Below are positions 1-64,000 of a stretch of DNA of 64,000 nucleotides, piece after piece (position 1 is the first letter of the stretch; each line of letters begins with the position of its first letter). Origin of the DNA: Granulicella sp. (lineage in GTDB: Bacteria; Acidobacteriota; Terriglobia; Terriglobales; Acidobacteriaceae); contig JANXYX010000010.1 of the NCBI GenBank assembly GCA_025408425.1, forward strand, positions 1 through 64,000, read 5' to 3'. The notes beneath the pieces are model-generated. The model had not been told where the DNA came from. It did no database searches and saw nothing but the letters and a program-made list of their open reading frames with translations. The translations under genes were made by a program, and so were the position numbers.

Positions 1-133
1 ACGTGTTGTTCGGGTTGTGCTTCGACAGTACCTTCGTGATCGCCGCCGTCAGCGTCGTCTTGCCGTGGTCAATGTGACCCACCGTCCCGATGTTTACGTG
101 CGGCTTTGACCGGTCAAACTTTTCCTTGCCCAT
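1..133 (-). CDS. tuf: Elongation factor Tu, N-terminal fragment
   Basis: The first 44 residues of EF-Tu, the GTPase that delivers aminoacyl-tRNA to the ribosome, are encoded here. The gene continues past the left edge, so only the N-terminus is visible. It begins [20 protein letters not shown] and runs into the G1 loop GHIDHGKT, both diagnostic for EF-Tu. It lies 78 nt downstream of fusA on the same strand, the classical last position of the str operon. The upstream gap has no visible terminator, so cotranscription with fusA is likely. Identification is secure; the copy number of tuf cannot be judged here. Confidence 0.96.
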
Positions 134-211
134 GACTGCTCTCCGTATTTCTTTGACTTCTAAAGTCAAACTGCTAAATCAAAACTGATTGCGCTTTGCA
201 GCACGATAGGT

Positions 212-2305
<2,094 letters not shown>

Positions 2306-2395
2306 GGTATATCTCTCATCTGCGAGCTTTCGCTCGCGGTAATACTGCGTTGATTCGATAGCAAAGAAAGAAACTGATCGCTGAAAGCTTTTGCC

Positions 2396-2866
2396 TTACC
2401 AGCGGTAGTGGGCAAATGCCTTGTTGGCCTCGGCCATACGATGGACATCTTCTTTCTTCTTCATGGCAGCGCCCCGGCCGTTGGCTGCATCCAGCAACTC
2501 GGCGGTAAGCTTCTCTACCATTCCCTTTTCGCCACGAGCGCGGCCGTAGGTTACGAGCCAGCGGATGGCGAGCGAGGTGCGGCGCTCGGGGAGAACTTCA
2601 ATGGGAACCTGATAGTTGGCTCCGCCCACACGGCGAGACTTGACCTCAAGGAGGGGCTTGCAGTTCTCAATCGCCTTCTTGAAAAGCTTGAGAGCCTCGT
2701 CGCCACCCTTCTGCTCCAAGTTAGTCATAGCAGTGTAGAAGATGCCCTGGGCGGTCGACTTCTTACCGCCCCACATCATGGAGTTGACAAACTTCGTAAC
2801 CAGAGTGGAGTTGTAGACCGGATCTGGTGCAACTTCACGCTTCGCGATATAGCCTTTTCTGGGCAT
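2396..2866 (-). CDS. rpsG: 30S ribosomal protein S7
   Basis: Ribosomal protein uS7 (156 aa), which nucleates assembly of the head of the 30S subunit by binding the 3' domain of 16S rRNA. The sequence [20 protein letters not shown] and the conserved [19 protein letters not shown] and [15 protein letters not shown] blocks are typical. The ATG start is supported by the family N-terminus. It lies 85 nt downstream of rpsL and 90 nt upstream of fusA in the str operon. In Escherichia coli S7 represses this operon by translational feedback; no such structure was verified here. Confidence 0.98.
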
Positions 2867-2951
2867 TTTCTTTTCTCGTCTTCCTTCAGGACCGTCGACT
2901 TCTCAAGGCCTGAACTTGGAAATTCTATTTTGCGCGGCGGACCGCGGAACT

Positions 2952-3335
2952 TTACTTAGCAGCTTGCTTCGGACGCTTGGCGCCGTACTTAGAGCGGCTC
3001 TGCTTGCGGTTGGCAACACCGACGGAGTCCAGCGTGCCGCGGACTACGTGATACCGAACACCGGGAAGATCCTTCACGCGGCCCCCGCGAATGAGCACAA
3101 TGGAGTGCTCCTGCAGGTTGTGGCCGATGCCCGGAATGTAGGTCGTAACCTCGATACCGTTGGTGAGGCGAACGCGCGCGACCTTGCGAAGTGCCGAGTT
3201 CGGCTTTTTCGGGGTCTGAGTGTATACGCGAGTGCAGACGCCACGGCGCTGGGGCGAACCCTGAAGCGCTGGGCTGGCGGTCTTATATCGTGTGGGCGTG
3301 CGGCCCTGCTTGACGAGCTGATGAAACGTAGGCAC
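2952..3335 (-). CDS. rpsL: 30S ribosomal protein S12
   Basis: Ribosomal protein uS12 (127 aa), part of the decoding centre. It carries the conserved [16 protein letters not shown] loop with the lysine whose mutation gives streptomycin resistance elsewhere, in the wild-type form, and the KDLPGVRYH segment with the aspartate that RimO methylthiolates in other bacteria. The start is a GTG preceded by AAGGAG with 6 nt spacing; the family N-terminus [12 protein letters not shown] fits it. It is the first gene of the str operon, followed by rpsG, fusA and tuf, so the promoter should lie in the 3336-3923 gap. Confidence 0.98.
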
Positions 3336-3923
3336 TGAAACTCCTTGTTATTACGCGCGATACCTTGAATCAAACCTGTTCAGACACAGAGAAGGGTTGA
3401 AATCTTCACATTTTTCGCGACAAACGCGCAAAAACGTTGAGAACGCTGAAGCGTCTCTTACCAGCCTTCGCGAAAAGGCATGGGCGAAGATAGTCCCTGC
3501 TTTGCGTCTGTGAATCGGTACAACAAATCAGACGTAAACAGTCGACGGTGACCGAGCGTTTTCCTAGTTTCCAGGAAGAGCCGACTCCGTTTCGCTGTCC
3601 CGGCCCGCATAGCCCATCCAAGGTGGAGGGTGTCGCAGGCACGATTGCGATGGGCCGCAAACTTCAGTCCTCTCAAAATCAGGAGGACCCTGCGGTGAAT
3701 CTCTTGTATCCAGTATAGCTCAGGCTGATTTTATCTGCCTGGGCAGGTATTTCTACCTCAACACCGTGTGTCCAGTGACGCGACGGAGTGTTCCGGATAC
3801 TCGCGGAACCTTCTAACAATAGCAACGAGTAGTTCTTGCGTCAACCTTTTCGCCAGAAAATCGTGGAAAAAGTGGCTGCGGGCAAGACTGTGCCCCGAAA
3901 TTAGTGCGTGCTAGGCTTTTGGG
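3336..3923. promoter_or_regulatory. 588-nt gap holding the str operon promoter region
   Basis: Divergent intergenic region between rpsL (minus) and a peptidase gene (plus). No convincing coding sequence. A possible minus-strand -10 hexamer TATACT (3712-3717) is visible, but its -35 partner is poor. The inverted repeat CTGCC-TG-GGCAG at 3735-3746 covers the place where the -35 box would be, so it could be an operator. These assignments are tentative; the strong str promoter must lie somewhere in this gap because no other upstream space exists. Confidence 0.35.
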
Positions 3924-6155
3924 ATGACTTTCACCCCGGTGTTTGCTGCTTCTCGTATCGCTGTGCTTACCGTGCAGCGCCGACCATTCCTGACCAAGTT
4001 GATGGTTTATGCATTTGGATTGGCGGTTCTCTCCGGTGCTGCTTGCAGGGCACAGAGCGGGATGCCGGACTCCATGGCCACGATGAAGCAGCATGATTCC
4101 CGAGTGGGGGCGTTGCTTCAGGAACTGGGCAGGACACGGACCCCAAATGCTGCTGCGATCTCCCCGGATGGCTCGTATGTCGCGTGGACGGTGCTTGGCG
4201 GAAGGGACTATGAGTTGCATCTGACGGGGTTGGCTCCGGAGGGATCGGCGCAGGATGGGGTATGGGACCGGGTAATCTCGCCGGACACACTCGGAAACGT
4301 CACGAACGGCAAGGCTGGTAAGTGTGGGGCCAGCTCGCCGGTGTGGTCTCCTGACGGGAAACAGCTGGCATTCCTTTCTGGTTGCGCGGAGAAGGGCTCA
4401 GGCTGGGAGGTTGGGGCGCAGAGCGAGATATTTGTCTGGACGCTTGCCGTAAATGAATTGAAGCGGGTCACAAATCTGGCCGGCTCTATTGGAGAAGTGA
4501 CATGGTCTCCGGATGGAACGGCAATTGGGTTTCTATTTGTAGAAAACGCGACACGTAGTGCCGGGGCGCTGGCGGCGATGAAGCCGTGGAGCGGAGTGAT
4601 TGGGGAGGATGGCGTTGAGATTCAGCGAGTAGGCGTGGTGGATCTAGCAAGTGGCTTATTTGCACAGATAACCCCGCCAAGCCTGCATGTCTATGAGTTC
4701 GACTGGTCTCCGGACAGCAAGAAGCTGGCGTATGTCGCAGCGAAGACACCTGGAGAGAATAACTGGTGGGTGGCCCAACTCTTTACGCAGACCATACAGC
4801 ATCCTGGGGCACAGGCCTTGACTTCAGGTGCGACGGGGAACTACGAGCCGATGTCGATTCTAGACACGACCAAGGCTGCGGGAGAACTGCATGGTTTACA
4901 GATCGCGGTGCCTCGGTGGTCACCCAATGGAAGAAAGATCGCCTTTATCGGCGGGCTGATGAGTGATCAGGGTTCAACGGGCGGTGACGTCTATTTAATG
5001 CCTTCGACGGGCGGCGAGCCGAGGAATGCTACACCGGGACGTGCGGCTTCCGTGGCGAACTTTAGCTGGTACGGCGATGGGCAGATCGAGGTTTCAGAGC
5101 ATGTTGGCGGCAGCAGCCATTTGGCATCGCTGGATCTGGCGACGGGCAACGATGTGACGGTCGATCAGGCAAATATGATTTTCCCGGAGTCGATTGGTGC
5201 GGGCGGCGAAGCGATGTCGATCTCACGGGCTACGCACGGCAAGGGCGAGGTTGCTTTTGTGCGGAACTCGTTCGACCGTGCTCCGGAGGTTTGGGCAGGA
5301 CCGCTGAGCAAGTTGAAGCAGATCTCGCACGTGAACGATGGGGTGAAGCCGGCATGGGGCAAGTCGGAGAGTATTGAGTGGGAGAATGAAGGCTTCAAGG
5401 TGCAGGGGTGGCTGCTGTATCCGGCAGGCTGGAGCCCGGATGATGCCGCGAAGGGGAAGAAGTACCCACTGCTGGTGAGTGTGCATGGGGGACCGTCGAG
5501 TGCGGTAACTCCGCGGTGGCCGGGAGTGGGTTATGGGGGCGCTCCATTTTCTGCGTTAGGGTACTTCGTATTTATGCCGAATCCGCGGGGCAGCTACGGG
5601 CAGGGCGAAAGGTTTACGCAAGCGAACATTAAGGACTTCGGTTATGGGGATCTGCGCGATATTTTGAAGGGTATGGATGTGCTGGAGAAGCGCTTCCCTA
5701 TCGATAAGAGTCGGGAGGGGTTGACGGGTTGGAGCTACGGCGGGTTTATGACGATGTTTGGGGTAACGCAGACGACGCGATTCAAAGCGGCTGTGGCTGG
5801 AGCGGGGATCAGCAACTGGAAGAGCTACTATGGAGAGAACTCGATTGACCGATGGATGGTGCCATTCTTCGGGGCAACGGTGTACGACGATCCGGCAGTG
5901 TATGCAAAGAGTTCAGCAATTGAGTACATCAAGCAAGTTAAAACGCCAACACTGGTGGTTGTAGGTGACCGGGATGGCGAGTGTCCGGCGCCGCAGAGCT
6001 TCGAGTTCTGGCATGCACTGCGAGCGGAAGGCGTAAAGACGCAATTGGTGGTTTACCCGAACGAGGGGCATGCGTTTCGTGCCCCAGACCATCGGCGGGA
6101 TGTTCTGGAGCGGGCTCTCAGCTGGTTTGAGGTCGAGATGCCCGCAAGTCAGTAG
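3924..6155 (+). CDS. Secreted S9-family serine peptidase (prolyl oligopeptidase/acylaminoacyl-peptidase type)
   Basis: Exported serine peptidase (743 aa) that probably cleaves short peptides in the periplasm. The N-terminus carries a Tat-like signal (QRRPFLT at about 18-24, then a hydrophobic stretch ending near residue 45), which favours the upstream ATG over a later one at 4002. Residues about 60-430 show repeated WSPDG/WSPDS units of a TolB/DPP-like beta-propeller. The C-terminal alpha/beta-hydrolase domain has the nucleophile motif GWSYGG (Ser604), an acidic residue in GDRDGE (Asp682 or Asp684) and His716 in NEGHAF, a complete catalytic triad. It is a single gene, divergent from the str operon. 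Substrate is unknown; a DPP-IV-like or acyl-aminoacyl activity cannot be separated by eye. Confidence 0.9.
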   Translation: MTFTPVFAASRIAVLTVQRRPFLTKLMVYAFGLAVLSGAACRAQSGMPDSMATMKQHDSRVGALLQELGRTRTPNAAAISPDGSYVAWTVLGGRDYELHLTGLAPEGSAQDGVWDRVISPDTLGNVTNGKAGKCGASSPVWSPDGKQLAFLSGCAEKGSGWEVGAQSEIFVWTLAVNELKRVTNLAGSIGEVTWSPDGTAIGFLFVENATRSAGALAAMKPWSGVIGEDGVEIQRVGVVDLASGLFAQITPPSLHVYEFDWSPDSKKLAYVAAKTPGENNWWVAQLFTQTIQHPGAQALTSGATGNYEPMSILDTTKAAGELHGLQIAVPRWSPNGRKIAFIGGLMSDQGSTGGDVYLMPSTGGEPRNATPGRAASVANFSWYGDGQIEVSEHVGGSSHLASLDLATGNDVTVDQANMIFPESIGAGGEAMSISRATHGKGEVAFVRNSFDRAPEVWAGPLSKLKQISHVNDGVKPAWGKSESIEWENEGFKVQGWLLYPAGWSPDDAAKGKKYPLLVSVHGGPSSAVTPRWPGVGYGGAPFSALGYFVFMPNPRGSYGQGERFTQANIKDFGYGDLRDILKGMDVLEKRFPIDKSREGLTGWSYGGFMTMFGVTQTTRFKAAVAGAGISNWKSYYGENSIDRWMVPFFGATVYDDPAVYAKSSAIEYIKQVKTPTLVVVGDRDGECPAPQSFEFWHALRAEGVKTQLVVYPNEGHAFRAPDHRRDVLERALSWFEVEMPASQ

Positions 6156-6374
6156 GCAACAGAAGGTAATAGACAGTGGTTAGCGGTTTGCTTGTGATAG
6201 CAGTGCGGTGGGGGAATATGCCTCCATTTGGACTGTCCCGTCTAACTTTCAGGCTTTAGTGTTAGGGCCGCGCATTTGCTTCCCCAGAGCGCAGCTTTTA
6301 CACTAAGCATTCAGCTATCCAGCGGTTGTAGGTGTGACCGTTCAGCTTGAGTTCGGGTTGGACGGGGAGGTTCA

Positions 6375-8819
6375 ATGCGTCGGTTTGTCACGTTAGTATT
6401 CCTAGTTTTCTTAACAATTCCTTTTGGTGTCTCGATCTCTGGTTGCAGCAAGGGCACGACGACGGTCTATTGCAATGGCGGAGACTCTGGTCCGGTGGTT
6501 GGTCAGCTTTATGCGATCACGCTGCAGCCGCAGCTCTATGGCATTTCTCTGAACCAGGGTTTGATCGGGCAGGTGAGTACGCCGACGACCAAGGATTGCA
6601 AAGGCAGTACAGTCGCAGTCAATGGATTTACTTATGGCGTGTTCCTGCCTAACGGTCAGGCAGACATGACCATCGCTGATGTGGCCCCTACAACTGGGCG
6701 GCTGTGCGCTGGGACGTGGAACCGTAACACCGGCGGTGGGATCGCGGACTATACGACTTGCAATCTGACGGGCAAGAGCGGAACGGTCTATGTGACAGTA
6801 AGTGCCGGTGGCGTTTCGAGCAATCCGGTTCCGATCTACATTCACCCTGTGGTGACCAGCGTTGTTCTGGGCAGTCCGTCGGTTGACTGCTTGAATGATC
6901 CTGCGACCAACTGCAGCCCCGCAACCGCGGCAAGCCTCGCGACCTCTGCAGGACAGACTGTGGCTTGCACTGTGCTATCGAATGGATGCTGCTCTCAGCC
7001 TATTACGCAGTCTGCGGCACCGGCTTATACGGGATCGTCCTGCGTTTCACAAGGCTTTACGGGACAACTGGCGGCTCGCGTGTACTCGGGCTCAGGAACG
7101 AGCCAGAACATCAGTTGCCTCGCTGGTCACTTGACCTATACGCCGCAGAGTTCTGCGATTGTGACGATTGATCAGAACGGTGTTGCAACGGCACAGGCAC
7201 CGGGGTCTACGATCCTCAATTCCAGCCTGTCGAATGCGGGCAGTTCCGCTGGATTCTTCTCAACGTGTCCACCGGCAAATATTGCGTTGAGCGTTCCGAA
7301 TGGAACCGGAGGAAGCTCGACGAACGCTGTGGTGAATCAGAACTTTACGCAGCCGATTACCGCAACGGTCACCGACAAGAACGGGGTGACACTGACGGGG
7401 GTGACGCTGCAATATCTTTCGACGACACCAACGACTCTACCTAATAGCGGCGTAGCATCGATTACACCGACTTTTCCTGGAACTGCTTTAGTAACCGCAT
7501 TATGCGTTCCTTCAAGCTGCAATCCTTCTCCCTTCAATCAGATTGGACTGTTCGGCAACGGAGAGCAGGTCGTTTCAAATCCGGTTACGATAACGACGCC
7601 GGGAACGAACAGCACCGTGTTGTATATCGCAAGTACTCAATCGCTCTACCTGGTTCCAGTGGATTTCACGTCGACGACGATCGGCGCTCCGGTCCGGTTG
7701 CCGTATCAGCCCAATTCCATGGTGATAAGCGATGACGGGTCATCGATTTACATGGGGAGTTCCACGGAGTTGATGGTTTTCAACGCTCAGTCGAATGCTC
7801 TTACGCGGGAAGACCTGGCCGTGCCGGGCACCGTGCTCGCGGTTTCGCCTGATGGCAAGACTTTAGTGATTGCAGATACGGCGCGGCAACTGCTGTATCT
7901 GGAGTCTGCAACCGGCGGCCTCACGACCCAGTATGGTCTGGGGACGTCAAGCACCGCTGGGCTACACGCGCAGTTCACGCCGGACAGCTCTACCGTGTAC
8001 ATCACGGCTGGAAGTCAACTGCTGGTTCATTCGACATTTACGGGCTGGACGAGCATCAGTGGTTCAACGCTTCCGGCTTTGACGACTCCGGCCACGGACG
8101 TTGCGGTAACTGTTCCTAGCCTGGGTGCATTCTTTGCGGGCGCGACAACGACGGCGCGAGGCAATTGCCCTGTGACGACCGTAACGACTACGAACGGCCA
8201 GCAGTCGACGACCAACGTGTTCTATCCTTCGGCCGGGGTTACCGCGCCGACGACGGACCGTATTGCTGCCACGAATGACGGGAAGCACATTCTAGGTGCA
8301 ACGGTCACACCTGCTGCAACGTTTACGGACTTGAATATTGCAAGCCTTAACACGGGGAATCCGGCCAGTCCGGGGCAATGTCCTCCGAATGCGACAGGGC
8401 TGACGTTTGCGACGACCCCCGTACTAACAACGGTGCTGCCTGGCATTACGACAACGAGTATCACCGGAGTAATCCCGACGTCTGATTCTGCAACGGTGTT
8501 CGTGACCTATACGGGCACGGGCGGTAGCCTGCCGTTCTATAACCCGACTGCAACTGGCGCTGGAACGCTGGGGAGTGTGCCGTTGGCCACGAGCGCCGGA
8601 GCCGCTGCACCTACTGCACCTGTAGTAGGAGTTTTCAGCTCAGACAACACTACGTTCTATACGGGAACTTCGGGCGACAACCAGGTGCATATCCTGACGA
8701 AGAACTCGAGCGGAGTGTTTCAAGACACAACGAAGCCGATTACTCCTCAATTGCCATCGGTGAACGGAACGATTGTGACTCCTGACCTGCTGGTTCAGAG
8801 GCCTCGTAAACAGACCTAA
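6375..8819 (+). CDS. Putative surface lipoprotein with Ig-like and beta-propeller regions
   Basis: Predicted lipoprotein of 814 aa with no clear enzymatic motif. The signal peptide ends in the lipobox ISGC (Cys24). The start ATG follows GGGGAGG with a 5-nt spacer. The N-terminal half is rich in Thr/Ser/Gly/Val and contains a BIG-type Ig-like stretch (around ITPTFPG and VATAQAPGST). From about residue 410 repeated units such as LAVSPDGKTLVIADTA suggest a YVTN/NHL-like beta-propeller. Several Cys pairs in the first 300 residues may form disulfides. Such low-complexity, Thr-rich propeller lipoproteins are frequent in Acidobacteria; a role in adhesion or polymer binding is only a guess. Confidence 0.7.
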   Translation: MRRFVTLVFLVFLTIPFGVSISGCSKGTTTVYCNGGDSGPVVGQLYAITLQPQLYGISLNQGLIGQVSTPTTKDCKGSTVAVNGFTYGVFLPNGQADMTIADVAPTTGRLCAGTWNRNTGGGIADYTTCNLTGKSGTVYVTVSAGGVSSNPVPIYIHPVVTSVVLGSPSVDCLNDPATNCSPATAASLATSAGQTVACTVLSNGCCSQPITQSAAPAYTGSSCVSQGFTGQLAARVYSGSGTSQNISCLAGHLTYTPQSSAIVTIDQNGVATAQAPGSTILNSSLSNAGSSAGFFSTCPPANIALSVPNGTGGSSTNAVVNQNFTQPITATVTDKNGVTLTGVTLQYLSTTPTTLPNSGVASITPTFPGTALVTALCVPSSCNPSPFNQIGLFGNGEQVVSNPVTITTPGTNSTVLYIASTQSLYLVPVDFTSTTIGAPVRLPYQPNSMVISDDGSSIYMGSSTELMVFNAQSNALTREDLAVPGTVLAVSPDGKTLVIADTARQLLYLESATGGLTTQYGLGTSSTAGLHAQFTPDSSTVYITAGSQLLVHSTFTGWTSISGSTLPALTTPATDVAVTVPSLGAFFAGATTTARGNCPVTTVTTTNGQQSTTNVFYPSAGVTAPTTDRIAATNDGKHILGATVTPAATFTDLNIASLNTGNPASPGQCPPNATGLTFATTPVLTTVLPGITTTSITGVIPTSDSATVFVTYTGTGGSLPFYNPTATGAGTLGSVPLATSAGAAAPTAPVVGVFSSDNTTFYTGTSGDNQVHILTKNSSGVFQDTTKPITPQLPSVNGTIVTPDLLVQRPRKQT

Positions 8820-8834
8820 AGCTGGTTAGCGACT

Positions 8835-8865
8835 GAAAAGGCCCTCTCGATGAGAGGGTCTTTTC
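8835..8865. terminator. Bidirectional rho-independent terminator
   Basis: A hairpin with arms GGCCCTCTC and GAGAGGGTC around a GAT loop, flanked by an A-run on the left and a T-run on the right, so it can end both the plus-strand lipoprotein gene and the converging minus-strand nusB. Confidence 0.85.
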
Positions 8866-8889
8866 GTTGCGTCACGGTTGAATTGAGGT

Positions 8890-9312
8890 CTAAGCGAGCC
8901 GTTTCTTGAGTATGTCCTTGGCGATGGCGTCGAGCACACCGTTGAGGAAGTGGATTGACTCCGGGGCGGCGTATCGGCGGGCGATTTCGAGGCTTTCGTT
9001 GATGATGATTGGGCCCGGGGTACTAGGGTAGGCAATCATCTCCGCGATAGCCGCGCGGAGGAGGTTTCGATCGACGACGGGCATACGCTCAATGCGCCAG
9101 TTCTGAGAGTGCTCTTCGATGATGGTGTCTATCTCGGCCTGACGGCTGGTGGCAACGCGGTAGAGATCTTCGGCGAATCCTCTGGTTTCTGCGTCGACAT
9201 CGTCGCGGGAGGGCCAAAAGAGTTTGCGAACTTCGTCGGGTGTCTGTTTCCCCAGGTCTCCCTGGAAGAGCATCTGCATGGTGAGTTCGCGGGATTTGCG
9301 GCGAGTGCCCAT
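8890..9312 (-). CDS. nusB: Transcription antitermination factor NusB
   Basis: NusB (140 aa), an all-helical RNA-binding factor which, with NusE/S10, binds boxA and supports antitermination in rRNA operons. The conserved opening RKSRELTMQMLFQGD, the RMPVVDRNLLRAAIAEM segment and the ESIHFLNGVLDAIAK C-terminus are characteristic, and the length is normal. Its ATG overlaps the stop codon of the upstream ribH by one base (TAATG), implying translational coupling. Pairing of ribH with nusB is a common bacterial arrangement. A terminator follows the gene. Confidence 0.97.
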   Translation of the reverse strand: MGTRRKSRELTMQMLFQGDLGKQTPDEVRKLFWPSRDDVDAETRGFAEDLYRVATSRQAEIDTIIEEHSQNWRIERMPVVDRNLLRAAIAEMIAYPSTPGPIIINESLEIARRYAAPESIHFLNGVLDAIAKDILKKRLA

Positions 9313-10214
9313 TATGTTGTGACCTGCTGGCTTTCTGCCGGGGGCGTTTCGCCGGATGCGGCTAACTTGCGGTGAATGGAGACCATTTCGATGGCAGCGG
9401 TGGCGGCTTCGAAACCCTTGTTGCCGGCTTTTAGGCCGGCGCGATCCAATGCCTGCTCAAGAGTCTCGCAGGTGAGCACTCCAAAGGCGTGCGGGATGCC
9501 GGTCTCCTGTTGGGATTGTCCGATACCTCGAGCGACCTCGTTGTAGATGGCTTCGTAGTGAGCTGTTTCACCCCTAAGAAGGCAGCCGAGGGTCACGATC
9601 GCGTCAAACTTTTTGGATTCGGCGAGTACTCGGGCGGCGGAAGGGATCTCCCAAGCTCCAGGGACGCGAACTATCTCGATGTCGGATTTGGCGGCACCGC
9701 TGCGGTGCAAGGCATCCAAGCTCCCTTGCAAGAGCCTGTCGGTGATAACCGTGTTCCAGCGGGTGGTGACGACAGCGAAGCGCATACCGGCAGCGCTGAG
9801 GTCGCCCTCGATTGCTATGGGTTGGTTGTGCAGCGGGCTTTCAGACTGCCAAAAGCCGAGCGTGAACTCGTCATCCAGGGTTACGGTGAAGATACGGGAG
9901 TTCCAGTGAGTTAGAACCGGCGCCGAGAGCAAAGTGGCTAATTCTTCTGTGCGGTAGCTCGTCAGCATCCACTGATGAATGACAGCATGAACGTGGTCGA
10001 GTTGGGTGGTCTCGATGAGAATAGGAGGCACGGCAGGCGGGCGGCCAGTGACTAGTTCGAGATTGCCGACGGGGGCGAGAAAGGCTGCGCCACGGCCAGC
10101 TTCGTCCTGCCAGCCCTTACCGGACTCGAAGCCGAGGGCGGCAAAGAGGCTATTGAGCTTGTCGTAAGTGTCGCCGGAGGCGACGGCACGGACGAGCGTA
10201 ATTCCCTTGATCAT
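9312..10214 (-). CDS. ribH: VOC/glyoxalase-like domain fused to 6,7-dimethyl-8-ribityllumazine synthase
   Basis: 300 aa, about twice the usual lumazine synthase. Residues about 137-290 are a complete RibH, which condenses 5-amino-6-ribitylamino-uracil with dihydroxybutanone phosphate in riboflavin synthesis: GAWEIP (186-191), GCLLRGETAHYE (210-221, with the catalytic His219), GVLTCETLEQA and AGNKGFEAA (263-271). Residues 1-130 resemble one VOC (glyoxalase/bleomycin-resistance fold) module: ITLVRAVASGDTYDKLNSLF, GRGAAFLAPVGNLELVTG, then SRIFTVTL and LGFWQ, the usual end of a VOC unit. Both parts are in one uninterrupted frame. The gene overlaps nusB by one base. The function of the N-terminal part is unknown; it would decorate the outside of an icosahedral or pentameric RibH assembly. 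Confidence 0.88.
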   Translation of the reverse strand: MIKGITLVRAVASGDTYDKLNSLFAALGFESGKGWQDEAGRGAAFLAPVGNLELVTGRPPAVPPILIETTQLDHVHAVIHQWMLTSYRTEELATLLSAPVLTHWNSRIFTVTLDDEFTLGFWQSESPLHNQPIAIEGDLSAAGMRFAVVTTRWNTVITDRLLQGSLDALHRSGAAKSDIEIVRVPGAWEIPSAARVLAESKKFDAIVTLGCLLRGETAHYEAIYNEVARGIGQSQQETGIPHAFGVLTCETLEQALDRAGLKAGNKGFEAATAAIEMVSIHRKLAASGETPPAESQQVTT

Positions 10215-10273
10215 AGATACGATTGTATCGTCTGTAGTCGGTTGATGTTGCAGTGCGAAACGAGGGTGAAGAT

Positions 10274-11056
10274 ATGCAATACGAGACTTTGCTGTTTGAC
10301 GTGAAGGACCTGGTGGCTACGGTAACGCTGAATCGACCGAAGATGCTGCATGCATTGAATGCGATTGTCTTCGATGAACTGGAAGCGGTGTTTGCGGCAC
10401 TCTCGGTTGATGATGAGGTGAGGGTGATCGTGCTGACAGGGGCGGGGGACAAGGCATTTGCCGCGGGCGCTGACATCAACGAGATTGCAGCAACAGACAC
10501 ACTGACGGGCGAGACGCTGGCGCGGAGGGGACAGGGGGTATTTCGGCTGATTGAGACCTGCGGGAAACCTGTAATTGCCTGTGTCAACGGGTTTGCGCTA
10601 GGTGGCGGATGTGAGCTAGCAATGGCCTGTACGATGCGGATTGCAAGCGAGAAGGCACGTCTGGGGCAGCCGGAGGTGAAGCTGGGACTGATTCCTGGGT
10701 ACGGGGGCACCCAAAGGCTGCCTCGTCTTGTGGGACGGTCGGCGGCGTTGAAGTTGTTATTGACTGGGGAGATGATTGGCGCAGCAGAGGCGCTGCGGAT
10801 TGGGTTGGTAGATGAAGTCGTGCCTGCTGAGCGGCTGATGGAGCGTGGCGAGGAGATCGCAAGGGCAATCGTCGCCATGGCTCCCCTGGCTATATCAGGA
10901 TGCCTAGAGGCCGTGCGACGGGGTGCTGAGGTGGGGCTGGAGGAAGGGCTGGCTATGGAGGCGGAGATATTCGGGCGGCTATGCGGAACAGAGGACAAGG
11001 CGGAGGGGACTGCCGCGTTTCTGGAGAAACGGGTCGCGAACTGGGTTGGGCGATGA
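10274..11056 (+). CDS. Enoyl-CoA hydratase/isomerase family protein
   Basis: Crotonase-fold enzyme (260 aa) expected to hydrate a 2-enoyl-CoA in fatty acid or short-chain acid metabolism. Oxyanion-hole segments AAGADI (about 63-68) and GFALGGGCELA (106-116), plus both acid/base glutamates of the hydratase subclass, Glu114 and Glu134 (GQPEVKLGLIPGYGGTQR), are present, which favours a true hydratase over an isomerase. The ATG at 10274 is chosen because GAGGGTGAAG precedes it; seven upstream in-frame codons are less likely. It is divergent from ribH with only about 60 nt between them. The exact acyl chain cannot be deduced. Confidence 0.9.
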   Translation: MQYETLLFDVKDLVATVTLNRPKMLHALNAIVFDELEAVFAALSVDDEVRVIVLTGAGDKAFAAGADINEIAATDTLTGETLARRGQGVFRLIETCGKPVIACVNGFALGGGCELAMACTMRIASEKARLGQPEVKLGLIPGYGGTQRLPRLVGRSAALKLLLTGEMIGAAEALRIGLVDEVVPAERLMERGEEIARAIVAMAPLAISGCLEAVRRGAEVGLEEGLAMEAEIFGRLCGTEDKAEGTAAFLEKRVANWVGR

Positions 11057-11097
11057 GGATAGAGTCCCTGGTTGCATAGAGGTGTGCCGGGCTTGAT

Positions 11098-11679
11098 ATG
11101 CTGATGATCGTGCGTATCTTGCAAATGAACTATCAACGGCTCCTCTTCCCTGCTTTCCTTCTTACGATGGCGATGTCCGGCCTCAGCGGCTGCACCCGGA
11201 GTTCTGCGCCTGCGGCTATGCAGACACGAACGAACACAGGCCAGGAACAGCAGGCCATGGAAGAGGCCAGGCAGCAGCTTGAGTTGATTCCGCCACCGTC
11301 GAAGACCCGATATATGTCAGTGAAGAGCCTGACCGTATGGGAGAATCCTTACGTAACGGTGCAGGGCGGGATGGTGACGCTGCATGTGATGACGGCAGAT
11401 GCAAATACGAGCGGACTGGGTGAAGGTGGGATGCTGCGTCCGATGGGAGCGCGGCGTCAGGATCTCAACGTCAGGCTGGGTGAGCTGACTGCGGCGCTCA
11501 ATGCGGTTCCGGAGAATAGCTGGCCGTATGGACGAGTGGTAGCGGTGGAAGAGGCCCATAACATCCCGGCTAGTGCACGACCGGAAGTGCGTCGGAATAT
11601 GGAGACGGTGATCAAGAATCTGAGCGACCTTGGCGTTGTCGTTTATGAGTGGAATGAAAGTACGACTGGAATCAAGTAG
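11098..11679 (+). CDS. Hypothetical lipoprotein
   Basis: 193-aa protein of unknown function. A hydrophobic segment followed by the lipobox LSGC predicts lipid anchoring; a second in-frame ATG at 11128 (MNYQRLLFPAFLL) would give a more compact signal peptide and may be the real start. The mature part has a Gln/Glu-rich helix, then a beta-rich region (KSLTVWENPYVTVQGGMVTL) and a C-terminal helix with KNLSDLGVVVYEW. No catalytic motif is seen. It lies between the enoyl-CoA hydratase and the SSS transporter on the same strand, with no obvious functional link. Confidence 0.6.
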   Translation: MLMIVRILQMNYQRLLFPAFLLTMAMSGLSGCTRSSAPAAMQTRTNTGQEQQAMEEARQQLELIPPPSKTRYMSVKSLTVWENPYVTVQGGMVTLHVMTADANTSGLGEGGMLRPMGARRQDLNVRLGELTAALNAVPENSWPYGRVVAVEEAHNIPASARPEVRRNMETVIKNLSDLGVVVYEWNESTTGIK

Positions 11680-11761
11680 GCTGCGCGATTGATGGACTAC
11701 TAGCTAAATCAATCATTCCATTTCTGTTTTTTGAAGTTTTCTATTCTCAGTTTTGTGACGG

Positions 11762-13276
11762 ATGACGACCTTGCATATAACGGCGCTGGTAGTGTTCTGT
11801 GTTTTTTTTCTGCTGGTGACGCTTGCGGGTTTCTGGGCGGCGCGATGGCGACGGCCGACGGGAGGGATTGCGTCCCTGGAAGAGTGGGGTCTGGCAGGGC
11901 GAAGCTTCGGGACCTGGGTGACATGGTTTCTGATTGGTGGCGATCTGTACACGGCTTACACAGTAATTGCCGTGCCCGCTGCCTTGTATGGTGCCGGGGC
12001 TATGGGGTTCTTCGCCGTGCCCTACGCGATTATTGCCTACCCCTACATGATGCTGGTGCTGCCACGCTTGTGGACTGTATGTCACCGACATGGTTACGTA
12101 ACGTTTGCTGATTTCGTAGGTGGACGGTATGGCAACCGATGGTTGACGGTGGCAATTGCGCTGACTGGAATATTGGCACTGATGCCCTACATTGCGCTGC
12201 AACTGGTTGGGATGCGGGTGGTGATTGGGGCAATGGGGGTGCATGGGGAGTGGCCGCTGGCTGCGGCGTTTGTAATTCTGGCGACTTATACGTATTCGAG
12301 CGGATTGCGGGCTCCGGCGGTGATTGCGATTGTGAAGGACGTGATGTTGTACGTCATGGTTTTAGTGGCGCTGATCGTTCTACCGCTGAAGCTGGGCGGA
12401 TATGCCCGGGTGTTTGAACTGGCGAATCATGCACTGGGGACGCACTCTCCAGCGGCGACGATTTATTTAAAGCAGGGGCAGTTTCTGGGGTATTCGACTC
12501 TGGCGATAGGGTCTGCAGTGGCGCTTATGCTGTATCCGCATACAGCTACGGCGGTACTGAGTGCGAAGAGTGCAAATACGGTACGGCGGAATGCCGCGCT
12601 GCTTCCGGCTTACAGCTTTCTGCTGGGGTTGATTGCGCTGCTGGGCTATGTGGCGCTGGCGGCAGGGGTATCGACAAAAGATACGAGTTCGTCGGTTCCG
12701 CTGCTCTTTCTGAAGATGTTTCCCGAGTGGTTTGCGGGATTCTGCCTGGCGGCGATAGCAATTGGGGCATTGGTACCAGCGGCGATCATGTCGATTGCGG
12801 CTTCGAATTTGTTTACGCGGAATTTATTTGGCGAGTTTGTAAGAAAAAAGATGCTTCCGCGGGAAGAGTCGTCAATGGCCAAGATGGTGAGCCTGGTGGT
12901 GAAGTTCGGAGCGCTCGTGTTTGTGCTCCGGTTGCCAGCTCCGTACGCGATTGAGATGCAATTGCTGGGTGGGATTTGGGTTGGGCAGATGTTTCCTGCG
13001 GTGGTCTGCGGAGTGTTTACGAGGTGGTTTAATCCTTGGGCGTTGCTGGTGGGATGGGCGGCGGGGATGGCGAGCGGAACCGGGATGGCAGTGGCGCTGG
13101 GGCTGAAGAGTTCGGTGTATCCGCTACACCTGCTTGGCCGCAGCTATCCGATGTATGCCGCGGTGCCAGCGCTGGGGTTAAATCTAGCTGTTTCTGTGGT
13201 GCTAACACTGGTATTTCGTGCGGCAAAGGTGGACAACGGCTCGGATGTTACGGATGCGACTTCTTATGTGGGATAG
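11762..13276 (+). CDS. Sodium:solute symporter family transporter (MctP-like)
   Basis: Inner-membrane transporter of the SSS family (504 aa) with about 13 hydrophobic segments. The opening, LAGFWAARWRR followed by LEEWGLAGRSFGTWVTWFLIGGD, matches the MctP-type monocarboxylate uptake branch rather than proline or sugar carriers. These carriers take up lactate, pyruvate or similar acids with a cation. The small DUF3311 partner that often precedes mctP is not present upstream. The substrate assignment is by family only. Confidence 0.82.
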   Translation: MTTLHITALVVFCVFFLLVTLAGFWAARWRRPTGGIASLEEWGLAGRSFGTWVTWFLIGGDLYTAYTVIAVPAALYGAGAMGFFAVPYAIIAYPYMMLVLPRLWTVCHRHGYVTFADFVGGRYGNRWLTVAIALTGILALMPYIALQLVGMRVVIGAMGVHGEWPLAAAFVILATYTYSSGLRAPAVIAIVKDVMLYVMVLVALIVLPLKLGGYARVFELANHALGTHSPAATIYLKQGQFLGYSTLAIGSAVALMLYPHTATAVLSAKSANTVRRNAALLPAYSFLLGLIALLGYVALAAGVSTKDTSSSVPLLFLKMFPEWFAGFCLAAIAIGALVPAAIMSIAASNLFTRNLFGEFVRKKMLPREESSMAKMVSLVVKFGALVFVLRLPAPYAIEMQLLGGIWVGQMFPAVVCGVFTRWFNPWALLVGWAAGMASGTGMAVALGLKSSVYPLHLLGRSYPMYAAVPALGLNLAVSVVLTLVFRAAKVDNGSDVTDATSYVG

Positions 13277-13350
13277 CCGACATCTCCCTGACACCCCCGT
13301 GCGGTTGAGGCGCATCTTAAGGCTTGATGGAATGCTGGGAAGGCGGATGG

Positions 13351-13851
13351 ATGAGCGAGAGTACTGTTGAATTAGAACGGAACGAGAGGACTGTGATGGC
13401 GAAATCTCTGGCAAAGGGGATGCTGGCAGGATTGATTGGTGGCTTGGTGGCTACGGCGGTCAAGGCGGTCGCGGAGAAGATCTATCCACCTCGTACGCAT
13501 GGAGAGCCTGACCCTCCGGCGGTACTAGCGGAGAAGATTGCGGGCCATCCGTTGCGGGGCACCGAGAAGAAGGTGGCGGTGGAGGCGATCCACTGGGGGT
13601 TTGGCGCTTTGACGGGTGTGGCTTATGGAGCACTTGCGGAGTACTACCCCGCAGCAACGGCGAAGGACGGCGCTAGCTTTGGGCTAGCATTGGCTGCGCT
13701 GACGCATGAGACGGCACTACCCGCTATGGGGCTCGCGGCGGCGCCCGAGGAACAGACGACCCGCGAGCACACGAGCGAGATGGCAACGCATGTTGTATAC
13801 GGCATGACGACGGAGATGGTCCGGCGGTTTGTGCGCAAGTCTATGCGCTAG
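13351..13851 (+). CDS. DUF1440 (YagU-like) membrane protein
   Basis: 166-aa predicted inner-membrane protein of the YagU/DUF1440 family. It has a first transmembrane segment GMLAGLIGGLVATAVKAVAE, a charged loop beginning KIYPPRT, then further hydrophobic helices (HWGFGALTGVAYGALAEYYP; FGLALAALTHETALPAMGLA) and the closing HVVYGMTTEMVRRFVR. The ATG at 13351 follows GGAAGGCGG; the earlier in-frame start at 13324 is less likely. YagU has been linked to acid tolerance in Escherichia coli, but the role here is unknown. Confidence 0.72.
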   Translation: MSESTVELERNERTVMAKSLAKGMLAGLIGGLVATAVKAVAEKIYPPRTHGEPDPPAVLAEKIAGHPLRGTEKKVAVEAIHWGFGALTGVAYGALAEYYPAATAKDGASFGLALAALTHETALPAMGLAAAPEEQTTREHTSEMATHVVYGMTTEMVRRFVRKSMR

Positions 13852-13865
13852 CTAAAGGCTATGCG

Positions 13866-14699
13866 CTAATTCTGCTGAACGCCGCTATCCGGGGGGATAG
13901 GTTGGGTACGCGAGATGCTGAGCTGCGACGACTCGGCAAGGGTGATCCAAGCCGGATTGGCCCATAGGCGCTCTGATGCGTCATAGCGTGCGGCGAAGTT
14001 GCTGATGAGGTCAGCCTCTGCGGAGTCGATCTGAGAAGGATAAGCGAGGGCGAGGCGACGCTTGGTCTGGACTGCATTACTCGTAGAAGCCGAGAAGACC
14101 GGGGTGAGCGGCTGGGAAATTTGGAGACTCGCGTCAACTGCAACCTTATCCGGGGATTCCAAGGTGGTGATCGCACCGGGGAGGTCTTCGTAAAACGCAG
14201 TGGGGAGATGGGCGGCCTCAGGGAAGGCGGCTTCGCGAACGGTGAGATGGTCCACGTGGTGGCCGAGGCCTAGAGGCAGCACTAACGCCTCGACTTTGCC
14301 GGATTCGAACTGCCTTGCTAGAGATTTTCGGATCTTTTCGATAGCGGGGTCGGCTGGGTTGACGGCAAGCGTGTAGAGTTCGTCCTGGGTGCAGCGAAGG
14401 CGGAGGGGCGCGTCCTTCAGGTTGAGGTCGACCATCTGGATGTTGGTCGGCATGGGGCTGCCTTTGGCACCGGGGACGCGATGGAGAAAGAGTTCGTCTT
14501 CGCGACGGCGCATGGCGGAGACGTAGGAGAGGCGGTCATTGGGGTGCGCGAAGTCGGCGTCGGAGTATGGGGCTTCGAGGCTGCGGGTGAAGACGTTCAA
14601 GATCGTCACGGAGTGGCGGGCGGCCAGCCAACCAATGACTGAGAGTGAAAGCGAGAAGGCTGCGGTACCGCGGTGAGGCGAGAGTACGAGGATTTTCAA
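13866..14699 (-). CDS. PIG-L/LmbE-like family protein with altered N-terminal metal motif
   Basis: 277 aa with the LmbE/PIG-L deacetylase fold: MKILVLSPHRGTAAFSLSLS, then WLAARHSVTILNVFTRS, RRREDELF and GLGHHVDHLTVREAA. Family members remove acetyl groups from GlcNAc-type substrates using a zinc ion held by a PHxDD motif near the N-terminus and a distal His in HxDH. Here PHxDD reads PHRGT (about residues 8-12): the His is kept but both Asp residues are missing, while the distal HVDH is intact. The protein may thus be catalytically altered or inactive. It is divergent from the carotenoid-type operon, with about 230 nt between them. Confidence 0.72.
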   Translation of the reverse strand: MKILVLSPHRGTAAFSLSLSVIGWLAARHSVTILNVFTRSLEAPYSDADFAHPNDRLSYVSAMRRREDELFLHRVPGAKGSPMPTNIQMVDLNLKDAPLRLRCTQDELYTLAVNPADPAIEKIRKSLARQFESGKVEALVLPLGLGHHVDHLTVREAAFPEAAHLPTAFYEDLPGAITTLESPDKVAVDASLQISQPLTPVFSASTSNAVQTKRRLALAYPSQIDSAEADLISNFAARYDASERLWANPAWITLAESSQLSISRTQPIPPDSGVQQN

Positions 14700-14932
14700 G
14701 TAGCGGCTCCGTATGCAACTTCAGGATACCTTTGGCTTAGCGAAGGAGCATAATGGCGGGCGTTCGCGTTCCCTTTTGACTTGTTTGCAGTGTCATAAAG
14801 TTGCGGGGCTTGAATCTTCACCATACGGAATTGCCCGGCTAGGTGGGCCGCGTGGCTCCCTATACTCGAGCTTGGCAGGCTGTCTAACGCCGAAATCCAT
14901 TGAATCGCGAATTCCAAGGATTAATAAAATTG

Positions 14933-16486
14933 ATGAAGAAAGCCCGACACGCAGTGATTGTTGGAGCAGGGCCTGGGGGGTTGGCAGCTGCGCTGCTGCT
15001 GGCGAAGTCCGGGGTGAAGGTCACGGTGGTGGAAAAGCGTGACCATGTGGGTGGGCGAACCTCAACGCTGGAACAGGACGGCTTCAGGTTCGATGTCGGC
15101 CCGACGTTTTTTTTGTATCCGAAGGTGCTGAAGGAGATTTTTGCAGCAGCCGGATATGACCTGGACGCCGAGGTTCCAATGACGCGGCTGGATCCTCAGT
15201 ACCGGCTGGTTTTTGGGGGAGGAGGCGAGTTACTGGCAACGCCGAATATCGAGCAGATGACCAAGGCGATTGCAGCAATCTCACCGGAAGACGCGACTCG
15301 TTTTCACGAATTCATTACCAGGAACCGGTCTAAACTGGCCAAGTTCCTACCCTTCCTGCAGTCACCGTTTGAGAGTTGGAGGGACTTGGCGAAGCCTGAG
15401 ATGCTGAAACTGATTCCCCTACTGGCTCCATGGCGTTCGCTGGATAATGACCTGCAGATGCATTTCAAGGATGAGCGGATTCGGCTGGGGTTCAGCTTTC
15501 AATCCAAGTACCTGGGGATGAGCCCGTTTCGTTGTCCGAGCCTTTTTTCAATTCTTTCGTTTCTGGAATATGAGCATGGGGTGTTTCATCCGACAGGCGG
15601 TTGCGGTGGGGTGACGCGGGCGATGGCGAGGATGGCGAGGGAGTTGGGCGTTGAGATTCTGCTGAATGAACCGGTAGAGCGGGTGCTGGTGGAGAACGGC
15701 AAGGCTATCGGAGTAAAAACGGCGCGCCGTAGTCTGCCTGCGGACGCAGTCGTAGTGAATGCTGACTTTGCGGGAGCGATGCGGCGCATGGTGCCGAATC
15801 ATCTGCGAGACAGATGGACGGACGAGAAACTGGCGAAGAAGGATTATTCCTGTTCGACGTTCATGATGTACCTCGGGATCGACGGAAGGTATGACGACAT
15901 TTCGCACCACACGATTTACCTTGCGGACAATTACAAGCAAAACCTTAAAGACATTGAAGATCTGCACAAGCTTTCTGACAATCCTTCGTTCTACGTCCAG
16001 AACGCGAGTGTGACGGATGAGACCCTGGCTCCGGAGGGGCAGAGCACGCTTTATGTGCTGCTTCCTGTAACGCATGAGTCCAGCAAGGTGGATTGGGCGA
16101 AGGAGACACCGCGATTCCGCGAACTGGCTCTGGGACAGTTGGAGAAGATAGGGATCAAGGATGTTGAACGAAGAATCCGGACCGAGAGGATAATGACCCC
16201 GGCTGGCTGGCAGGGTGAGTTTGACTTGTATAAGGGCGCCACGTTCAGCATGGCCCACTCGTTGAAACAGATGTTGCATCTGCGGCCGCACAACCGCTTT
16301 GAGGATATCGACCAGATGTACCTGGTGGGGGGTGGTACGCATCCGGGGAGTGGGTTGCCGGTGATCTTCGAGTCGGCACGAATCACTTCGCGCCTACTGC
16401 TGGATGACCTGAAGATGGAGCCACAGTGGGACACAACTGCGGATGGAGCAGTATCCCGGGATGAACTGGTTGGGGTGGCATCGTAG
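14933..16486 (+). CDS. CrtI-family carotenoid desaturase (CrtN-like)
   Basis: FAD-dependent desaturase (517 aa) of the phytoene/diapophytoene desaturase family. Near the N-terminus it has the dinucleotide-binding motif VIVGAGPGGLAAALLLAKSG and GGRTSTLEQDGFRFDVGPTF; the C-terminus has YLVGGGTHPGSGLPVIFESA, the carotenoid-desaturase signature. The TFFLYP wording is closer to C30 (CrtN) than to plant-type enzymes by my reading. ATG 14933 is preferred over a TTG at 14900; AAGGA lies 12 nt upstream. It is the first gene of a tightly packed operon with aldehyde dehydrogenase, a second CrtI homologue, acyltransferase and glycosyltransferase. No synthase gene is present, so the C30 or C40 substrate must come from elsewhere. 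Confidence 0.85.
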   Translation: MKKARHAVIVGAGPGGLAAALLLAKSGVKVTVVEKRDHVGGRTSTLEQDGFRFDVGPTFFLYPKVLKEIFAAAGYDLDAEVPMTRLDPQYRLVFGGGGELLATPNIEQMTKAIAAISPEDATRFHEFITRNRSKLAKFLPFLQSPFESWRDLAKPEMLKLIPLLAPWRSLDNDLQMHFKDERIRLGFSFQSKYLGMSPFRCPSLFSILSFLEYEHGVFHPTGGCGGVTRAMARMARELGVEILLNEPVERVLVENGKAIGVKTARRSLPADAVVVNADFAGAMRRMVPNHLRDRWTDEKLAKKDYSCSTFMMYLGIDGRYDDISHHTIYLADNYKQNLKDIEDLHKLSDNPSFYVQNASVTDETLAPEGQSTLYVLLPVTHESSKVDWAKETPRFRELALGQLEKIGIKDVERRIRTERIMTPAGWQGEFDLYKGATFSMAHSLKQMLHLRPHNRFEDIDQMYLVGGGTHPGSGLPVIFESARITSRLLLDDLKMEPQWDTTADGAVSRDELVGVAS

Positions 16487-16488
16487 CG

Positions 16489-17982
16489 ATGCGTGATGCG
16501 GTCTTAGAGTCAGAGACGCATACTGGATGCGTGAAGAACCCTACCGCGTCAAATATCGACGAGACTGAGGCTGTGCTGCGTGCGGCGCAGATTGAGTGGG
16601 CTGCGACTCCTATGGCAAAACGACTACGGGTGCTGAAGGGCGCTCGTCGGCGAATGGCAGGGCTGGCTGATGCGTTTGTGGCAGCCGTTTCAACTGAGCT
16701 GTCTCGGACTGCAGCGGATACCCTGGTGGCGGAAGTATTGCCGTTGCTGGAGGCCTGCCGGTTTCTCGAGCGTGAGGCGGAAGGAATTCTTGCGGTTAGA
16801 CGACTGGGGCGGCGAGGACTTCCGTTTTGGCTTTCGGGTGTCGACAGCGAAGTGCAGCGGGTGTCATTAGGGAAGGTGCTGGTGATCGGGCCGGCAAACT
16901 ATCCCCTGTTTTTGCCCGGAGTGCAGGCGCTGCAAGGACTGGCGGCAGGCAACGCTGTGGTGTGGAAGCCAGGAATCGGCGGAAGAGCTATGGCAGAGAT
17001 TGTTGCTGAAGCATTGCATGCCGCAGGGTTGCCGGAGGGGTTGCTGCGGGTGACAGATGAGAGTGTCGAGGCGGCGCTAGCGGAGATGCGGACGGGGGCG
17101 GACAAGGTCTTCTTTACGGGATCGGCGCTTGCCGGACGCGCGGTGTTAAGAGAATTGGCGGAGTCCGCTACTCCTTGTGTCATGGAACTCTCTGGTTGCG
17201 ATGCAGTTGTGGTGCTAGCTTCTGCTGATCTGAATCGAGTGGTAGCGGCTTTGACGTTTGGCATGCGGCTGAATGGGTCTGCTACTTGCATGGCTCCCCG
17301 ACGAGTATTTTTAGTTGGTGCGACCGCTGAACGTAAGCGGCAGCTGATTGGACTGCTACTCACTGGGCTGGATCGGGTTGAAGGTATTTGGCTTCCAGAG
17401 CGGGTACATGGACAGTTGAGGCTTCTGCTGAAAACGGCTACTGAAGCAGGTGCAACAGTACATGGGGAACTTGATCTAAATCAGCAACCTGTTTTGGTTA
17501 CAGATGTGGCTCCGTCGATGGAGATTGCAAGAGCGGATGTTTTCGCTCCCGTGCTGATGTTGATGGAGACAGTCGACGAACGAGCGGTGATGGGAGCGCT
17601 GGAGGATTGTCCCTATGCGTTGACTACCGCAGTGTTTGGGGAGGAGCGTGAGGCACTGGGGCTGGCGAAGAAGATTACGGCCGGCACGGTGCTGGTGAAC
17701 GATTTGATTGTGCCTACGGCCGATCCGCGGGTGCCATTTGGGGGGCGGCGGCAGAGCGGGTTTGGCGTCACTCGGGGCACCGAGGGTCTTTTGGAGATGA
17801 CCGCGGTGAGAGTGGTATCGGTTCGGCGGGGGTGGAGCCGGAAGCATTATGAGCCCACCACGGAGCAGCATAAAGATTTATTCAACGGATTGATTCGAGC
17901 AGCGCATGCTGGACCCTGGGGAGAACGCTGGCAAGGCGTGAAACAACTACTGACAGCAGCGCGAAGATTGAAGAGCAAGTAA
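16489..17982 (+). CDS. Aldehyde dehydrogenase, probably carotenoid-aldehyde oxidising
   Basis: NAD(P)-dependent aldehyde dehydrogenase (497 aa). Active-site residues are Glu233 in VMELSGCD and the nucleophile Cys267 in GSATCMAPRR; the cofactor region GPANYPLFLPGVQALQGLAAGNAVVWKPG is also clear. The usual substrate-loop wording is less conserved than in general metabolic ALDHs. It begins 2 nt after the first CrtI-family gene, and its stop overlaps the start of the second (TAATG), so it is translated as part of this operon. By analogy with AldH of the staphyloxanthin pathway and of Methylomonas C30 carotenoids, it would oxidise a terminal carotenoid aldehyde to the acid. This is inferred from context. 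Confidence 0.85.
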   Translation: MRDAVLESETHTGCVKNPTASNIDETEAVLRAAQIEWAATPMAKRLRVLKGARRRMAGLADAFVAAVSTELSRTAADTLVAEVLPLLEACRFLEREAEGILAVRRLGRRGLPFWLSGVDSEVQRVSLGKVLVIGPANYPLFLPGVQALQGLAAGNAVVWKPGIGGRAMAEIVAEALHAAGLPEGLLRVTDESVEAALAEMRTGADKVFFTGSALAGRAVLRELAESATPCVMELSGCDAVVVLASADLNRVVAALTFGMRLNGSATCMAPRRVFLVGATAERKRQLIGLLLTGLDRVEGIWLPERVHGQLRLLLKTATEAGATVHGELDLNQQPVLVTDVAPSMEIARADVFAPVLMLMETVDERAVMGALEDCPYALTTAVFGEEREALGLAKKITAGTVLVNDLIVPTADPRVPFGGRRQSGFGVTRGTEGLLEMTAVRVVSVRRGWSRKHYEPTTEQHKDLFNGLIRAAHAGPWGERWQGVKQLLTAARRLKSK

Positions 17983-19544
17983 TGAGGAGTGCTATGCAGA
18001 GCGGGATTGCCAACGACGTCGGGATGAAGGTAGGGGTGATTGGATCGGGGCTGGCAGGACTAGCGGCTGCTTGCACTCTGGCTGCGCGAGGGCACCGCGT
18101 TGAGGTGTTTGAGAAGAACCCATGGCTCGGCGGAAAAGCCGCACAGCTGCGAGAGCAAGGGTTCCGGTTTGATATGGGACCGACGATTCTGATTCAGCCT
18201 TCGGTACTGCGGAAGATCTTCGACGAGGCCGGGCGGAGGATGGAAGACTATGTACCGATGGTGCGGCTTGATCCTCAGTGGCGGTGCTTTTTCGAGGATG
18301 GGACACAGCTCGACCTGAAAGACAATGCGCAGGAGATGGCAGCGCAGTTGGAGGCCATCTGGCCGAAGATGGGTGCCGGGTATCTGCAGTTTCTGGAGAT
18401 GTCGGAACAGCTGCACTCGATCAGCGACCGTTTTTTCTTCTGGCGGTCGATCGGATCGATGCGAGACACGATGGATGTAGGTGGCGCCTTTGATTTGAGG
18501 GTGTTGCGTGACGTGATGCGGATGCGACTCGGGAAGACGGTGGCTGGGACTATTCGGGAGTTCATCCCGGATGCGAATACGGCGCAGATGCTGGACCACT
18601 TTGTGCAGTATGTAGGGAGTTCACCGGATGCTTCGCCAGCAATTCTCTGTTCAATCGGACACATGCAAATGGAGGAAGGGATCTGGTATCCGCTGGGTGG
18701 GACTCGTGCAGTGCCGGAAGGGCTAGTGAAGTTGGCAACGGAGTTGGGAGTGGTGTTCCATACGGAGACCGATGTGGCGCAGATCTTGACGGATACACCA
18801 AGGCACGGTGGGTCCGGTGCAGGACGGGTAACAGGACTGGTGACTACAGAGGGGACAGTACACAGGTTTGATCGGGTGGTATCGAACTCGGATGCGGTAC
18901 GGACGCATCGAGAACTGGTTGGCGGTGCGGCAGCACGTGAGTTTGAGCATAAGCGCAGCTACGAACCTGCTTGCAGTGGCGTGGTGCTCTATCTGGGATT
19001 GAAGAAACGGTATGAGCATCTGGCTCACCATGACTTTGTTTTCTCGCGCGATCCGCATGAGGAGTTTCATCACATTTACGACTTGGGAGAGCCGGCACCC
19101 GATCCTACGTGCTACCTGGCTGCTACGGCGGGGACTGATCCTACGAGTGCGCCGGAGGGCGGTGAGGCGCTGTATGTCCTGGTGCATACGCCTTATCTGC
19201 GGCCGCACCATGACTGGAAGAAGATGTTGCCGGGATACCGGCAGGTGATTCTGGACAAGTTGAAGCGAACGGCAGGCATGGAGGATCTTGAGGAGCGAAT
19301 CGTGTTTGAGAGCGCACTGACTCCGCAGGACATACATGACCGGTATCGGGTATTGAATGGGGCTATCTATGGGATCTCGAGCCATGGTGTTTGGCAAGGG
19401 GCGTTCAAGCCGGCGAATCGGAGCAGAGAGCTGCCGGGGATGTATTTGGCCGGAGGCGCGGCGCATCCGGGACCAGGCATGCCTATGGTGATGATGTCGG
19501 GGTGGATTGCCGCGGATAGTCTGGATCATGATGCTCGTAGCTGA
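17982..19544 (+). CDS. CrtI-family carotenoid oxidase/desaturase (CrtP/CrtNb-like)
   Basis: Second FAD-dependent CrtI-family enzyme (520 aa): VGVIGSGLAGLAAACTLAAR, GGKAAQLREQGFRFDMGPTI and the closing YLAGGAAHPGPGMPMVMMSG. Two CrtI paralogues beside an aldehyde dehydrogenase is the pattern seen when one desaturates and the other oxidises the terminal methyl to an aldehyde (CrtP/CrtNb of C30 pathways). The ATG overlaps the upstream stop by one base; an internal ATG at 18024 (MKVGVIGSG) is the other candidate start. A plain second desaturase step cannot be excluded. Confidence 0.82.
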   Translation: MRSAMQSGIANDVGMKVGVIGSGLAGLAAACTLAARGHRVEVFEKNPWLGGKAAQLREQGFRFDMGPTILIQPSVLRKIFDEAGRRMEDYVPMVRLDPQWRCFFEDGTQLDLKDNAQEMAAQLEAIWPKMGAGYLQFLEMSEQLHSISDRFFFWRSIGSMRDTMDVGGAFDLRVLRDVMRMRLGKTVAGTIREFIPDANTAQMLDHFVQYVGSSPDASPAILCSIGHMQMEEGIWYPLGGTRAVPEGLVKLATELGVVFHTETDVAQILTDTPRHGGSGAGRVTGLVTTEGTVHRFDRVVSNSDAVRTHRELVGGAAAREFEHKRSYEPACSGVVLYLGLKKRYEHLAHHDFVFSRDPHEEFHHIYDLGEPAPDPTCYLAATAGTDPTSAPEGGEALYVLVHTPYLRPHHDWKKMLPGYRQVILDKLKRTAGMEDLEERIVFESALTPQDIHDRYRVLNGAIYGISSHGVWQGAFKPANRSRELPGMYLAGGAAHPGPGMPMVMMSGWIAADSLDHDARS

Positions 19545-19557
19545 GGTAACTAACCGC

Positions 19558-20379
19558 ATGGACGCTCCTGCTATTTCGAGGCCGATTCTGGGGTTCTTCC
19601 GGCGGATTGTGCGGGGGTATTTTCGGCGGCATTTCCATGCGGTGAGAGTGCATGGGGCGGAGCGGTTTTACGAGGCTTCGTCTGCAGATTCGGAACCGCT
19701 GCTGGTTTATGCAAACCATAGTTCATGGTGGGATCCGATGGTTTCGATCCTGCTGGCGGCGGAGTTGATGCCAGGCCGTCAGCACTACGCTCCCATGGAT
19801 GCAGCGGCTCTGGAACGGTATGGGATTCTGCGGCGGGTGGGGATCTTTCCGGTGGAGATGAAGACCACGCGGGGAGCAGTGCAGTTTCTGCGGACAGGGG
19901 AAGCGATTCTGAAAGGTGGCGGGGTGTTGTGGGTGACGCCGCAGGGGCGGTTTGTCGATGTGCGCGTCAGGCCATTGGAGTTCAAGCCCGGGCTGGCGGC
20001 ATTGGCGGCGCGCGTTGGACCGTGTAAGGTGCTGCCGTTGGCGATTGAGTACCCGTTCTGGGATGAGCGGATTCCGGAGTGTCTGCTGGGGTTTGGGGAA
20101 CCAGTGCAGGTGGAAGCGGGCGAAGATGCCGAAGGATTGCAAATACGTCTGATTGCAGCACTGGAAGCAACGATGGAGGATTTGCGGGAGAGAGCCTTGC
20201 AGCGGAGGGCTGGGGAATTTGAGCAACTGGCGCGGGGGACGCTGGGAACGGGCGGGTTCTATGGGTTTGGGCAGCGAGTGAAAGCTATGGTGTTGCGGCG
20301 GCCTTACCGGGCTGAGCATACGGCGGTGGTGGGGACTGAGGCGGCGGTGTACGAGAAGGGTGGCAGGAACGATGCTTGA
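19558..20379 (+). CDS. PlsC-type 1-acylglycerol-3-phosphate acyltransferase family protein
   Basis: 273-aa acyltransferase. The HX4D catalytic motif appears as NHSSWWDP in the N-terminal third, followed by VGIFPVEMKTTRGAVQFL and a GGGVLWVTPQGRF block corresponding to the family's later acyl-acceptor motifs (FPEGT class, here modified). No long membrane segments are evident, so it is likely membrane-associated. ATG 19558 is chosen, 13 nt after the upstream stop; earlier in-frame starts would overlap the preceding gene. It lies between a carotenoid oxidase and a glycosyltransferase, where CrtO acts in staphyloxanthin synthesis, so acylation of a glycosylated carotenoid is plausible. True CrtO is a different fold, so this would be a functional analogue. 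Confidence 0.78.
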   Translation: MDAPAISRPILGFFRRIVRGYFRRHFHAVRVHGAERFYEASSADSEPLLVYANHSSWWDPMVSILLAAELMPGRQHYAPMDAAALERYGILRRVGIFPVEMKTTRGAVQFLRTGEAILKGGGVLWVTPQGRFVDVRVRPLEFKPGLAALAARVGPCKVLPLAIEYPFWDERIPECLLGFGEPVQVEAGEDAEGLQIRLIAALEATMEDLRERALQRRAGEFEQLARGTLGTGGFYGFGQRVKAMVLRRPYRAEHTAVVGTEAAVYEKGGRNDA

Positions 20380-21505
20380 TGCGTTCACGATCGCGATGAT
20401 GTTGTGTGCGCTTGCTCCGACAGTGCTGTTCTGTGTCAACTTGCGGCGGTATCTGGTTCCAGTTGCGGCGGGATCGATTCCCTTGCCTGCTGTGTCGGTG
20501 CTGATTCCTGCTCGGGATGAAGAGGGCGCGATTGGAGCTGCAGTCGCGAGTGTGCTCGCGAGTACTGGGATGGAGTTCGAAGTGGTGGTGATGGATGACT
20601 GCTCGACCGATCGGACTGGGGCGATTGTGGCGGAGATGGCCGCTGCGGATGGAAGGGTGAGGCTGGAACAGGCTCCGGTGCTGCCGAAGGGGTGGAATGG
20701 GAAGCAGCATGCCTGCTGGGCTTTGGCGCATGTGGCTCGGCATGAGTTGATGTGCTTTGTGGATGCGGATGTAAGGCTGGAGCCCGAGGCGTTGGCGCGG
20801 ATGGCTGCGTTTCTGGTGCGAGGAGATCGTGGACTTGTGAGCGGCTTTCCGCGGCAGGTGACCGGAACCTGGTTGGAGTGGCTGCTACTGCCATTGATCC
20901 ACTTTGTGCTGCTGGGCTTTCTGCCGGTGGAGAGAATGAGGAAGTCGACCGACCCTTCGATGGCTGCTGGTTGCGGGCAGTTCATGCTGGTGCGGCGAGA
21001 GGACTACTTTGCTTGCGGTGGTCATGAGGAGATCAAGGCCACGATGCATGATGGGTTGTTGCTACCACGGTTGTTTCGGCAGCATGGTTTCAAGACGGAT
21101 CTTGCGGACTTGACCTCACTGGCGACTTGCCGGATGTATCGGAATGCTGGTCAAGTTTGGCAGGGACTGGCGAAGAATGCGACGGAAGGGATTGCTGATC
21201 CGGTGCGGATTTTTCCAATTAGTGTGCTGCTGGTGATGGGGCAGGTGTTGCCGTTCTGCTTTGCTGGGTGGTTTGCTGTGCGGGGTGGGGCTCCAGTAGC
21301 GGTTTGGGTGTATGTGCTGGTTGGGATAGCTGGCGCGTGGTTGCCGCGGGTGCTGGCGGCGGTGCGGTTCCGGCAGAGTTGGCGGGGGGCTTTGCTGCAT
21401 CCAGTGGGGATTATGACGCTGCTGGCTGTGCAGTGGTATGCGTTGACGCGGAAGCTGATGGGTGGGGCTGTGAGCTGGAAGAGCAGGGCTTACGCGGGGG
21501 AGTGA
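20372..21505 (+). CDS. Family 2 glycosyltransferase (CrtQ/HpnB-like)
   Basis: Membrane-bound GT2 glycosyltransferase (377 aa). It has an N-terminal hydrophobic segment, the GT-A core VSVLIPARDEEGAIGAAVAS, DDCSTDRTG, the DXD motif in CFVDADVRLEP, and several C-terminal transmembrane helices (about 280-370). The start at 20372 overlaps the upstream stop by 8 nt and is preceded by AGGAAC. In an operon with carotenoid oxidation genes it resembles CrtQ, which glucosylates a carotenoid carboxylate. It also resembles HpnB, the hopanoid-associated glycosyltransferase, and no hopanoid genes are seen here to decide. Confidence 0.8.
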   Translation: MLDAFTIAMMLCALAPTVLFCVNLRRYLVPVAAGSIPLPAVSVLIPARDEEGAIGAAVASVLASTGMEFEVVVMDDCSTDRTGAIVAEMAAADGRVRLEQAPVLPKGWNGKQHACWALAHVARHELMCFVDADVRLEPEALARMAAFLVRGDRGLVSGFPRQVTGTWLEWLLLPLIHFVLLGFLPVERMRKSTDPSMAAGCGQFMLVRREDYFACGGHEEIKATMHDGLLLPRLFRQHGFKTDLADLTSLATCRMYRNAGQVWQGLAKNATEGIADPVRIFPISVLLVMGQVLPFCFAGWFAVRGGAPVAVWVYVLVGIAGAWLPRVLAAVRFRQSWRGALLHPVGIMTLLAVQWYALTRKLMGGAVSWKSRAYAGE

Positions 21506-21530
21506 CTCGTCGGAGAATTGTGGTTGGCTT

Positions 21531-21588
21531 TGCGAATGCCCACCTTAGCGACGATGAAGCTGTCGCGAAGATGGGCACCCGGACTGGT
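21531..21588. repeat. Interspersed palindromic repeat, family B, copy 1
   Basis: Imperfect palindrome of the form GCGAATGCCCAC ... ATGGGCACCCGG with a central GACGATGAAGCTGTC. It lies in the short gap between the glycosyltransferase and the converging nucleoside permease gene. Other copies are at 27475-27517, 29821-29840 (partial), 30235-30281 and 33371-33418. Confidence 0.6.
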
Positions 21589-21599
21589 GGGACAGGTAG

Positions 21600-22703
21600 T
21601 TAGTTGGTGGGGACCTGGTTGCGGGTTTGGGGCCAGTTGGTGACGAGGTTGTCGACTATGACGTGGCCTACGCGGTAGGCGCTGTCGAGGGCGGGAATGT
21701 AGGCGGAGTATTTTGTGACCTTGGTTTCGGCCAGAGATTCGGCGGCGGTGAGGCCGATGCGTTGCTGATCGTAGTTGCTGGCGGTGCGGAGGACGAGGAC
21801 TCGGTTGATATCGAGTTTGTGGGCTTTGGCGAGCCAGGTGAGGGACTGGAGGGTACCGGTGTCTTCCATGCCGCAGACGGCGTAGGTGGCTTTGCCGTCA
21901 GTCTGGTATTTGACCCAGTCGCGGGCCCACTGGTTCATAAGTTTGCCGTGCCAGAAGGTGGCGGCGGAGAGGTTGTCTCCGCGGAGGACGAAGGGTGGGC
22001 GATGAGCGGCGGTGCCTTCGTACTGCTGGCGGCGCTCGGCTATCTGAGGGGTGTCGGGGAGGGTGATGTCTTTGGTGAGGTTGAAGGCCCAGGAGACGAG
22101 TGAAGTGTTGAGGTGGTAGATGTTGCCGTCGTCGCCGAAGCGGGCGGTGCGGGGCTGCTCGTACGGGGTGGATTTTCCGAGGGGGACGTAACCGGACTTC
22201 CAGTTGGCAGGAATTTCTCTTGCGTCGATTTCATGGGAGAGGTCGCCGTCGACGATGTAGTCAGACCAGACGGCTGAGCCGAGGGAGCCGACTTCGGGGT
22301 CGATTCCGGCGATACCGGCGACGAGGAAGTAAGCGTGGGTGAGATCGAAGCGGGGGTCGAGGCCGAGAGCCATGATGGAGGCAGCGGCGCGGGTGTTCCC
22401 GACTCCGGTCAGGACACCGAGGACGCCGGTCTGGCGGTTGATGCGGAAGTCGTGGTAGCCGGCGGGGTTGGGGAGGATGGTATCGAGATGCTGGCGCTCG
22501 ACCCAGAACTGGTACTCGCCGGGGATGTCGCCGGTATCGGCACCCTGCTCGAACATGTTGATGACGACGACTTTGATCTCGATGGGCTTCTGGGGTGATT
22601 GCGCCAGGGCGCAGGTGGTTGCCAGCAGGAGGAGAGTGGAAAGGAGTCGCATGCATGATGGTAGCAAGAGTGGGATTGATGAAGCTGCAGGTTTCGGTTG
22701 CAT
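21600..22703 (-). CDS. Secreted purine nucleoside permease family protein (NUP)
   Basis: 367-aa protein of the NUP family (first known from yeast purine nucleoside permease), with homology to nucleoside phosphorylases. It has a signal peptide (LLSTLLLLATTCALAQS) and the family blocks KVVVINMFEQGADTGDIPGE, GVGNTRAAASIMALGLDPRFDL, AGIDPEVGSLGSAVWSDYIVDGDL and YAVCGMEDTGTL. The ATG at 22703 is fixed by AAGGAG six bases upstream; the next ATG at 22652 has no such site. Export suggests action on extracytoplasmic nucleosides. The neighbours give no further clue. Whether it transports, binds or cleaves nucleosides is not settled by sequence. Confidence 0.85.
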   Translation of the reverse strand: MQPKPAASSIPLLLPSCMRLLSTLLLLATTCALAQSPQKPIEIKVVVINMFEQGADTGDIPGEYQFWVERQHLDTILPNPAGYHDFRINRQTGVLGVLTGVGNTRAAASIMALGLDPRFDLTHAYFLVAGIAGIDPEVGSLGSAVWSDYIVDGDLSHEIDAREIPANWKSGYVPLGKSTPYEQPRTARFGDDGNIYHLNTSLVSWAFNLTKDITLPDTPQIAERRQQYEGTAAHRPPFVLRGDNLSAATFWHGKLMNQWARDWVKYQTDGKATYAVCGMEDTGTLQSLTWLAKAHKLDINRVLVLRTASNYDQQRIGLTAAESLAETKVTKYSAYIPALDSAYRVGHVIVDNLVTNWPQTRNQVPTN

Positions 22704-23168
22704 TAGTTCTCCTTTCCGACTGCTCGTGCGGGGGGTACCCCCCTGGGGGCATACCCCTGGCTAAATTCCCTGAATGCATAGAGATGCGAAAATGATGCTC
22801 TCTAAGATGTTGCATCCATTGATGTTACTGGTAAATATTAGATTGCAAACGAGTTAGGCCCGGCTGGTGGCCGGGCCTGTCGTTTGAGGGTTTATTTTCT
22901 ATCCCTTAGTTCTATTTTAGTGGATTGAGTGGGGCTAATAGGCACTTAAATTTACGGGGCTAAGTGTTGATGAGCATGGGGTTGCTAGCTTTTTTGAGGG
23001 GACAGGGGCTTGACATGCGATTTTGCTGAGTAAAAACGCGAAATAAAATTTCTGGGCGAAAGTGGGAGAAAACAAGTGTGATAGCTGGTCGTTTCGGCTG
23101 AGCCTTTACATTTAGGGGATGGAGATCGTTGCAGTCTGGGCGAGCTATGGGGTGGTCTTGGATTGAGC
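22704..23168. other. 465-nt gap with G/C-tract palindrome, small frame, hairpin and possible promoter
   Basis: Between divergently transcribed genes. It holds a perfect palindrome GGGGGGTACCCCCC (22730-22743) next to a second G-run/C-run arm pair (22745-22757); a 21-codon open frame (22792-22857, MMLSKMLHPLMLLVNIRLQT); a strong GC hairpin immediately after that frame; and a TTGACA hexamer near 23012 whose -10 partner is unclear. A/T content rises from 22880 to 23110, as expected of a regulatory stretch for the downstream S4 protein gene. No established gene was recognised. Confidence 0.4.
22856..22878 (+). terminator. GC-rich hairpin, possible terminator
   Basis: Arms AGGCCCGGC and GCCGGGCCT with a five-base loop; the following 30 bases are only moderately T-rich. 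It begins at the stop codon of the small frame 22792-22857. It could equally be a structured leader or repeat. Confidence 0.4.
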
Positions 23169-23558
23169 ATGGATTGTGTGCGGATGGACAAGTGGTTGTG
23201 GGCGGCTCGGTTCTTCAAGACTCGGGCGTTGTCGGCTGGGGCTTGTGAGCTGGGGCGGGTGGAGTCCAATGGTTTGAGGGCTAAGGCGGCACGCGATGTG
23301 AAGGTGGGCGACATGCTGCGGGTGAAGAGCGAGGCGGGGGAGTTTCTCGTGGAGGTTCTGGTGGTGAGCGAGGTGCGCGGCCCGGCGGCGGTGGCGCAGA
23401 CGCTGTATCGCGAGACGGAAGAGAGCCGGGAGTTGCGGCTGAAGGTGGCGGCGGAACATAAGGAGATGCTGCGGCTGGGAGTGGTGACGGAGGGTAAGCC
23501 TTCGAAACGGGACCGTGCGGAGCGCAGCCGGCTGCGGGGGAAGATACACCGGTTCTGA
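23169..23558 (+). CDS. RNA-binding S4 domain protein (Hsp15/HslR-like)
   Basis: 129-aa protein with an S4 RNA-binding domain at residues about 5-60: MDKWLWAARFFKTRALSAGA, then GRVESNGLRAKAARDVKVGD and GPAAVAQTLYRET. In Escherichia coli Hsp15 binds stalled 50S subunits carrying peptidyl-tRNA and helps recycle them. The basic C-terminus (KRDRAERSRLRGKIHRF) is typical of the family. The start may be ATG 23169 or the nearer ATG 23184. A strong bidirectional terminator lies 94 nt downstream. Confidence 0.85.
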   Translation: MDCVRMDKWLWAARFFKTRALSAGACELGRVESNGLRAKAARDVKVGDMLRVKSEAGEFLVEVLVVSEVRGPAAVAQTLYRETEESRELRLKVAAEHKEMLRLGVVTEGKPSKRDRAERSRLRGKIHRF

Positions 23559-23651
23559 ACCGGTGGGTTAGCGCGGCACGTGCTCTTCGCGCGACGACTC
23601 GGATTATTGCGAGCTGCGATGTCGCATTAGGGTTTATTGCTGGTGGAAGAC

Positions 23652-23690
23652 AAAAAGAAGACCGCCGGAAGTATCGGCGGTCTTTTTCTT
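23652..23690. terminator. Bidirectional rho-independent terminator
   Basis: Hairpin GACCGCCG-gaagtat-CGGCGGTC flanked by AAAAAGAA on the left and TTTTTCTT on the right. It serves the S4 protein gene on the plus strand and the SDR gene converging from the right. Confidence 0.88.
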
Positions 23691-23733
23691 TGTCTGGGCA
23701 ATGGTGATGGAAGTGGCTGGATCGCGATGAGGG

Positions 23734-24492
23734 TTAGTGGTTGATCTGCTCGAAGGTGGCGTAGAGGCGGTCGCTGATGCCTCCTGCGTAGAGGTATTTA
23801 GCGCCGGCGACTTTGAGTTCGACTTCGTTGGAGGACAGCTCCTGCATGGCGGCTGCGATAAAGTCGTTGAGCGGCATGGGGCTCATGCCTTCGTGAGCGG
23901 TGGGAGTGGTGTGGGTGGCGTCGAGATCGGTCTTGACCCAAGGCGGAGCGAGCTCGACGACGCTGACGCTGGTGTTCTGCAACTGGAGCCGCAACGACAT
24001 GGTGAAGGAGTGTACGAACGCCTTGGTGGCACAGTAGACGGGGTAGCGGGCGATAGGGACGAAGGCCAGCCCGGAGGAGAGGTTGACGATGGTGGCGGAG
24101 GGCTGCAGCTTGAGCTGGGGGAGGAAGGCGGTGGTCATGCGGAGGACTCCGCTGATGTTGGTATTGATCTCCTCCTGGATGGCGGCATCGTCGGGGGCTT
24201 CGTTGGCGCTGAAGTCGAAGACGCGCTGCATGCCGGCGTTGTTGATGATGACGTTGAGCTGAGGGAAGCGGGTTTTGAGATCGGCGGCGGCGGTGGTGAT
24301 GCTATGGGCGTTTGAGGTGTCGAAGGTGATGTAGTGCATGCCGGGATTGGCTGCGGTGGTGTCGCGGAGGACGAATTCGCGCCGGCCGGCGATGATGACG
24401 GTGTTGCCGAGCTGGTGGAATGCTTCGGCGAGCCCCCGACCAATGCCAGAGCCTCCGCCGGTAATTAGAATTGTGTTGCCTGTGGTCTTCAT
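23734..24492 (-). CDS. SDR family oxidoreductase (DltE-like)
   Basis: Classical short-chain dehydrogenase (252 aa). NAD(P) motif TGGGSGIGRG near residue 10, NNAG, the Ser of NLSSG, and the catalytic YCATK are all present, so it should be active. The sequence most resembles the DltE/YvaG-type subgroup of unknown substrate. ATG 24492 is preceded by AAGGAG (7-nt spacing), so the longer in-frame start at 24531 is rejected. It stands alone, divergent from the GlcD-type gene by about 85 nt. Confidence 0.88.
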   Translation of the reverse strand: MKTTGNTILITGGGSGIGRGLAEAFHQLGNTVIIAGRREFVLRDTTAANPGMHYITFDTSNAHSITTAAADLKTRFPQLNVIINNAGMQRVFDFSANEAPDDAAIQEEINTNISGVLRMTTAFLPQLKLQPSATIVNLSSGLAFVPIARYPVYCATKAFVHSFTMSLRLQLQNTSVSVVELAPPWVKTDLDATHTTPTAHEGMSPMPLNDFIAAAMQELSSNEVELKVAGAKYLYAGGISDRLYATFEQINH

Positions 24493-24577
24493 CGGAGATC
24501 TCCTTGGAGAGCAGCTGCGGGTGCTTCGCATGACTGAACTCTAAGCATGACAGTTTTTGTTGCGATAGGATCGCTGG

Positions 24578-25942
24578 ATGGTTGATGTGTCCTACCTTAC
24601 GGATGCCTCTGGATTCACGGGCTGGGCAGAGCGGGTGATTGTGCCCAGGAGTGAAGCAGAGGTGGTGGCAGCGCTGGGTGAGGCGGTGCGGACGGCGACG
24701 CCGGTTACGATTGCGGGAGCGGGTTCGGGGTTGACTGGATCGCGGGTACCGCAGGGTGGCTGGGTGATTTCGCTGGAGAAGTTTCGGAAGCTGGAGATTT
24801 CAAAGGGCTTCGCACGAGTTGGGCCGGCGGTGACGCTGCTGGAGCTGCGGGATGCGGCGGCGCGGACAGGACAGTTTTATGCGCCTGACCCGACGGAGAT
24901 TACGGCTTCGATTGGCGGGACGATTGCGACCAATGCAAGCGGATCGCGGAGCTTCAAGTTTGGGAGTACGCGGCGGCATGTGCGGGCGCTGCGGGTGGCG
25001 TTGCTGGATGGGAGTGTGCGGGAGTATCAGCGAGGAGAGAAGATTGATTTTGAGGTGCCGCAGATTCCGGTGCCGAAGACGACGAAGTATACAGCGGGGT
25101 ATCGGCTGGAACCGGGGATGGAGTGGGTGGATCTGTTCTGCGGGTCGGAGGGGACGCTGGGAGTGACGCTGGAGGCGGAGGTGGCGCTGCTGCCGGTGCC
25201 TGCAAGTCTGTTTACCGGCGTGATCTTCTTTGGCAGCGATGATGAGGCGCTGGATGCGGTGGGGCGCTGGCGAGGCGTGGACGAGTTGAGGATGATGGAG
25301 TATGCGGATGAGAGCTCACTGAATCTATTGCGGGGGCGGTATCCGGAGATTCCGCGAGAGGCTCGGGCGGCGTTGCTGATTGAGGCGGAGGGCGACGATG
25401 TCGATGCGTGGGTGGTGCGTCTGGAGGAGTCGAAGGCGCTGATTGAGGCTTCGTGGTTTGCGGTGGGGGCGAAGGATCGGGAGCGGTTTCGTGCGTTTCG
25501 GCACTCCCTGCCGGAGCTGGTGGTGGAGACGATGCGGCGGCGGGGATTCATGAATATGGGGACGGACTATGCGGTGCCGCTGGATCGGGACCGCGAGATG
25601 CTGGCTTATTATCGGGAGCGTCTGCAGACGGAGTTGCCGGAGCGGTATGTGATCTTCGGGCATATTGGGGATGCGCATGTGCATGTGAATATGCTGCCCT
25701 CGACACAGGCTGAGGCAGAGACGGCGACGCGGTTGCTGAAGGAGTTTGCGATGCATGCGGTGGAACTGGGAGGGACGGTTTCGGCGGAGCATGGGCTGGG
25801 CAAGCGCAAGGCTTCGCTGCTGCCGCTACAGTATGCTCCGGAACACATTGAAGCGATGCGGGCGGTGAAGCGGCGGTTCGATCCGGAGAGTTTGCTGGGA
25901 CGGGGAACTTTGTTTGGCGCGGATGGGCCGGGGACGCTGTAA
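24578..25942 (+). CDS. FAD-binding oxidase, GlcD/D-lactate dehydrogenase type
   Basis: Flavoprotein (454 aa) with an N-terminal PCMH FAD domain (AGAGSGLTGSRVPQGGWVIS; ITASIGGTIATNASGSRSFK; FGSTRRHVRALRV) and a C-terminal FAD-oxidase domain with GHIGDAHVHVNMLP and VSAEHGLGKRK, the two histidine-containing active-site blocks. Members oxidise 2-hydroxy acids such as glycolate or D-lactate. No glcE/glcF or FeS partners are adjacent, so the electron acceptor and exact substrate are open. It converges on queE. Confidence 0.87.
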   Translation: MVDVSYLTDASGFTGWAERVIVPRSEAEVVAALGEAVRTATPVTIAGAGSGLTGSRVPQGGWVISLEKFRKLEISKGFARVGPAVTLLELRDAAARTGQFYAPDPTEITASIGGTIATNASGSRSFKFGSTRRHVRALRVALLDGSVREYQRGEKIDFEVPQIPVPKTTKYTAGYRLEPGMEWVDLFCGSEGTLGVTLEAEVALLPVPASLFTGVIFFGSDDEALDAVGRWRGVDELRMMEYADESSLNLLRGRYPEIPREARAALLIEAEGDDVDAWVVRLEESKALIEASWFAVGAKDRERFRAFRHSLPELVVETMRRRGFMNMGTDYAVPLDRDREMLAYYRERLQTELPERYVIFGHIGDAHVHVNMLPSTQAEAETATRLLKEFAMHAVELGGTVSAEHGLGKRKASLLPLQYAPEHIEAMRAVKRRFDPESLLGRGTLFGADGPGTL

Positions 25943-25964
25943 GGCAAAACTTTGAACGGCAGGG

Positions 25965-26648
25965 CTAGACGCCTTTTTTCATGGGTTCCCAGATGAATTT
26001 GTGGATCTGGAGGGAGAGGCGGGCGTTGATGCCGTCGGCCATCATCCATTCGACAAGGGTGCGGGGGTCGAGGGTGGCGTTGTCTGTGGTGCGGAGAGGG
26101 CTGGGGGATTTATTGAAGGCGGGGCTGAGGAGGATGTTGTCGACCAGGTCGTTGAGGTGGTGCTCCGCGATGAAGTTGCGGGCGAAGTCGTAGTCGGCAC
26201 GGTTGGTGAGGACGAATTTGACTTCGTCGTTTTTGGTGAGGGCGGTGAGGTTTTCCATGCGGAAGGAGTTGGCGGCGGCGCCTGCGCCGGGGCACTTGAC
26301 GTCGACGATCTTGTGGACGGCTTTGGGGACTTCGGAGAGGGGGCGCTCGCCGGAGGTCTCGATCATGAGGGTGTAGCCGGAGTCGAGGAGGCGGCGCATG
26401 AGGGGGAGGAGTTCGCGGGCCTGGAGCATGGGTTCGCCGCCGGTGAACTCGATGAGTTTGCAGGGGGCGAGAGCTTCGATCTGGGCGACGATTTCGTCTT
26501 CGGTGAAGGGCTTGCCGCCGGTGAAGGTGTACTCGGAGTCGCACCAGGCGCAGCGGAGGTTGCAGCCGGCGAGGCGGACGAAGATGCAGGGGAGGCCGGC
26601 GAAGGAGGACTCGCCTTGAACGGATTTGTAGAGTTCGATGAGATGCAT
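25965..26648 (-). CDS. queE: 7-carboxy-7-deazaguanine synthase
   Basis: QueE (227 aa), the radical-SAM enzyme that converts 6-carboxytetrahydropterin to 7-carboxy-7-deazaguanine in queuosine/preQ0 synthesis. The cluster motif is CNLRCAWC (CX3CX2C) near residue 30; KSVQGESSFAGLPCIFVRLAG and FTGGEPMLQ are typical of QueE. It starts 9 nt after queD, so the pair is cotranscribed. The next pathway enzyme, QueC, is encoded 15 kb away at 41896. The C-terminal tail after RTLVEWMMADGINARLSLQ is ordinary. Confidence 0.94.
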   Translation of the reverse strand: MHLIELYKSVQGESSFAGLPCIFVRLAGCNLRCAWCDSEYTFTGGKPFTEDEIVAQIEALAPCKLIEFTGGEPMLQARELLPLMRRLLDSGYTLMIETSGERPLSEVPKAVHKIVDVKCPGAGAAANSFRMENLTALTKNDEVKFVLTNRADYDFARNFIAEHHLNDLVDNILLSPAFNKSPSPLRTTDNATLDPRTLVEWMMADGINARLSLQIHKFIWEPMKKGV

Positions 26649-26657
26649 GGAGGCTTG

Positions 26658-27038
26658 CTACTCGTAGTAGCGGGCGAAGCTGGTGTCGGTTTCGTAGAGG
26701 GTGCAGTCTTTGACGCGGACGCGGCCGGCGGTCATTTCGTGGAGTTGGGAGCTGGTCTGGTCGTAGAAGTATTTGGCCAGGTTTTCGGCTGAGGGGTTGA
26801 TCTCTTTGTCGAAGGGTGGGAGGTCGTTGATCATGAAGTGGTCGAGGTATTCGACGGTGGGGCGCATGACCTGCTTGAGGAGCTTGAAGTCGAGGAGCAT
26901 GCCAGCCTCGTCGAGTTTTTCGCCGATGAGGGTGACGAAGACCTTGTAGTTGTGGCCGTGGGGGTTCTCGCACTTGCCCCGGTAGTTGCGGAGGAAGTGG
27001 CCGGAGGAGAATCCGGCTTCTACGGTGACTTCAAACAT
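26658..27038 (-). CDS. queD: 6-carboxy-5,6,7,8-tetrahydropterin synthase
   Basis: QueD (126 aa), a zinc enzyme of the PTPS/QueD family making 6-carboxytetrahydropterin from dihydroneopterin triphosphate. It shows the zinc ligands in SGHFLRNYRG and PHGHNY, the catalytic Cys of GKCENPHGHN, and the downstream LDH and PSAENLAKYF segments. It precedes queE by 9 nt on the minus strand. The 111 nt upstream contains no recognisable preQ1 riboswitch. Confidence 0.94.
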   Translation of the reverse strand: MFEVTVEAGFSSGHFLRNYRGKCENPHGHNYKVFVTLIGEKLDEAGMLLDFKLLKQVMRPTVEYLDHFMINDLPPFDKEINPSAENLAKYFYDQTSSQLHEMTAGRVRVKDCTLYETDTSFARYYE

Positions 27039-27149
27039 GATGCGTCGTTCCCTTCAATTGCCGCTGGTATTGGATTAGATGGGAGCTGGCGGCGGGCGGC
27101 TTCAGCTTACTTCTGATTGTACCGTTTTGCGGAGGAGAAGGCTGGATGG

Positions 27150-27395
27150 CTAGTGTTTGCGGCGGTCGCGGCGGGCTTCGTCGGCGCGGCGCTCGGCCTG
27201 CTCAAAGAGGGAGGAGAGGATTCCGGCGAGGGCTACGACGAGGGCGATGACGAAAAGGCCGAGGCCCATGGTGCGCCAGAGAGAGGCATCGCCGGGGGAG
27301 CCGGGTTGCTGGGCGATGTTGGTGAAAGCCACTCCGCAGGAGACGAGAGAGAGGAGAGTGAGCGTGGCGGCGAGGATGTAGAGGTTGCGTCCCAT
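27150..27395 (-). CDS. Small two-helix membrane protein of unknown function
   Basis: 81-aa protein with two predicted transmembrane segments (ILAATLTLLSLVSCGVAF and LGLFVIALVVALAGILSSLF) joined by a polar loop (NIAQQPGSPGDASLW), and a highly charged basic tail (EQAERRADEARRDRRKH). The arrangement would place the tail in the cytoplasm if positive-inside applies. No family was recognised. It is located between queD and a repeat-containing gap. Confidence 0.6.
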   Translation of the reverse strand: MGRNLYILAATLTLLSLVSCGVAFTNIAQQPGSPGDASLWRTMGLGLFVIALVVALAGILSSLFEQAERRADEARRDRRKH

Positions 27396-27474
27396 GGAGT
27401 GTTTCTATTTTACGGGCAAGGGCTGCTGCCAGGACACAACGTCGTTGAGCTGACGGAAGTACGGTCGCCCTTCG

Positions 27475-27517
27475 GGCGATGCCCACACATCAGAATCGAT
27501 GTATGGGGCACCCGGCT
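27475..27517. repeat. Interspersed palindromic repeat, family B, copy 2
   Basis: GATGCCCACACATC-agaat-CGATGTATGGGGCACC with the trailing CCGGCT shared by the other copies. It lies between the small membrane protein gene and the helicase stop codon. Confidence 0.65.
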
Positions 27518-27543
27518 GCAGCCCAAGCTACTTAGATACTGAG

Positions 27544-29646
27544 CTATGAAGGCGGTGCGAAGAACTGTTCTACGTCGGAGATTTCCTGGGTTAGGCGGTA
27601 GGGTGGGAGGGAGTCGAGGAAGATGCGGCCGTAGCGTTGGCGCTGGATGCGGGGGTCGAGGAGCATGAGGACTCCGCGGTCGGAGAGGCCGCGGATGAGG
27701 CGGCCGAAGCCTTGTTTGAGGGCGATGACGGCGTTGGGGATCTGGTAGTCGAAGAAGGGTTTGCCGCCGGCGGTTTCGATGGCGTCGGAGCGGGCTTTGA
27801 CGACGGGATCGGTGGGGACGGCGAAGGGGAGGCGGTCGATGATGACGCAGGAGAGCTGCTCGCCTTGAACGTCTACGCCCTGCCAGAAGCTGGAGGTGCC
27901 GAAGAGGACGGCGTTGGGGGTGTCGCGGAACTGCTGGAGCAAGACGTGGCGGGGGGCAGTGCCGTGGAGGAGGAGCGGGTAGGGGAGTTCGGCGAGGAGG
28001 CGGTCGTGGACCTCGCGCATCTGTTTGTAGCTGGTGAAGAGGCAGAAGGCTCGGCCTTTGGTGATTTCGAGGACGCGGCGGATGCGTTCGGTGGCTTTGA
28101 GCTGGAAGTCGGGCTCGCGGGGGTCAGGCATGTTGGGGGGCAGGTAGAGGAGGGCCTGCGTCTCGTAGTTGAAGTGGCTGGGAACGATGAGTTCGCGAGT
28201 GCCGAGGTTGAGGCCGAGGCGTTTGCGGATGTGGTCGAAGCCCTTAGCGACGGTGAGGGTGGCGGAGGTGAGGACGACGGAGGAGTACTGGTCGAAGAGG
28301 GTGGTGGCGAGGAGTTCGGAGACGTCGATGGGTGTGGCCTGGAGGTGGGTGTTATAGGCAGGGGCGGCGTGGGCCTGGGTGCGGGCGAAGTTGCGGACTC
28401 CGGCGGTGGCGCGGCGCTCGATCCAGAAGACGGTGTTGGGGTCGTCGGATTCGAGGAGGAATTTGAGGTGGTGCTTAATGTCGGCTGCGCGTTTGCGGAG
28501 GCCGGTGGATTCGTCGACGTTCTTGAGGTGTTCGAGCTCGCCTTCGAGGCGGGTGATGGCGTTGAGTGCTCCGGTGTAGGTGTCGCCGGACTCTTCGAGG
28601 AATTCTGTGCGGTCTTCGAAAGGCATGCGACCGACGGTGGGGGTGGCGAAGGCGTTCTCGCCGGGGAGGGCGGAGAAGAAGAGGCGGGAGCGCTCCTTGA
28701 GGGTGGTGCAGGCGTTGGTGATGGAGCTGGAGAGGGCGTCTTTGGCCCGGAGCATGGATTCGACGTCGCGAGTGAGCTCGTCGATGCGCTGGGTGGAGAG
28801 GCCGATGCCGAAGTAGCTGGAGGCGACGTCTTCCAGCTCGTGGGCCTCGTCGAAGATGACGGCGGCGGCTTCGGGGAGGATGCCGGCGTCGGGAGCGTTG
28901 GCGGCCTGCTGCTTGATGGAGAGGTCGGCGAAGAAGAGGTGGTGGTTGACGATGACGATGTCGGACTCAAGCGCTTTGCGGCGCATGGTGGTGATGAAGC
29001 AGTTCTCCCAGTCGGGGCAGGACTGGCCGAGACAGGCTTCGGTGCGGGCGTCGAGTTTGTGCCAGAGGGGAGAGTGCTCGGGGAGGGTGTCGATTTCGGC
29101 GCGGTCGCCGGTTTCGGTGGTCTTCTCCCATTGGGAGATGTGGTGGAACTGGTCGATTTCTTCGAGTCCGGTGAGGATGGGGGCGGCTCGGAGGGCGTAG
29201 AGCTTGTGTTTGCAGAGGTAGTTGCTGCGACCCTTCATGTAGCAGACTTTGAGGGGGCCGAGGAGCGATTCGAGGAAGGGGATGTCCTTGAAGTAGAGCT
29301 GCTCCTGAAGGTTTTTGGTGCCGGTGGAGATGATGACGCGCTGGTTGCGCTCGCGGGCGAGGCGGAGGGCGGGCAGGAGATAGGCGAGGGTTTTGCCGGT
29401 GCCGGTGCCGGCTTCGACGATGAGGTGGCGCTTGTCTTCCAGGGCTTTTTCTACGGCGCGGGCCATGTCGTACTGGCCGGGGCGGTGCTCGAAGGCGAGG
29501 GTGGATTTGGAGAGGATGCCGCCGGGTGAGAAGAACTGGTGGAGCGTGGGGAGGTTTTCCGGCGGGGCAGGTGTGATCGAGATGGGAGCTGGAGTGGACA
29601 CGAGGTGGCTACCCCATGATAGCTGTGGGGTGGATTGGGTGGGCAT
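27544..29646 (-). CDS. DinG/YoaA-type ATP-dependent helicase with FeS-cluster motif
   Basis: Superfamily 2 helicase (700 aa) of the XPD/DinG class, acting on DNA with 5'-3' polarity in known members. Walker A is EAGTGTGKT; the DEAH box is in FDEAHELED. A Cys-rich FeS region falls between, with YLC at its start and EACLGQSCPDWENC at its end (four Cys as in DinG). The C-terminal motif VI block is QGFGRLIRG and motif V is SSFWQGVDVQGE. ATG 29646 is chosen because GGAGGG lies just upstream; a longer start at 29679 would read through that site. It is preceded by a repeat-rich gap. Confidence 0.88.
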   Translation of the reverse strand: MPTQSTPQLSWGSHLVSTPAPISITPAPPENLPTLHQFFSPGGILSKSTLAFEHRPGQYDMARAVEKALEDKRHLIVEAGTGTGKTLAYLLPALRLARERNQRVIISTGTKNLQEQLYFKDIPFLESLLGPLKVCYMKGRSNYLCKHKLYALRAAPILTGLEEIDQFHHISQWEKTTETGDRAEIDTLPEHSPLWHKLDARTEACLGQSCPDWENCFITTMRRKALESDIVIVNHHLFFADLSIKQQAANAPDAGILPEAAAVIFDEAHELEDVASSYFGIGLSTQRIDELTRDVESMLRAKDALSSSITNACTTLKERSRLFFSALPGENAFATPTVGRMPFEDRTEFLEESGDTYTGALNAITRLEGELEHLKNVDESTGLRKRAADIKHHLKFLLESDDPNTVFWIERRATAGVRNFARTQAHAAPAYNTHLQATPIDVSELLATTLFDQYSSVVLTSATLTVAKGFDHIRKRLGLNLGTRELIVPSHFNYETQALLYLPPNMPDPREPDFQLKATERIRRVLEITKGRAFCLFTSYKQMREVHDRLLAELPYPLLLHGTAPRHVLLQQFRDTPNAVLFGTSSFWQGVDVQGEQLSCVIIDRLPFAVPTDPVVKARSDAIETAGGKPFFDYQIPNAVIALKQGFGRLIRGLSDRGVLMLLDPRIQRQRYGRIFLDSLPPYRLTQEISDVEQFFAPPS

Positions 29647-29820
29647 GTACCCTCCCCCTCCCCGGGTAAAAGTGTGCAAAGTCTTGGGAAGATGGGGGTT
29701 AGGTTTGGACTTGGGTGGGGCGCGGGGCTGGGTGGTGGGTCGGGCTTTCTGCTGGGGATACTGGGGCGTTTGTCAAGTGGGGTGGGTCTGGGCTGGGGTT
29801 TGGCGGCGTAGCGCGCCCGG

Positions 29821-29840
29821 TGAATGGGGCACCCGGCTTG
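29821..29840. repeat. Interspersed palindromic repeat, family B, partial copy 3
   Basis: Only the right arm, TGAATGGGGCACCCGGCTTG, is retained; the left arm seen in other copies is missing or diverged. Confidence 0.45.
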
Positions 29841-29866
29841 GAGCTGGGCCGAAGAGACAAAGACCC

Positions 29867-29991
29867 CGGAGTTTGTTGGTTGAAAGGTTCGAGCAGTATG
29901 GAGGGTCGAGTTAGTCGGGGTCCTTCGCTGCACTCAGGATGACGGCAAAAACAAACAAAAGCAGATCCTCCGCTGCGCGAAGGATGACAAT
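29867..29991. repeat. Interspersed repeat, family A, copy 1
   Basis: About 125 bp beginning CCCCGGAGTTTGTTGG and including GAAAGGTTCGA, GGGGTCCTTCGCTGCACTC, AGGATGACGGCAA and ending GCAGATCCTCCGC plus GCGAAGGATGACAATG. The two halves (TCCTTCGCTGC and GCGCGAAGGA) are inverted relative to each other, so the element can fold. Copies lie at 30304-30444, 32562-32681 and, degenerate, at 35835-35895. Confidence 0.7.
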
Positions 29992-30234
29992 GTTTGCTGA
30001 AGGGTCACATTTGGTTTGATTTAGGCGGCGAAGGTTTTGTGGCTCGTGGTTTGGTCGCCTTGTCCTGCTAGCAGGCCTGCGATGGAGATGTCTTCGTCGA
30101 GGGCTTCCGCGATAGCGGAAGACTACTGGGAGGGTGTTACTTTACTGTACTTCTCGCCCTACTTCGCGACGAAGGTGCGAACAATGGGCACCAGAGATTT
30201 AGCGGTGGGTTGGAGGAGAGCGGTTCGCGCCGGC

Positions 30235-30281
30235 GCGAATGCCCACTCATGCGATGAGACTGCATGGATGGGGCACCGGTT
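30235..30281. repeat. Interspersed palindromic repeat, family B, copy 4
   Basis: GCGAATGCCCACTCATGCGA then TGAGACTGCATGGATGGGG and CACCGG: both arms and the central GATGAG are present. Confidence 0.6.
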
Positions 30282-30303
30282 TGGTGGCTGGGCGGAGGGG
30301 CCT

Positions 30304-30444
30304 TGGAGTTTGTTGGTTGAAAGGTTCGAACGGTGGGGTGGTGTTGAGTTCTTCGGGGTCCTTCGCTGCGCTCAGGATGACAGCAAGAACTTAGAACAAG
30401 GGCAAGAGCGAACAGCAGGTCCTCCGCTGAGCGAAGGATGACAA
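30304..30444. repeat. Interspersed repeat, family A, copy 2
   Basis: Shares GGAGTTTGTTGGTTGAAAGG, GGGGTCCTTCGCTGCGCTCA, GGATGACAGCAAGAAC and the final GAGCGAAGGATGACAATG with copy 1, with a 20-base longer middle section. Its right end abuts the leader of der. Confidence 0.7.
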
Positions 30445-30545
30445 TGTCTGGAGAGGAAGACAATGTCTTCGGTGTTATCGGCGGCGATTCGTTGCACATC
30501 CCTATAATGGTTAATGGCGCTGCGGCGACGAGAGAAGGCACTCCT

Positions 30546-32480
30546 TTGGCTAAGAAAGACGATAAGAAGAGATTAGGTAAGAAGCACCGGCAGGCGAGCA
30601 CGAGGCCGAAGAAGGGGCGGGCTCCGAAGAGTACGCCGACGACGGGCGCGGTGGATCCGCGGAAGAGGAAGATTCTTTCGACGAAGCGGGCAGAGTCGGA
30701 CAAGGCTTCGCGGGTGACGAAGCAGTCCCCGGACCGGGAGAAGCGGAAGACCATTCGTGGGGAGGGCGCGGTCAGCGGTTCTCCGAAGAAGCCAGTGAAG
30801 CGGGCTGGTGTGCCGAAGACTCCTGCGGGGACGAAGCCTGCGCCTTCGCGTAAGGCTGGCGAAAGACCGGCGGATGGGATTGTGGGTCGGCAGACTCCGC
30901 GCTCCTCCAATATGGAAGGACGCGAAGAAGACTGGCGCGATATTGAGCTGCTGGCTTCGCAGATGGTGACCGAGACCGAGAGTGTGGATGCTCGGGACCT
31001 GCCGCTGATTGCGGTGTGCGGGCGGCCAAATGTGGGCAAGAGCACGCTGTTCAACCGGCTGACGGGATCGCGGCGGTCGATTGTGGGCGATGAGCCAGGG
31101 ATTACGCGGGACCGCATCTACGGCGAGATTGAGTGGATGGGACGGGATGCGCGGATCGTCGATACGGGCGGAGTGGTGCCGGATGATGAGGCGCTGATTC
31201 CAAGTGAGATCTTCCGGCAGGCGCAGGTGGCGCTGGAAGAGGCCGATTCGATTGTGATGGTGGTGGATGGGCGGACGGAGCTGGCTTCGCCGGACATTGA
31301 ACTGGCGCGGCTATTGCTGCGTGGGGGCAAGCCGGTGTTTCTGGCAGTGAACAAGATGGATACCGATTCTATGAATGCGGGTGCGGAGAACTTCCGGCGA
31401 CTGGGGTTCCGGAATGTGGTTCCGATCTCGGCGGAGCATGGGAGTGGCATTGGTGACTTGCTGGATGAAGTGTTCGACTCGCTGCCGGTAGAGGTGGAGA
31501 GAGAGCCGGATGCGGTGATGCTGACTGCAGCGGATGAGATGGAAGAAGATGAGGATGGGCCAGACTTCGCGCCTACTCTCGTTCCGGCTATTCCGACTGG
31601 TCCGGTGCGACGGATGCGCTCGCATGGAGAGTACGACAGCAAAGAGACTAAGGTCGCGATCATCGGGCGTCCGAATGTGGGTAAGAGCACGCTGCTGAAT
31701 GCGCTGACGGGTAAGGAACGGGCGATTGTGTCGCCGATTGCCGGGACGACGCGGGATGCGGTGGATGAGGTGGTCGAACGCGGGGGGCATAGCTTCCGGT
31801 TTGTCGATACGGCCGGGATTCGGCGTAAGGGCAAGACGAAGCTGATGGCGGAGAAGCTATCGGTCATCATGGCGCGGAAGCATCTGGAGGCTGCGGATGT
31901 TTCGCTGCTGATCATCGATGCGGCTGAAGGTGTGGCTGCGCTGGATGCGAACATCGGCGGCTATGCGCATGAGAGCGGGCGCAGCGTCATTATCGTGATC
32001 AACAAGTGGGACTTGATGACGAAGGTCGGGCCGGATGGAATGCGGTTGTTTGATGGCAAGCCACCGGCAGACCAGAAGCAGTATGAGCAGGATGTTCGGG
32101 ACAAGCTGAAGTATCTGGATTACGCTCCGCTGCTGTTTATCTCGGCGGCGGATGGGAAGAATATCGAGTCGGTGTTCAAGAAGGTGGAGCTGGTTGCTCG
32201 TGAGCGGCGTAAGCGCGTGACGACTGGGCAGATGAATAAATTTCTGGAGAAGGTGGACTTCCAGAAAGCCAGCGTGCCGATGAACAAACGCGTGCGGATT
32301 TACTACATGACGCAGGCTGCTGTGGCTCCGCCTACGTTTGTGTTGTTTACGGACAAGGACATCAAGATGCACTTCTCGTTTGAGCGGTTTCTGGGGAATC
32401 AGATTCGGGAGCACTTCGGGTTTATCGGGAGTCCGATCTGGTTCAAGATCAAGGCGCGGCAGAAGAAGAAGCAAGAGTAG
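30546..32480 (+). CDS. der: GTPase Der with long basic N-terminal extension
   Basis: Essential 50S-assembly GTPase with two tandem G domains and a C-terminal KH-like domain. GRPNVGKST occurs twice, followed by DEPGITRD and VDTGG in the first domain and AGTTRDAVDE and DTAGIRRKGK in the second; NKMD and NKWD are the G4 motifs. The KH-like end runs through NQIREHFGFIGSPIWFK. Der normally starts a few residues before the first G1 loop, but here the frame stays open for about 150 codons before it, rich in Lys, Arg, Ser and Pro (KKDDKKRLGKKHRQ and similar). I chose the TTG at 30546 because AGAAGG lies 7 nt upstream; alternatives are ATG 30510, 30912 or 30966. The ATG at 30438 lies within a repeat. 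Confidence 0.88.
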   Translation: MAKKDDKKRLGKKHRQASTRPKKGRAPKSTPTTGAVDPRKRKILSTKRAESDKASRVTKQSPDREKRKTIRGEGAVSGSPKKPVKRAGVPKTPAGTKPAPSRKAGERPADGIVGRQTPRSSNMEGREEDWRDIELLASQMVTETESVDARDLPLIAVCGRPNVGKSTLFNRLTGSRRSIVGDEPGITRDRIYGEIEWMGRDARIVDTGGVVPDDEALIPSEIFRQAQVALEEADSIVMVVDGRTELASPDIELARLLLRGGKPVFLAVNKMDTDSMNAGAENFRRLGFRNVVPISAEHGSGIGDLLDEVFDSLPVEVEREPDAVMLTAADEMEEDEDGPDFAPTLVPAIPTGPVRRMRSHGEYDSKETKVAIIGRPNVGKSTLLNALTGKERAIVSPIAGTTRDAVDEVVERGGHSFRFVDTAGIRRKGKTKLMAEKLSVIMARKHLEAADVSLLIIDAAEGVAALDANIGGYAHESGRSVIIVINKWDLMTKVGPDGMRLFDGKPPADQKQYEQDVRDKLKYLDYAPLLFISAADGKNIESVFKKVELVARERRKRVTTGQMNKFLEKVDFQKASVPMNKRVRIYYMTQAAVAPPTFVLFTDKDIKMHFSFERFLGNQIREHFGFIGSPIWFKIKARQKKKQE

Positions 32481-32561
32481 TTAGTAGGCTGGCTCCAAGG
32501 GTGGCTCGAGATCTGCCGCCGTGATGACGGCAGGTCTAAGGGGAGTACTGTCGAAGGTATC

Positions 32562-32681
32562 GGGTGAAAGGTTCGAGCTGTATGGGTCGGTCGAGTCTCT
32601 CGGGGTCCTTCGCTGCGCTCAGGATGACGGCAAGAACTTAGAGCAAAAGCAGATCCTCCTCTTCGCGAAGGATGACAACTA
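32562..32681. repeat. Interspersed repeat, family A, copy 3
   Basis: GGTGAAAGGTTCGAGCTG, CTCGGGGTCCTTCGCTGCG, CTCAGGATGACGGCAAGAAC and CGCGAAGGATGACAACTA. It fills most of the gap between the converging der and trmFO genes and touches the trmFO stop codon. Confidence 0.7.
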
Positions 32682-34100
32682 ATCATGTAGCCAGGCGTTC
32701 CAGGCTTCGAGGGCTCGGTCGCATTGGATTTTGTGGCGTTCTTTTTTGTCGCGGATTTTTTTGCGGAGGTCTTCTTCGAGAGGTGGGAGGAGGTCGAAGG
32801 TGATGTTGGCGGGGGTGAATTTTTTGATTTCGGTGTGGGTGATGTAGTGGGTGAGGGAGCCGTTGGCGGTGAGGCGGGGGGCGGGGGTGGGTTGGGTGCC
32901 GTGGGCGAGGGCTGCGGCGTAGCGGCCGGCGAGGAGGCCGGAGGCGATGGATTCGGTGTAGCCTTCGACGCCCGAGAGTTGGCCGGCGATCATGATGCTG
33001 GGGTGGGCTTTGAGCTGGAGGGTTTCGGTGAGGAGCGAGGGTGCGTGGATGTAGGTGTTGCGGTGGATCTGGCCGTAGCGGAGGAAGGTGGCGTGCTCGA
33101 GGCCGGGGATGAGGCGGAGGACGCGGGCTTGCTCGCCGAATTTGAGGTGGTTCTGGAAGCCTACGAGGTTGTAGGAGTCGGCGCGTAGGTTTTCCTGGCG
33201 GAGTTGGACGCAGGCGTAGGGCCAGCGGCCGGTCTTGGGATCGGTGAGGCCGGCGGGCTTCATGGGGCCGAAGCGGAGGGTGTCGCGGCCGCGGCGGGCG
33301 GTCTCTTCGATGGGGAGGCAGCCTTCGAAGTATTGGAGCTTTTCGGGGGTGGTGGAGGGTTCCGTAGTGGTGCCACCCACACATGACGATGAGGCCGTCA
33401 TGTATGGGGCACCCGGCTCAGTGGAGACGGTGGGGATTTGTTCCCAGGATTTTGGGGGGACGGCTTCGGCGGTGGTCAGGGCGTCGAGGAAGGTGTCGTA
33501 CTCCTCTTTGGTGAAGGGGCAGTTGATGTAGTCGGCGGTGCCTTTGTCCCAGCGGGCGGCGAAGTAGACCTTGTCCCTATCGATGGTGGTGGCGTCGACG
33601 ATGGGGGAGATGGAGTCGTAGAAGGCGAGGTGGTCGGAGCCGGTGAGGCGCTGGAGTTCGGCGGCGAGGGCGGGGCTGGTGAGGGGGCCAGAGGCGAGGA
33701 TGGTGATGGTGTCGGGGTCGTTCTCGTCGAGGGTGGTGACCTCTTCGCGATGGACTGTGATGCGGGGCTCGGCGGCGATGCGGGCGGCTACGCGGGCGGA
33801 GAAGAGTTCGCGGTCTACGGCGAGGGCATGGCCGGCGGGGACGGCGGTGGCGTCGGCGTCGGCGAGGAGGAAGGAGTTGGCGCGGCGCATCTCCTGCTTG
33901 AGGAGCCAGGGGGCGGAGTTCTCGGACTCGGACTTGAGGGAGTTGGAGCAGACGAGTTCGGCGAAGTCGGAGGTCTGGTGGGCCTCGGTGGAGCGGATGG
34001 GGCGCATCTCGTAGAGGTGGACTTCGCATCCGGCTGCGGCGGCTTGAAGCGCGGCTTCGGGGCCGGCTAATCCGCCGCCGATTACTTTGATCTTCTTCAT
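32679..34100 (-). CDS. trmFO: Methylenetetrahydrofolate-tRNA-(uracil-5)-methyltransferase TrmFO
   Basis: Folate/FAD-dependent enzyme (473 aa) that makes 5-methyluridine at position 54 of tRNA. It begins IKVIGGGLAGPEAALQAA, the FAD motif. The two catalytic cysteines known from this family are present: Cys51 in ELVCSNSLKSES and Cys261 in YFEGCLPIEE. The usual length is about 435-450 aa. The excess lies largely at residues about 220-253, where a copy of repeat family B (residues 228-243) is translated in frame just before Cys261. The rest, including GRDTLRFGPMKPAGL and GVEGYTESIASGLLAG, is normal, so the enzyme is probably functional. Confidence 0.92.
   Translation of the reverse strand: MKKIKVIGGGLAGPEAALQAAAAGCEVHLYEMRPIRSTEAHQTSDFAELVCSNSLKSESENSAPWLLKQEMRRANSFLLADADATAVPAGHALAVDRELFSARVAARIAAEPRITVHREEVTTLDENDPDTITILASGPLTSPALAAELQRLTGSDHLAFYDSISPIVDATTIDRDKVYFAARWDKGTADYINCPFTKEEYDTFLDALTTAEAVPPKSWEQIPTVSTEPGAPYMTASSSCVGGTTTEPSTTPEKLQYFEGCLPIEETARRGRDTLRFGPMKPAGLTDPKTGRWPYACVQLRQENLRADSYNLVGFQNHLKFGEQARVLRLIPGLEHATFLRYGQIHRNTYIHAPSLLTETLQLKAHPSIMIAGQLSGVEGYTESIASGLLAGRYAAALAHGTQPTPAPRLTANGSLTHYITHTEIKKFTPANITFDLLPPLEEDLRKKIRDKKERHKIQCDRALEAWNAWLHD
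33371..33418. repeat. Interspersed palindromic repeat, family B, copy 5, inside trmFO
   Basis: TGCCACCCACACATGACGAT followed by GAGGCCGTCATGTATGGGG and CACCCGGCT: the most regular palindrome of the family, with inner arms CATGACG and CGTCATG. It is read in frame in trmFO as residues about 228-243, encoding EPGAPYMTASSSCVGG, a segment not expected in TrmFO. Confidence 0.75.
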
Positions 34101-34245
34101 GTATCTAGTTTAGTGGTTCTGAAGAGGTGGAAGGTACGGCGAGACCACTCCCAAGGATTGCTTTGGCTGCGGCACTCCAGATGATCTGGCGAACCATCAC
34201 GTCGCACCAGCTACTCTTACTCGGCGCATGTGGGGGAGGCGACGG

Positions 34246-35202
34246 CTATACGTCGTTTCCGAGGTGGAAGATGGGTTCCACGCCGGTGGCGCGGGCGAGG
34301 AGGGCCTGCTCCTCGTGATGTTCGAGGGGCTTGTAGTTTTGCGCTACGTCCATGGCGAGGCGGAAGTATTTCTCGTCTCCGGGAGGCAGGGCGGCCGTGA
34401 CGGGGTGGCTGAGGGTCCAGCGCAGGCCGAGCGTCGCTTCGTCAGGGAAGGCAGCGGGCTGGTACCAGCACTTTGGCTCGGGGTGGCTGTGCTTCTGATC
34501 GGCAGACCAGACTGTCTTGGCCATCGCTTTGAGGGCGAGGATGCCCATGCCCTTTTCCTGGGCGCGCTTGAGGATCTGGGGGCCGAAGTTTGCCTGGGAG
34601 AAGAGCACGAAGTTGATGGGAAAGAGGATGGTATCGAAGTTGTAGCGGTCCATGGCGGCCAAGGCTGTCTCGGCTGAGTGCACGGAGAAGCCGATGTAGC
34701 GGATCTTTCCTTCCTTCCTGGCGGCTTCCATGGTCTCCATTGCGCCGCCGGGGGCCATCACTTCGTCCAAGTCGGTCATTTTGGTGAGGGCGTGGAACTG
34801 GTAGAGATCGACGTGATCGGTCTTGAGGAGTCGCAACGATTCTTCCAACTGCCTGCGCGAGTCCTCTTTGGAGCGGCCTTCGGTCTTGCAGGCCAGGAAG
34901 CAGTTCTTGCGATAGGGCTCGAGGGCGGGGCCGAGACGCTCCTGCGCGTTGCCATAGCTGGGGGCGACGTCGAAGTAGTTAATGCCGCGGTCCACGGCCT
35001 CCGCGACAATGTTGCTGGAGTGGCTGGGATCCTCGTTCATGACGACGATGCCGCCAAAGCCGATGATGGAGAGGTGTTCTCCGGTCTTGCCGAGAGGTCG
35101 GCGCGCGATGGCGTTGGTGGGAGTGGTGGCAGCAGACAACCTGGTGCTGGCTGCGGCTGCGGCGGTAAGGGCGCTCTGTTTCAAGAATTCACGACGTTCC
35201 AT
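34246..35202 (-). CDS. Aldo/keto reductase with Tat-type signal
   Basis: 318-aa AKR-fold oxidoreductase. The N-terminus MERREFLKQSALTAAAAAST is a Tat signal (RREFLK), so it is probably exported folded with its cofactor. The catalytic set is complete: Asp and Tyr in NYFDVAPSYG, Lys in LACKTEGR, His in LYQFHALTK. The C-terminal half is less typical but keeps ILALKAMAK. The TAG stop lies at 34246. Substrate unknown. It is a solitary gene beside the GNAT gene on the same strand. Confidence 0.88.
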   Translation of the reverse strand: MERREFLKQSALTAAAAASTRLSAATTPTNAIARRPLGKTGEHLSIIGFGGIVVMNEDPSHSSNIVAEAVDRGINYFDVAPSYGNAQERLGPALEPYRKNCFLACKTEGRSKEDSRRQLEESLRLLKTDHVDLYQFHALTKMTDLDEVMAPGGAMETMEAARKEGKIRYIGFSVHSAETALAAMDRYNFDTILFPINFVLFSQANFGPQILKRAQEKGMGILALKAMAKTVWSADQKHSHPEPKCWYQPAAFPDEATLGLRWTLSHPVTAALPPGDEKYFRLAMDVAQNYKPLEHHEEQALLARATGVEPIFHLGNDV

Positions 35203-35292
35203 GTTCGGACCTCGTCAACGGAATTACTAAGAACGAGCCGGGTTGCTGGGAGTATTTTCGCAGACTCGGGGGTGAGTGCGTCAAAGCCTCGA

Positions 35293-35775
35293 CTAGGGAG
35301 CCTGGCGGGCGAGGGTTTGGAGGGGTTGGTCGGCGAGGCGCATGATGCGCCATTCGGTGAGGATGTGGGCTCCGATGGATTGGTAGACGGCGATGGCGGG
35401 GGCGTTCCACTCGAGGACGTCCCACTCAAGGCGGGGGCAACCCTGGTTGACAGCGATGCGGGCGAGGTGAGCGAGGAGAGCTTTGCCGATTCCCTGCCCT
35501 CGTTTGGTGGGGGTGACGTAGAGGTCTTCGAGGCGAATGCCGTGGTGGCCGCGCCAGGTGGAGTAGCTGTGGAAGTAGAGGGCGAAGCCGGCGGGGCTGC
35601 CGTCGTGCTCGGCGATGATTGAGTGGAAGCGTGGGGTGGGGCCGAAGCCGTCGCGCAGGAGGTCGGCCTCGGTGGCGAGGACGGCGTCGGGTTCGCGCTC
35701 GAAGATGGCTAGCTCGCGGATGAAGGTGAGGATTTGCGGGATGTCGGCGGGAGTGGCGGGGCGGATGGTGAGCAT
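35293..35775 (-). CDS. GNAT family N-acetyltransferase
   Basis: 160-aa acetyltransferase resembling the diamine/thialysine N-acetyltransferase subgroup. It opens LTIRPATPADIPQILTFIRE, and the acetyl-CoA loop is RGQGIGKALL preceded by LEDLYVTPTK; the subgroup-typical WDVLEWNAPAIAVYQSIGA follows. It acts in the cytoplasm on an unknown amine. It is not overlapped by neighbours. Confidence 0.87.
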   Translation of the reverse strand: MLTIRPATPADIPQILTFIRELAIFEREPDAVLATEADLLRDGFGPTPRFHSIIAEHDGSPAGFALYFHSYSTWRGHHGIRLEDLYVTPTKRGQGIGKALLAHLARIAVNQGCPRLEWDVLEWNAPAIAVYQSIGAHILTEWRIMRLADQPLQTLARQAP

Positions 35776-35834
35776 GCTTTGGTTAGGTTAGTGGATGCGG
35801 CGGGGTAAAAGCGAGATGCAACAGCAACTACAAC

Positions 35835-35895
35835 CGCAGGTCCTTCGACTTCGCCTCTCGCAATGAAGCGCGAGAGGCTACGCTCAGGATGACAA
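35835..35895. repeat. Interspersed repeat, family A, degenerate copy 4
   Basis: GCAGGTCCTTCGACTTCGCC and GGCTACGCTCAGGATGACA keep the family-A halves but are separated by an inserted inverted repeat CCTCTCGCaatgaaGCGCGAGAGG. Confidence 0.55.
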
Positions 35896-35924
35896 TTTAT
35901 TTATATGATGCCGTCCATGACACC

Positions 35925-36620
35925 TTATGGGAGGGTGGCGTTGGAGGATTGCGCTGCCGACTTCTGACCAGGCTGGCGATTAGCGGCGAGCCATTTGTCG
36001 AATGGGACGGTGAAGGCGAAGAGTTCGTGTTTGTTGTCCAGGGTGTGGATCATCTTGATGTAGAGCTCGGCGTGTTTGAGGGCTGGGTCGTCGAGTTCTT
36101 TGATGTCGTAGAAGAGGTAGCCGGCGAGGGTGCTGTGGGCGTTGACGACGGTGCTGTTGAAGCCGAAGTCGGCGTCGTCCTGGGTGATCTTCTTGTCGAC
36201 GGGGGCGTGGTGGATGGTGATCGGGATGATGGGGATCCTGGTTCCCTTTGCGCTTTGAGCGGAGAAGAGGCGGCGATTGATGTCTTCGAGGAGAGCTGCG
36301 GGGAGCTTGTCGTTGTTGGCGGAGATGAACTGGATGCGTACGTCTTCGAGGGAGAGTGCGGTGTCTCCGTCGTTGGTGATGATGACGAGGACGGGGAGGA
36401 GACCGTGCTGGACGTAGGGAAGGCGGAAGAAGGCGCAGTCTTTGGAGTCGTCGCAGGGTTCGGCGGCGATGGTGACGTGCTCGTTGGGGTGGGTGTCGAA
36501 GGCGGCGTACTGGTTGGCAGGCTTGGGTGGCGGGGCCTTTTTGTCGGCGGCGAGGGCGCAGGATGCGAGGAGGCAGGTGGTGAGGACGATGCGCGAGGAG
36601 AGGGACTGATAGGACTTCAT
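35925..36620 (-). CDS. Secreted protein of unknown function
   Basis: 231-aa predicted exported protein. A signal peptide (SRIVLTTCLLASCALAADKK) is followed by a Pro-rich linker and a beta-rich domain with a Cys pair (EPCDDSKDC) and LPVLVIITNDGDTALSLEDV, which looks Ig-like. The ATG at 36620 is favoured over an upstream TTG. No enzymatic motif was recognised. It is divergent from the waaA operon by 76 nt. Confidence 0.6.
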   Translation of the reverse strand: MKSYQSLSSRIVLTTCLLASCALAADKKAPPPKPANQYAAFDTHPNEHVTIAAEPCDDSKDCAFFRLPYVQHGLLPVLVIITNDGDTALSLEDVRIQFISANNDKLPAALLEDINRRLFSAQSAKGTRIPIIPITIHHAPVDKKITQDDADFGFNSTVVNAHSTLAGYLFYDIKELDDPALKHAELYIKMIHTLDNKHELFAFTVPFDKWLAANRQPGQKSAAQSSNATLP

Positions 36621-36696
36621 GGTCAAGTTGATTATGATCTTCGCTGGTAGGACGCGATAAAGCAAGACAGGTGAGCGAGGTTCGATATTGGTTTTA

Positions 36697-37986
36697 ATGT
36701 GGCTCTATAGCGCGCTGCTGCTGGTGGTTCTGGTGGTGGGGGCTCCGTACTGGCTGGTGCGGATGCTGACGAGTGGGCGCTATCGGGCGGGACTGGCAGG
36801 TAGGTTGGGGTGGATTCCGGCGGAGTTGCAGGCTGCGGTGCGCGGGCGCGAGGTGGTTTGGGTTCATGCGGTGAGTGTGGGTGAGGTGATGTCGGCGACG
36901 CGGCTGGTGGCGGAGTTGCGGGAAGCATTGCCGGGGTGTGTGGTGGCGGTATCGACGACTACTGTGACGGGTCAGCGGCTGGCGAAGCAGAAGCTGGTGG
37001 GGTCTCCGGTGTTTTATCTGCCGCTGGATTTCGGTGTGGTGGTGCGACGGTATCTGCGGGTGCTGAAGCCACGGATGGTGGTGCTGATGGAGAGCGAGTT
37101 GTGGCCGAGGATGCTGGTGGAGTGCGGGCGGGCAGGAGTTCCGGTGGCTGTGGTGAATGCGCGGGTGAGCGATAGGTCGTTCCCGAGGTATATGCGGTTG
37201 CGGCGGTTGTGGAGACCGCTGCTGGCGCAGATTTCGCTGTTTCTGGCGCAGAGTGATGAGACGGCGGAACGGCTGGTGAGGATTGGTGCCCCGGCAGAGC
37301 GGGTCAGGGTGACGGGAAATTTGAAGTACGACAACCGGACGGGTATGGTGAGTCCGCTGGTGGAGCTTTTTCAGCAGAAGCTGGAAGCGAGAGCGGTGGT
37401 AGTGGTGTGTGGGAGCACGCTGGAGGGGGAGGATCGGATGTTGCTGGAGGCGTGGCCTGAGGCGCTGGCGGTGGAGCCGAAGGCAGTGATGGTGCTGGCT
37501 CCGCGGCATCCGGAGCGGTTTGATGGGGTGGCTGGGCTGGTAGCGGCGAGTGGGTATGGAGTGGTGCGGGCGAGTGAGTTTCGAGAGAGACCGGTGGGGG
37601 TGCGGTGCGGTAGCGTGTTTCTGCTGGATACGATTGGTGATCTGGCGACGATGTATTCGCTGGCGGTGGTGGCGTTTGTGGGCGGGAGCCTGGTGCCGAT
37701 GGGCGGACACAATCCGCTGGAGGCGGCGCAGTTTGCGGTTCCGGTGGTGATGGGACAGTCGTATGAGAATTTTCGCGAGATGGTTGAGATGATGCGGGCG
37801 GCGAAGGCTATTTGCCTGGTGGAGACCGAGCAATTGGGTGGGACGATTGCGGGGATGCTGGTGGATCGAGAGGCGGCGCGGGCGGTGGGTGAGCGGGGAC
37901 GCGCGGTGTTTGAGGCTCAGTCTGGGGCTACGGGGCGGACGGTTGCGGCTTTGATGGAGATGTTGGGTGAGCGGGGGGCGCGATGA
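36697..37986 (+). CDS. waaA: 3-deoxy-D-manno-octulosonic acid transferase
   Basis: WaaA/KdtA (429 aa), the membrane-anchored GT30 enzyme that adds Kdo from CMP-Kdo to lipid IVA. It has an N-terminal membrane anchor (WLYSALLLVVLVVGAPYWL), VWVHAVSVGEVMSATRLV, the mid-protein MVVLMESELWPRMLVECGRA, and the C-terminal FVGGSLVPMGGHNPLEAAQ motif of the family. The ATG at 36697 gives a normal N-terminus. It overlaps lpxK by four bases (ATGA) as the first gene of an envelope operon. Confidence 0.93.
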   Translation: MWLYSALLLVVLVVGAPYWLVRMLTSGRYRAGLAGRLGWIPAELQAAVRGREVVWVHAVSVGEVMSATRLVAELREALPGCVVAVSTTTVTGQRLAKQKLVGSPVFYLPLDFGVVVRRYLRVLKPRMVVLMESELWPRMLVECGRAGVPVAVVNARVSDRSFPRYMRLRRLWRPLLAQISLFLAQSDETAERLVRIGAPAERVRVTGNLKYDNRTGMVSPLVELFQQKLEARAVVVVCGSTLEGEDRMLLEAWPEALAVEPKAVMVLAPRHPERFDGVAGLVAASGYGVVRASEFRERPVGVRCGSVFLLDTIGDLATMYSLAVVAFVGGSLVPMGGHNPLEAAQFAVPVVMGQSYENFREMVEMMRAAKAICLVETEQLGGTIAGMLVDREAARAVGERGRAVFEAQSGATGRTVAALMEMLGERGAR

Positions 37987-39002
37987 AGCGCGTCGCGAGG
38001 CCTTGGTTGTGGCCGCTGGTGCCTTTTTATTGGGCGGTGACGGAGTTGAAGCGGCGACTGGTGCGGTGGGGGTGGTTGGGGCAGCGATGGCTGAAGCAGC
38101 CGGTGATTAGTGTGGGGAGCTGTTCGGCTGGAGGTGCGGGGAAGACTCCTGTGGTGTTGCTGCTGGCGGAGGCATTGGGGAGGCGCGGGTTTGCAGTGCG
38201 GATTTTGACGCGGGGGTATGGGCGGGAGTCGAAGGCGGTGGAGCGGGTGGATCCGGCGGGGGATGCGAAGTGGTATGGGGATGAGCCGATGCTGCTGGCG
38301 CAGCGGTCGGGGGGCAAGGTGTATGTGGGGGCGGACCGGTATGAAGCGGGATCGCTGGCGGAGCGGGAGGCTGCTGGCGAGGGCGGGGTGGTGCATGTGC
38401 TGGATGATGGTTTTCAGCATCGGAAGCTGGGGCGGGATGTCGATATTGTGCTGCTGACGCGGGAGGATACGGAGGATGCGCTGCTGCCGGCGGGGAATCT
38501 GCGGGAGTCGCTGGGGGCGCTGCGCGAGGCGGATGTGATTGTGCTGCGCGAAGAGGAGTTGGAGTGGACGGGCGCGTTTGTGGCGAGGCTGGGTGGGCCG
38601 GCTACGGTTTGGGTGGTGAGGCGGGCGCTGCGGTTTGACGAGGCGGTGCCTGGGCGGCCGGTGGTGTTTTGCGGGACTGCGCGGCCGAAGGACTTTACCG
38701 CGATGCTGGCTGGAGTGGGGTGCAGGGCGGTGGAGACGATTGCGTTTGCGGACCATCATGCTTATGGCGAGGAAGATCTGACGCGACTGGTGGAAGACGC
38801 GACGGCAGTGGGGGCGGATGGTTTTGTGACGACGGAGAAGGATGCGGTGAAGCTGACGGCAGAGATGCGGCGGAGGCTGGAAGAGGTGGGGCCGGTGGCG
38901 GTGGCGAGGCTGGAGGTGGAGTTGGTGGATGATGGAGCGGCGGTGGATGGGATGATTGCGCGGATGCGGTCGATGGAGCGGCGCGGACGGGTGAAGGTTT
39001 AG
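37983..39002 (+). CDS. lpxK: Tetraacyldisaccharide 4'-kinase
   Basis: LpxK (339 aa), the inner-membrane P-loop kinase that phosphorylates the 4' position of the lipid A disaccharide. Its variant Walker A is SCSAGGAGKTPVVL, followed by RGFAVRILTRGYGRES and the LDDGFQHRKLGRDVDIVLL block typical of LpxK. Translationally coupled to waaA by ATGA overlap. A GT9 gene follows 34 nt downstream. Confidence 0.93.
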   Translation: MKRVARPWLWPLVPFYWAVTELKRRLVRWGWLGQRWLKQPVISVGSCSAGGAGKTPVVLLLAEALGRRGFAVRILTRGYGRESKAVERVDPAGDAKWYGDEPMLLAQRSGGKVYVGADRYEAGSLAEREAAGEGGVVHVLDDGFQHRKLGRDVDIVLLTREDTEDALLPAGNLRESLGALREADVIVLREEELEWTGAFVARLGGPATVWVVRRALRFDEAVPGRPVVFCGTARPKDFTAMLAGVGCRAVETIAFADHHAYGEEDLTRLVEDATAVGADGFVTTEKDAVKLTAEMRRRLEEVGPVAVARLEVELVDDGAAVDGMIARMRSMERRGRVKV

Positions 39003-39036
39003 CGGCAAAAGCTGGGTGGCGTGAGAAAATTGGGTC

Positions 39037-40143
39037 TTGGCTACCCAACCTTATTTGTTGACTGAGAGTGATCGGGCTCACCGCGTATTGATTGTGCGGA
39101 TTGGGGCGATGGGTGATGTGCTGCATGCGATGCCTGCGGTGGCGGCTTTGCGGGAGGCGCATCCGGAGTGGTTTATTGGGTGGGCGATTGAGCCTCGATG
39201 GAGTGAGTTGATAGAGTCTGCCGGGGAGACGGCTGGGCGGCGTGGGGTGGGGATGCCGCTGGTGGACCGTTGGCATACGGTGGCTACGAGGGATTGGAAG
39301 CGGCGGCCTGTTTCGATGGCGACGTTGGCTAGTCTGCGAGGGTTGCGACGGGAGTTGCGTGGGGAGCAGTACGATGTCTGCGTGGATATGCAGGGGTTGA
39401 TACGGTCGGCGACGATTGGTCGTATGGCAGGGGCGGCGAGGTATGTAGGCCCGGCTGATCCAAGGGAACGACCGGCGCGTGCGTTGTATGGGGAGCAAGT
39501 GACGCGGAGTGCAGCGCATGTGATTGAGCAGGGATGCGAGTTGCTGGGAGCAGCGGTGGGGGAGGTGCTGAAGCCGGCGAAGGTGTCGCTACCGTTGGAT
39601 TACTCCGCAGAGGCATGGTGCGAAGGGATGCTGAGCGGATTGGGAGTGGAGAGATTTGTGGTGGTGGCTCCGACGGCGGGGTGGGGGGCGAAGGAGTGGC
39701 CTGCGGAGCGGTATGGTGCGGTGGCTGCGGAGCTTGGGCGGGCGGGCTACAGGACGCTGGTGAATGCGGGTTCAGCAGGGGATGCGACGGCGGAACGAGT
39801 GGTGCGGGCGAGTGAGGGATTTGCGACGACGGTTCCCTGCTCGATTGGGCAGATGATTGCGATGTTTCGGCGAGCGGCACTGGTGATTGCGGGAGATACA
39901 GGGCCACTGCATCTGGCGGCTGCGCTGGAGAGACCGGCGGTGGGGATCTATGGGCCGACTGATCCGGTTCGAACGGGGCCGTACGGGGCGCGAGCGCGGG
40001 TGTTGCGGGATGCGGGGAGCGTGACGAGTCACAAGCGGCTGCATGGGACTGAGGCGGGGTTGATGAAGATTGGAGTGGGTGAGGTGGTGGCGGCGGCGCT
40101 GGAGATATTAGGACAGACTGGATTGGATGAGGTGAAGTTGTGA
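39037..40143 (+). CDS. Family 9 glycosyltransferase, LPS heptosyltransferase I-like
   Basis: 368-aa GT-B glycosyltransferase of family 9. It opens RVLIVRIGAMGDVLHAMPAV, the heptosyltransferase start, and has APTAGWGAKEWPAERYGAVA and GDTGPLHLAAALERPAVGIY, the sugar-nucleotide-binding end. By context it adds heptose (or a related sugar) to Kdo in the LPS inner core. The start is a TTG at 39037, which gives the expected N-terminus and an unremarkable upstream site. It shares a GTGA overlap with the next gene. Confidence 0.87.
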   Translation: MATQPYLLTESDRAHRVLIVRIGAMGDVLHAMPAVAALREAHPEWFIGWAIEPRWSELIESAGETAGRRGVGMPLVDRWHTVATRDWKRRPVSMATLASLRGLRRELRGEQYDVCVDMQGLIRSATIGRMAGAARYVGPADPRERPARALYGEQVTRSAAHVIEQGCELLGAAVGEVLKPAKVSLPLDYSAEAWCEGMLSGLGVERFVVVAPTAGWGAKEWPAERYGAVAAELGRAGYRTLVNAGSAGDATAERVVRASEGFATTVPCSIGQMIAMFRRAALVIAGDTGPLHLAAALERPAVGIYGPTDPVRTGPYGARARVLRDAGSVTSHKRLHGTEAGLMKIGVGEVVAAALEILGQTGLDEVKL

Positions 40144-40697
40144 GTGAACGGACGCAGTGGCAGCGGATTGCACGGAGGATTCGGGTACCGCTTGGATTTG
40201 TATTTGCGGGGGTGTTTCTGTGGCGGGCGCACCCGACCTGGGTGACTCTGCTGGCGAGCCTGGTGCTGGTGGTTCCGGGGGTTTGGCTGCGGGCGTATGC
40301 GTCGGGCTATGTAAGGAAGAACGCAGAGCTGACGAGGACCGGGCCGTATGCGCATACGCGGAATCCGCTGTACCTGGGGAGCATGATGATTGCGTTCGGG
40401 TTTGCGGCGGCGGCGGGGAGCTGGGTGATCCTGGTGGCTCTGGCGGGGCTGTTTGCGGCGATCTATATTCCTACGATTCAGGGTGAGGAAGGGTATCTGC
40501 GAGAGCATTTTGCGGGGTTTGATGAGTATGCGAAGAGTGTTCCTCGACTGCTGCCTCGGTTGACAGCTGCTCCGACGGGGGATGCTAAGGGGAGCTTCTC
40601 GCGCGAGCTTTACCTGCAGCACCGCGAGTACAATGCCTGTATGGGTGCTATCGCCATTTATGCGGCGCTGGCGATCAAGCTACTGCTCTGGCACTAG
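40140..40697 (+). CDS. Isoprenylcysteine carboxyl methyltransferase (ICMT) family membrane protein
   Basis: 185-aa membrane protein of the ICMT/phospholipid methyltransferase fold. Two N-terminal helices are followed by the conserved RTGPYAHTRNPLYLGSM and EEGYLREHFAGFDEYAKSVP, the SAM-binding C-terminal segments. A GTG start overlaps the previous stop. The substrate is unknown in bacteria; its place inside an LPS operon suggests an envelope lipid or isoprenoid. Confidence 0.82.
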   Translation: MSERTQWQRIARRIRVPLGFVFAGVFLWRAHPTWVTLLASLVLVVPGVWLRAYASGYVRKNAELTRTGPYAHTRNPLYLGSMMIAFGFAAAAGSWVILVALAGLFAAIYIPTIQGEEGYLREHFAGFDEYAKSVPRLLPRLTAAPTGDAKGSFSRELYLQHREYNACMGAIAIYAALAIKLLLWH

Positions 40698-40787
40698 ATG
40701 TTTATCGGAGCCGAAAGGGTTCGGGATGAACGAGATGCGACAGAGGAATGGCAGCCCACACTCCGTGATTGCCGTGAGAGCCACCCA

Positions 40788-41606
40788 TTGCTGAAGAGTA
40801 AATCCGTATTATTTTCCGTCGCAGTGGTTGCCCTGCTGGCTGCCTGTTGGTCAAGGCCGATGGCCGGACAGTTTCTGGGGCCTCGTGCGGCACCGGTACC
40901 AGTGGTTATTCCTACGCTGCAGCCTCCTCTGCCGGAGTATGTGTTTCCGGCGAAGCAGACGCTGACTTATACGGTGGACTGGCGGGTGTTTACGGCGGCG
41001 ACTGCGGTGTTTCACCTTGAGCAGGTGGGCGGAGTGCAGAAGATTACCGCAGCAGCGGATACGGTTGGCGCGATTACGATGCTATTTCCGGTGGTGGATA
41101 CGTTTCAGGCGTCGTTTGATACGAAGACGGGTTGCTCTGAGGGATTCAGCAAGCAATTGCTGGAGGGCCGGCGGAGGGTGACGGGGGATCTCTCGTTCAA
41201 CTATCAGCAAGGCAAGCAGACGCTGGTGGAGAAGAACCTGGTGAAGGGGACGTCGAAGACGCAGACGGCATCGATACCGGCGTGCGTGACGGACTCACTG
41301 TCGGCGATTTTTTATGCGGCTTCGCAGCCGATGGTGGTGGGGCAGGCGATACGGTTTCCTCTGGCGGACTCCATGCGAACGGTGACGGTGGCGATGAAGG
41401 TAGAAGCCAAGGAAGAGGTCAAGACGCCTGCTGGGACGTTTCAGACGATCCGGGTGCAGCCGACGGCTGATGAAGGTATTGTGAAGAACCGCGGTAACAT
41501 CTGGATCTGGTATACAGACGATGCGCGGCATATGCCAGTGCAAATTCGGGCTCGGCTCTTCTTTGGTACGATTACGGCGCATCTACTGTCTTACGAGGCA
41601 AAGTGA
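40788..41606 (+). CDS. DUF3108 domain protein, exported
   Basis: 272-aa protein with a signal segment (SVLFSVAVVALLAACW) and the DUF3108 beta-rich domain: PAKQTLTYTVDWRVFTAATA, VVDTFQASFDTKTG, VEAKEEVKTPAGTFQTIRVQ and WIWYTDDARHMPVQIRARLF. The family is periplasmic and often next to LPS core genes; function is not established. A TTG at 40788 with GAGAG upstream gives the better signal peptide; the ATG at 40698 directly after the previous stop would add 30 polar residues. Confidence 0.78.
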   Translation: MLKSKSVLFSVAVVALLAACWSRPMAGQFLGPRAAPVPVVIPTLQPPLPEYVFPAKQTLTYTVDWRVFTAATAVFHLEQVGGVQKITAAADTVGAITMLFPVVDTFQASFDTKTGCSEGFSKQLLEGRRRVTGDLSFNYQQGKQTLVEKNLVKGTSKTQTASIPACVTDSLSAIFYAASQPMVVGQAIRFPLADSMRTVTVAMKVEAKEEVKTPAGTFQTIRVQPTADEGIVKNRGNIWIWYTDDARHMPVQIRARLFFGTITAHLLSYEAK

Positions 41607-41609
41607 CCT

Positions 41610-41903
41610 ATGACAGACGAAATACAGAACCTGAGTGACGAAGTGGCGGATCCGGAGAACTATGTAACAGTGGGGAAGTTTCTGGAGCCGGTGAATGCGC
41701 AGATGGCGAAGGGGATGCTCGAGTCGGCGGGCATTGAATGCTTCCTGCAGGGCGAGAATGCGAATAATCTGATGGCGCTGGCGTTTCGGGTGAGGCTGCA
41801 GGTACACCGGAAGGACGAGGCGGCGGCACGAGAGCTGCTCGCGGACTCTGGCGATGAACCGACGGATGAAGAGTTAGAGGCATTGGGTGGTGAGGATGAG
41901 TAA
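41610..41903 (+). CDS. DUF2007-type small protein
   Basis: 97-aa acidic protein with the DUF2007 core: VTVGKFLEPVNAQMAKGMLE, SAGIECFLQGENANNL and FRVRLQVHRKDEAAARELLA. The family is described as a putative signal-transducing or regulatory domain without a defined role. It lies 3 nt after the DUF3108 gene and overlaps queC by eight bases, so it bridges the envelope operon and queC. Confidence 0.78.
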   Translation: MTDEIQNLSDEVADPENYVTVGKFLEPVNAQMAKGMLESAGIECFLQGENANNLMALAFRVRLQVHRKDEAAARELLADSGDEPTDEELEALGGEDE

Positions 41904-42618
41904 GGTGCCTGGAGGCGGGTCCGACGCGACCAGACCCAAGGCAGTCGTGTGTCTTTCAGGCGGGATGGACTCGTGTGTGTGCACGGCGTTGGCGGCGCGG
42001 GACTATGACGTTTATGCAGTTCACTTCAGCTATGGGCAAAGGACGGAGGCGCGGGAGCTGCGGTCTGCCGAGGCGATTGCGGAGAGCGTGGGGGTTCGTG
42101 AGCTAATGCCGCTGAAGATGGACTTGTTTCGGCGGATTGGCGGATCTGCACTGACGGATGCGTCGATTGCGGTACCGAATGCTCCGGCGGAGGAGTCGAA
42201 CATGAGCGAGCGGGCTGGGGCCGAGGTTCCAGTGACATATGTACCGTTCCGCAATGCGCATTTTCTGTCTGCGGCGGTGAGCTGGGCGGAGGTTCTTGGG
42301 GCGCGGACGGTGTTTATTGGGGCGGTGGAGCAGGACAGTTCGGGGTATCCGGATTGCCGGCCGGCGTACTATGACGCGTTCAATGAATTGATCCGGCAGG
42401 GGACGAAGGACGGGGATATTCGGGTGCAGACACCTCTGATTCGGATGCGAAAGAGCGAGATTGTGCGGCTAGGAGTTGAATTGGGCGCACCGTTCCATGT
42501 AAGTTGGTCATGCTATTCCGGTGAAACGGAGGCTTGCGGGGTATGCGAGAGCTGTGTCTTGCGTCTACGAGCTTTTCAAGAGGCGGGCGCGGTGGATCCG
42601 ATAACCTATGCCGTGTGA
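41896..42618 (+). CDS. queC: 7-cyano-7-deazaguanine synthase
   Basis: QueC (240 aa), the ATP-dependent enzyme that makes preQ0 from 7-carboxy-7-deazaguanine. The PP-loop is CLSGGMDSCVCTALAA; the downstream AVEQDSSGYPDCRPAYYDAF and the four Cys of SWSCYSGETEACGVCESC form the zinc site. The start ATG 41896 is preferred over two GTGs just upstream. It is separated from queE and queD by about 15 kb. Confidence 0.95.
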   Translation: MSKVPGGGSDATRPKAVVCLSGGMDSCVCTALAARDYDVYAVHFSYGQRTEARELRSAEAIAESVGVRELMPLKMDLFRRIGGSALTDASIAVPNAPAEESNMSERAGAEVPVTYVPFRNAHFLSAAVSWAEVLGARTVFIGAVEQDSSGYPDCRPAYYDAFNELIRQGTKDGDIRVQTPLIRMRKSEIVRLGVELGAPFHVSWSCYSGETEACGVCESCVLRLRAFQEAGAVDPITYAV

Positions 42619-42720
42619 TGAAAGTGAATTTTGCGTCATCGATTTGAGTGGGCAAGGAAAAGTTGTACGAGAAATTTTACGATGCGTCTAATAGAGAGCG
42701 CCGGGAGAAGAGAGAACACT

Positions 42721-43905
42721 ATGAAGCATTTTGAACGGAAGTTAGGCAGCATTCTGACAGCGGTAGTGCTGGCAGTTGTGGTGATGGGCCAAACCGGCAA
42801 GGCAATGGCGCAGGAGAAGGTTGCGAGCATCCATGGTCACGTGTTGAACTCGATCGGCCAGATAGTGACGAGGGGCGAGGTTCGGTTGACGACCGACCGG
42901 ACGTCGGATGCGAAGAACCGGAAGTATCAGTACACGTTCCAGATCAGTTCGACCGGCGAGTATAAGGGCACGGGAATTGCTCCTGCCAACTACGTGGTGC
43001 TGGTGTTTCAGGATGACAAGAGCCTGGACTTCAATGACAACGTGAATATTGCGGCTGGTGAAGACAAGCAAGTTGACTTTGATATGTCTCGCAAAGAGTA
43101 CCTCGACAAGATGACTCCGGAAGAGAAGAAAGCTCTGGAAGAGTTCAAGAAGAAGAACGCCGAAGCAGTGGCTGCGAATGCGAAGATCGCCAATCTAAAC
43201 TCTTTGCTGCTGCAGGCCCGTGCGGACAACAAGGCCGGTAACTTCGCGTCGTCGGTTACTGCGATGCAGCAGGCAACGACAGTGAAGCCGGATGAACCGA
43301 TTCTGTGGATTACGCTGGGCGACTCGCAACTTGGTGCAGCCGATGTGGCTGCCAAGGAAGCAAAGGCAGCAGGCAAGCCATCTACCGATCCTGATGTGAT
43401 GCAGAAGTATACCGATGCTGCGACCTCTTACAAGAAGGGCATTGATCTGAATGCGGCGTCCAAGAAGCCGAGTCCGGAGATTGCAGGGGCAGCTTACAAC
43501 CAGTTGGGTCAGGCGTACGGAAAGATCGGCGATGCAAAGAACTCGTCCGATGCGTATGAAGGCGCGGCAAAGGCGCAGCCTACCCAAGCCGGCATGTACT
43601 ACTTCAATGAAGCAGCGACACTGTACAACGCGAACAAGATGGACGAAGCAGTAGCGGCCGCGGACAAGGCGATTGCTGCGGATCCGAAACGTGCCGAGGC
43701 TTACTACATCAAGGGTCAGTCGCTGATTCCGAAGGCAACCGTGGATAAGGCCGGCAAGATTGTGACACCTCCCGGATGCGTTGAGGCCTACCAGACGTAC
43801 CTGGAGATCGCACCCGATGGGCCGCATGCTGAGGATGTGAAGGGTATTTTGACGGGCATTGGCGAGACGATCAAGTCGAGCTACAAGGCAACCAAGAAGA
43901 AGTAA
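42721..43905 (+). CDS. Secreted TPR protein with carboxypeptidase-regulatory-like domain
   Basis: 394-aa exported protein. A signal peptide (SILTAVVLAVVVMGQTGKAMA) is followed by a beta-rich regulatory-like domain (SIHGHVLNSIGQIVTRGEVR to about residue 110), a Lys/Glu-rich helical linker (MTPEEKKALEEFKKKNAEA), and four or five TPR units (about 160-380, such as AGAAYNQLGQAYGKIGDAKN). ATG 42721 is preceded by GGGAGAAGAGAG. Such hybrids are common acidobacterial envelope proteins of unknown job. A strong terminator follows. Confidence 0.75.
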   Translation: MKHFERKLGSILTAVVLAVVVMGQTGKAMAQEKVASIHGHVLNSIGQIVTRGEVRLTTDRTSDAKNRKYQYTFQISSTGEYKGTGIAPANYVVLVFQDDKSLDFNDNVNIAAGEDKQVDFDMSRKEYLDKMTPEEKKALEEFKKKNAEAVAANAKIANLNSLLLQARADNKAGNFASSVTAMQQATTVKPDEPILWITLGDSQLGAADVAAKEAKAAGKPSTDPDVMQKYTDAATSYKKGIDLNAASKKPSPEIAGAAYNQLGQAYGKIGDAKNSSDAYEGAAKAQPTQAGMYYFNEAATLYNANKMDEAVAAADKAIAADPKRAEAYYIKGQSLIPKATVDKAGKIVTPPGCVEAYQTYLEIAPDGPHAEDVKGILTGIGETIKSSYKATKKK

Positions 43906-43923
43906 GCGTGAGGCAAGAAGAAG

Positions 43924-43956
43924 AGGCCCCGGGCATGGTGTCCGGGGCCTTTTTGC
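43924..43956 (+). terminator. Rho-independent terminator
   Basis: AGGCCCCGG and CCGGGGCCT arms with a short loop, then a T-run, 20 nt after the TPR gene and before the moeA start. Confidence 0.9.
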
Positions 43957-43976
43957 GTAGGGCAAGGGGGGATGCA

Positions 43977-45233
43977 ATGGGTGAAGCACCGGGGATACTG
44001 GTCGACTTTGATGCCGCTTTGGAGATAGTGGCGCGCCACGCGGAGGGTTTGGCAGCGCCGGCGGTAGAGGTTGTGGAGTTGCTTGCCGGACGTGGAAGAG
44101 TGCTTGGCGGGGAGGTGAAAGCAGACCGGGACCAGCCTCCGTTTGACCGGTCGACGCGGGATGGATTTGCAGTGCGGGCGACGGATGCGGGTGATGCGGC
44201 TGAACTGCGGGTGGTGGGGCAGGTGCGGGCGGGCGAGCGTTGGGTTGGCGACGCGCTGGAGGGAGGATGCGCAATTGAAATTATGACCGGCGCACCGGTT
44301 CCGACGGGGGCTGATGCAGTGGTGATGGTGGAGCATGTGGCGCGGGTGGGTTCGGTTCTGAGAGTTGAAGCGGGGCGGATTGTGCGGATGGGGGAGAATG
44401 TGGTTCCGCGGGGGGCAGAGGCGCGAGCAGGCGAGGTGGTACTGGGTGTGGGAGCGGTGATTGGGGCGGCAGAGATTGCGGTGGCAGCGGCTTGCGGGTG
44501 CTCGACGCTGGAGGTGTTTCAGCGGCCGACGGTGGCGATTGTGGCTACGGGAGATGAGTTGGTGGAGTTGAGGCAGCTGCCGGGGGAGGTTTTGGGCGAA
44601 AGCCAGATTTGGAACTCGAACAGCTATGGGATTGCGGCGATGGTGGAGGAGGCTGGAGGTGATGCTCTGCGGATGCCGGTGGCTCCAGATGAGCGTGAGG
44701 CGTTGGAGGCGATCATCCTGCAGGCGCGGAAGGCGGATTTGCTGGTTTTGTCGGGTGGAGTTTCGATGGGAGAGTATGACCTGGTAGAGGAGGTGCTGCT
44801 GGGGATGGGGGCGGAGTTCTTCTTTACCGGGGTGAAGATGCAGCCGGGGAAGCCGGTGGTGTTTGGGAGGCTGCCGGCGAGAGGTGAGGCAAAGGAACAG
44901 TACATTTTTGGACTGCCGGGTAATCCGGTTTCGACGCAGGTGACGTTTCATTGCTTTGTTGAGCCTCTGCTGCGGGCGATGGGGGGGGCTGGGGGAAGTG
45001 GGCCGCGATTTGTGCAGGCGACGCTAGCGGAGGATGTGACGGGGAAGGCTGGGCTGATGCGTGTGCTGCCTGCCCGGCTGACGACGGACCGGGTGCGGCC
45101 GGAGGTGCGACTGGTGGGGTGGCAGGGGTCAGGAGACCTAGCGGCGAATGCGAGAGCTAATTGCTACGCGGTTTTGCCGCCGGAACGGACGACGTTTCGA
45201 GCCGGGGACGTGATTACGGTGCTGATTCGATAG
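43977..45233 (+). CDS. moeA: Molybdopterin molybdotransferase MoeA
   Basis: MoeA (418 aa), which inserts molybdate into adenylylated molybdopterin to finish the cofactor. PFDRSTRDGFAVRATD, IMTGAPVPTGADAVVMVEH, TGDELVE and LSGGVSMGEYDLV plus GLPGNPVS are present. ATG 43977 is chosen because AAGGGGGG precedes it. moaC follows 23 nt downstream on the same strand, a natural operon for molybdenum cofactor synthesis. Confidence 0.94.
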   Translation: MGEAPGILVDFDAALEIVARHAEGLAAPAVEVVELLAGRGRVLGGEVKADRDQPPFDRSTRDGFAVRATDAGDAAELRVVGQVRAGERWVGDALEGGCAIEIMTGAPVPTGADAVVMVEHVARVGSVLRVEAGRIVRMGENVVPRGAEARAGEVVLGVGAVIGAAEIAVAAACGCSTLEVFQRPTVAIVATGDELVELRQLPGEVLGESQIWNSNSYGIAAMVEEAGGDALRMPVAPDEREALEAIILQARKADLLVLSGGVSMGEYDLVEEVLLGMGAEFFFTGVKMQPGKPVVFGRLPARGEAKEQYIFGLPGNPVSTQVTFHCFVEPLLRAMGGAGGSGPRFVQATLAEDVTGKAGLMRVLPARLTTDRVRPEVRLVGWQGSGDLAANARANCYAVLPPERTTFRAGDVITVLIR

Positions 45234-45256
45234 TCCGACTGCGGTAGGCTGGTGGA

Positions 45257-45829
45257 ATGGATGATCCAGAGCTTGTCTATTCGTCGGAACTGATTCAAGA
45301 TGATTCACCAGAACCGCTGGGCGACGTGAAGCGGCGGTCGCAGGGTGAGCCTCAGACGTTGGTGGTAGAGAAGTTGTCGCATTATGACGAGGCGGGGCAG
45401 GCGCACATGGTCGATGTGAGTGCGAAGGCAGAGACACGGCGGGAGGCGGTGGCGGCGGCGTTTGTGGAGTTGAGTGATGCGGTGCTGGCTGCGTTGCCGC
45501 AGAATCCTAAGGGGAATCCGCTGGAGGTGGCGCGGTTTGCTGGAATTCAGGCGGCGAAGAAGACCTCGGATTTGATTCCGATGTGTCACCCGCTGGCGTT
45601 GAGCTTTGTGGATGTGCAGGCGACGGTGGTCGCGGGTGGTGTGGCGATTGAAGCTACTGCGGCAACGGTGGCAGGAACGGGCGTCGAGATGGAGGCGATG
45701 GTGGCGGCTTCGGTTGCGGCGCTGACGGTCTATGACATGACGAAGGCGCTGGATAAGGGGATACGGATTCGCGAGGTGGTGCTGGTGCGGAAGAGTGGCG
45801 GCAAGAGTGGGGATTATCGGCGGGGATGA
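45257..45829 (+). CDS. moaC: Cyclic pyranopterin monophosphate synthase MoaC
   Basis: MoaC (190 aa), which converts the MoaA product to cyclic pyranopterin monophosphate. Catalytic blocks KKTSDLIPMCHPLALSF and YDMTKALDKG are intact, as are MVDVSAKAETRREAVAAAFV and AGTGVEMEAMVAASVAAL. About 35 extra residues precede the usual start (SQGEPQTLVVEKLSHYDEAG), beginning MDDPELVYSSEL. A shorter start is not obvious. It forms a pair with moeA. Confidence 0.93.
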   Translation: MDDPELVYSSELIQDDSPEPLGDVKRRSQGEPQTLVVEKLSHYDEAGQAHMVDVSAKAETRREAVAAAFVELSDAVLAALPQNPKGNPLEVARFAGIQAAKKTSDLIPMCHPLALSFVDVQATVVAGGVAIEATAATVAGTGVEMEAMVAASVAALTVYDMTKALDKGIRIREVVLVRKSGGKSGDYRRG

Positions 45830-45846
45830 ATGCTTCCCCGCCCTGT

Positions 45847-46914
45847 TCATTGAGCCAGGTGGGTGTCGAGGAAGTGGGCCATGATGTGGTCTGCTTCTTT
45901 GGATTCGGGGAGTGCGGGGTTGTTCCAGAATGCGTGGGGCAGAGCTTCGAAGACTACGAGTTGGACGTCGACTCCCGCACGGAGGTAGGCGCGATGGAGG
46001 ATGGTGGTGCCGCTGAGGAGAATATCGCGCCCGCTGGTGATGAAGAGGGTGGGTGGGAATCCTTTGAGATCTGCATACAGGGGTGAGAGGACGGGGTCGC
46101 GGGAATTGGTGGCGGCCACATACTCGGGGATGAGCACGCCGGGTTGGGGAGGTTCGTGGTGCCCGGAGAAGCCGTCAAGAGCGTAGAGGGCTAAAGAGTC
46201 AGTTTTCTGACTAAGGTCACCCGTGCCGGAGAAGATGCCAGTGACGGCGGGAAGCGGCAGATGCAGTTGCTTCAGCTTGACGGTAACTTCAGCGGTGAGG
46301 ATGGCACCAGCGGAGGTGCCGTAGATTCCGATGTGGCTCGGCTTGTAGGTCTTGAGGAGTTCCCGGTAGACGGCCACAGCGTCGTCAACCGCAGCGGGAA
46401 AGGGGTGCTCGGGTGCGAGGCGATAGAGGACGGCAACGACTTTGGTGCCGGTCAGATTGGCAATGGGAATGGTCTCAGTGAGGGAGCCTGAGTCTGAGTT
46501 GAAGCCGCCACCATGGAGGTTGATGAGGACGCGATCGAGTTTGCCGGGGGCGATGGTTGTGGGGGTGATGATCAGGACGGGGACTCCGGCTATGGTGTCG
46601 GTGGCGACGTCAGCGGGATAGAGCATCTTCGAGGCTTCGCCGGCCCCCGCCTGCCACTTGTCGGTACCGGTTCGCCGCTGCCCGAGGGTTTGGGGGACTG
46701 CGGTGTCCGATACGACACGGGCGAGCACCTTCTGGGCTTCGGGGCTGATGGTCGTAGGAACGGGCACGATGCGCGTGACGTAGACGGTACCGTCGGGAGC
46801 GATAGTGCTACTGTTCGCGTGCGGCAGGGGCTGTTGGGCAGTGAGATTTCCAGACAGGAGAGAGACGGCGAGGATAACGGGCGCGAGATGGCTGCGGAGG
46901 AAGCGTGTTGGCAT
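45847..46914 (-). CDS. Exported alpha/beta hydrolase (HSL-family esterase)
   Basis: 355-aa secreted hydrolase of the hormone-sensitive-lipase (alpha/beta-hydrolase fold-3) group. A signal peptide ends near LLSGNLTAQ. The oxyanion motif HGGGF, nucleophile GTSAGA, an Asp in ITSGRDILLSG and a His in EALPHAFWN make a complete triad. ATG 46914 is taken over an upstream GTG because TAAGGTG precedes it. Acts probably on carboxylic esters in the periplasm. It converges with moaC. Confidence 0.87.
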   Translation of the reverse strand: MPTRFLRSHLAPVILAVSLLSGNLTAQQPLPHANSSTIAPDGTVYVTRIVPVPTTISPEAQKVLARVVSDTAVPQTLGQRRTGTDKWQAGAGEASKMLYPADVATDTIAGVPVLIITPTTIAPGKLDRVLINLHGGGFNSDSGSLTETIPIANLTGTKVVAVLYRLAPEHPFPAAVDDAVAVYRELLKTYKPSHIGIYGTSAGAILTAEVTVKLKQLHLPLPAVTGIFSGTGDLSQKTDSLALYALDGFSGHHEPPQPGVLIPEYVAATNSRDPVLSPLYADLKGFPPTLFITSGRDILLSGTTILHRAYLRAGVDVQLVVFEALPHAFWNNPALPESKEADHIMAHFLDTHLAQ

Positions 46915-47039
46915 ATTCACCTTATTGTTTTTACCTTATCGTTCGAGAGGCACAATTCTACTTGAGCGGCGGCGGGGCTGACTGCGAACTATTGGCCGGC
47001 GGGCGATTCCAGGCGGAAGGGTGGAAGTTGACGCGGTGC

Positions 47040-48059
47040 TTAGATGGCGGTCGCGAGTGTGACTGCGAAGAGCGCGGCAGGATCTTGCCAGGTATGAGTC
47101 GGGATGAAATCGGCCGAGGTTAGCAGAGTCGTGATGGCGGCGGAGGTAAATTTGTAACTATTTTCGGTATGTATTGTTTCACCGGGTTCGAGCGTGAGGG
47201 TGAGGGACGGGCTACCACTGTCGGCAGGGATGGTTACGACCTGGTGGATCAACGACTCGAGATGCATCTCGATGCGGGATTCAGTGGGGTTCCAGCGAGC
47301 CTGATGGCGAAAGTTGGCGAGGGCGAAGTCGGCGTCGAGGTCGCGGTTGAGGCGGGCGAGAATGTTGAGGTTGAAGGCTGCGGTGATGCCGGCAGCGTCG
47401 TCGTATGCGGCGAGGAGTTGGGGGATGCTTTTGTGGGTGCCGGGGGCGAGGTCGGCGCCGAGGAGGAGCATGTCTCCGGGTTGGAGCTGAGCACGTAGGT
47501 TGGCCAGGACTTCGACGGCGGCGATGGGATCGAAGTTGCCAATGCTGGAGCCGATGTAGAGTGCGAGGGTGCGGGTGTTGGGGAGGCGATTGAGGGGAAG
47601 AGGCTCGCGCGTGTAGTCGGCGACCTGACAGCGGACGGTGACACCGGGGATGTTGGCGAGGATGTTGGCGCTGGCGGCGGCGAGCGCGGACTCAGAGACG
47701 TCGACGGGCTGATAGACGACGCTTCCCTGCTGTCGTACGGCGGCGGCGAGGAGTAGTCCTGTCTTGGTGGCGGTGCCTGCGCCTAGCTCGATGAGGGTGA
47801 GGGCCGGCTGGTGGTGGCTATGGGTGTGGGCCGCGCGGGCGATGATTTCGTCGGCATGGTCGATGAAGATGCTGCGTTCTGTGCGGGTGAGGTAGTACTC
47901 CGGGAGTTCAGTGATTTGTTCGAAGAGGTGGGAGCCGACTTCGTCGTAGAAGAGCCAGGGGGAGAGGGATTTTGGGGTGGAGGTGAGGCCGATTCGGGCG
48001 TGGTGGGCTACGGCCTGGATGACGCTGAGGGCTGGTTCTGGTGCGAGGATGGTTGTCAT
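47040..48059 (-). CDS. egtD: L-histidine N-alpha-methyltransferase
   Basis: EgtD (339 aa), which makes hercynine by trimethylating histidine, first step of ergothioneine synthesis. SAM motif LIELGAGTATKTGLLL, YQPVDVSESAL, ALYIGSSIGNFDP and MLLLGADLAPG are family blocks. The ATG at 48059 overlaps the egtB stop (ATGA), so the two are cotranslated. A much longer in-frame opening (451 codons) is rejected because its extra N-terminus antisense-overlaps egtB and is unlike any family. No egtA, egtC or egtE is adjacent. Confidence 0.92.
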   Translation of the reverse strand: MTTILAPEPALSVIQAVAHHARIGLTSTPKSLSPWLFYDEVGSHLFEQITELPEYYLTRTERSIFIDHADEIIARAAHTHSHHQPALTLIELGAGTATKTGLLLAAAVRQQGSVVYQPVDVSESALAAASANILANIPGVTVRCQVADYTREPLPLNRLPNTRTLALYIGSSIGNFDPIAAVEVLANLRAQLQPGDMLLLGADLAPGTHKSIPQLLAAYDDAAGITAAFNLNILARLNRDLDADFALANFRHQARWNPTESRIEMHLESLIHQVVTIPADSGSPSLTLTLEPGETIHTENSYKFTSAAITTLLTSADFIPTHTWQDPAALFAVTLATAI

Positions 48060-49354
48060 TTGACTCCGTCTTTGGCGAGACGTAGGCCGGAGAACTGCCA
48101 GCGAGTGGATGGGGAGAAGAAGTTGCGATAGGTGGGGCGGATGTGGGTGGCGGGTGTAACGCAGGAGCCTCCGCGGAGGACGACCTGGGAGGACATGAAT
48201 TTTCCGTTGTACTCGCCGAGAGCTCCGGGTAGGGGTTTGTAGCCGGGATAGCCTGTGTAAGCGGACTGGGTCCACTGCCAGACGTCGCCGAAGAGCTGCT
48301 GCAGGCCGGCTACACCGGCGGCGGGAGCGGGGTGGAGGTGGTTGGATTCCAGGAAGTTTCCAGCGATGGGTTGCTGCGTTGCTGCGTGTTCCCACTCGAA
48401 CTCTGTGGGGAGGCGGTGGCCGGCCCAGCGGGCGAAAGCGTCTGCCTCGAAGAAGCTGAGGTGGCAGACAGGGGTTTCGCTCAGGTCGTCGATGGACTGG
48501 AAGCCATGGAGGGTATAGAGGGTCCAGCCGGATTTGGTGGTGTTGTCGTGTTGCCAGTAGAGCGGCGCCTGCCAGCCTTCGGCGCGAAGGGTTGTCCAGC
48601 CTTCAGAGAGCCAGAGCTCGGGACGGGAGTAGGCACCTTCGTCGATGAAGGCGAGGTACTCCGCACAGGTGACGAGGCGGGAGGCGAGGTGGAAGGGAGC
48701 GAGATAAAACTTGTGGCGAGGGGTCTCGTTGTCGAATGCGAAGGTATCGAGGTCAGAGGGATCTGGGGTGATGCCGATTTCGATGAGGCCGGGAGTGAAG
48801 CTGACCCAGTCCAACGGTGGGGCGGGTAGAGCTGCGCTGGCGGGGGGTGTGACGGTCTGAAGGTATGCGGGGTGGAGGGGGTTAGTGAAGAGCGCGTGCT
48901 TGATATCCGTGGCGATGAGTTCGAGGTGCTGCTGCTCGTGCTGGAGGCCGAGAGAGATCCGCCGGGCCGCTTCATCTTCTATGGGGTTCTGGAGCAGGCG
49001 GGCGATGGCGGCGTCGACGTGGGTGCGATAACTCAGGATCGCGCCGAGCGATGGGCGAGAGAAGGAGGCGCGGAGCTTCTTCTCTGGCATGTCGCCCAGG
49101 GAGTTGTAATAGCTATTGAAGAGCCATTGGAAGTCTGGGTGGAAGGGCTGGTATACGGCGACGAACTCGCGGAGGACAAAGGTCTCAAAGAACCAGCTGG
49201 TGTGGGCGAGGTGCCATTTGACCGGGCTGGCTTCGGGGCAGGACTGGACCATGAGGTCCTCTGGCGAGAGAGATTCGCAGAACTGGAGGGTGGCGCTACG
49301 AATCGCCTGGAATCGGGCGAGCAATGCGGAGACGGTGGCGGCGGTAGCGGGCAT
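48056..49354 (-). CDS. egtB: Ergothioneine biosynthesis protein EgtB
   Basis: EgtB (432 aa), the non-haem iron sulfoxide synthase that attaches a thiol donor to hercynine. An N-terminal DinB-like domain carries WHLAHTSWFFE and the iron ligands QHEQQHLELI (HX3HXE), and a C-terminal FGE-sulfatase-like domain has TPVCHLSFFEADAFARWAG, RLPTEFEWEHAATQQ and GDVWQWTQSAY. ATG 49354 is chosen over a GTG at 49366. It precedes egtD with ATGA overlap. Because no gamma-glutamylcysteine genes (egtA/egtC) are nearby, cysteine may be the sulfur donor, as described for an acidobacterial EgtB. Confidence 0.92.
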   Translation of the reverse strand: MPATAATVSALLARFQAIRSATLQFCESLSPEDLMVQSCPEASPVKWHLAHTSWFFETFVLREFVAVYQPFHPDFQWLFNSYYNSLGDMPEKKLRASFSRPSLGAILSYRTHVDAAIARLLQNPIEDEAARRISLGLQHEQQHLELIATDIKHALFTNPLHPAYLQTVTPPASAALPAPPLDWVSFTPGLIEIGITPDPSDLDTFAFDNETPRHKFYLAPFHLASRLVTCAEYLAFIDEGAYSRPELWLSEGWTTLRAEGWQAPLYWQHDNTTKSGWTLYTLHGFQSIDDLSETPVCHLSFFEADAFARWAGHRLPTEFEWEHAATQQPIAGNFLESNHLHPAPAAGVAGLQQLFGDVWQWTQSAYTGYPGYKPLPGALGEYNGKFMSSQVVLRGGSCVTPATHIRPTYRNFFSPSTRWQFSGLRLAKDGVK

Positions 49355-49564
49355 GTTGGCTCTCACAGGAGGGACTGAGATGTGATGCGGGACCGGACGT
49401 GGGCGTTGCCGAAATAAGTTTAGCGTGGACCAAAGTTGGAGAGGTTCTGGATTTTGGAAGGGCTAAGGGCGTGATTGGGAGTGGCTCTCATGGGGAGCCA
49501 GTCTAAAAGGTGGCATGGCTTGCCTGCTTCGCTAACGGATAGAAGTCTGCATGGCGCAATAGGA

Positions 49565-50281
49565 TTAAAGGGAATGTTTGTTGAGGAGATAGGCGAGGAG
49601 GAAGGCGGCGGCGGCGGCGGCTCCTCCGATGGAGATGGTCTGGATGGCGCTACGGAGCCATCCGGTACCGACAAGTTTGCCTTTGATGGCTCCGAAGAGA
49701 GCGAGGGCGATGAGGGTGATAACGACGGAGAGCTTGAGGGCCTCGACGCTATCGTGAACAAAGATATAGGGGAGGAGGGGGACAAAGCCGCCCGCGACGT
49801 AGGAGATAGCGATGGTGAGGGCAGAGCGGCTGGCGCGATTGGCGGCTGGCTCTTCGAGGCCGAGTTCGAATCGCATCATGAAGTCGACCCAGGCGGTGGG
49901 GTTCTGCTTGAGTGCGGCGAGGACGGGCGCAGCGCTGGCGCGATCGACGGCGTACTGCTCGAAAATCACGTAGATTTCTTCTTCTTCGTCGTGGGTTCGC
50001 TCGATGATCTCACGCTCTTCTCGCTGGCGCTCGGAGACGTAGTGCTCGACGTCTCCACGAGCGGCGAGGTATCCGCCAAGACCCATGGCGATGGAGCCGG
50101 CGGCGATTTCAGCCAGGCCCGCGAGGACCACGATGTGCGAGGAGGCAACAGCACCCGAGAGACCGGCGGCGAGAGCGAAGGGGACGGTAAGGCCGTCAGA
50201 GAGGCCGATTACGACGTCGCGGACGGTTTCAGTTGATTCGAAGTGGGTTTCAGCGTGGGAGTTGTGGGCGACATCGTGCAT
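49565..50281 (-). CDS. VIT1/CCC1-family membrane transporter
   Basis: 238-aa membrane protein of the VIT1/CCC1 family (iron or manganese efflux/sequestration). Conserved opening TVRDVVIGLSDGLTVPFALA followed by IAAGSIAMGLGGYLAARGDV, then a charged cytoplasmic section (EREIIERTHDEEEEIYVIFE), and three C-terminal helices. The acidic loop resembles the metal-binding domain of the family. Divergent from the DUF5666 gene with a palindrome between. Confidence 0.85.
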   Translation of the reverse strand: MHDVAHNSHAETHFESTETVRDVVIGLSDGLTVPFALAAGLSGAVASSHIVVLAGLAEIAAGSIAMGLGGYLAARGDVEHYVSERQREEREIIERTHDEEEEIYVIFEQYAVDRASAAPVLAALKQNPTAWVDFMMRFELGLEEPAANRASRSALTIAISYVAGGFVPLLPYIFVHDSVEALKLSVVITLIALALFGAIKGKLVGTGWLRSAIQTISIGGAAAAAAFLLAYLLNKHSL

Positions 50282-50331
50282 GGCCGTTAGTTTAGTTCAG
50301 CGCGAGTGGCGATGGCGGGAGAAAAGATCAA

Positions 50332-50343
50332 CAACGATCGTTG
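50332..50343. promoter_or_regulatory. Perfect 12-bp palindrome in a divergent intergenic region
   Basis: CAACGATCGTTG lies 51 nt upstream of the VIT1-like start and about 150 nt upstream of the DUF5666 gene. It could be a repressor site, for example a metal regulator for the transporter, but no regulator was identified. Confidence 0.3.
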
Positions 50344-50489
50344 GGCATTGAAGCTAAGGAGGATGAAGTTCGACCATTGTGAAAGGCACGTAAGTATTTA
50401 GAAGGTATTAGCGTCTTTCGCCTCGAAAATCCGTCTGTATCACCACATAGGTGGATAGAAGGCGGCAGCACGAGAGGTGTGATGTGGCA

Positions 50490-51278
50490 ATGGGACTAAG
50501 ACGAGGCTGGATTCTGGGGTTCGTGATGATGGCGGGGGTAGCGACGTCTGCGGGGTGGGGTCAGGATGGAGTCGAAGGGGGCGCCGCGAGGGGCGGATTC
50601 GGGATGGAGAACGCCCAGCGGGTGATGGGGATTGTTACAGCTACGGGACCAAACCAGGTGACGGTGAAGACGGAGAAGGGCGAGACGTTCGAGGTGGTGA
50701 CGACGCCGAATACTCGGTTTGTGAAGGACCGGCAGGCTGCGCAGTTTTCCAGTATTCATAGCGGCGACGACGTTGGGGCAATGGGGATTCTGGATGCGAG
50801 CACCAAGACGCTGCATGCCGCGGTGGTGATGATTGTGGATGCTGAACAGGTAAAGAAGGCCCGTGAAGGGTTGGGGAAGGTCTACATCGTGGGGAAGGTG
50901 ACGGCTATAGACGAAGTAAAGATTACGGTTCTGAGGTCGGATGGGGTTTCGCAGGTGATCGAGGTGGATGAAGGGACATCGTTCAAACGTGGGGGACGGA
51001 TGATGATGACGATGGGTGGCGGACCGGGTGGAATGGGGGCTGGACCGGCGGGTGGAGGTGCTGGCGGACGTGAAATCGGGGCGACTGGTGGAGAGAGTAT
51101 TACGCTGGCGGACGTGAAGGTGGGGGACTCTGTGGCTGGGCAGGGCGCATTGAAGAATGGGGTGTTTGTGCCGACGGAGTTACGGGTACTGGTTCCGGGC
51201 GCGAGGCGGCGGCGGGAGGCGGATGGAGTTGGTGATGTGGGCGGTGCGAATGGTAGTGCGGTCACACCTCATCCATAG
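50490..51278 (+). CDS. DUF5666 secreted glycine-rich protein
   Basis: 262-aa exported protein. A signal peptide (ILGFVMMAGVATSAGWGQ) is followed by two DUF5666-type beta units: RVMGIVTATGPNQVTVKTEK with TRFVKDRQAAQFSSIHSGDD, then GKVYIVGKVTAIDEVKITVL. A Gly/Met-rich stretch (about residues 180-210) separates it from a third partial unit. ATG 50490 is taken as start. It heads the collinear group with the TonB receptor. Function unknown. Confidence 0.72.
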   Translation: MGLRRGWILGFVMMAGVATSAGWGQDGVEGGAARGGFGMENAQRVMGIVTATGPNQVTVKTEKGETFEVVTTPNTRFVKDRQAAQFSSIHSGDDVGAMGILDASTKTLHAAVVMIVDAEQVKKAREGLGKVYIVGKVTAIDEVKITVLRSDGVSQVIEVDEGTSFKRGGRMMMTMGGGPGGMGAGPAGGGAGGREIGATGGESITLADVKVGDSVAGQGALKNGVFVPTELRVLVPGARRRREADGVGDVGGANGSAVTPHP

Positions 51279-51320
51279 CGAGTGTGGTGATGGGCTGAGA
51301 ACAGGAAGAGGAGGCGGTTT

Positions 51321-54300
51321 GTGAGTAGATTGCGACAGTTGGCCGGGATGTTGGTGGTGATGGCGGCGGTGGCGGGGTCAGCGACTTCCGCCCAGACTGC
51401 GGCACCTAGCTCGGTTGCGGGAGTGACTTCGGGGGGGACGATTCGGGGAACGGTGAAGGCGGGGGCGGTGCCACTGCCGGGCGTGGCGATAACAGCGACC
51501 AATACGCTGACCGGTAAGAAGTACGTAACGACGACGGACGTGACCGGTGCGTTTGCGATGGTGATTCCGCGAAATGGGCGCTATGTGGTGAAGGCGGAGC
51601 TTGCAGCTTTTGCGAATGAGACCAAGGAAGTGCTGATCCACGCGGAGGGATTGAACGGAGGCAAGGCGGAACAGCAGGCGGACTTTGGGATGCAGCTTGC
51701 CTCGCGCGCCGAGGCCCAACAGGAACAGCAGGCGGCGCGGCAGACTGGCACAGCGAGCGCACTGACGGGGGCGCTGGGCAGCAGGATGCAGTCGTTGAAT
51801 GTGACAGGGGGCGGGGCGGATGTTGCCGATGCGAGTGCCGGGCCGGGAAATGCTGGAGCGCAGATGCCGACGCTTGCGGGACTGGGTGGGGATAGCGTTG
51901 CGACCGACTCGGTAGCGGTAAGTGGCCAGATGGGTCAGACGAATGGCCTGGCTGGAATTAGCGAAGACGATCTTCGACAGCGGATTGACGATGCATTGGC
52001 ACAGGCTCGACGGGAGGGCGGGGCGCAGGGCGACGTCGCAAATGCAGTGGTGGGAATGCTGGGCGGCATGATGGCGATTCGCGGCGGGGGCGGGCCGATG
52101 GGAGGATTTGGTGGACCAGGCGGAGGGGGCGGAGGACGGGGTGGGGGGGGGCAGTTTCGCGGGTTGAATCCGACACAGCCGCATGGAGCGGTTTTTTATC
52201 AAGGTGGCAATGGCGCACTGAATGCGACGAATTATTCACTGACGGGAGTTCCGATTGCGAAGCCGAGTTATAGCTCAAACCGGTTTGGTGTGAGCTTTGC
52301 GGGGTCGCCGCAGATACCTGGGCTGCTAAAGCCGAGTACGAAGCAGTTTGTTTTCTTCAATCTGACAGGTCAGCGCAATATCAATCCGGAGAATTTGTAT
52401 GGGACCGTACCTGAGGTGGCGGAACGAGGGGGGGATTTCTCGCAGGTGAGGGCGCCTATCTATGATCCGGCGACGGGACTGCCGTTTGCTAACAATGTGA
52501 TTCCGACCGGGCGGATCACCTCGCAGGCACAAGCTTTGCTGGCGTACTATCCGGCTCCAAATATTTCTGCAGTGGGGACGCAGGGCTATAACTACCAGAC
52601 GATCACGACGGCGGGGTCTAACTCGACTACGGCGTCTCTACGCTATGTGAGGAACTTTGGGCAGAGCGGTGTCTTTGGCGGGTTTGGCGGCGGCGGACGG
52701 CCTGCAGCGAATGCTCCGAAGACGTTGCGGCAGAATATCAATTTCAATGGGAGCTATTCACATTCGGCGAGCGACAACAGGAATCTGTTTCTGCCGCTGG
52801 GCGGGACGAACGCATCGAATGGATATGGCCTAACGGCCGGATACACGATTGGGTATGGCCGACTGACCAACAATGCTTCGTTGAACTGGAACCGGTCGCA
52901 CAGCAACGTGCTCAATTACTTTACTAATACGGCTACAAATCCTGCTGCACTGGCTGGAGTATCGATTCCTACTCAAATTGCGGGGCTGGCTAACCCTGAG
53001 TTTTATTACGGAGTTCCGAATCTTTCGATTACGGGCTTCAACGGCTTAAGCGAAGTAACTCCGCGCGATGCTATCAATCAGACGATTTCGTTTTCGGACT
53101 TTGTGAGTTGGAGCCACAAGAAGCACAACATGCGGTTTGGCGTGGACGTGCGGCGGGTGCATGCGGATTCGCTGGGCGGGAACAATGTGATGGGGACGTT
53201 TGTGTTTTCGGGATATGCGACGGAGAGTCCGGCGGACCAGATGGGTGCGACGACGACCAGCACAAGACTGCCGCCAAGTGGCTCAGGATTTGCCGACTAC
53301 CTGTTGGGGTTGCCACAGCAGACGAAGATTCAGGCGGGCTTATCGAAGATCTATCTGCGGGCGAATGTGTATGACTGGTATTTACAGGACGATTGGCGGG
53401 CACTCTCGAATCTGACGTTTAACTACGGACTGCGGTACGAGTATTTTTCTCCGTATGTGGAGAAGAACGACCGACTAGTAAATCTGGATCATAATCTGGA
53501 CTTTACGCAGGTGGCTCCGGTGCTGCCCGGCGGCACGGGAGTTTACAGGGGGAGCTATCCGCGGTCGCTGGTGAATCCGGACCGGCGAATGTATTCGCCG
53601 CGGCTGGGGGTGGCATGGCGTCCGAAGTTCCTGAAGGAGACGGTGGTTCGCGCGGGCTATGGGATTAACTTCAACACGGGGCAGTTCGCTACGTTTGCGC
53701 AGTCCCTGGCGTTTCAGCCACCGTATGCGGTGACTCAGACGAACGTATTAGCGACAGCCTCCAATGCTTCGGGTTGCACATTTGCAACGATGACACTGGC
53801 AAATGGGTTCGGCTGCTCGACGAAGTCGGTGCAGAATAACTATGCGGTGAACAAGAACTACCGTCTCGGCGATGTACAGGTATGGAATATCGACGTGCAG
53901 AAGACACTGCCGATGGGAATTGTAACCAATATTGGATATAACGGCTCGCTGGGCGGCAACCTGGATATGGTGCGGGCGCCCAACCACACAACAAACAGTG
54001 TGACGACGACCGATGCGCAGGCGTTTACGTATGAGGATTCCATTGGGTATTCGAGGATGAATATGCTGGCCGTGAATGTGCGAAAGCGCATGCAGAAAGG
54101 GCTAGCACTGCAGGCGACTTATCAGTACGGACACTCGATCGACAATGCGTCGTCGATTGGTGGAGGAGCGCAGGTAACAGCGCAGGACGACAAGCGACTG
54201 GATCTGGAGGAGGGCAACTCGGCGTTTGATGTTCGGCATAAGATAACGGGTAACTGGGTACTGGAGCTACCGTTTGGGCCGAATCGGGCTTTTCTGGCGA

Positions 54301-54770
54301 AGGGCGGATTCTGGTCGAAGGCGTTGGACGGGTTCTCAATTTCTGGCAACTACACCTTTGCTTCGGGCAGGTACTATTCGCCGGTTTACAACTCGACTAC
54401 GGCACAGATCTCAGCGGGCGGGACCTACACGTTACGGCCGGACCGAGTGTCCAGCCAACCGATCCATGGGGCGGAAACCCGGAATGTGTGGTTCAACAAG
54501 GCAGCATTCACGAATCCAGCGAATGGGTTTGGTACTGCGTCGCGGAACTCCATTGAAGGGCCGGGGACGATGTCGGTCGATATGTCACTGGCGAAGACGG
54601 TGAGCCTTGGGGAGACGCGATCCTTTGAGGCCCGGCTCAGTGCTTCGAATGCGTTGAACATAGTGCAATACTCGGGGATTGATACGACGGTGAATTCTCC
54701 GACGTTTGGGCAGGTAACAAGCGCTGCGGCAATGCGGCAGATTACGCTGCTGGCACGGTACAGGTTTTAG
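51321..54770 (+). CDS. Large TonB-dependent receptor-like outer membrane protein
   Basis: 1149-aa outer-membrane protein of the acidobacterial OAR/carboxypeptidase-regulatory type. A signal peptide is followed by a Cna-B/regulatory-like domain (about 36-110, GTVKAGAVPLPGVAITATNT). Then comes a Gln/Ala-rich region and a Gly stretch (about 250-275, GGPMGGFGGPGGGGGGRGGG). From about residue 285 a beta-barrel begins (RFGVSFAGSPQIPGLLKPST, then alternating patterns to the terminal LARYRF). A GTG start follows GGAAGAGGAGGCGG. Ending in Phe suits a barrel. A classical plug is not obvious. Substrate unknown. Confidence 0.86.
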   Translation: MSRLRQLAGMLVVMAAVAGSATSAQTAAPSSVAGVTSGGTIRGTVKAGAVPLPGVAITATNTLTGKKYVTTTDVTGAFAMVIPRNGRYVVKAELAAFANETKEVLIHAEGLNGGKAEQQADFGMQLASRAEAQQEQQAARQTGTASALTGALGSRMQSLNVTGGGADVADASAGPGNAGAQMPTLAGLGGDSVATDSVAVSGQMGQTNGLAGISEDDLRQRIDDALAQARREGGAQGDVANAVVGMLGGMMAIRGGGGPMGGFGGPGGGGGGRGGGGQFRGLNPTQPHGAVFYQGGNGALNATNYSLTGVPIAKPSYSSNRFGVSFAGSPQIPGLLKPSTKQFVFFNLTGQRNINPENLYGTVPEVAERGGDFSQVRAPIYDPATGLPFANNVIPTGRITSQAQALLAYYPAPNISAVGTQGYNYQTITTAGSNSTTASLRYVRNFGQSGVFGGFGGGGRPAANAPKTLRQNINFNGSYSHSASDNRNLFLPLGGTNASNGYGLTAGYTIGYGRLTNNASLNWNRSHSNVLNYFTNTATNPAALAGVSIPTQIAGLANPEFYYGVPNLSITGFNGLSEVTPRDAINQTISFSDFVSWSHKKHNMRFGVDVRRVHADSLGGNNVMGTFVFSGYATESPADQMGATTTSTRLPPSGSGFADYLLGLPQQTKIQAGLSKIYLRANVYDWYLQDDWRALSNLTFNYGLRYEYFSPYVEKNDRLVNLDHNLDFTQVAPVLPGGTGVYRGSYPRSLVNPDRRMYSPRLGVAWRPKFLKETVVRAGYGINFNTGQFATFAQSLAFQPPYAVTQTNVLATASNASGCTFATMTLANGFGCSTKSVQNNYAVNKNYRLGDVQVWNIDVQKTLPMGIVTNIGYNGSLGGNLDMVRAPNHTTNSVTTTDAQAFTYEDSIGYSRMNMLAVNVRKRMQKGLALQATYQYGHSIDNASSIGGGAQVTAQDDKRLDLEEGNSAFDVRHKITGNWVLELPFGPNRAFLAKGGFWSKALDGFSISGNYTFASGRYYSPVYNSTTAQISAGGTYTLRPDRVSSQPIHGAETRNVWFNKAAFTNPANGFGTASRNSIEGPGTMSVDMSLAKTVSLGETRSFEARLSASNALNIVQYSGIDTTVNSPTFGQVTSAAAMRQITLLARYRF

Positions 54771-54803
54771 GGGAGCTTTGAGTTAGTGGCGAGGATTTGT
54801 GAG

Positions 54804-56990
54804 ATGACGATGCGTAAGCTTGTTACGGCGATGGTGGTTGCGGTGTTGGCGGGGTCGCCTGCAACGATGGGGTTTGCGCAGCAACCGGATGCGAACGGGA
54901 CTTTTACGCTGAAGGTGCAGTCGGACATTGTGCTGACCAATGTAGTGGTTCGGGACAAGAAGACGGGTGAGGTAGTGAAGGGCCTGAAGGCGGCTGACTT
55001 TACGATTATGGAGAATGGGAAGCCGCAGAAGATTGGCAGCTTCGATTACCAGAATGTAGATGAAGCTGCGGTGCTGCACGAAACGACTACTGTAACTGGT
55101 AAAGCTACAATTGCGGATTTATTGAATCGCAATCTGGCAGCCGCTCCTGGTGAGTTGCGAGACCATCGTCTAATGGTGATGTTCTTCGACTTGAGCAGTA
55201 TGCAGCCGGAGGATATTGATCGTGCGGTAGAGGCGGCGAAGGACTACGTCAACAAGAAGATGCAGCCGGCAGACCTGGTGGCGCTGGTGAGCCTGGATAC
55301 GGCACTGAGCATGGATCAGGACTTTACCGCAAACAAGGCTTCGTTACTGAAGGGCCTAGGCAAGTACAACGGGACCGAAGGGACGGGGCTTGCGAATGGT
55401 GGCAATGGGGTGAGCGATGGTACTGCGGACAATGCCTCTTCGTTTACGGCGGATGATAGTGAGTACAACAGCCTGAACACGGACCGCGAGTTGTATGCGA
55501 TCCGGACGATTGCGAAGAGTCTGGAGCGGGTGGATCAGCGCAAGAGCCTGCTGTATTTCAGCGGCGGGCTGACGCGGAACGGGATTGAAAATCAGGCGAG
55601 CATGCGTGCGGCGACGAACGAAGCGGTACGAGCAAATATGGCAATCTACAGCGTCGATTCGCGAGGGCTGGAGGCACTGTCTCCGCTGGGAGATGCTTCG
55701 ACGGGAAGTCTGCGCGGGAATGCGGCGTACAGCGGGGCTGCGACGCAGAGCCGGCTGGACTCAAATTTTTCATCCCAGGAGGTGCTGGGCACGCTTTCGG
55801 CGGATACGGGTGGCAAAGCCTTCTTTGATTCGAATGATTTTGCTCCGGTGTTTCAGCAGGTGCAGCACGACACGGAGGCTTACTACATTCTCGGATTTCG
55901 ATCGACGAATACGGCGCGGGATGGGAGCTATCGCCACTTGACGGTGAAGCTGAACCGGAGTGACGTAAGGATGGATTACCGGCCCGGGTATTATGCGCCG
56001 GCGGACTTTCAGCACTCGAAGACGGAGGACCGTGAACTGCAGCTAACAGAGCAGCTACGGAGCGACCTGCCGGCGACAGATGTGGCCGTCTATCTGCAGG
56101 CACTGTACTTCCGTGTGGAAGACAACAGGTTTTTTGTGCCGGTGTCGCTGATTATTCCGGGGTCGCAGATTCCATTCCTGAAGAATGGCGACCGCGACAA
56201 GGCGAACATCGACATTGTGGGACAAGTGAAGAATGGGGAAGGGATCGCGGTGGGGAACATCCGCGATACGGTGAAGCTGGCTCTGGACCAGACGCAACAG
56301 GTGCAGCGGAAGAACATTCAGTACTCGACGGGATTTACGCTGGCACCGGGGCGATACCACCTGAAGTTTGTGGTGCGGGAAAATCAGACTGGGCGTATGG
56401 GGAGCTTTGAGACGGATCTGCAGGTTCCGGACATGAAGAAGAGTCCGCTGAAGCTGAGTTCGATTGTGCTGTCGAGCCAGCGGACACCGAATACTGAGAA
56501 GAAGGTGACGAATCCGCTGGTGCGGGATGGAGTGGAGTGGATTCCGAATGTGCCGCATGTGTTTCGGCAGGACCAACACCTTTATTTTCTTTACGAGGTT
56601 TACGACCCCGCACGGCAGAAGAGTGCTCCGGCGCAGTCTGCTTCACCGGGATTGACGCGGCGGGCCAGTGGTCCGGTGCGAGTGCTGACCAGCATCGAGT
56701 TTCTAAGTGGCGGGGTGAAGGTGTATGAGACGCCTCTGGTAGAGGCGACGGTAATGAGCAATCCAGAGCGTGGTGCAGTAGCGTTTCAGTTTGATGTGCC
56801 GTTGACGCAGTTGAAGCCAGGAACGTATGTCTGCCAGGTGAATGTCATTGATGATGCAGGGGGTAGCTTCAGCTTTCCACGGCTGGCGCTGATGGTTCAG
56901 GCGGGTGGTGCGGCGGCGGGGACGAAAGCTTCTGGGGTGGAGGAGCCAGCGGCGGGGAGTCGTGCGCTGACGGCTGCGCCAAAGTTGTAA
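54804..56990 (+). CDS. VWFA-related exported protein
   Basis: 728-aa secreted protein of the acidobacterial VWFA-related type (TIGR03436-like). Signal peptide (TAMVVAVLAGSPATMGFA), an N-terminal beta unit SDIVLTNVVVRDKKTGEVVK and GLKAADFTIMENGKPQKIGS, then the A-domain LMVMFFDLSSMQPEDIDRAV with a MIDAS-like DxS but Met where the second Ser is expected. The RSLL-type Rossmann sheet continues to about residue 370; the C-terminal 350 residues are beta-rich. It starts 33 nt after the receptor, so cotranscription is likely. Role unknown; adhesion is a guess. Confidence 0.8.
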   Translation: MTMRKLVTAMVVAVLAGSPATMGFAQQPDANGTFTLKVQSDIVLTNVVVRDKKTGEVVKGLKAADFTIMENGKPQKIGSFDYQNVDEAAVLHETTTVTGKATIADLLNRNLAAAPGELRDHRLMVMFFDLSSMQPEDIDRAVEAAKDYVNKKMQPADLVALVSLDTALSMDQDFTANKASLLKGLGKYNGTEGTGLANGGNGVSDGTADNASSFTADDSEYNSLNTDRELYAIRTIAKSLERVDQRKSLLYFSGGLTRNGIENQASMRAATNEAVRANMAIYSVDSRGLEALSPLGDASTGSLRGNAAYSGAATQSRLDSNFSSQEVLGTLSADTGGKAFFDSNDFAPVFQQVQHDTEAYYILGFRSTNTARDGSYRHLTVKLNRSDVRMDYRPGYYAPADFQHSKTEDRELQLTEQLRSDLPATDVAVYLQALYFRVEDNRFFVPVSLIIPGSQIPFLKNGDRDKANIDIVGQVKNGEGIAVGNIRDTVKLALDQTQQVQRKNIQYSTGFTLAPGRYHLKFVVRENQTGRMGSFETDLQVPDMKKSPLKLSSIVLSSQRTPNTEKKVTNPLVRDGVEWIPNVPHVFRQDQHLYFLYEVYDPARQKSAPAQSASPGLTRRASGPVRVLTSIEFLSGGVKVYETPLVEATVMSNPERGAVAFQFDVPLTQLKPGTYVCQVNVIDDAGGSFSFPRLALMVQAGGAAAGTKASGVEEPAAGSRALTAAPKL

Positions 56991-57059
56991 TCCGGTCACT
57001 TGACAAGACATTAAAGCTGGGCGGATGATGATTGGCCGTACGACTCGGGGGTTACTCCC

Positions 57060-57962
57060 ATGTTACGTCTTGCTGTTCGATTCTCCTCCCTACCCGCCGT
57101 CCTGCTCCTCCTTACATTGGCTTCACCAGTGTCCGCGCAAGAGAAATGGCGCGCCAGTGACGCACGCGATCAGGCGCATCGCAATCCGGAATGGCCTATG
57201 GTTGCAGCACATCTTGTCGACCCAGCCACCGCATCGGTCCAAACCCTGGAGATGCAAGCAGATATTCTGCGTGCACGCCGGTTCCCTTACGATGCATTGG
57301 ACTACTACGGCTACGCATTGAAGCGCGATGCCAAGAGTGCAACGATCCTGAAGAAGATCGGTGTCACTCAATTGGAGTTGCGGAATATTGAACTTGCGCG
57401 TGCCTACTTCCAGAGAGCAGTAAAGCTGAATAAGAATGATGCGGAAGCGTGGAATAACCTAGGCGCGGTGGAGTACCTGGACCGGAACTATTCGAGCTCG
57501 ATCAGCGACTACAAACGGGCAGTAAAGCTACAGAACAAGTCTGCGATTTACCACTCCAATCTGGGCATGGCGTACTTTGACCAGCGCGACTTCAACCGCG
57601 GTCGAAAAGAGATGGACACAGCACTGAAGCTGGATCCGAACTTGTTCACACAGGCGGGTGCAACGGGAGTTTCCGCGCATGTGTTGTCTCCTGAGGATCG
57701 CGCACGGTTCTGCCTTGAGATGGCGAAGACCTATGCGGAGCAGGGCAATGAAGCGGAGATGCTGCGCTCGCTGGAGCGGGCTGCGGAAAGCGGAATGGAT
57801 GTCGCTGCGGAGATGGGACGAGACAAGATTCTGGCGGACTACAGGAAAGATCCGCGGGTGCTGACGCTGATCCAAAATGCCAGAGCGCTGCGGAGCGGGA
57901 GTAATGTAGCCCGCGGCGGCAAGCCACCTGCTATTCCTTCGATAGCCCCTGCGGCCGAATAG
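57060..57962 (+). CDS. Exported TPR repeat protein
   Basis: 300-aa secreted protein. A signal peptide (LPAVLLLLTLASPVSAQ) and at least four tetratricopeptide units (about 60-185: ALDYYGYALKRDAKSATILK, ELARAYFQRAVKLNKNDAEA, SSISDYKRAVKLQNKSAIYH, NRGRKEMDTALKLDPNLFTQ) suggest a periplasmic scaffold. The C-terminus has a helical tail and a Pro-rich end. Located 69 nt after the VWFA-related gene on the same strand. Confidence 0.82.
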   Translation: MLRLAVRFSSLPAVLLLLTLASPVSAQEKWRASDARDQAHRNPEWPMVAAHLVDPATASVQTLEMQADILRARRFPYDALDYYGYALKRDAKSATILKKIGVTQLELRNIELARAYFQRAVKLNKNDAEAWNNLGAVEYLDRNYSSSISDYKRAVKLQNKSAIYHSNLGMAYFDQRDFNRGRKEMDTALKLDPNLFTQAGATGVSAHVLSPEDRARFCLEMAKTYAEQGNEAEMLRSLERAAESGMDVAAEMGRDKILADYRKDPRVLTLIQNARALRSGSNVARGGKPPAIPSIAPAAE

Positions 57963-57965
57963 GTA

Positions 57966-58157
57966 CTAGCGATAGGGGCAGTGGCGACAATCGGAGTTGC
58001 AGCAATAGCCTCGCTTCGTGTGGTATGCGGCAGTGAATACGAGGTATGGGCCTTCGTAGTAGAAGTCTTCCGGCGCTAGTTCGTCGGGGGAGATGGGTGT
58101 GGCTTGCTCGGCGAGATTCGTCGCCAAGGGACTGGCCGGGTTGGAGTCGTCTGGCAT
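57966..58157 (-). CDS. DUF5522 Cys-rich small protein
   Basis: 63-aa protein with a C-terminal CCNSDCRHCPYR cluster typical of DUF5522, preceded by ELAPEDFYYEGPYLVFTAAY and HTKRGY. The four Cys and one His probably bind a metal. Located directly downstream of the Lhr gene (2 nt apart), so it may be cotranscribed with it. Function is unknown. Confidence 0.78.
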   Translation of the reverse strand: MPDDSNPASPLATNLAEQATPISPDELAPEDFYYEGPYLVFTAAYHTKRGYCCNSDCRHCPYR

Positions 58158-58159
58158 TA

Positions 58160-61100
58160 CTAGAACAATCTTAGTTCGTTTTGCGGAACCGCTACGGGGA
58201 GTGCTGCGGGGGTGAGTGCAGTCCGGATTCGTGTGGGGGCGGTATTGCGTGGAGAGATTCCATCGCTAGACTCATCGAGGTGAAGATGACCGTTGCAGTA
58301 GCGAACCTGCTTGCCGGGGATGGCGGCGACGCGCTCGCCGGGGATGACGATGCCGACGAGGTTGATGGGGTCGGCGGCAGCTATGGTGATGACGTCGGTG
58401 GTGTCGTGGTGACGTGCAGCGCGTATGGATTCTACGGCTTGGGGAAGAGCGAACTGCTCGCCGCCGAAGCCGGAGACGAAGCGGCCGCCACGGACTTCTC
58501 CGCGGGCTTCGAGACGACGGAGGATGCCGAGGAGATCGCGCCATTTAGGGGCGTTAGACTCGCGAACGAGGAGGTCGCGGAAGAGGATGCCGTAACGGGC
58601 GAGGAGCATTCGGGCTGCGGATTCCAGGGCTTGGTCCGTGCGGCGAGCCTGAGCGATTACTGTGGCTTGAGCTTGCTGACTCTGCGTGGCGGGGTTGGTT
58701 GTAACTCCAACGCAGATCGCGGAGTCGGGATCTGAGGCACCCGACTGCATGGGGAATTCGTTGAGGAGGGACCAGCGGCCAGCAGAGCTTCTGGTGGTGC
58801 GTTTTCCGTGATTTTCGGTGGTAGTGGGCTTGCGGCGTGGATCCATGATGGCGCGAAGTTGATCGAAGCCGTCGGCTGCGGCTAGACCTGCGGTGGCAAG
58901 TTCCCAGAGGGCGTGCTGGGTCTGGGGGCGGGTGAGGGTGGCGATGCGCTGGATGTCGTTGGCGAAGCAGGCTCCACGTTGCTGAAGCAGAGCGCGTACC
59001 TGGAGGGCTTCTGGACTTAGGGCTGCGGCGAGGTTGGCTTCCGCGACAGATTGCTGGGCGAGAGCGTGGGGGAGCCAGTCGGCTGTCTCGCGGACGTAGA
59101 AGGTAATTGGAGCGGCATTGGTAGGGATGACGCGGCGGGGGGCAGCACCATCGCCTACGGACCAGGCAGGATGGGGAGAGACGCGGCCCCAGCCAACGGC
59201 TCCGGAGAGGCAGAGGGCATCGAGCCAGCGGGGATCGTAGTTGGCAACTCGAGCGGGGAGGAGGGTTCGTTCCCATTCGACAGCGGGAGCCTCAAAGCCT
59301 TCGAGTTGGTGGAGAGCTTCGAGGACGCCATCTTCTCCGCTGAGCTGGGTTTGGGGGGCGAGATGCTGCCAGTTGAGCAGCCAGCGCAGGTAGACGGCGG
59401 GAGCTACGGCTTCGACCTGCTTGCGGAGAGTGCTGAGGGTGAGGCGGTGGATGCGCTGGAGGATGCGGCGCTCGCACCATTCGATTTGATGGTCGTCGGT
59501 CGTTGCGGGCTGCTCAAAAGCTCCGCGCATGAGGAGGCCTTGCATCTCCATGGAAAGGAAGGCCTGGAAGACTGCGGAGGGGTCGAGACTGAGTTTGGCG
59601 GCAAAGGCTGCGGCGGTCGTGGGACCGAGGATTTGTAACCAGCCTTGAATGCATTGTTTCAGGGCTCCCTCTTTTGTAACTACAACGGTAGCTTGCATGG
59701 AGTCGGGCTGCAAGGCTGCGGCGTGGGGGAGGCGCTCCGTGGCGACCCAGCAAGAGATGCCCGCGCAGTCGAGGGTAGTGGCACGGCCGGTTTGGGTGAG
59801 GCGCTGGTAGAAGGTGGGCCAGTGGCGGGCGTTGTCTTCATCCAGAACGCTAAGGGGTAAAGCGACCAGGCTTTGGAGGAGATCGTGGAGTTCGTGTTCG
59901 TCGCGGAGGTCGGGCCAGCACTCGCGACGGACGGTGTCGATGGCATGCTGGTCGAGGCGGCCAGCGCCTTCGGTGACGCTGTCGGGGAGACCGCGGCGGA
60001 GAGTGACGGCGCGGGCTCGACGCTCTTCGAGGCCAGCGTCATCGAGGAAAGCATAAGGGTTGGCGTTGATGAGTTCGTGAGCGAACTGGGATGGGACAGG
60101 GGTGTCGACTGCGAGGCAGCGGATGGCGCCAGACTTGATCTGCTGGAGGATCTGGATGAGGCCCTCGAGGTCCATGGCCTCCTGCAAAACATCTTTCATC
60201 ACTTCGTTGACGAGAGGGTGATCAGGGATCTGGATGTCGCCGACGATGGTTTCGAAGCAGGCGGCAGCCTGGGGGAAGACACTGGCGAGGAGGTCTTCGG
60301 AGCGGGTGCGCTGGATCTGCGGGGCGATGCGCTTCCCTTTCGACATGCGGAGGAGTTGGAGGCTACGACCAGCGGCCCAGCGCCAGCGAGTTTTGAATAT
60401 GGGGCTGGCGATGGCGGCTTGCTCGAGGAGTTCCCTGGCGGTGTGTTCGGTGAGGAACTGGAAGACTTCGCTAAGGGGGAATGAGTGCTGCTCGGCGAGA
60501 GAGATGTTGATGCCGTTGTCGGTGGCGGCGGCCTGGAGCTCGAAGTTGAAACCGCGACAGAAGCGTTTGCGCAGGGCGAGGCCCCAGGCCTTGTTGATTC
60601 GGCCGCCGAAGGGGGCGTGAAGGATGAGTTGCATGCCGCCGCCCTCGTCGAAGAAACGCTCGGCGATAATGGTGGTTTTGGAGGGGACGGCGCCGAGAAT
60701 GGCTCGGCCAGCGACGATGTAGGCGATCAGTTGCTGGGCTCCGGAGGAGCAGACGCCACAGGTCTCAGTGAGCCAGTGGATGGCGGCGGCAACCTCTGGC
60801 TGAGCGGGGGAGATGAAGCTGGGAGGCACGTTGGGAGTGAGGGCGGAGATGTGTTCGCGGAGTTCGCCTACGCCGTCGGAGAGGATGGCAGTGCGCTGGG
60901 GGGCTTCGCCGAACCAGAATGGGACGTTGGGCGGGGCTCCGTGGGCGTCTTCGACGAGGACGCGGCCAGCGGCTTCGACACGCTGGATACGCCAACTGGT
61001 GTTGCCGAGGAGGATGACGTCGCCGGGGCCGGAGTCGACAGCGAAGTGCTCGTCCAGGGTGGCTATTTGTATGCCATCCGGTTGCAATATGACGTTGAAG

Positions 61101-62689
61101 AGGGCGGTGTCGGGGATGGCGCCGCCGTTGGAGATGGCGATCATGCGGGCTCCGCGACGAGGATGAAGATGACCCTGGATGGTGTCGTGGAGGAGGTAGG
61201 CTCCGTAGCGACCGCGGGAGGATTCGATGCCATTCGCGAGTAGGTCGATGAGTTCGTCAAAGTGCTGACGGGTGAGGTCGCGGTAGGGGTAGGCGCGGCG
61301 GAGTACGTTGAAGAGAGTGTCCGATTCCCAGGGTTCGGCACCGCAGCAGGCGACGATCTGCTGCATGAGAACGTCGATGGGTTGCAGCGGGATTTCGAGC
61401 TGGTCGAGTTCGCCGGCGCGCATCTTGCGGATGAGTGCGGCTTGTTCGAGCAGGTCGTCACGGGTGGTGGCGAAGAGACGGCCTTTGGGGATGGCTCCAC
61501 GCCAGTGGCCGGCGCGGCCGACGCGCTGCATGGCGACGGCGATGGCTCGGGTGCTGCTGATCTGACAGACGAGGTCGATGTCGCCGATGTCGATGCCGAG
61601 TTCGAGCGATGCTGTCGCGATGAGAATTTTGATTTCTCCATTTTTCAGGCGCTGTTCGGCGTCGAGTCGGAGAGTACGGGAGAGTGAGCCGTGATGGGCG
61701 GCTACGTGCTCGATGCCGAGACGCTCAGAGAGAGCGAAGGCTATCTTTTCGACGAGGCGGCGGGTGTTGACGAAGACGAGGGTGGAGCGATGATTTTCGG
61801 CGTGGGCGGCCAGCTTGTCGAAGACCTCTTCCCACATGGCGTTGGAGGTGACGGAACTAAGTTCGTCGCTGGGGACTTCGATGGCGAGGTCGAGTTGGCG
61901 GCGCTGGCCTACCTGAATGATGGTGGCGGGTTCGCGGTCGGGGTGGACGCCGGTGAGGAAGCTGGCCACTAGATCGATGGGGTTCTGGGTGGCGGAGAGG
62001 CCGATGCGAAGGGGTGGGGTGGCGAGGCCGGTGAGGTAGGTGCCGGGGCTGAGGCGGTTTTCTCCGGTGACGAGGGCGTCGAGCCGTTCGAGCGAGAGGG
62101 CGAGGTGGGCTCCGCGCTTGTCGTCGGCTACAGCGTGGATTTCGTCGACGATGACGGTGCGTACGCGGCGGAGGTGTTCGCGGGATTTGCCGGCGGTGAG
62201 GAGGATATAAAGGGATTCAGGCGTGGTGACGAGGATGTGCGGCGGATTGCGGAGCATGGCGGCACGGTCTTTGGTGAGGGTGTCGCCGGTGCGGACGCCG
62301 GTACGGATTTCCGTGGAGAGGTAGCCGCGTTCGAGGGCGAGTTGCTGGATCTCGCGGAGGGGCTGGTCGAGGTTTTTCTGGACGTCGTTAGAGAGGGCTT
62401 TGAGGGGCGAGACGTAGACGACCTGGGTGCAGGGGGCGAGATTGCCGTCGATGGCCTGGCGGAGGAGCTGGTCGATGCAGACTAAGAATGCTGCGAGGGT
62501 TTTGCCGGAGCCGGTGGGCGCGGAGATGAGTGTGGTCTGGTGGGCGAGGATGCTGGGCCAGCCGTGTGCCTGGGGTTCGGTGGGGGAGCCGAATTTGTTG
62601 AGGAACCACTCGGCCGTGACAGGGTGCGCCCACGCGAGCGAGAGTGGGATGTCGATGGCGGCTGTAGGATCAACAGGAGCGGGCGGCAT
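58160..62689 (-). CDS. lhr: Lhr-type ATP-dependent helicase
   Basis: Large SF2 helicase (1509 aa) with the Lhr arrangement: helicase core in the first 600 residues (SAPTGSGKTLAAFLV, VDEIHAV, TGLATPPLRIGLSATQNP, QRVGRAGHWRGAIPKGR), then a winged-helix and DEAD/H-associated region to about 900, and a long C-terminal portion ending in the Lhr-specific beta domain. Bacterial Lhr acts on DNA and RNA-DNA hybrids in repair. ATG 62689 is used instead of a TTG at 62749, which lies beside the kdsC stop. No frameshift is seen. Confidence 0.9.
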   Translation of the reverse strand: MPPAPVDPTAAIDIPLSLAWAHPVTAEWFLNKFGSPTEPQAHGWPSILAHQTTLISAPTGSGKTLAAFLVCIDQLLRQAIDGNLAPCTQVVYVSPLKALSNDVQKNLDQPLREIQQLALERGYLSTEIRTGVRTGDTLTKDRAAMLRNPPHILVTTPESLYILLTAGKSREHLRRVRTVIVDEIHAVADDKRGAHLALSLERLDALVTGENRLSPGTYLTGLATPPLRIGLSATQNPIDLVASFLTGVHPDREPATIIQVGQRRQLDLAIEVPSDELSSVTSNAMWEEVFDKLAAHAENHRSTLVFVNTRRLVEKIAFALSERLGIEHVAAHHGSLSRTLRLDAEQRLKNGEIKILIATASLELGIDIGDIDLVCQISSTRAIAVAMQRVGRAGHWRGAIPKGRLFATTRDDLLEQAALIRKMRAGELDQLEIPLQPIDVLMQQIVACCGAEPWESDTLFNVLRRAYPYRDLTRQHFDELIDLLANGIESSRGRYGAYLLHDTIQGHLHPRRGARMIAISNGGAIPDTALFNVILQPDGIQIATLDEHFAVDSGPGDVILLGNTSWRIQRVEAAGRVLVEDAHGAPPNVPFWFGEAPQRTAILSDGVGELREHISALTPNVPPSFISPAQPEVAAAIHWLTETCGVCSSGAQQLIAYIVAGRAILGAVPSKTTIIAERFFDEGGGMQLILHAPFGGRINKAWGLALRKRFCRGFNFELQAAATDNGINISLAEQHSFPLSEVFQFLTEHTARELLEQAAIASPIFKTRWRWAAGRSLQLLRMSKGKRIAPQIQRTRSEDLLASVFPQAAACFETIVGDIQIPDHPLVNEVMKDVLQEAMDLEGLIQILQQIKSGAIRCLAVDTPVPSQFAHELINANPYAFLDDAGLEERRARAVTLRRGLPDSVTEGAGRLDQHAIDTVRRECWPDLRDEHELHDLLQSLVALPLSVLDEDNARHWPTFYQRLTQTGRATTLDCAGISCWVATERLPHAAALQPDSMQATVVVTKEGALKQCIQGWLQILGPTTAAAFAAKLSLDPSAVFQAFLSMEMQGLLMRGAFEQPATTDDHQIEWCERRILQRIHRLTLSTLRKQVEAVAPAVYLRWLLNWQHLAPQTQLSGEDGVLEALHQLEGFEAPAVEWERTLLPARVANYDPRWLDALCLSGAVGWGRVSPHPAWSVGDGAAPRRVIPTNAAPITFYVRETADWLPHALAQQSVAEANLAAALSPEALQVRALLQQRGACFANDIQRIATLTRPQTQHALWELATAGLAAADGFDQLRAIMDPRRKPTTTENHGKRTTRSSAGRWSLLNEFPMQSGASDPDSAICVGVTTNPATQSQQAQATVIAQARRTDQALESAARMLLARYGILFRDLLVRESNAPKWRDLLGILRRLEARGEVRGGRFVSGFGGEQFALPQAVESIRAARHHDTTDVITIAAADPINLVGIVIPGERVAAIPGKQVRYCNGHLHLDESSDGISPRNTAPTRIRTALTPAALPVAVPQNELRLF

Positions 62690-62749
62690 GGGGAGATTGT
62701 AGCGCGGTTTTTCGCGCTTTGTTCGCCTAAGGGTATCCTGTTGCAACAA

Positions 62750-63346
62750 CTACATATTGCCGGTACCGATGTCGGCTGCTGCAGCAGCGGGGTTGTCGGC
62801 GTCGAGGAATTGTTCGATGACATCGTCGAGGATTCCGCGGGCGTTAAGGATAAAGTCGATGGCGTCTCGACCTGCGCCTTTGCCGCCGGGATTTGGGGTG
62901 ATGTAGTGAGCGACGGCTTTGATCTGCTGGCGGGCGTTGGCGGTTGCGATGGCGAGGCCGCAGAGGCGCATGACCCCGAGGTCGACGATATCGTCGCCGA
63001 CGTAGGCCAGTTCATCGATGGTGATGTTGGCTTTGGTGAGGATGTCATTGATGGCAGCCATCTTGTGGGACTGACCCTGGTAGACGAACTCCAACTTGAG
63101 GTCGTTGGCGCGGATGGCGACGGTGCGGGACTGGCGCTTGGTGATGACGCCGACCTTGATGCCACCGAGGCGGGCGAGGGTGATACCGAGGCCGTCGTGG
63201 GCGGTGAAACCTTTGACCTCAATGCCTTTCGCGTCGGGCGCGGAGCTTTCGGGGATCATGAAGATCTGGCCGTCGGTGAGGACGCCATCGACGTCGAAGA
63301 TGAGGACTTTGATCTTATTGGCGCGTGCTTCGGGGGTGAGACTCAT
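62750..63346 (-). CDS. kdsC: 3-deoxy-D-manno-octulosonate 8-phosphate phosphatase
   Basis: KdsC (198 aa), HAD-superfamily phosphatase that releases Kdo from Kdo-8-phosphate for LPS synthesis. It has the nucleophile motif FDVDGVLTDG, the KGFTAHDGLGITLARLGGIK segment, GVITKRQSRTV and GDDIVDLGVM, all characteristic of KdsC. The C-terminus is 15-25 residues longer than usual (ending ADNPAAAAADIGTGNM). It lies 60 nt upstream of lhr; the Kdo transferase waaA is 25 kb away. Confidence 0.93.
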   Translation of the reverse strand: MSLTPEARANKIKVLIFDVDGVLTDGQIFMIPESSAPDAKGIEVKGFTAHDGLGITLARLGGIKVGVITKRQSRTVAIRANDLKLEFVYQGQSHKMAAINDILTKANITIDELAYVGDDIVDLGVMRLCGLAIATANARQQIKAVAHYITPNPGGKGAGRDAIDFILNARGILDDVIEQFLDADNPAAAAADIGTGNM

Positions 63347-63408
63347 ACATTCATCATAGCTGGGTGGACTGAGGGTTCAGGCCACCCAGCTATGATTTTG
63401 CTGGCAAA

Positions 63409-63616
63409 CTAGCGCAAGTGACCTGGGATCCATTGCACTCCCTGGCCGTCCCACCGATGACGACCGGGTTACCACATCCAGCCGGGATGGTCGCAGGGGC
63501 GGACAGGAATGACTTCGCGTGGTGGGCGCGGCGGGCCAATATGAATGAAGATTTGAGCGTATGCAATACCTGTAGCGAGCAAGAGACTGCAGAAGAGGTG
63601 CGGGAGTTTTCTTCAT
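63409..63616 (-). pseudogene. Decayed YXWXXGXW-type small exported protein gene
   Basis: The minus strand has a ribosome site (GGAGG) and ATG at 63616 reading MKKTPAPLLQS, but a one-base shift then moves the signal peptide into another frame, LLATGIAYAQIFIHIGPPRP, followed by REVIPVRPCDHPGWMW, a TAA, then PGRHRWDGQGVQWIPGHLR and stop. Restoring the frame and replacing the TAA by Tyr would give a short exported protein with YXWXXGXW-like motifs. Two disabling changes make a pseudogene the best explanation. It lies upstream of kdsC. Confidence 0.55.
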
Positions 63617-63750
63617 GAGGGGCTGCCTCCATGCGAATGCTGCCCCGTTATGACGTGATTTTGGACGAAGAAATTACGGTGGGCGTTTGCGCCGAATAGG
63701 GTGAGACGATTGAGGCCTCAGACAGAGGACGCAAGTCCTAGTCGAGCCTG

Positions 63751-63783
63751 CAAAGAGCGAAAGGCCCCAGTGAACTGGGGCCC
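63751..63783 (-). terminator. Rho-independent terminator of the cold-shock gene
   Basis: Minus-strand hairpin GGCCCCAG-ttca-CTGGGGCC followed by TTTCGCTCTTT. It follows the cold-shock gene by about 30 nt. Confidence 0.85.
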
Positions 63784-63814
63784 TTCGGTTGCTTCGAATC
63801 TCGGGTGTCGCGGA

Positions 63815-64000
63815 CTAGAGGGGCTGGATGTTGGCAGCCTGCTTGCCTTTTGGACCGGTGGTGATATCGAAGGAGACGCGCTGACCCTCTTGCAAGGACT
63901 TGAAGCCGCTCGAATTGATTGCAGAGTAATGCGCGAAGAGATCCTCGCCGCCGTCTTCCGGTGTAATGAAGCCAAAACCCTTTGCGTCGTTAAACCATTT
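63815..64000 (-). CDS. Cold-shock protein (CspA family), C-terminal part
   Basis: 61 residues of a CspA-type OB-fold RNA chaperone; the N-terminus lies past the right edge. It reads [20 protein letters not shown] through RNP1 (KGFGFIT), RNP2-like LFAHYSAI and [20 protein letters not shown] to NIQPL. RNP2 begins DLFAH where DVFVH is usual. A terminator follows. Confidence 0.93.

Follow-up and report, generated by a model that had tools for sequence, protein, structure and literature searches.

The trmFO gene in the 64,000-nucleotide window (the whole stretch of Granulicella sp. DNA analysed here) contains a short palindrome that has relatives in nearby intergenic gaps and lies in frame within the coding sequence of the enzyme. 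This raises the question of how a dispersed repeat comes to be read in frame within a core enzyme, and whether it reached that position as mobile DNA. Comparisons of sequences across the genus suggest that this is probably a case of short, probably mobile DNA being read as protein in flexible loops of core enzymes in soil Acidobacteria.

An in-frame palindrome in TrmFO and the repeat family to which it belongs

The trmFO coding sequence, with its stop codon, occupies 32679..34100 (- strand) and specifies a 473-residue protein of the Edaphobacter/Granulicella group. Its identity is given by the equivalog profile NF003739 (608.9 bits), with the fold and the region of the invariant cysteine likewise those of TrmFO. 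The match to Thermus TrmFO (3g5q), which is without the insert at residues 221-256, splits into residues 1-221 and 253-471. The inserted loop, encoded at 33333..33440 (-), lies between WE(220) and YFEGCLP. Within it, the palindrome at 33370..33416 (-) is read in frame as residues 229-244 (PGAPYMTASSSCVGGT), i.e. only 16 of the 36 inserted residues, and its coded residues end 17 positions before Cys261 (codon 33318..33320, -), which is invariant in 40 alignment rows. A sequence-only reading had put the segment at 33371-33418, right to within 2 bases; its in-frame reading likewise stands, with the residue numbers 228-243 and the spacing of about 20 residues from the cysteine corrected to the values above. 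From the alignment we take Cys261 to be the likely counterpart of Bacillus subtilis Cys226. A major catalytic role is ascribed to the latter residue in the excerpted text of PMC4081110.

In an AlphaFold2 model of the protein from 40 rows (mean pLDDT 76.3), residues 222-257 have pLDDT below 50, and the insert, forming neither helix nor strand, is the part with the lowest confidence; the idea in the same reading that a structure might place it in a surface loop is thus supported by the model. The nearest solved structures are those of Thermus TrmFO, which superpose with an rmsd of 12.0-12.6 over 394-406 residues at Z-scores of about 36 (e.g. 3g5r, Z 36.4, rmsd 12.0 over 394), and as the rmsd is this large despite such Z-scores, the placement of domains in the model is unreliable.

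The palindrome belongs to a family, here family B, of elements of about 31-48 nt recognised by their ends and structure: the outer ends GGTGCCCCA and TGGG are conserved, and the inner stem is variable yet complementary. The 12-base end TGGGGCACCCGG has 50 exact copies in the host genome (G000) against none in backward controls, and the hairpin pattern GGTGCCCCA(14-34)TGGG has 60 matches against one, bearing out the expectation that a genome search would find a multi-copy element. A covariance model was built from 20 copies, with the trmFO copy left out, and the consensus structure for the covariation test was drawn on these same 20 sequences. In this alignment 90.8% of cells pair and nine of the 16 stem pairs have changed on both sides (reached by 2 of 500 shuffles); none of the 500 attains the covariation score, whereas 71 attain the count of further pair types, which is therefore unexceptional. 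The model scores the trmFO palindrome at 43.7 bits (E 1.1e-9). Folded as RNA on its own, this palindrome stands out only modestly from its shuffles (z -1.95; 8 of 200 equally good), so the case rests on the repeat family and not on one hairpin. Its exact 45-mer occurs a single time in the window (0 in 100 shuffles).

Among 61 genomes searched with the model, family B is present in all 37 of the genus, each with between one and at least 101 matches, versus 3 of 24 others; scoring was limited to 100 candidates per genome, which caps the high counts. Copies number up to about a hundred or more per Edaphobacter/Granulicella genome. Outside the genus but within the same order, matches lie near Y1 transposase genes in two genomes (L160, L170). 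In G000, 46 of the 57 pattern matches examined fall outside ORFs that have a family match, marking family B as a high-copy, mostly intergenic palindrome. A special open-frame property of these palindromes was considered and rejected: on average 3.98 of six frames are open in 44 distinct elements, against 4.41 in shuffles.

Further copies within the window, all on the - strand, are found where the sequence-only reading had noted matches (21531, 27475 and 30235). The first, at 21536..21582 (65.5 bits), lies between ORFs 20360-21505 and 21600-22703; the second, at 27479..27515 (40.7 bits), has a short stem and sits 29 bp past the 3' end (27544) of a 711-aa ORF; the third, at 30239..30279 (48.7 bits), is upstream of a GTPase ORF at 30438, and a 326-aa antisense ORF over it is taken as spurious. 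The partial copy that had been reported at 29821 corresponds to the conserved 13-base end at 29824..29836 (E 0.96). Rfam gave no match at gathering score within the window. Other interspersed repeats, with units of 90 and 40 nt, occupy intergenic gaps at 29877-29996, 30315-30450 and 32562-32684; the ATG predicted for the GTPase ORF falls within a repeat copy at 30411-30450, and this start may therefore be misplaced.

Family B within TrmFO, MutS and MnmG, and orthologous sites that are free of it

The trmFO loop could be read in 35 of the 37 genus members. Nine of these carry family B in it: G000, G017, G022, G008, G019, G010, G001, G027 and a decayed copy in G026. Support from the model is at E <1e-4 in six, with 0.0021 in G027, 0.045 in G001 and 0.33 in G026. 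The common element-free allele has 12 residues (such as KFPVDGTANKLQ; 12 of 35), and there are loops of three residues in two congeners, of 13-17 residues in five and of at least 25 residues, again without family B, in seven. The three-residue form is also that of the outgroups Silvibacterium, Terriglobus albidus and Paracidobacterium. Distant relatives and no fewer than 14 of the 35 congeners hence lack the insert, in line with what the sequence-only reading had supposed an ortholog alignment might reveal. In at least two genomes, G033 (G033:C25:57399) and G010 (G010:C33:25078; loci L040 and L060), the same loop contains, in frame, the unrelated repeat TCATYCTGAGCG...CGAAGRA. These genomes hold 93 and 115 copies of it, respectively, against none in backward controls; G010 thus has both repeat families in one loop. 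The proposal that a spreading palindrome created the insert accordingly stands as regards the family and its in-frame element. It does not extend to the whole insert as the product of one insertion, given that the palindrome supplies 16 of 36 residues, that long loops exist without family B and that another repeat occupies the site elsewhere.

A survey of named records, with 80 loci fetched and the loop obtained by pattern in 68, places the group in Edaphobacter and Granulicella. As a separate observation, Edaphobacter modestus (L209) has a TrmFO of 530 residues, the loop of which appears to be made up of at least two repeat copies (RHSERSEESQ, CHPERSGEATQSKD).

The sequence-only reading was right in naming TrmFO as a host, but not if it is taken as the sole one: trmFO is one of several. 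In G000, 11 of the 57 pattern matches examined sit within ORFs with a family match: one each in trmFO, MnmG and an NAD(P)H-hydrate epimerase/dehydratase, two each in MutS and a carboxyltransferase, and four in three PMT/ArnT-like glycosyltransferases; copies near ORF ends (e.g. L024, L120, L129, L132) were left out of this count. In the glycosyltransferases (L002, L013, L015) the partial family match stops just before the element, and L013 has at least two. Across the genus, 12 family-B hits lie inside MutS ORFs, from 8 of 22 loci, and five inside ORFs of MnmG, a relative of TrmFO, from 4 of 17, in both cases with model E up to 0.05 and with some of the loci counted containing part of the gene only. 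Throughout, in-gene elements are read in various frames and from either strand.

In MutS (L125:1506-4403 (+); loci L283-L306) the in-frame elements recur at about three sites, around residues 207, 465 and 713 when numbered as in G000, and in MnmG (L118:2-1864 (-); L265, L266, L267) they also fall at about three. The MutS site near residue 465 has a model hit in G000, G001, G011 and G016 and look-alike peptides with no model hit in G018 and G008, and is free of the insert in ten genomes (G014, G002, G017, G013, G010, G003, G015, G022, G019 and G005). In a tblastn search with G000 MutS, residues of about 465-495 matched repeat copies elsewhere. The 966-residue MutS of G000 also has an apparent second repeat inside it (VLRSAKDDN).

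History of the element at the trmFO site

These distributions could have arisen through several arrivals at the trmFO loop or through one. On the gene tree of TrmFO, the presence of family B needs eight changes for nine carriers, which does not support a single clean insertion, although this tree comes from a single gene and leaves 10 of its 32 inner branches open. The copies in G008 and G019 are 5 edits from a copy of their own genome, versus at least 9 from any trmFO ortholog compared, a small margin in that G000 copies come within 6 and 7 edits of them. A rule that each trmFO copy resembles the copies of its own genome was set aside, the picture being mixed: in G001 and G022 the own genome is tied with other genomes for the nearest copy, in G000 the nearest copy is a trmFO ortholog, and in G027 there is nothing near in the own genome. 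The G001 trmFO copy is letter-for-letter a non-trmFO copy of G008. We take repeated insertion or replacement at trmFO, together with some shared descent, as likely.

A rival history has a single early entry into the loop followed by inheritance, losses by deletion and compensatory changes that kept the hairpin, be it through selection on mRNA or DNA structure or through template-switch correction between the arms; it is compatible with a REP-like nature of the element. It draws on the common frame and orientation of the eight clear loops, i.e. all carriers but G026, where the orientation is the same and decay leaves the frame not callable. Moreover, in the five trmFO copies of equal length all 65 stem cells pair and six of the 13 pairs differ on both sides, a level that none of 500 shuffles reaches. 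The elements of G000 and G017 (L031, L032) are identical at 43 of 44 bases, and their stem type, with one mismatch allowed, is found in these two of 60 genus genomes only. Against a single entry stand the eight changes on the tree, the affinity of the G008 and G019 copies to their own genomes and the unrelated repeat in the same loop of G033 and G010; we therefore consider this history rather doubtful, although it deserves to be kept in view.

The pair G000 and G017 fits neither scheme neatly. The loop flanks of the two are dissimilar (on the 5' side 8 of 15 agree), fourfold sites of their trmFO genes agree at 159 of 219, and they lie apart on the TrmFO tree. With near-identical elements, different flanks and this separation, simple insertion is no explanation. 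A comparison in steps of 25 residues puts G017 closer to G000 than G007, G020 and G035 are over residues 201-250; a local exchange may lie behind the likeness, but the flanks beside the element are different.

It could also be argued that the hairpin serves the trmFO mRNA itself, for instance as a pause site or regulator, with its likeness to the repeats secondary. The arms do covary at the orthologous trmFO site, but copies elsewhere in the genome covary alike, making covariation a property of the family, and at least 14 of the 35 congeners manage with a loop of three or 12 residues that has no hairpin; an mRNA function of this kind is thus quite improbable. Lastly, the notion that the loop grew as ordinary low-complexity sequence and resembles the repeats by chance, for which one might cite its length and variability in many congeners, is scarcely credible: chance resemblance is ruled out by the shuffles and the independently built model, and that model also finds matches in the trmFO loops of eight other congeners (weak in G001 and G026) and in MutS and MnmG.

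Adjacency to one RAYT subclass and parallels in known systems

If family B is mobile, a likely agent is found beside it. The Y1 profile PF01797 has seven matches in G000, and a search of 23 genus genomes gave 53. Of these 53 loci, 26 were examined: the seven in G000 plus a further 19, for the most part the top match of each genome. A family-B hairpin lies within 300 bp of 12 of these 26 ORFs, where the chance expectation is well under one (at the G000 density of 60 in 4.23 Mb). These 12 are exactly the ORFs with an HFITFSC-like N-terminal motif, i.e. one RAYT subclass among the 26 examined. On a tree, flanked and unflanked ORFs are separated by two changes, at a place where long branches meet and many forks are open. 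The signatures HxHLL and Y[IM]xxNPV, which we take to be the HUH motif and the catalytic tyrosine, are both visible by eye in 10 of the 12, and L167 and L169 look degraded. The profile NF047646 (REP_Tyr_transpos) is above cut-off in all six flanked ORFs tested. Of three RAYT-like genes tested that have no family B close by, two are above it as well, so passing it is no predictor of family B. The stem type is the same on both sides of the ORF in L157, L161, L165 and L167 and differs in L158, a hint that stem subfamilies are specific to individual RAYTs. Family B lacks the GTAG tag of classical REPs: GTAG/CTAC occurs within 14 nt in 3 of 56 cases on the 5' side and 8 of 56 on the 3' side, against 5.7% of random 14-mers of the window.

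Family B would then be non-autonomous and depend for its copying on a cognate HUH tyrosine transposase (RAYT), with those insertions that keep the frame surviving in disordered surface loops. Its movement is inferred from presence and absence among congeners. We regard it as very likely that the TrmFO segment is such a REP-like palindromic element, probably mobilised by a RAYT and tolerated in surface loops.

In-frame palindromes within genes are already known, as Rickettsia palindromic elements (RPEs) and as intragenic REPs. The former, lying in frame within protein genes, were reportedly described by Ogata and colleagues in 2000. They are inserted in frame in genes of conserved proteins at exposed sites, and, as in the trmFO loop with family B, different repeat groups lie near the same site of orthologs; whereas RPEs measure 100-150 bp and belong to Rickettsia, family B is shorter (copies of 38-47 nt), acidobacterial and found beside a RAYT (PMC3767692 and PMC2229807, as excerpted). 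In the excerpts of PMC3733652, short palindromes, GTAG and CGTC REPs, lie like family B inside ORFs, many of them DNA repair genes and some tRNA pseudouridine synthase genes; recB of two Xanthomonas species has different REPs at about the same site, and the intragenic R. conorii RPE-4 and RPE-6 are equated with CGTC REPs. GTAG REPs go with RAYT genes and carry their GTAG tag, which by count family B does not, while CGTC repeats are not associated with transposases, in contrast to the RAYT-adjacent family B. The same excerpts name no Acidobacteria among the intragenic cases and describe a distinct acidobacterial group of tyrosine transposases (TIRYT), bordered by inverted repeats of another kind and present in T. 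saanensis, K. versatilis, A. capsulatum and G. mallensis.

In the REPtron, as presented in parts of PMC8266576, palindromes border the HUH Y1 transposase gene TnpA-REP, as they do here, and transposase groups are proposed to have co-evolved with their REPs; the GTAG motif is treated for two of the three models there, and family B is without it. The parts consulted of PMC3174227 (many short repeats in Solibacter) and PMC6006769 (Y1 classes, some in Acidobacteria) do not describe family B, and, among the papers that searches of an open-access library listed, no title or opening abstract line deals with intragenic REPs of Edaphobacter/Granulicella or with a TrmFO insert. As far as such searches show, what is new is family B itself, a RAYT neighbourhood without GTAG, and the comparison, across the genus, of TrmFO, MutS and MnmG sites that have or lack the element.

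We tentatively suggest, as a conjecture on which we would not lean heavily, that loops of core enzymes are a regular habitat of these elements and that the copies in trmFO, with arms covarying at this coding site, stay live palindromes, either through repeated replacement of one resident subfamily by another or through upkeep of the hairpin by the element's own copying or correction. If true, a single stretch of DNA would be shaped jointly by a mobile element and by the protein that it encodes. Family B also explains why TrmFO, MutS and MnmG vary oddly in length in this soil group, a variation by which annotation and phylogeny could be misled. With loops that have the element and loops that lack it, several stem subfamilies and a probable cognate transposase, this free-living and genus-rich group offers a test bed for the passage of mobile palindromes into protein sequence.
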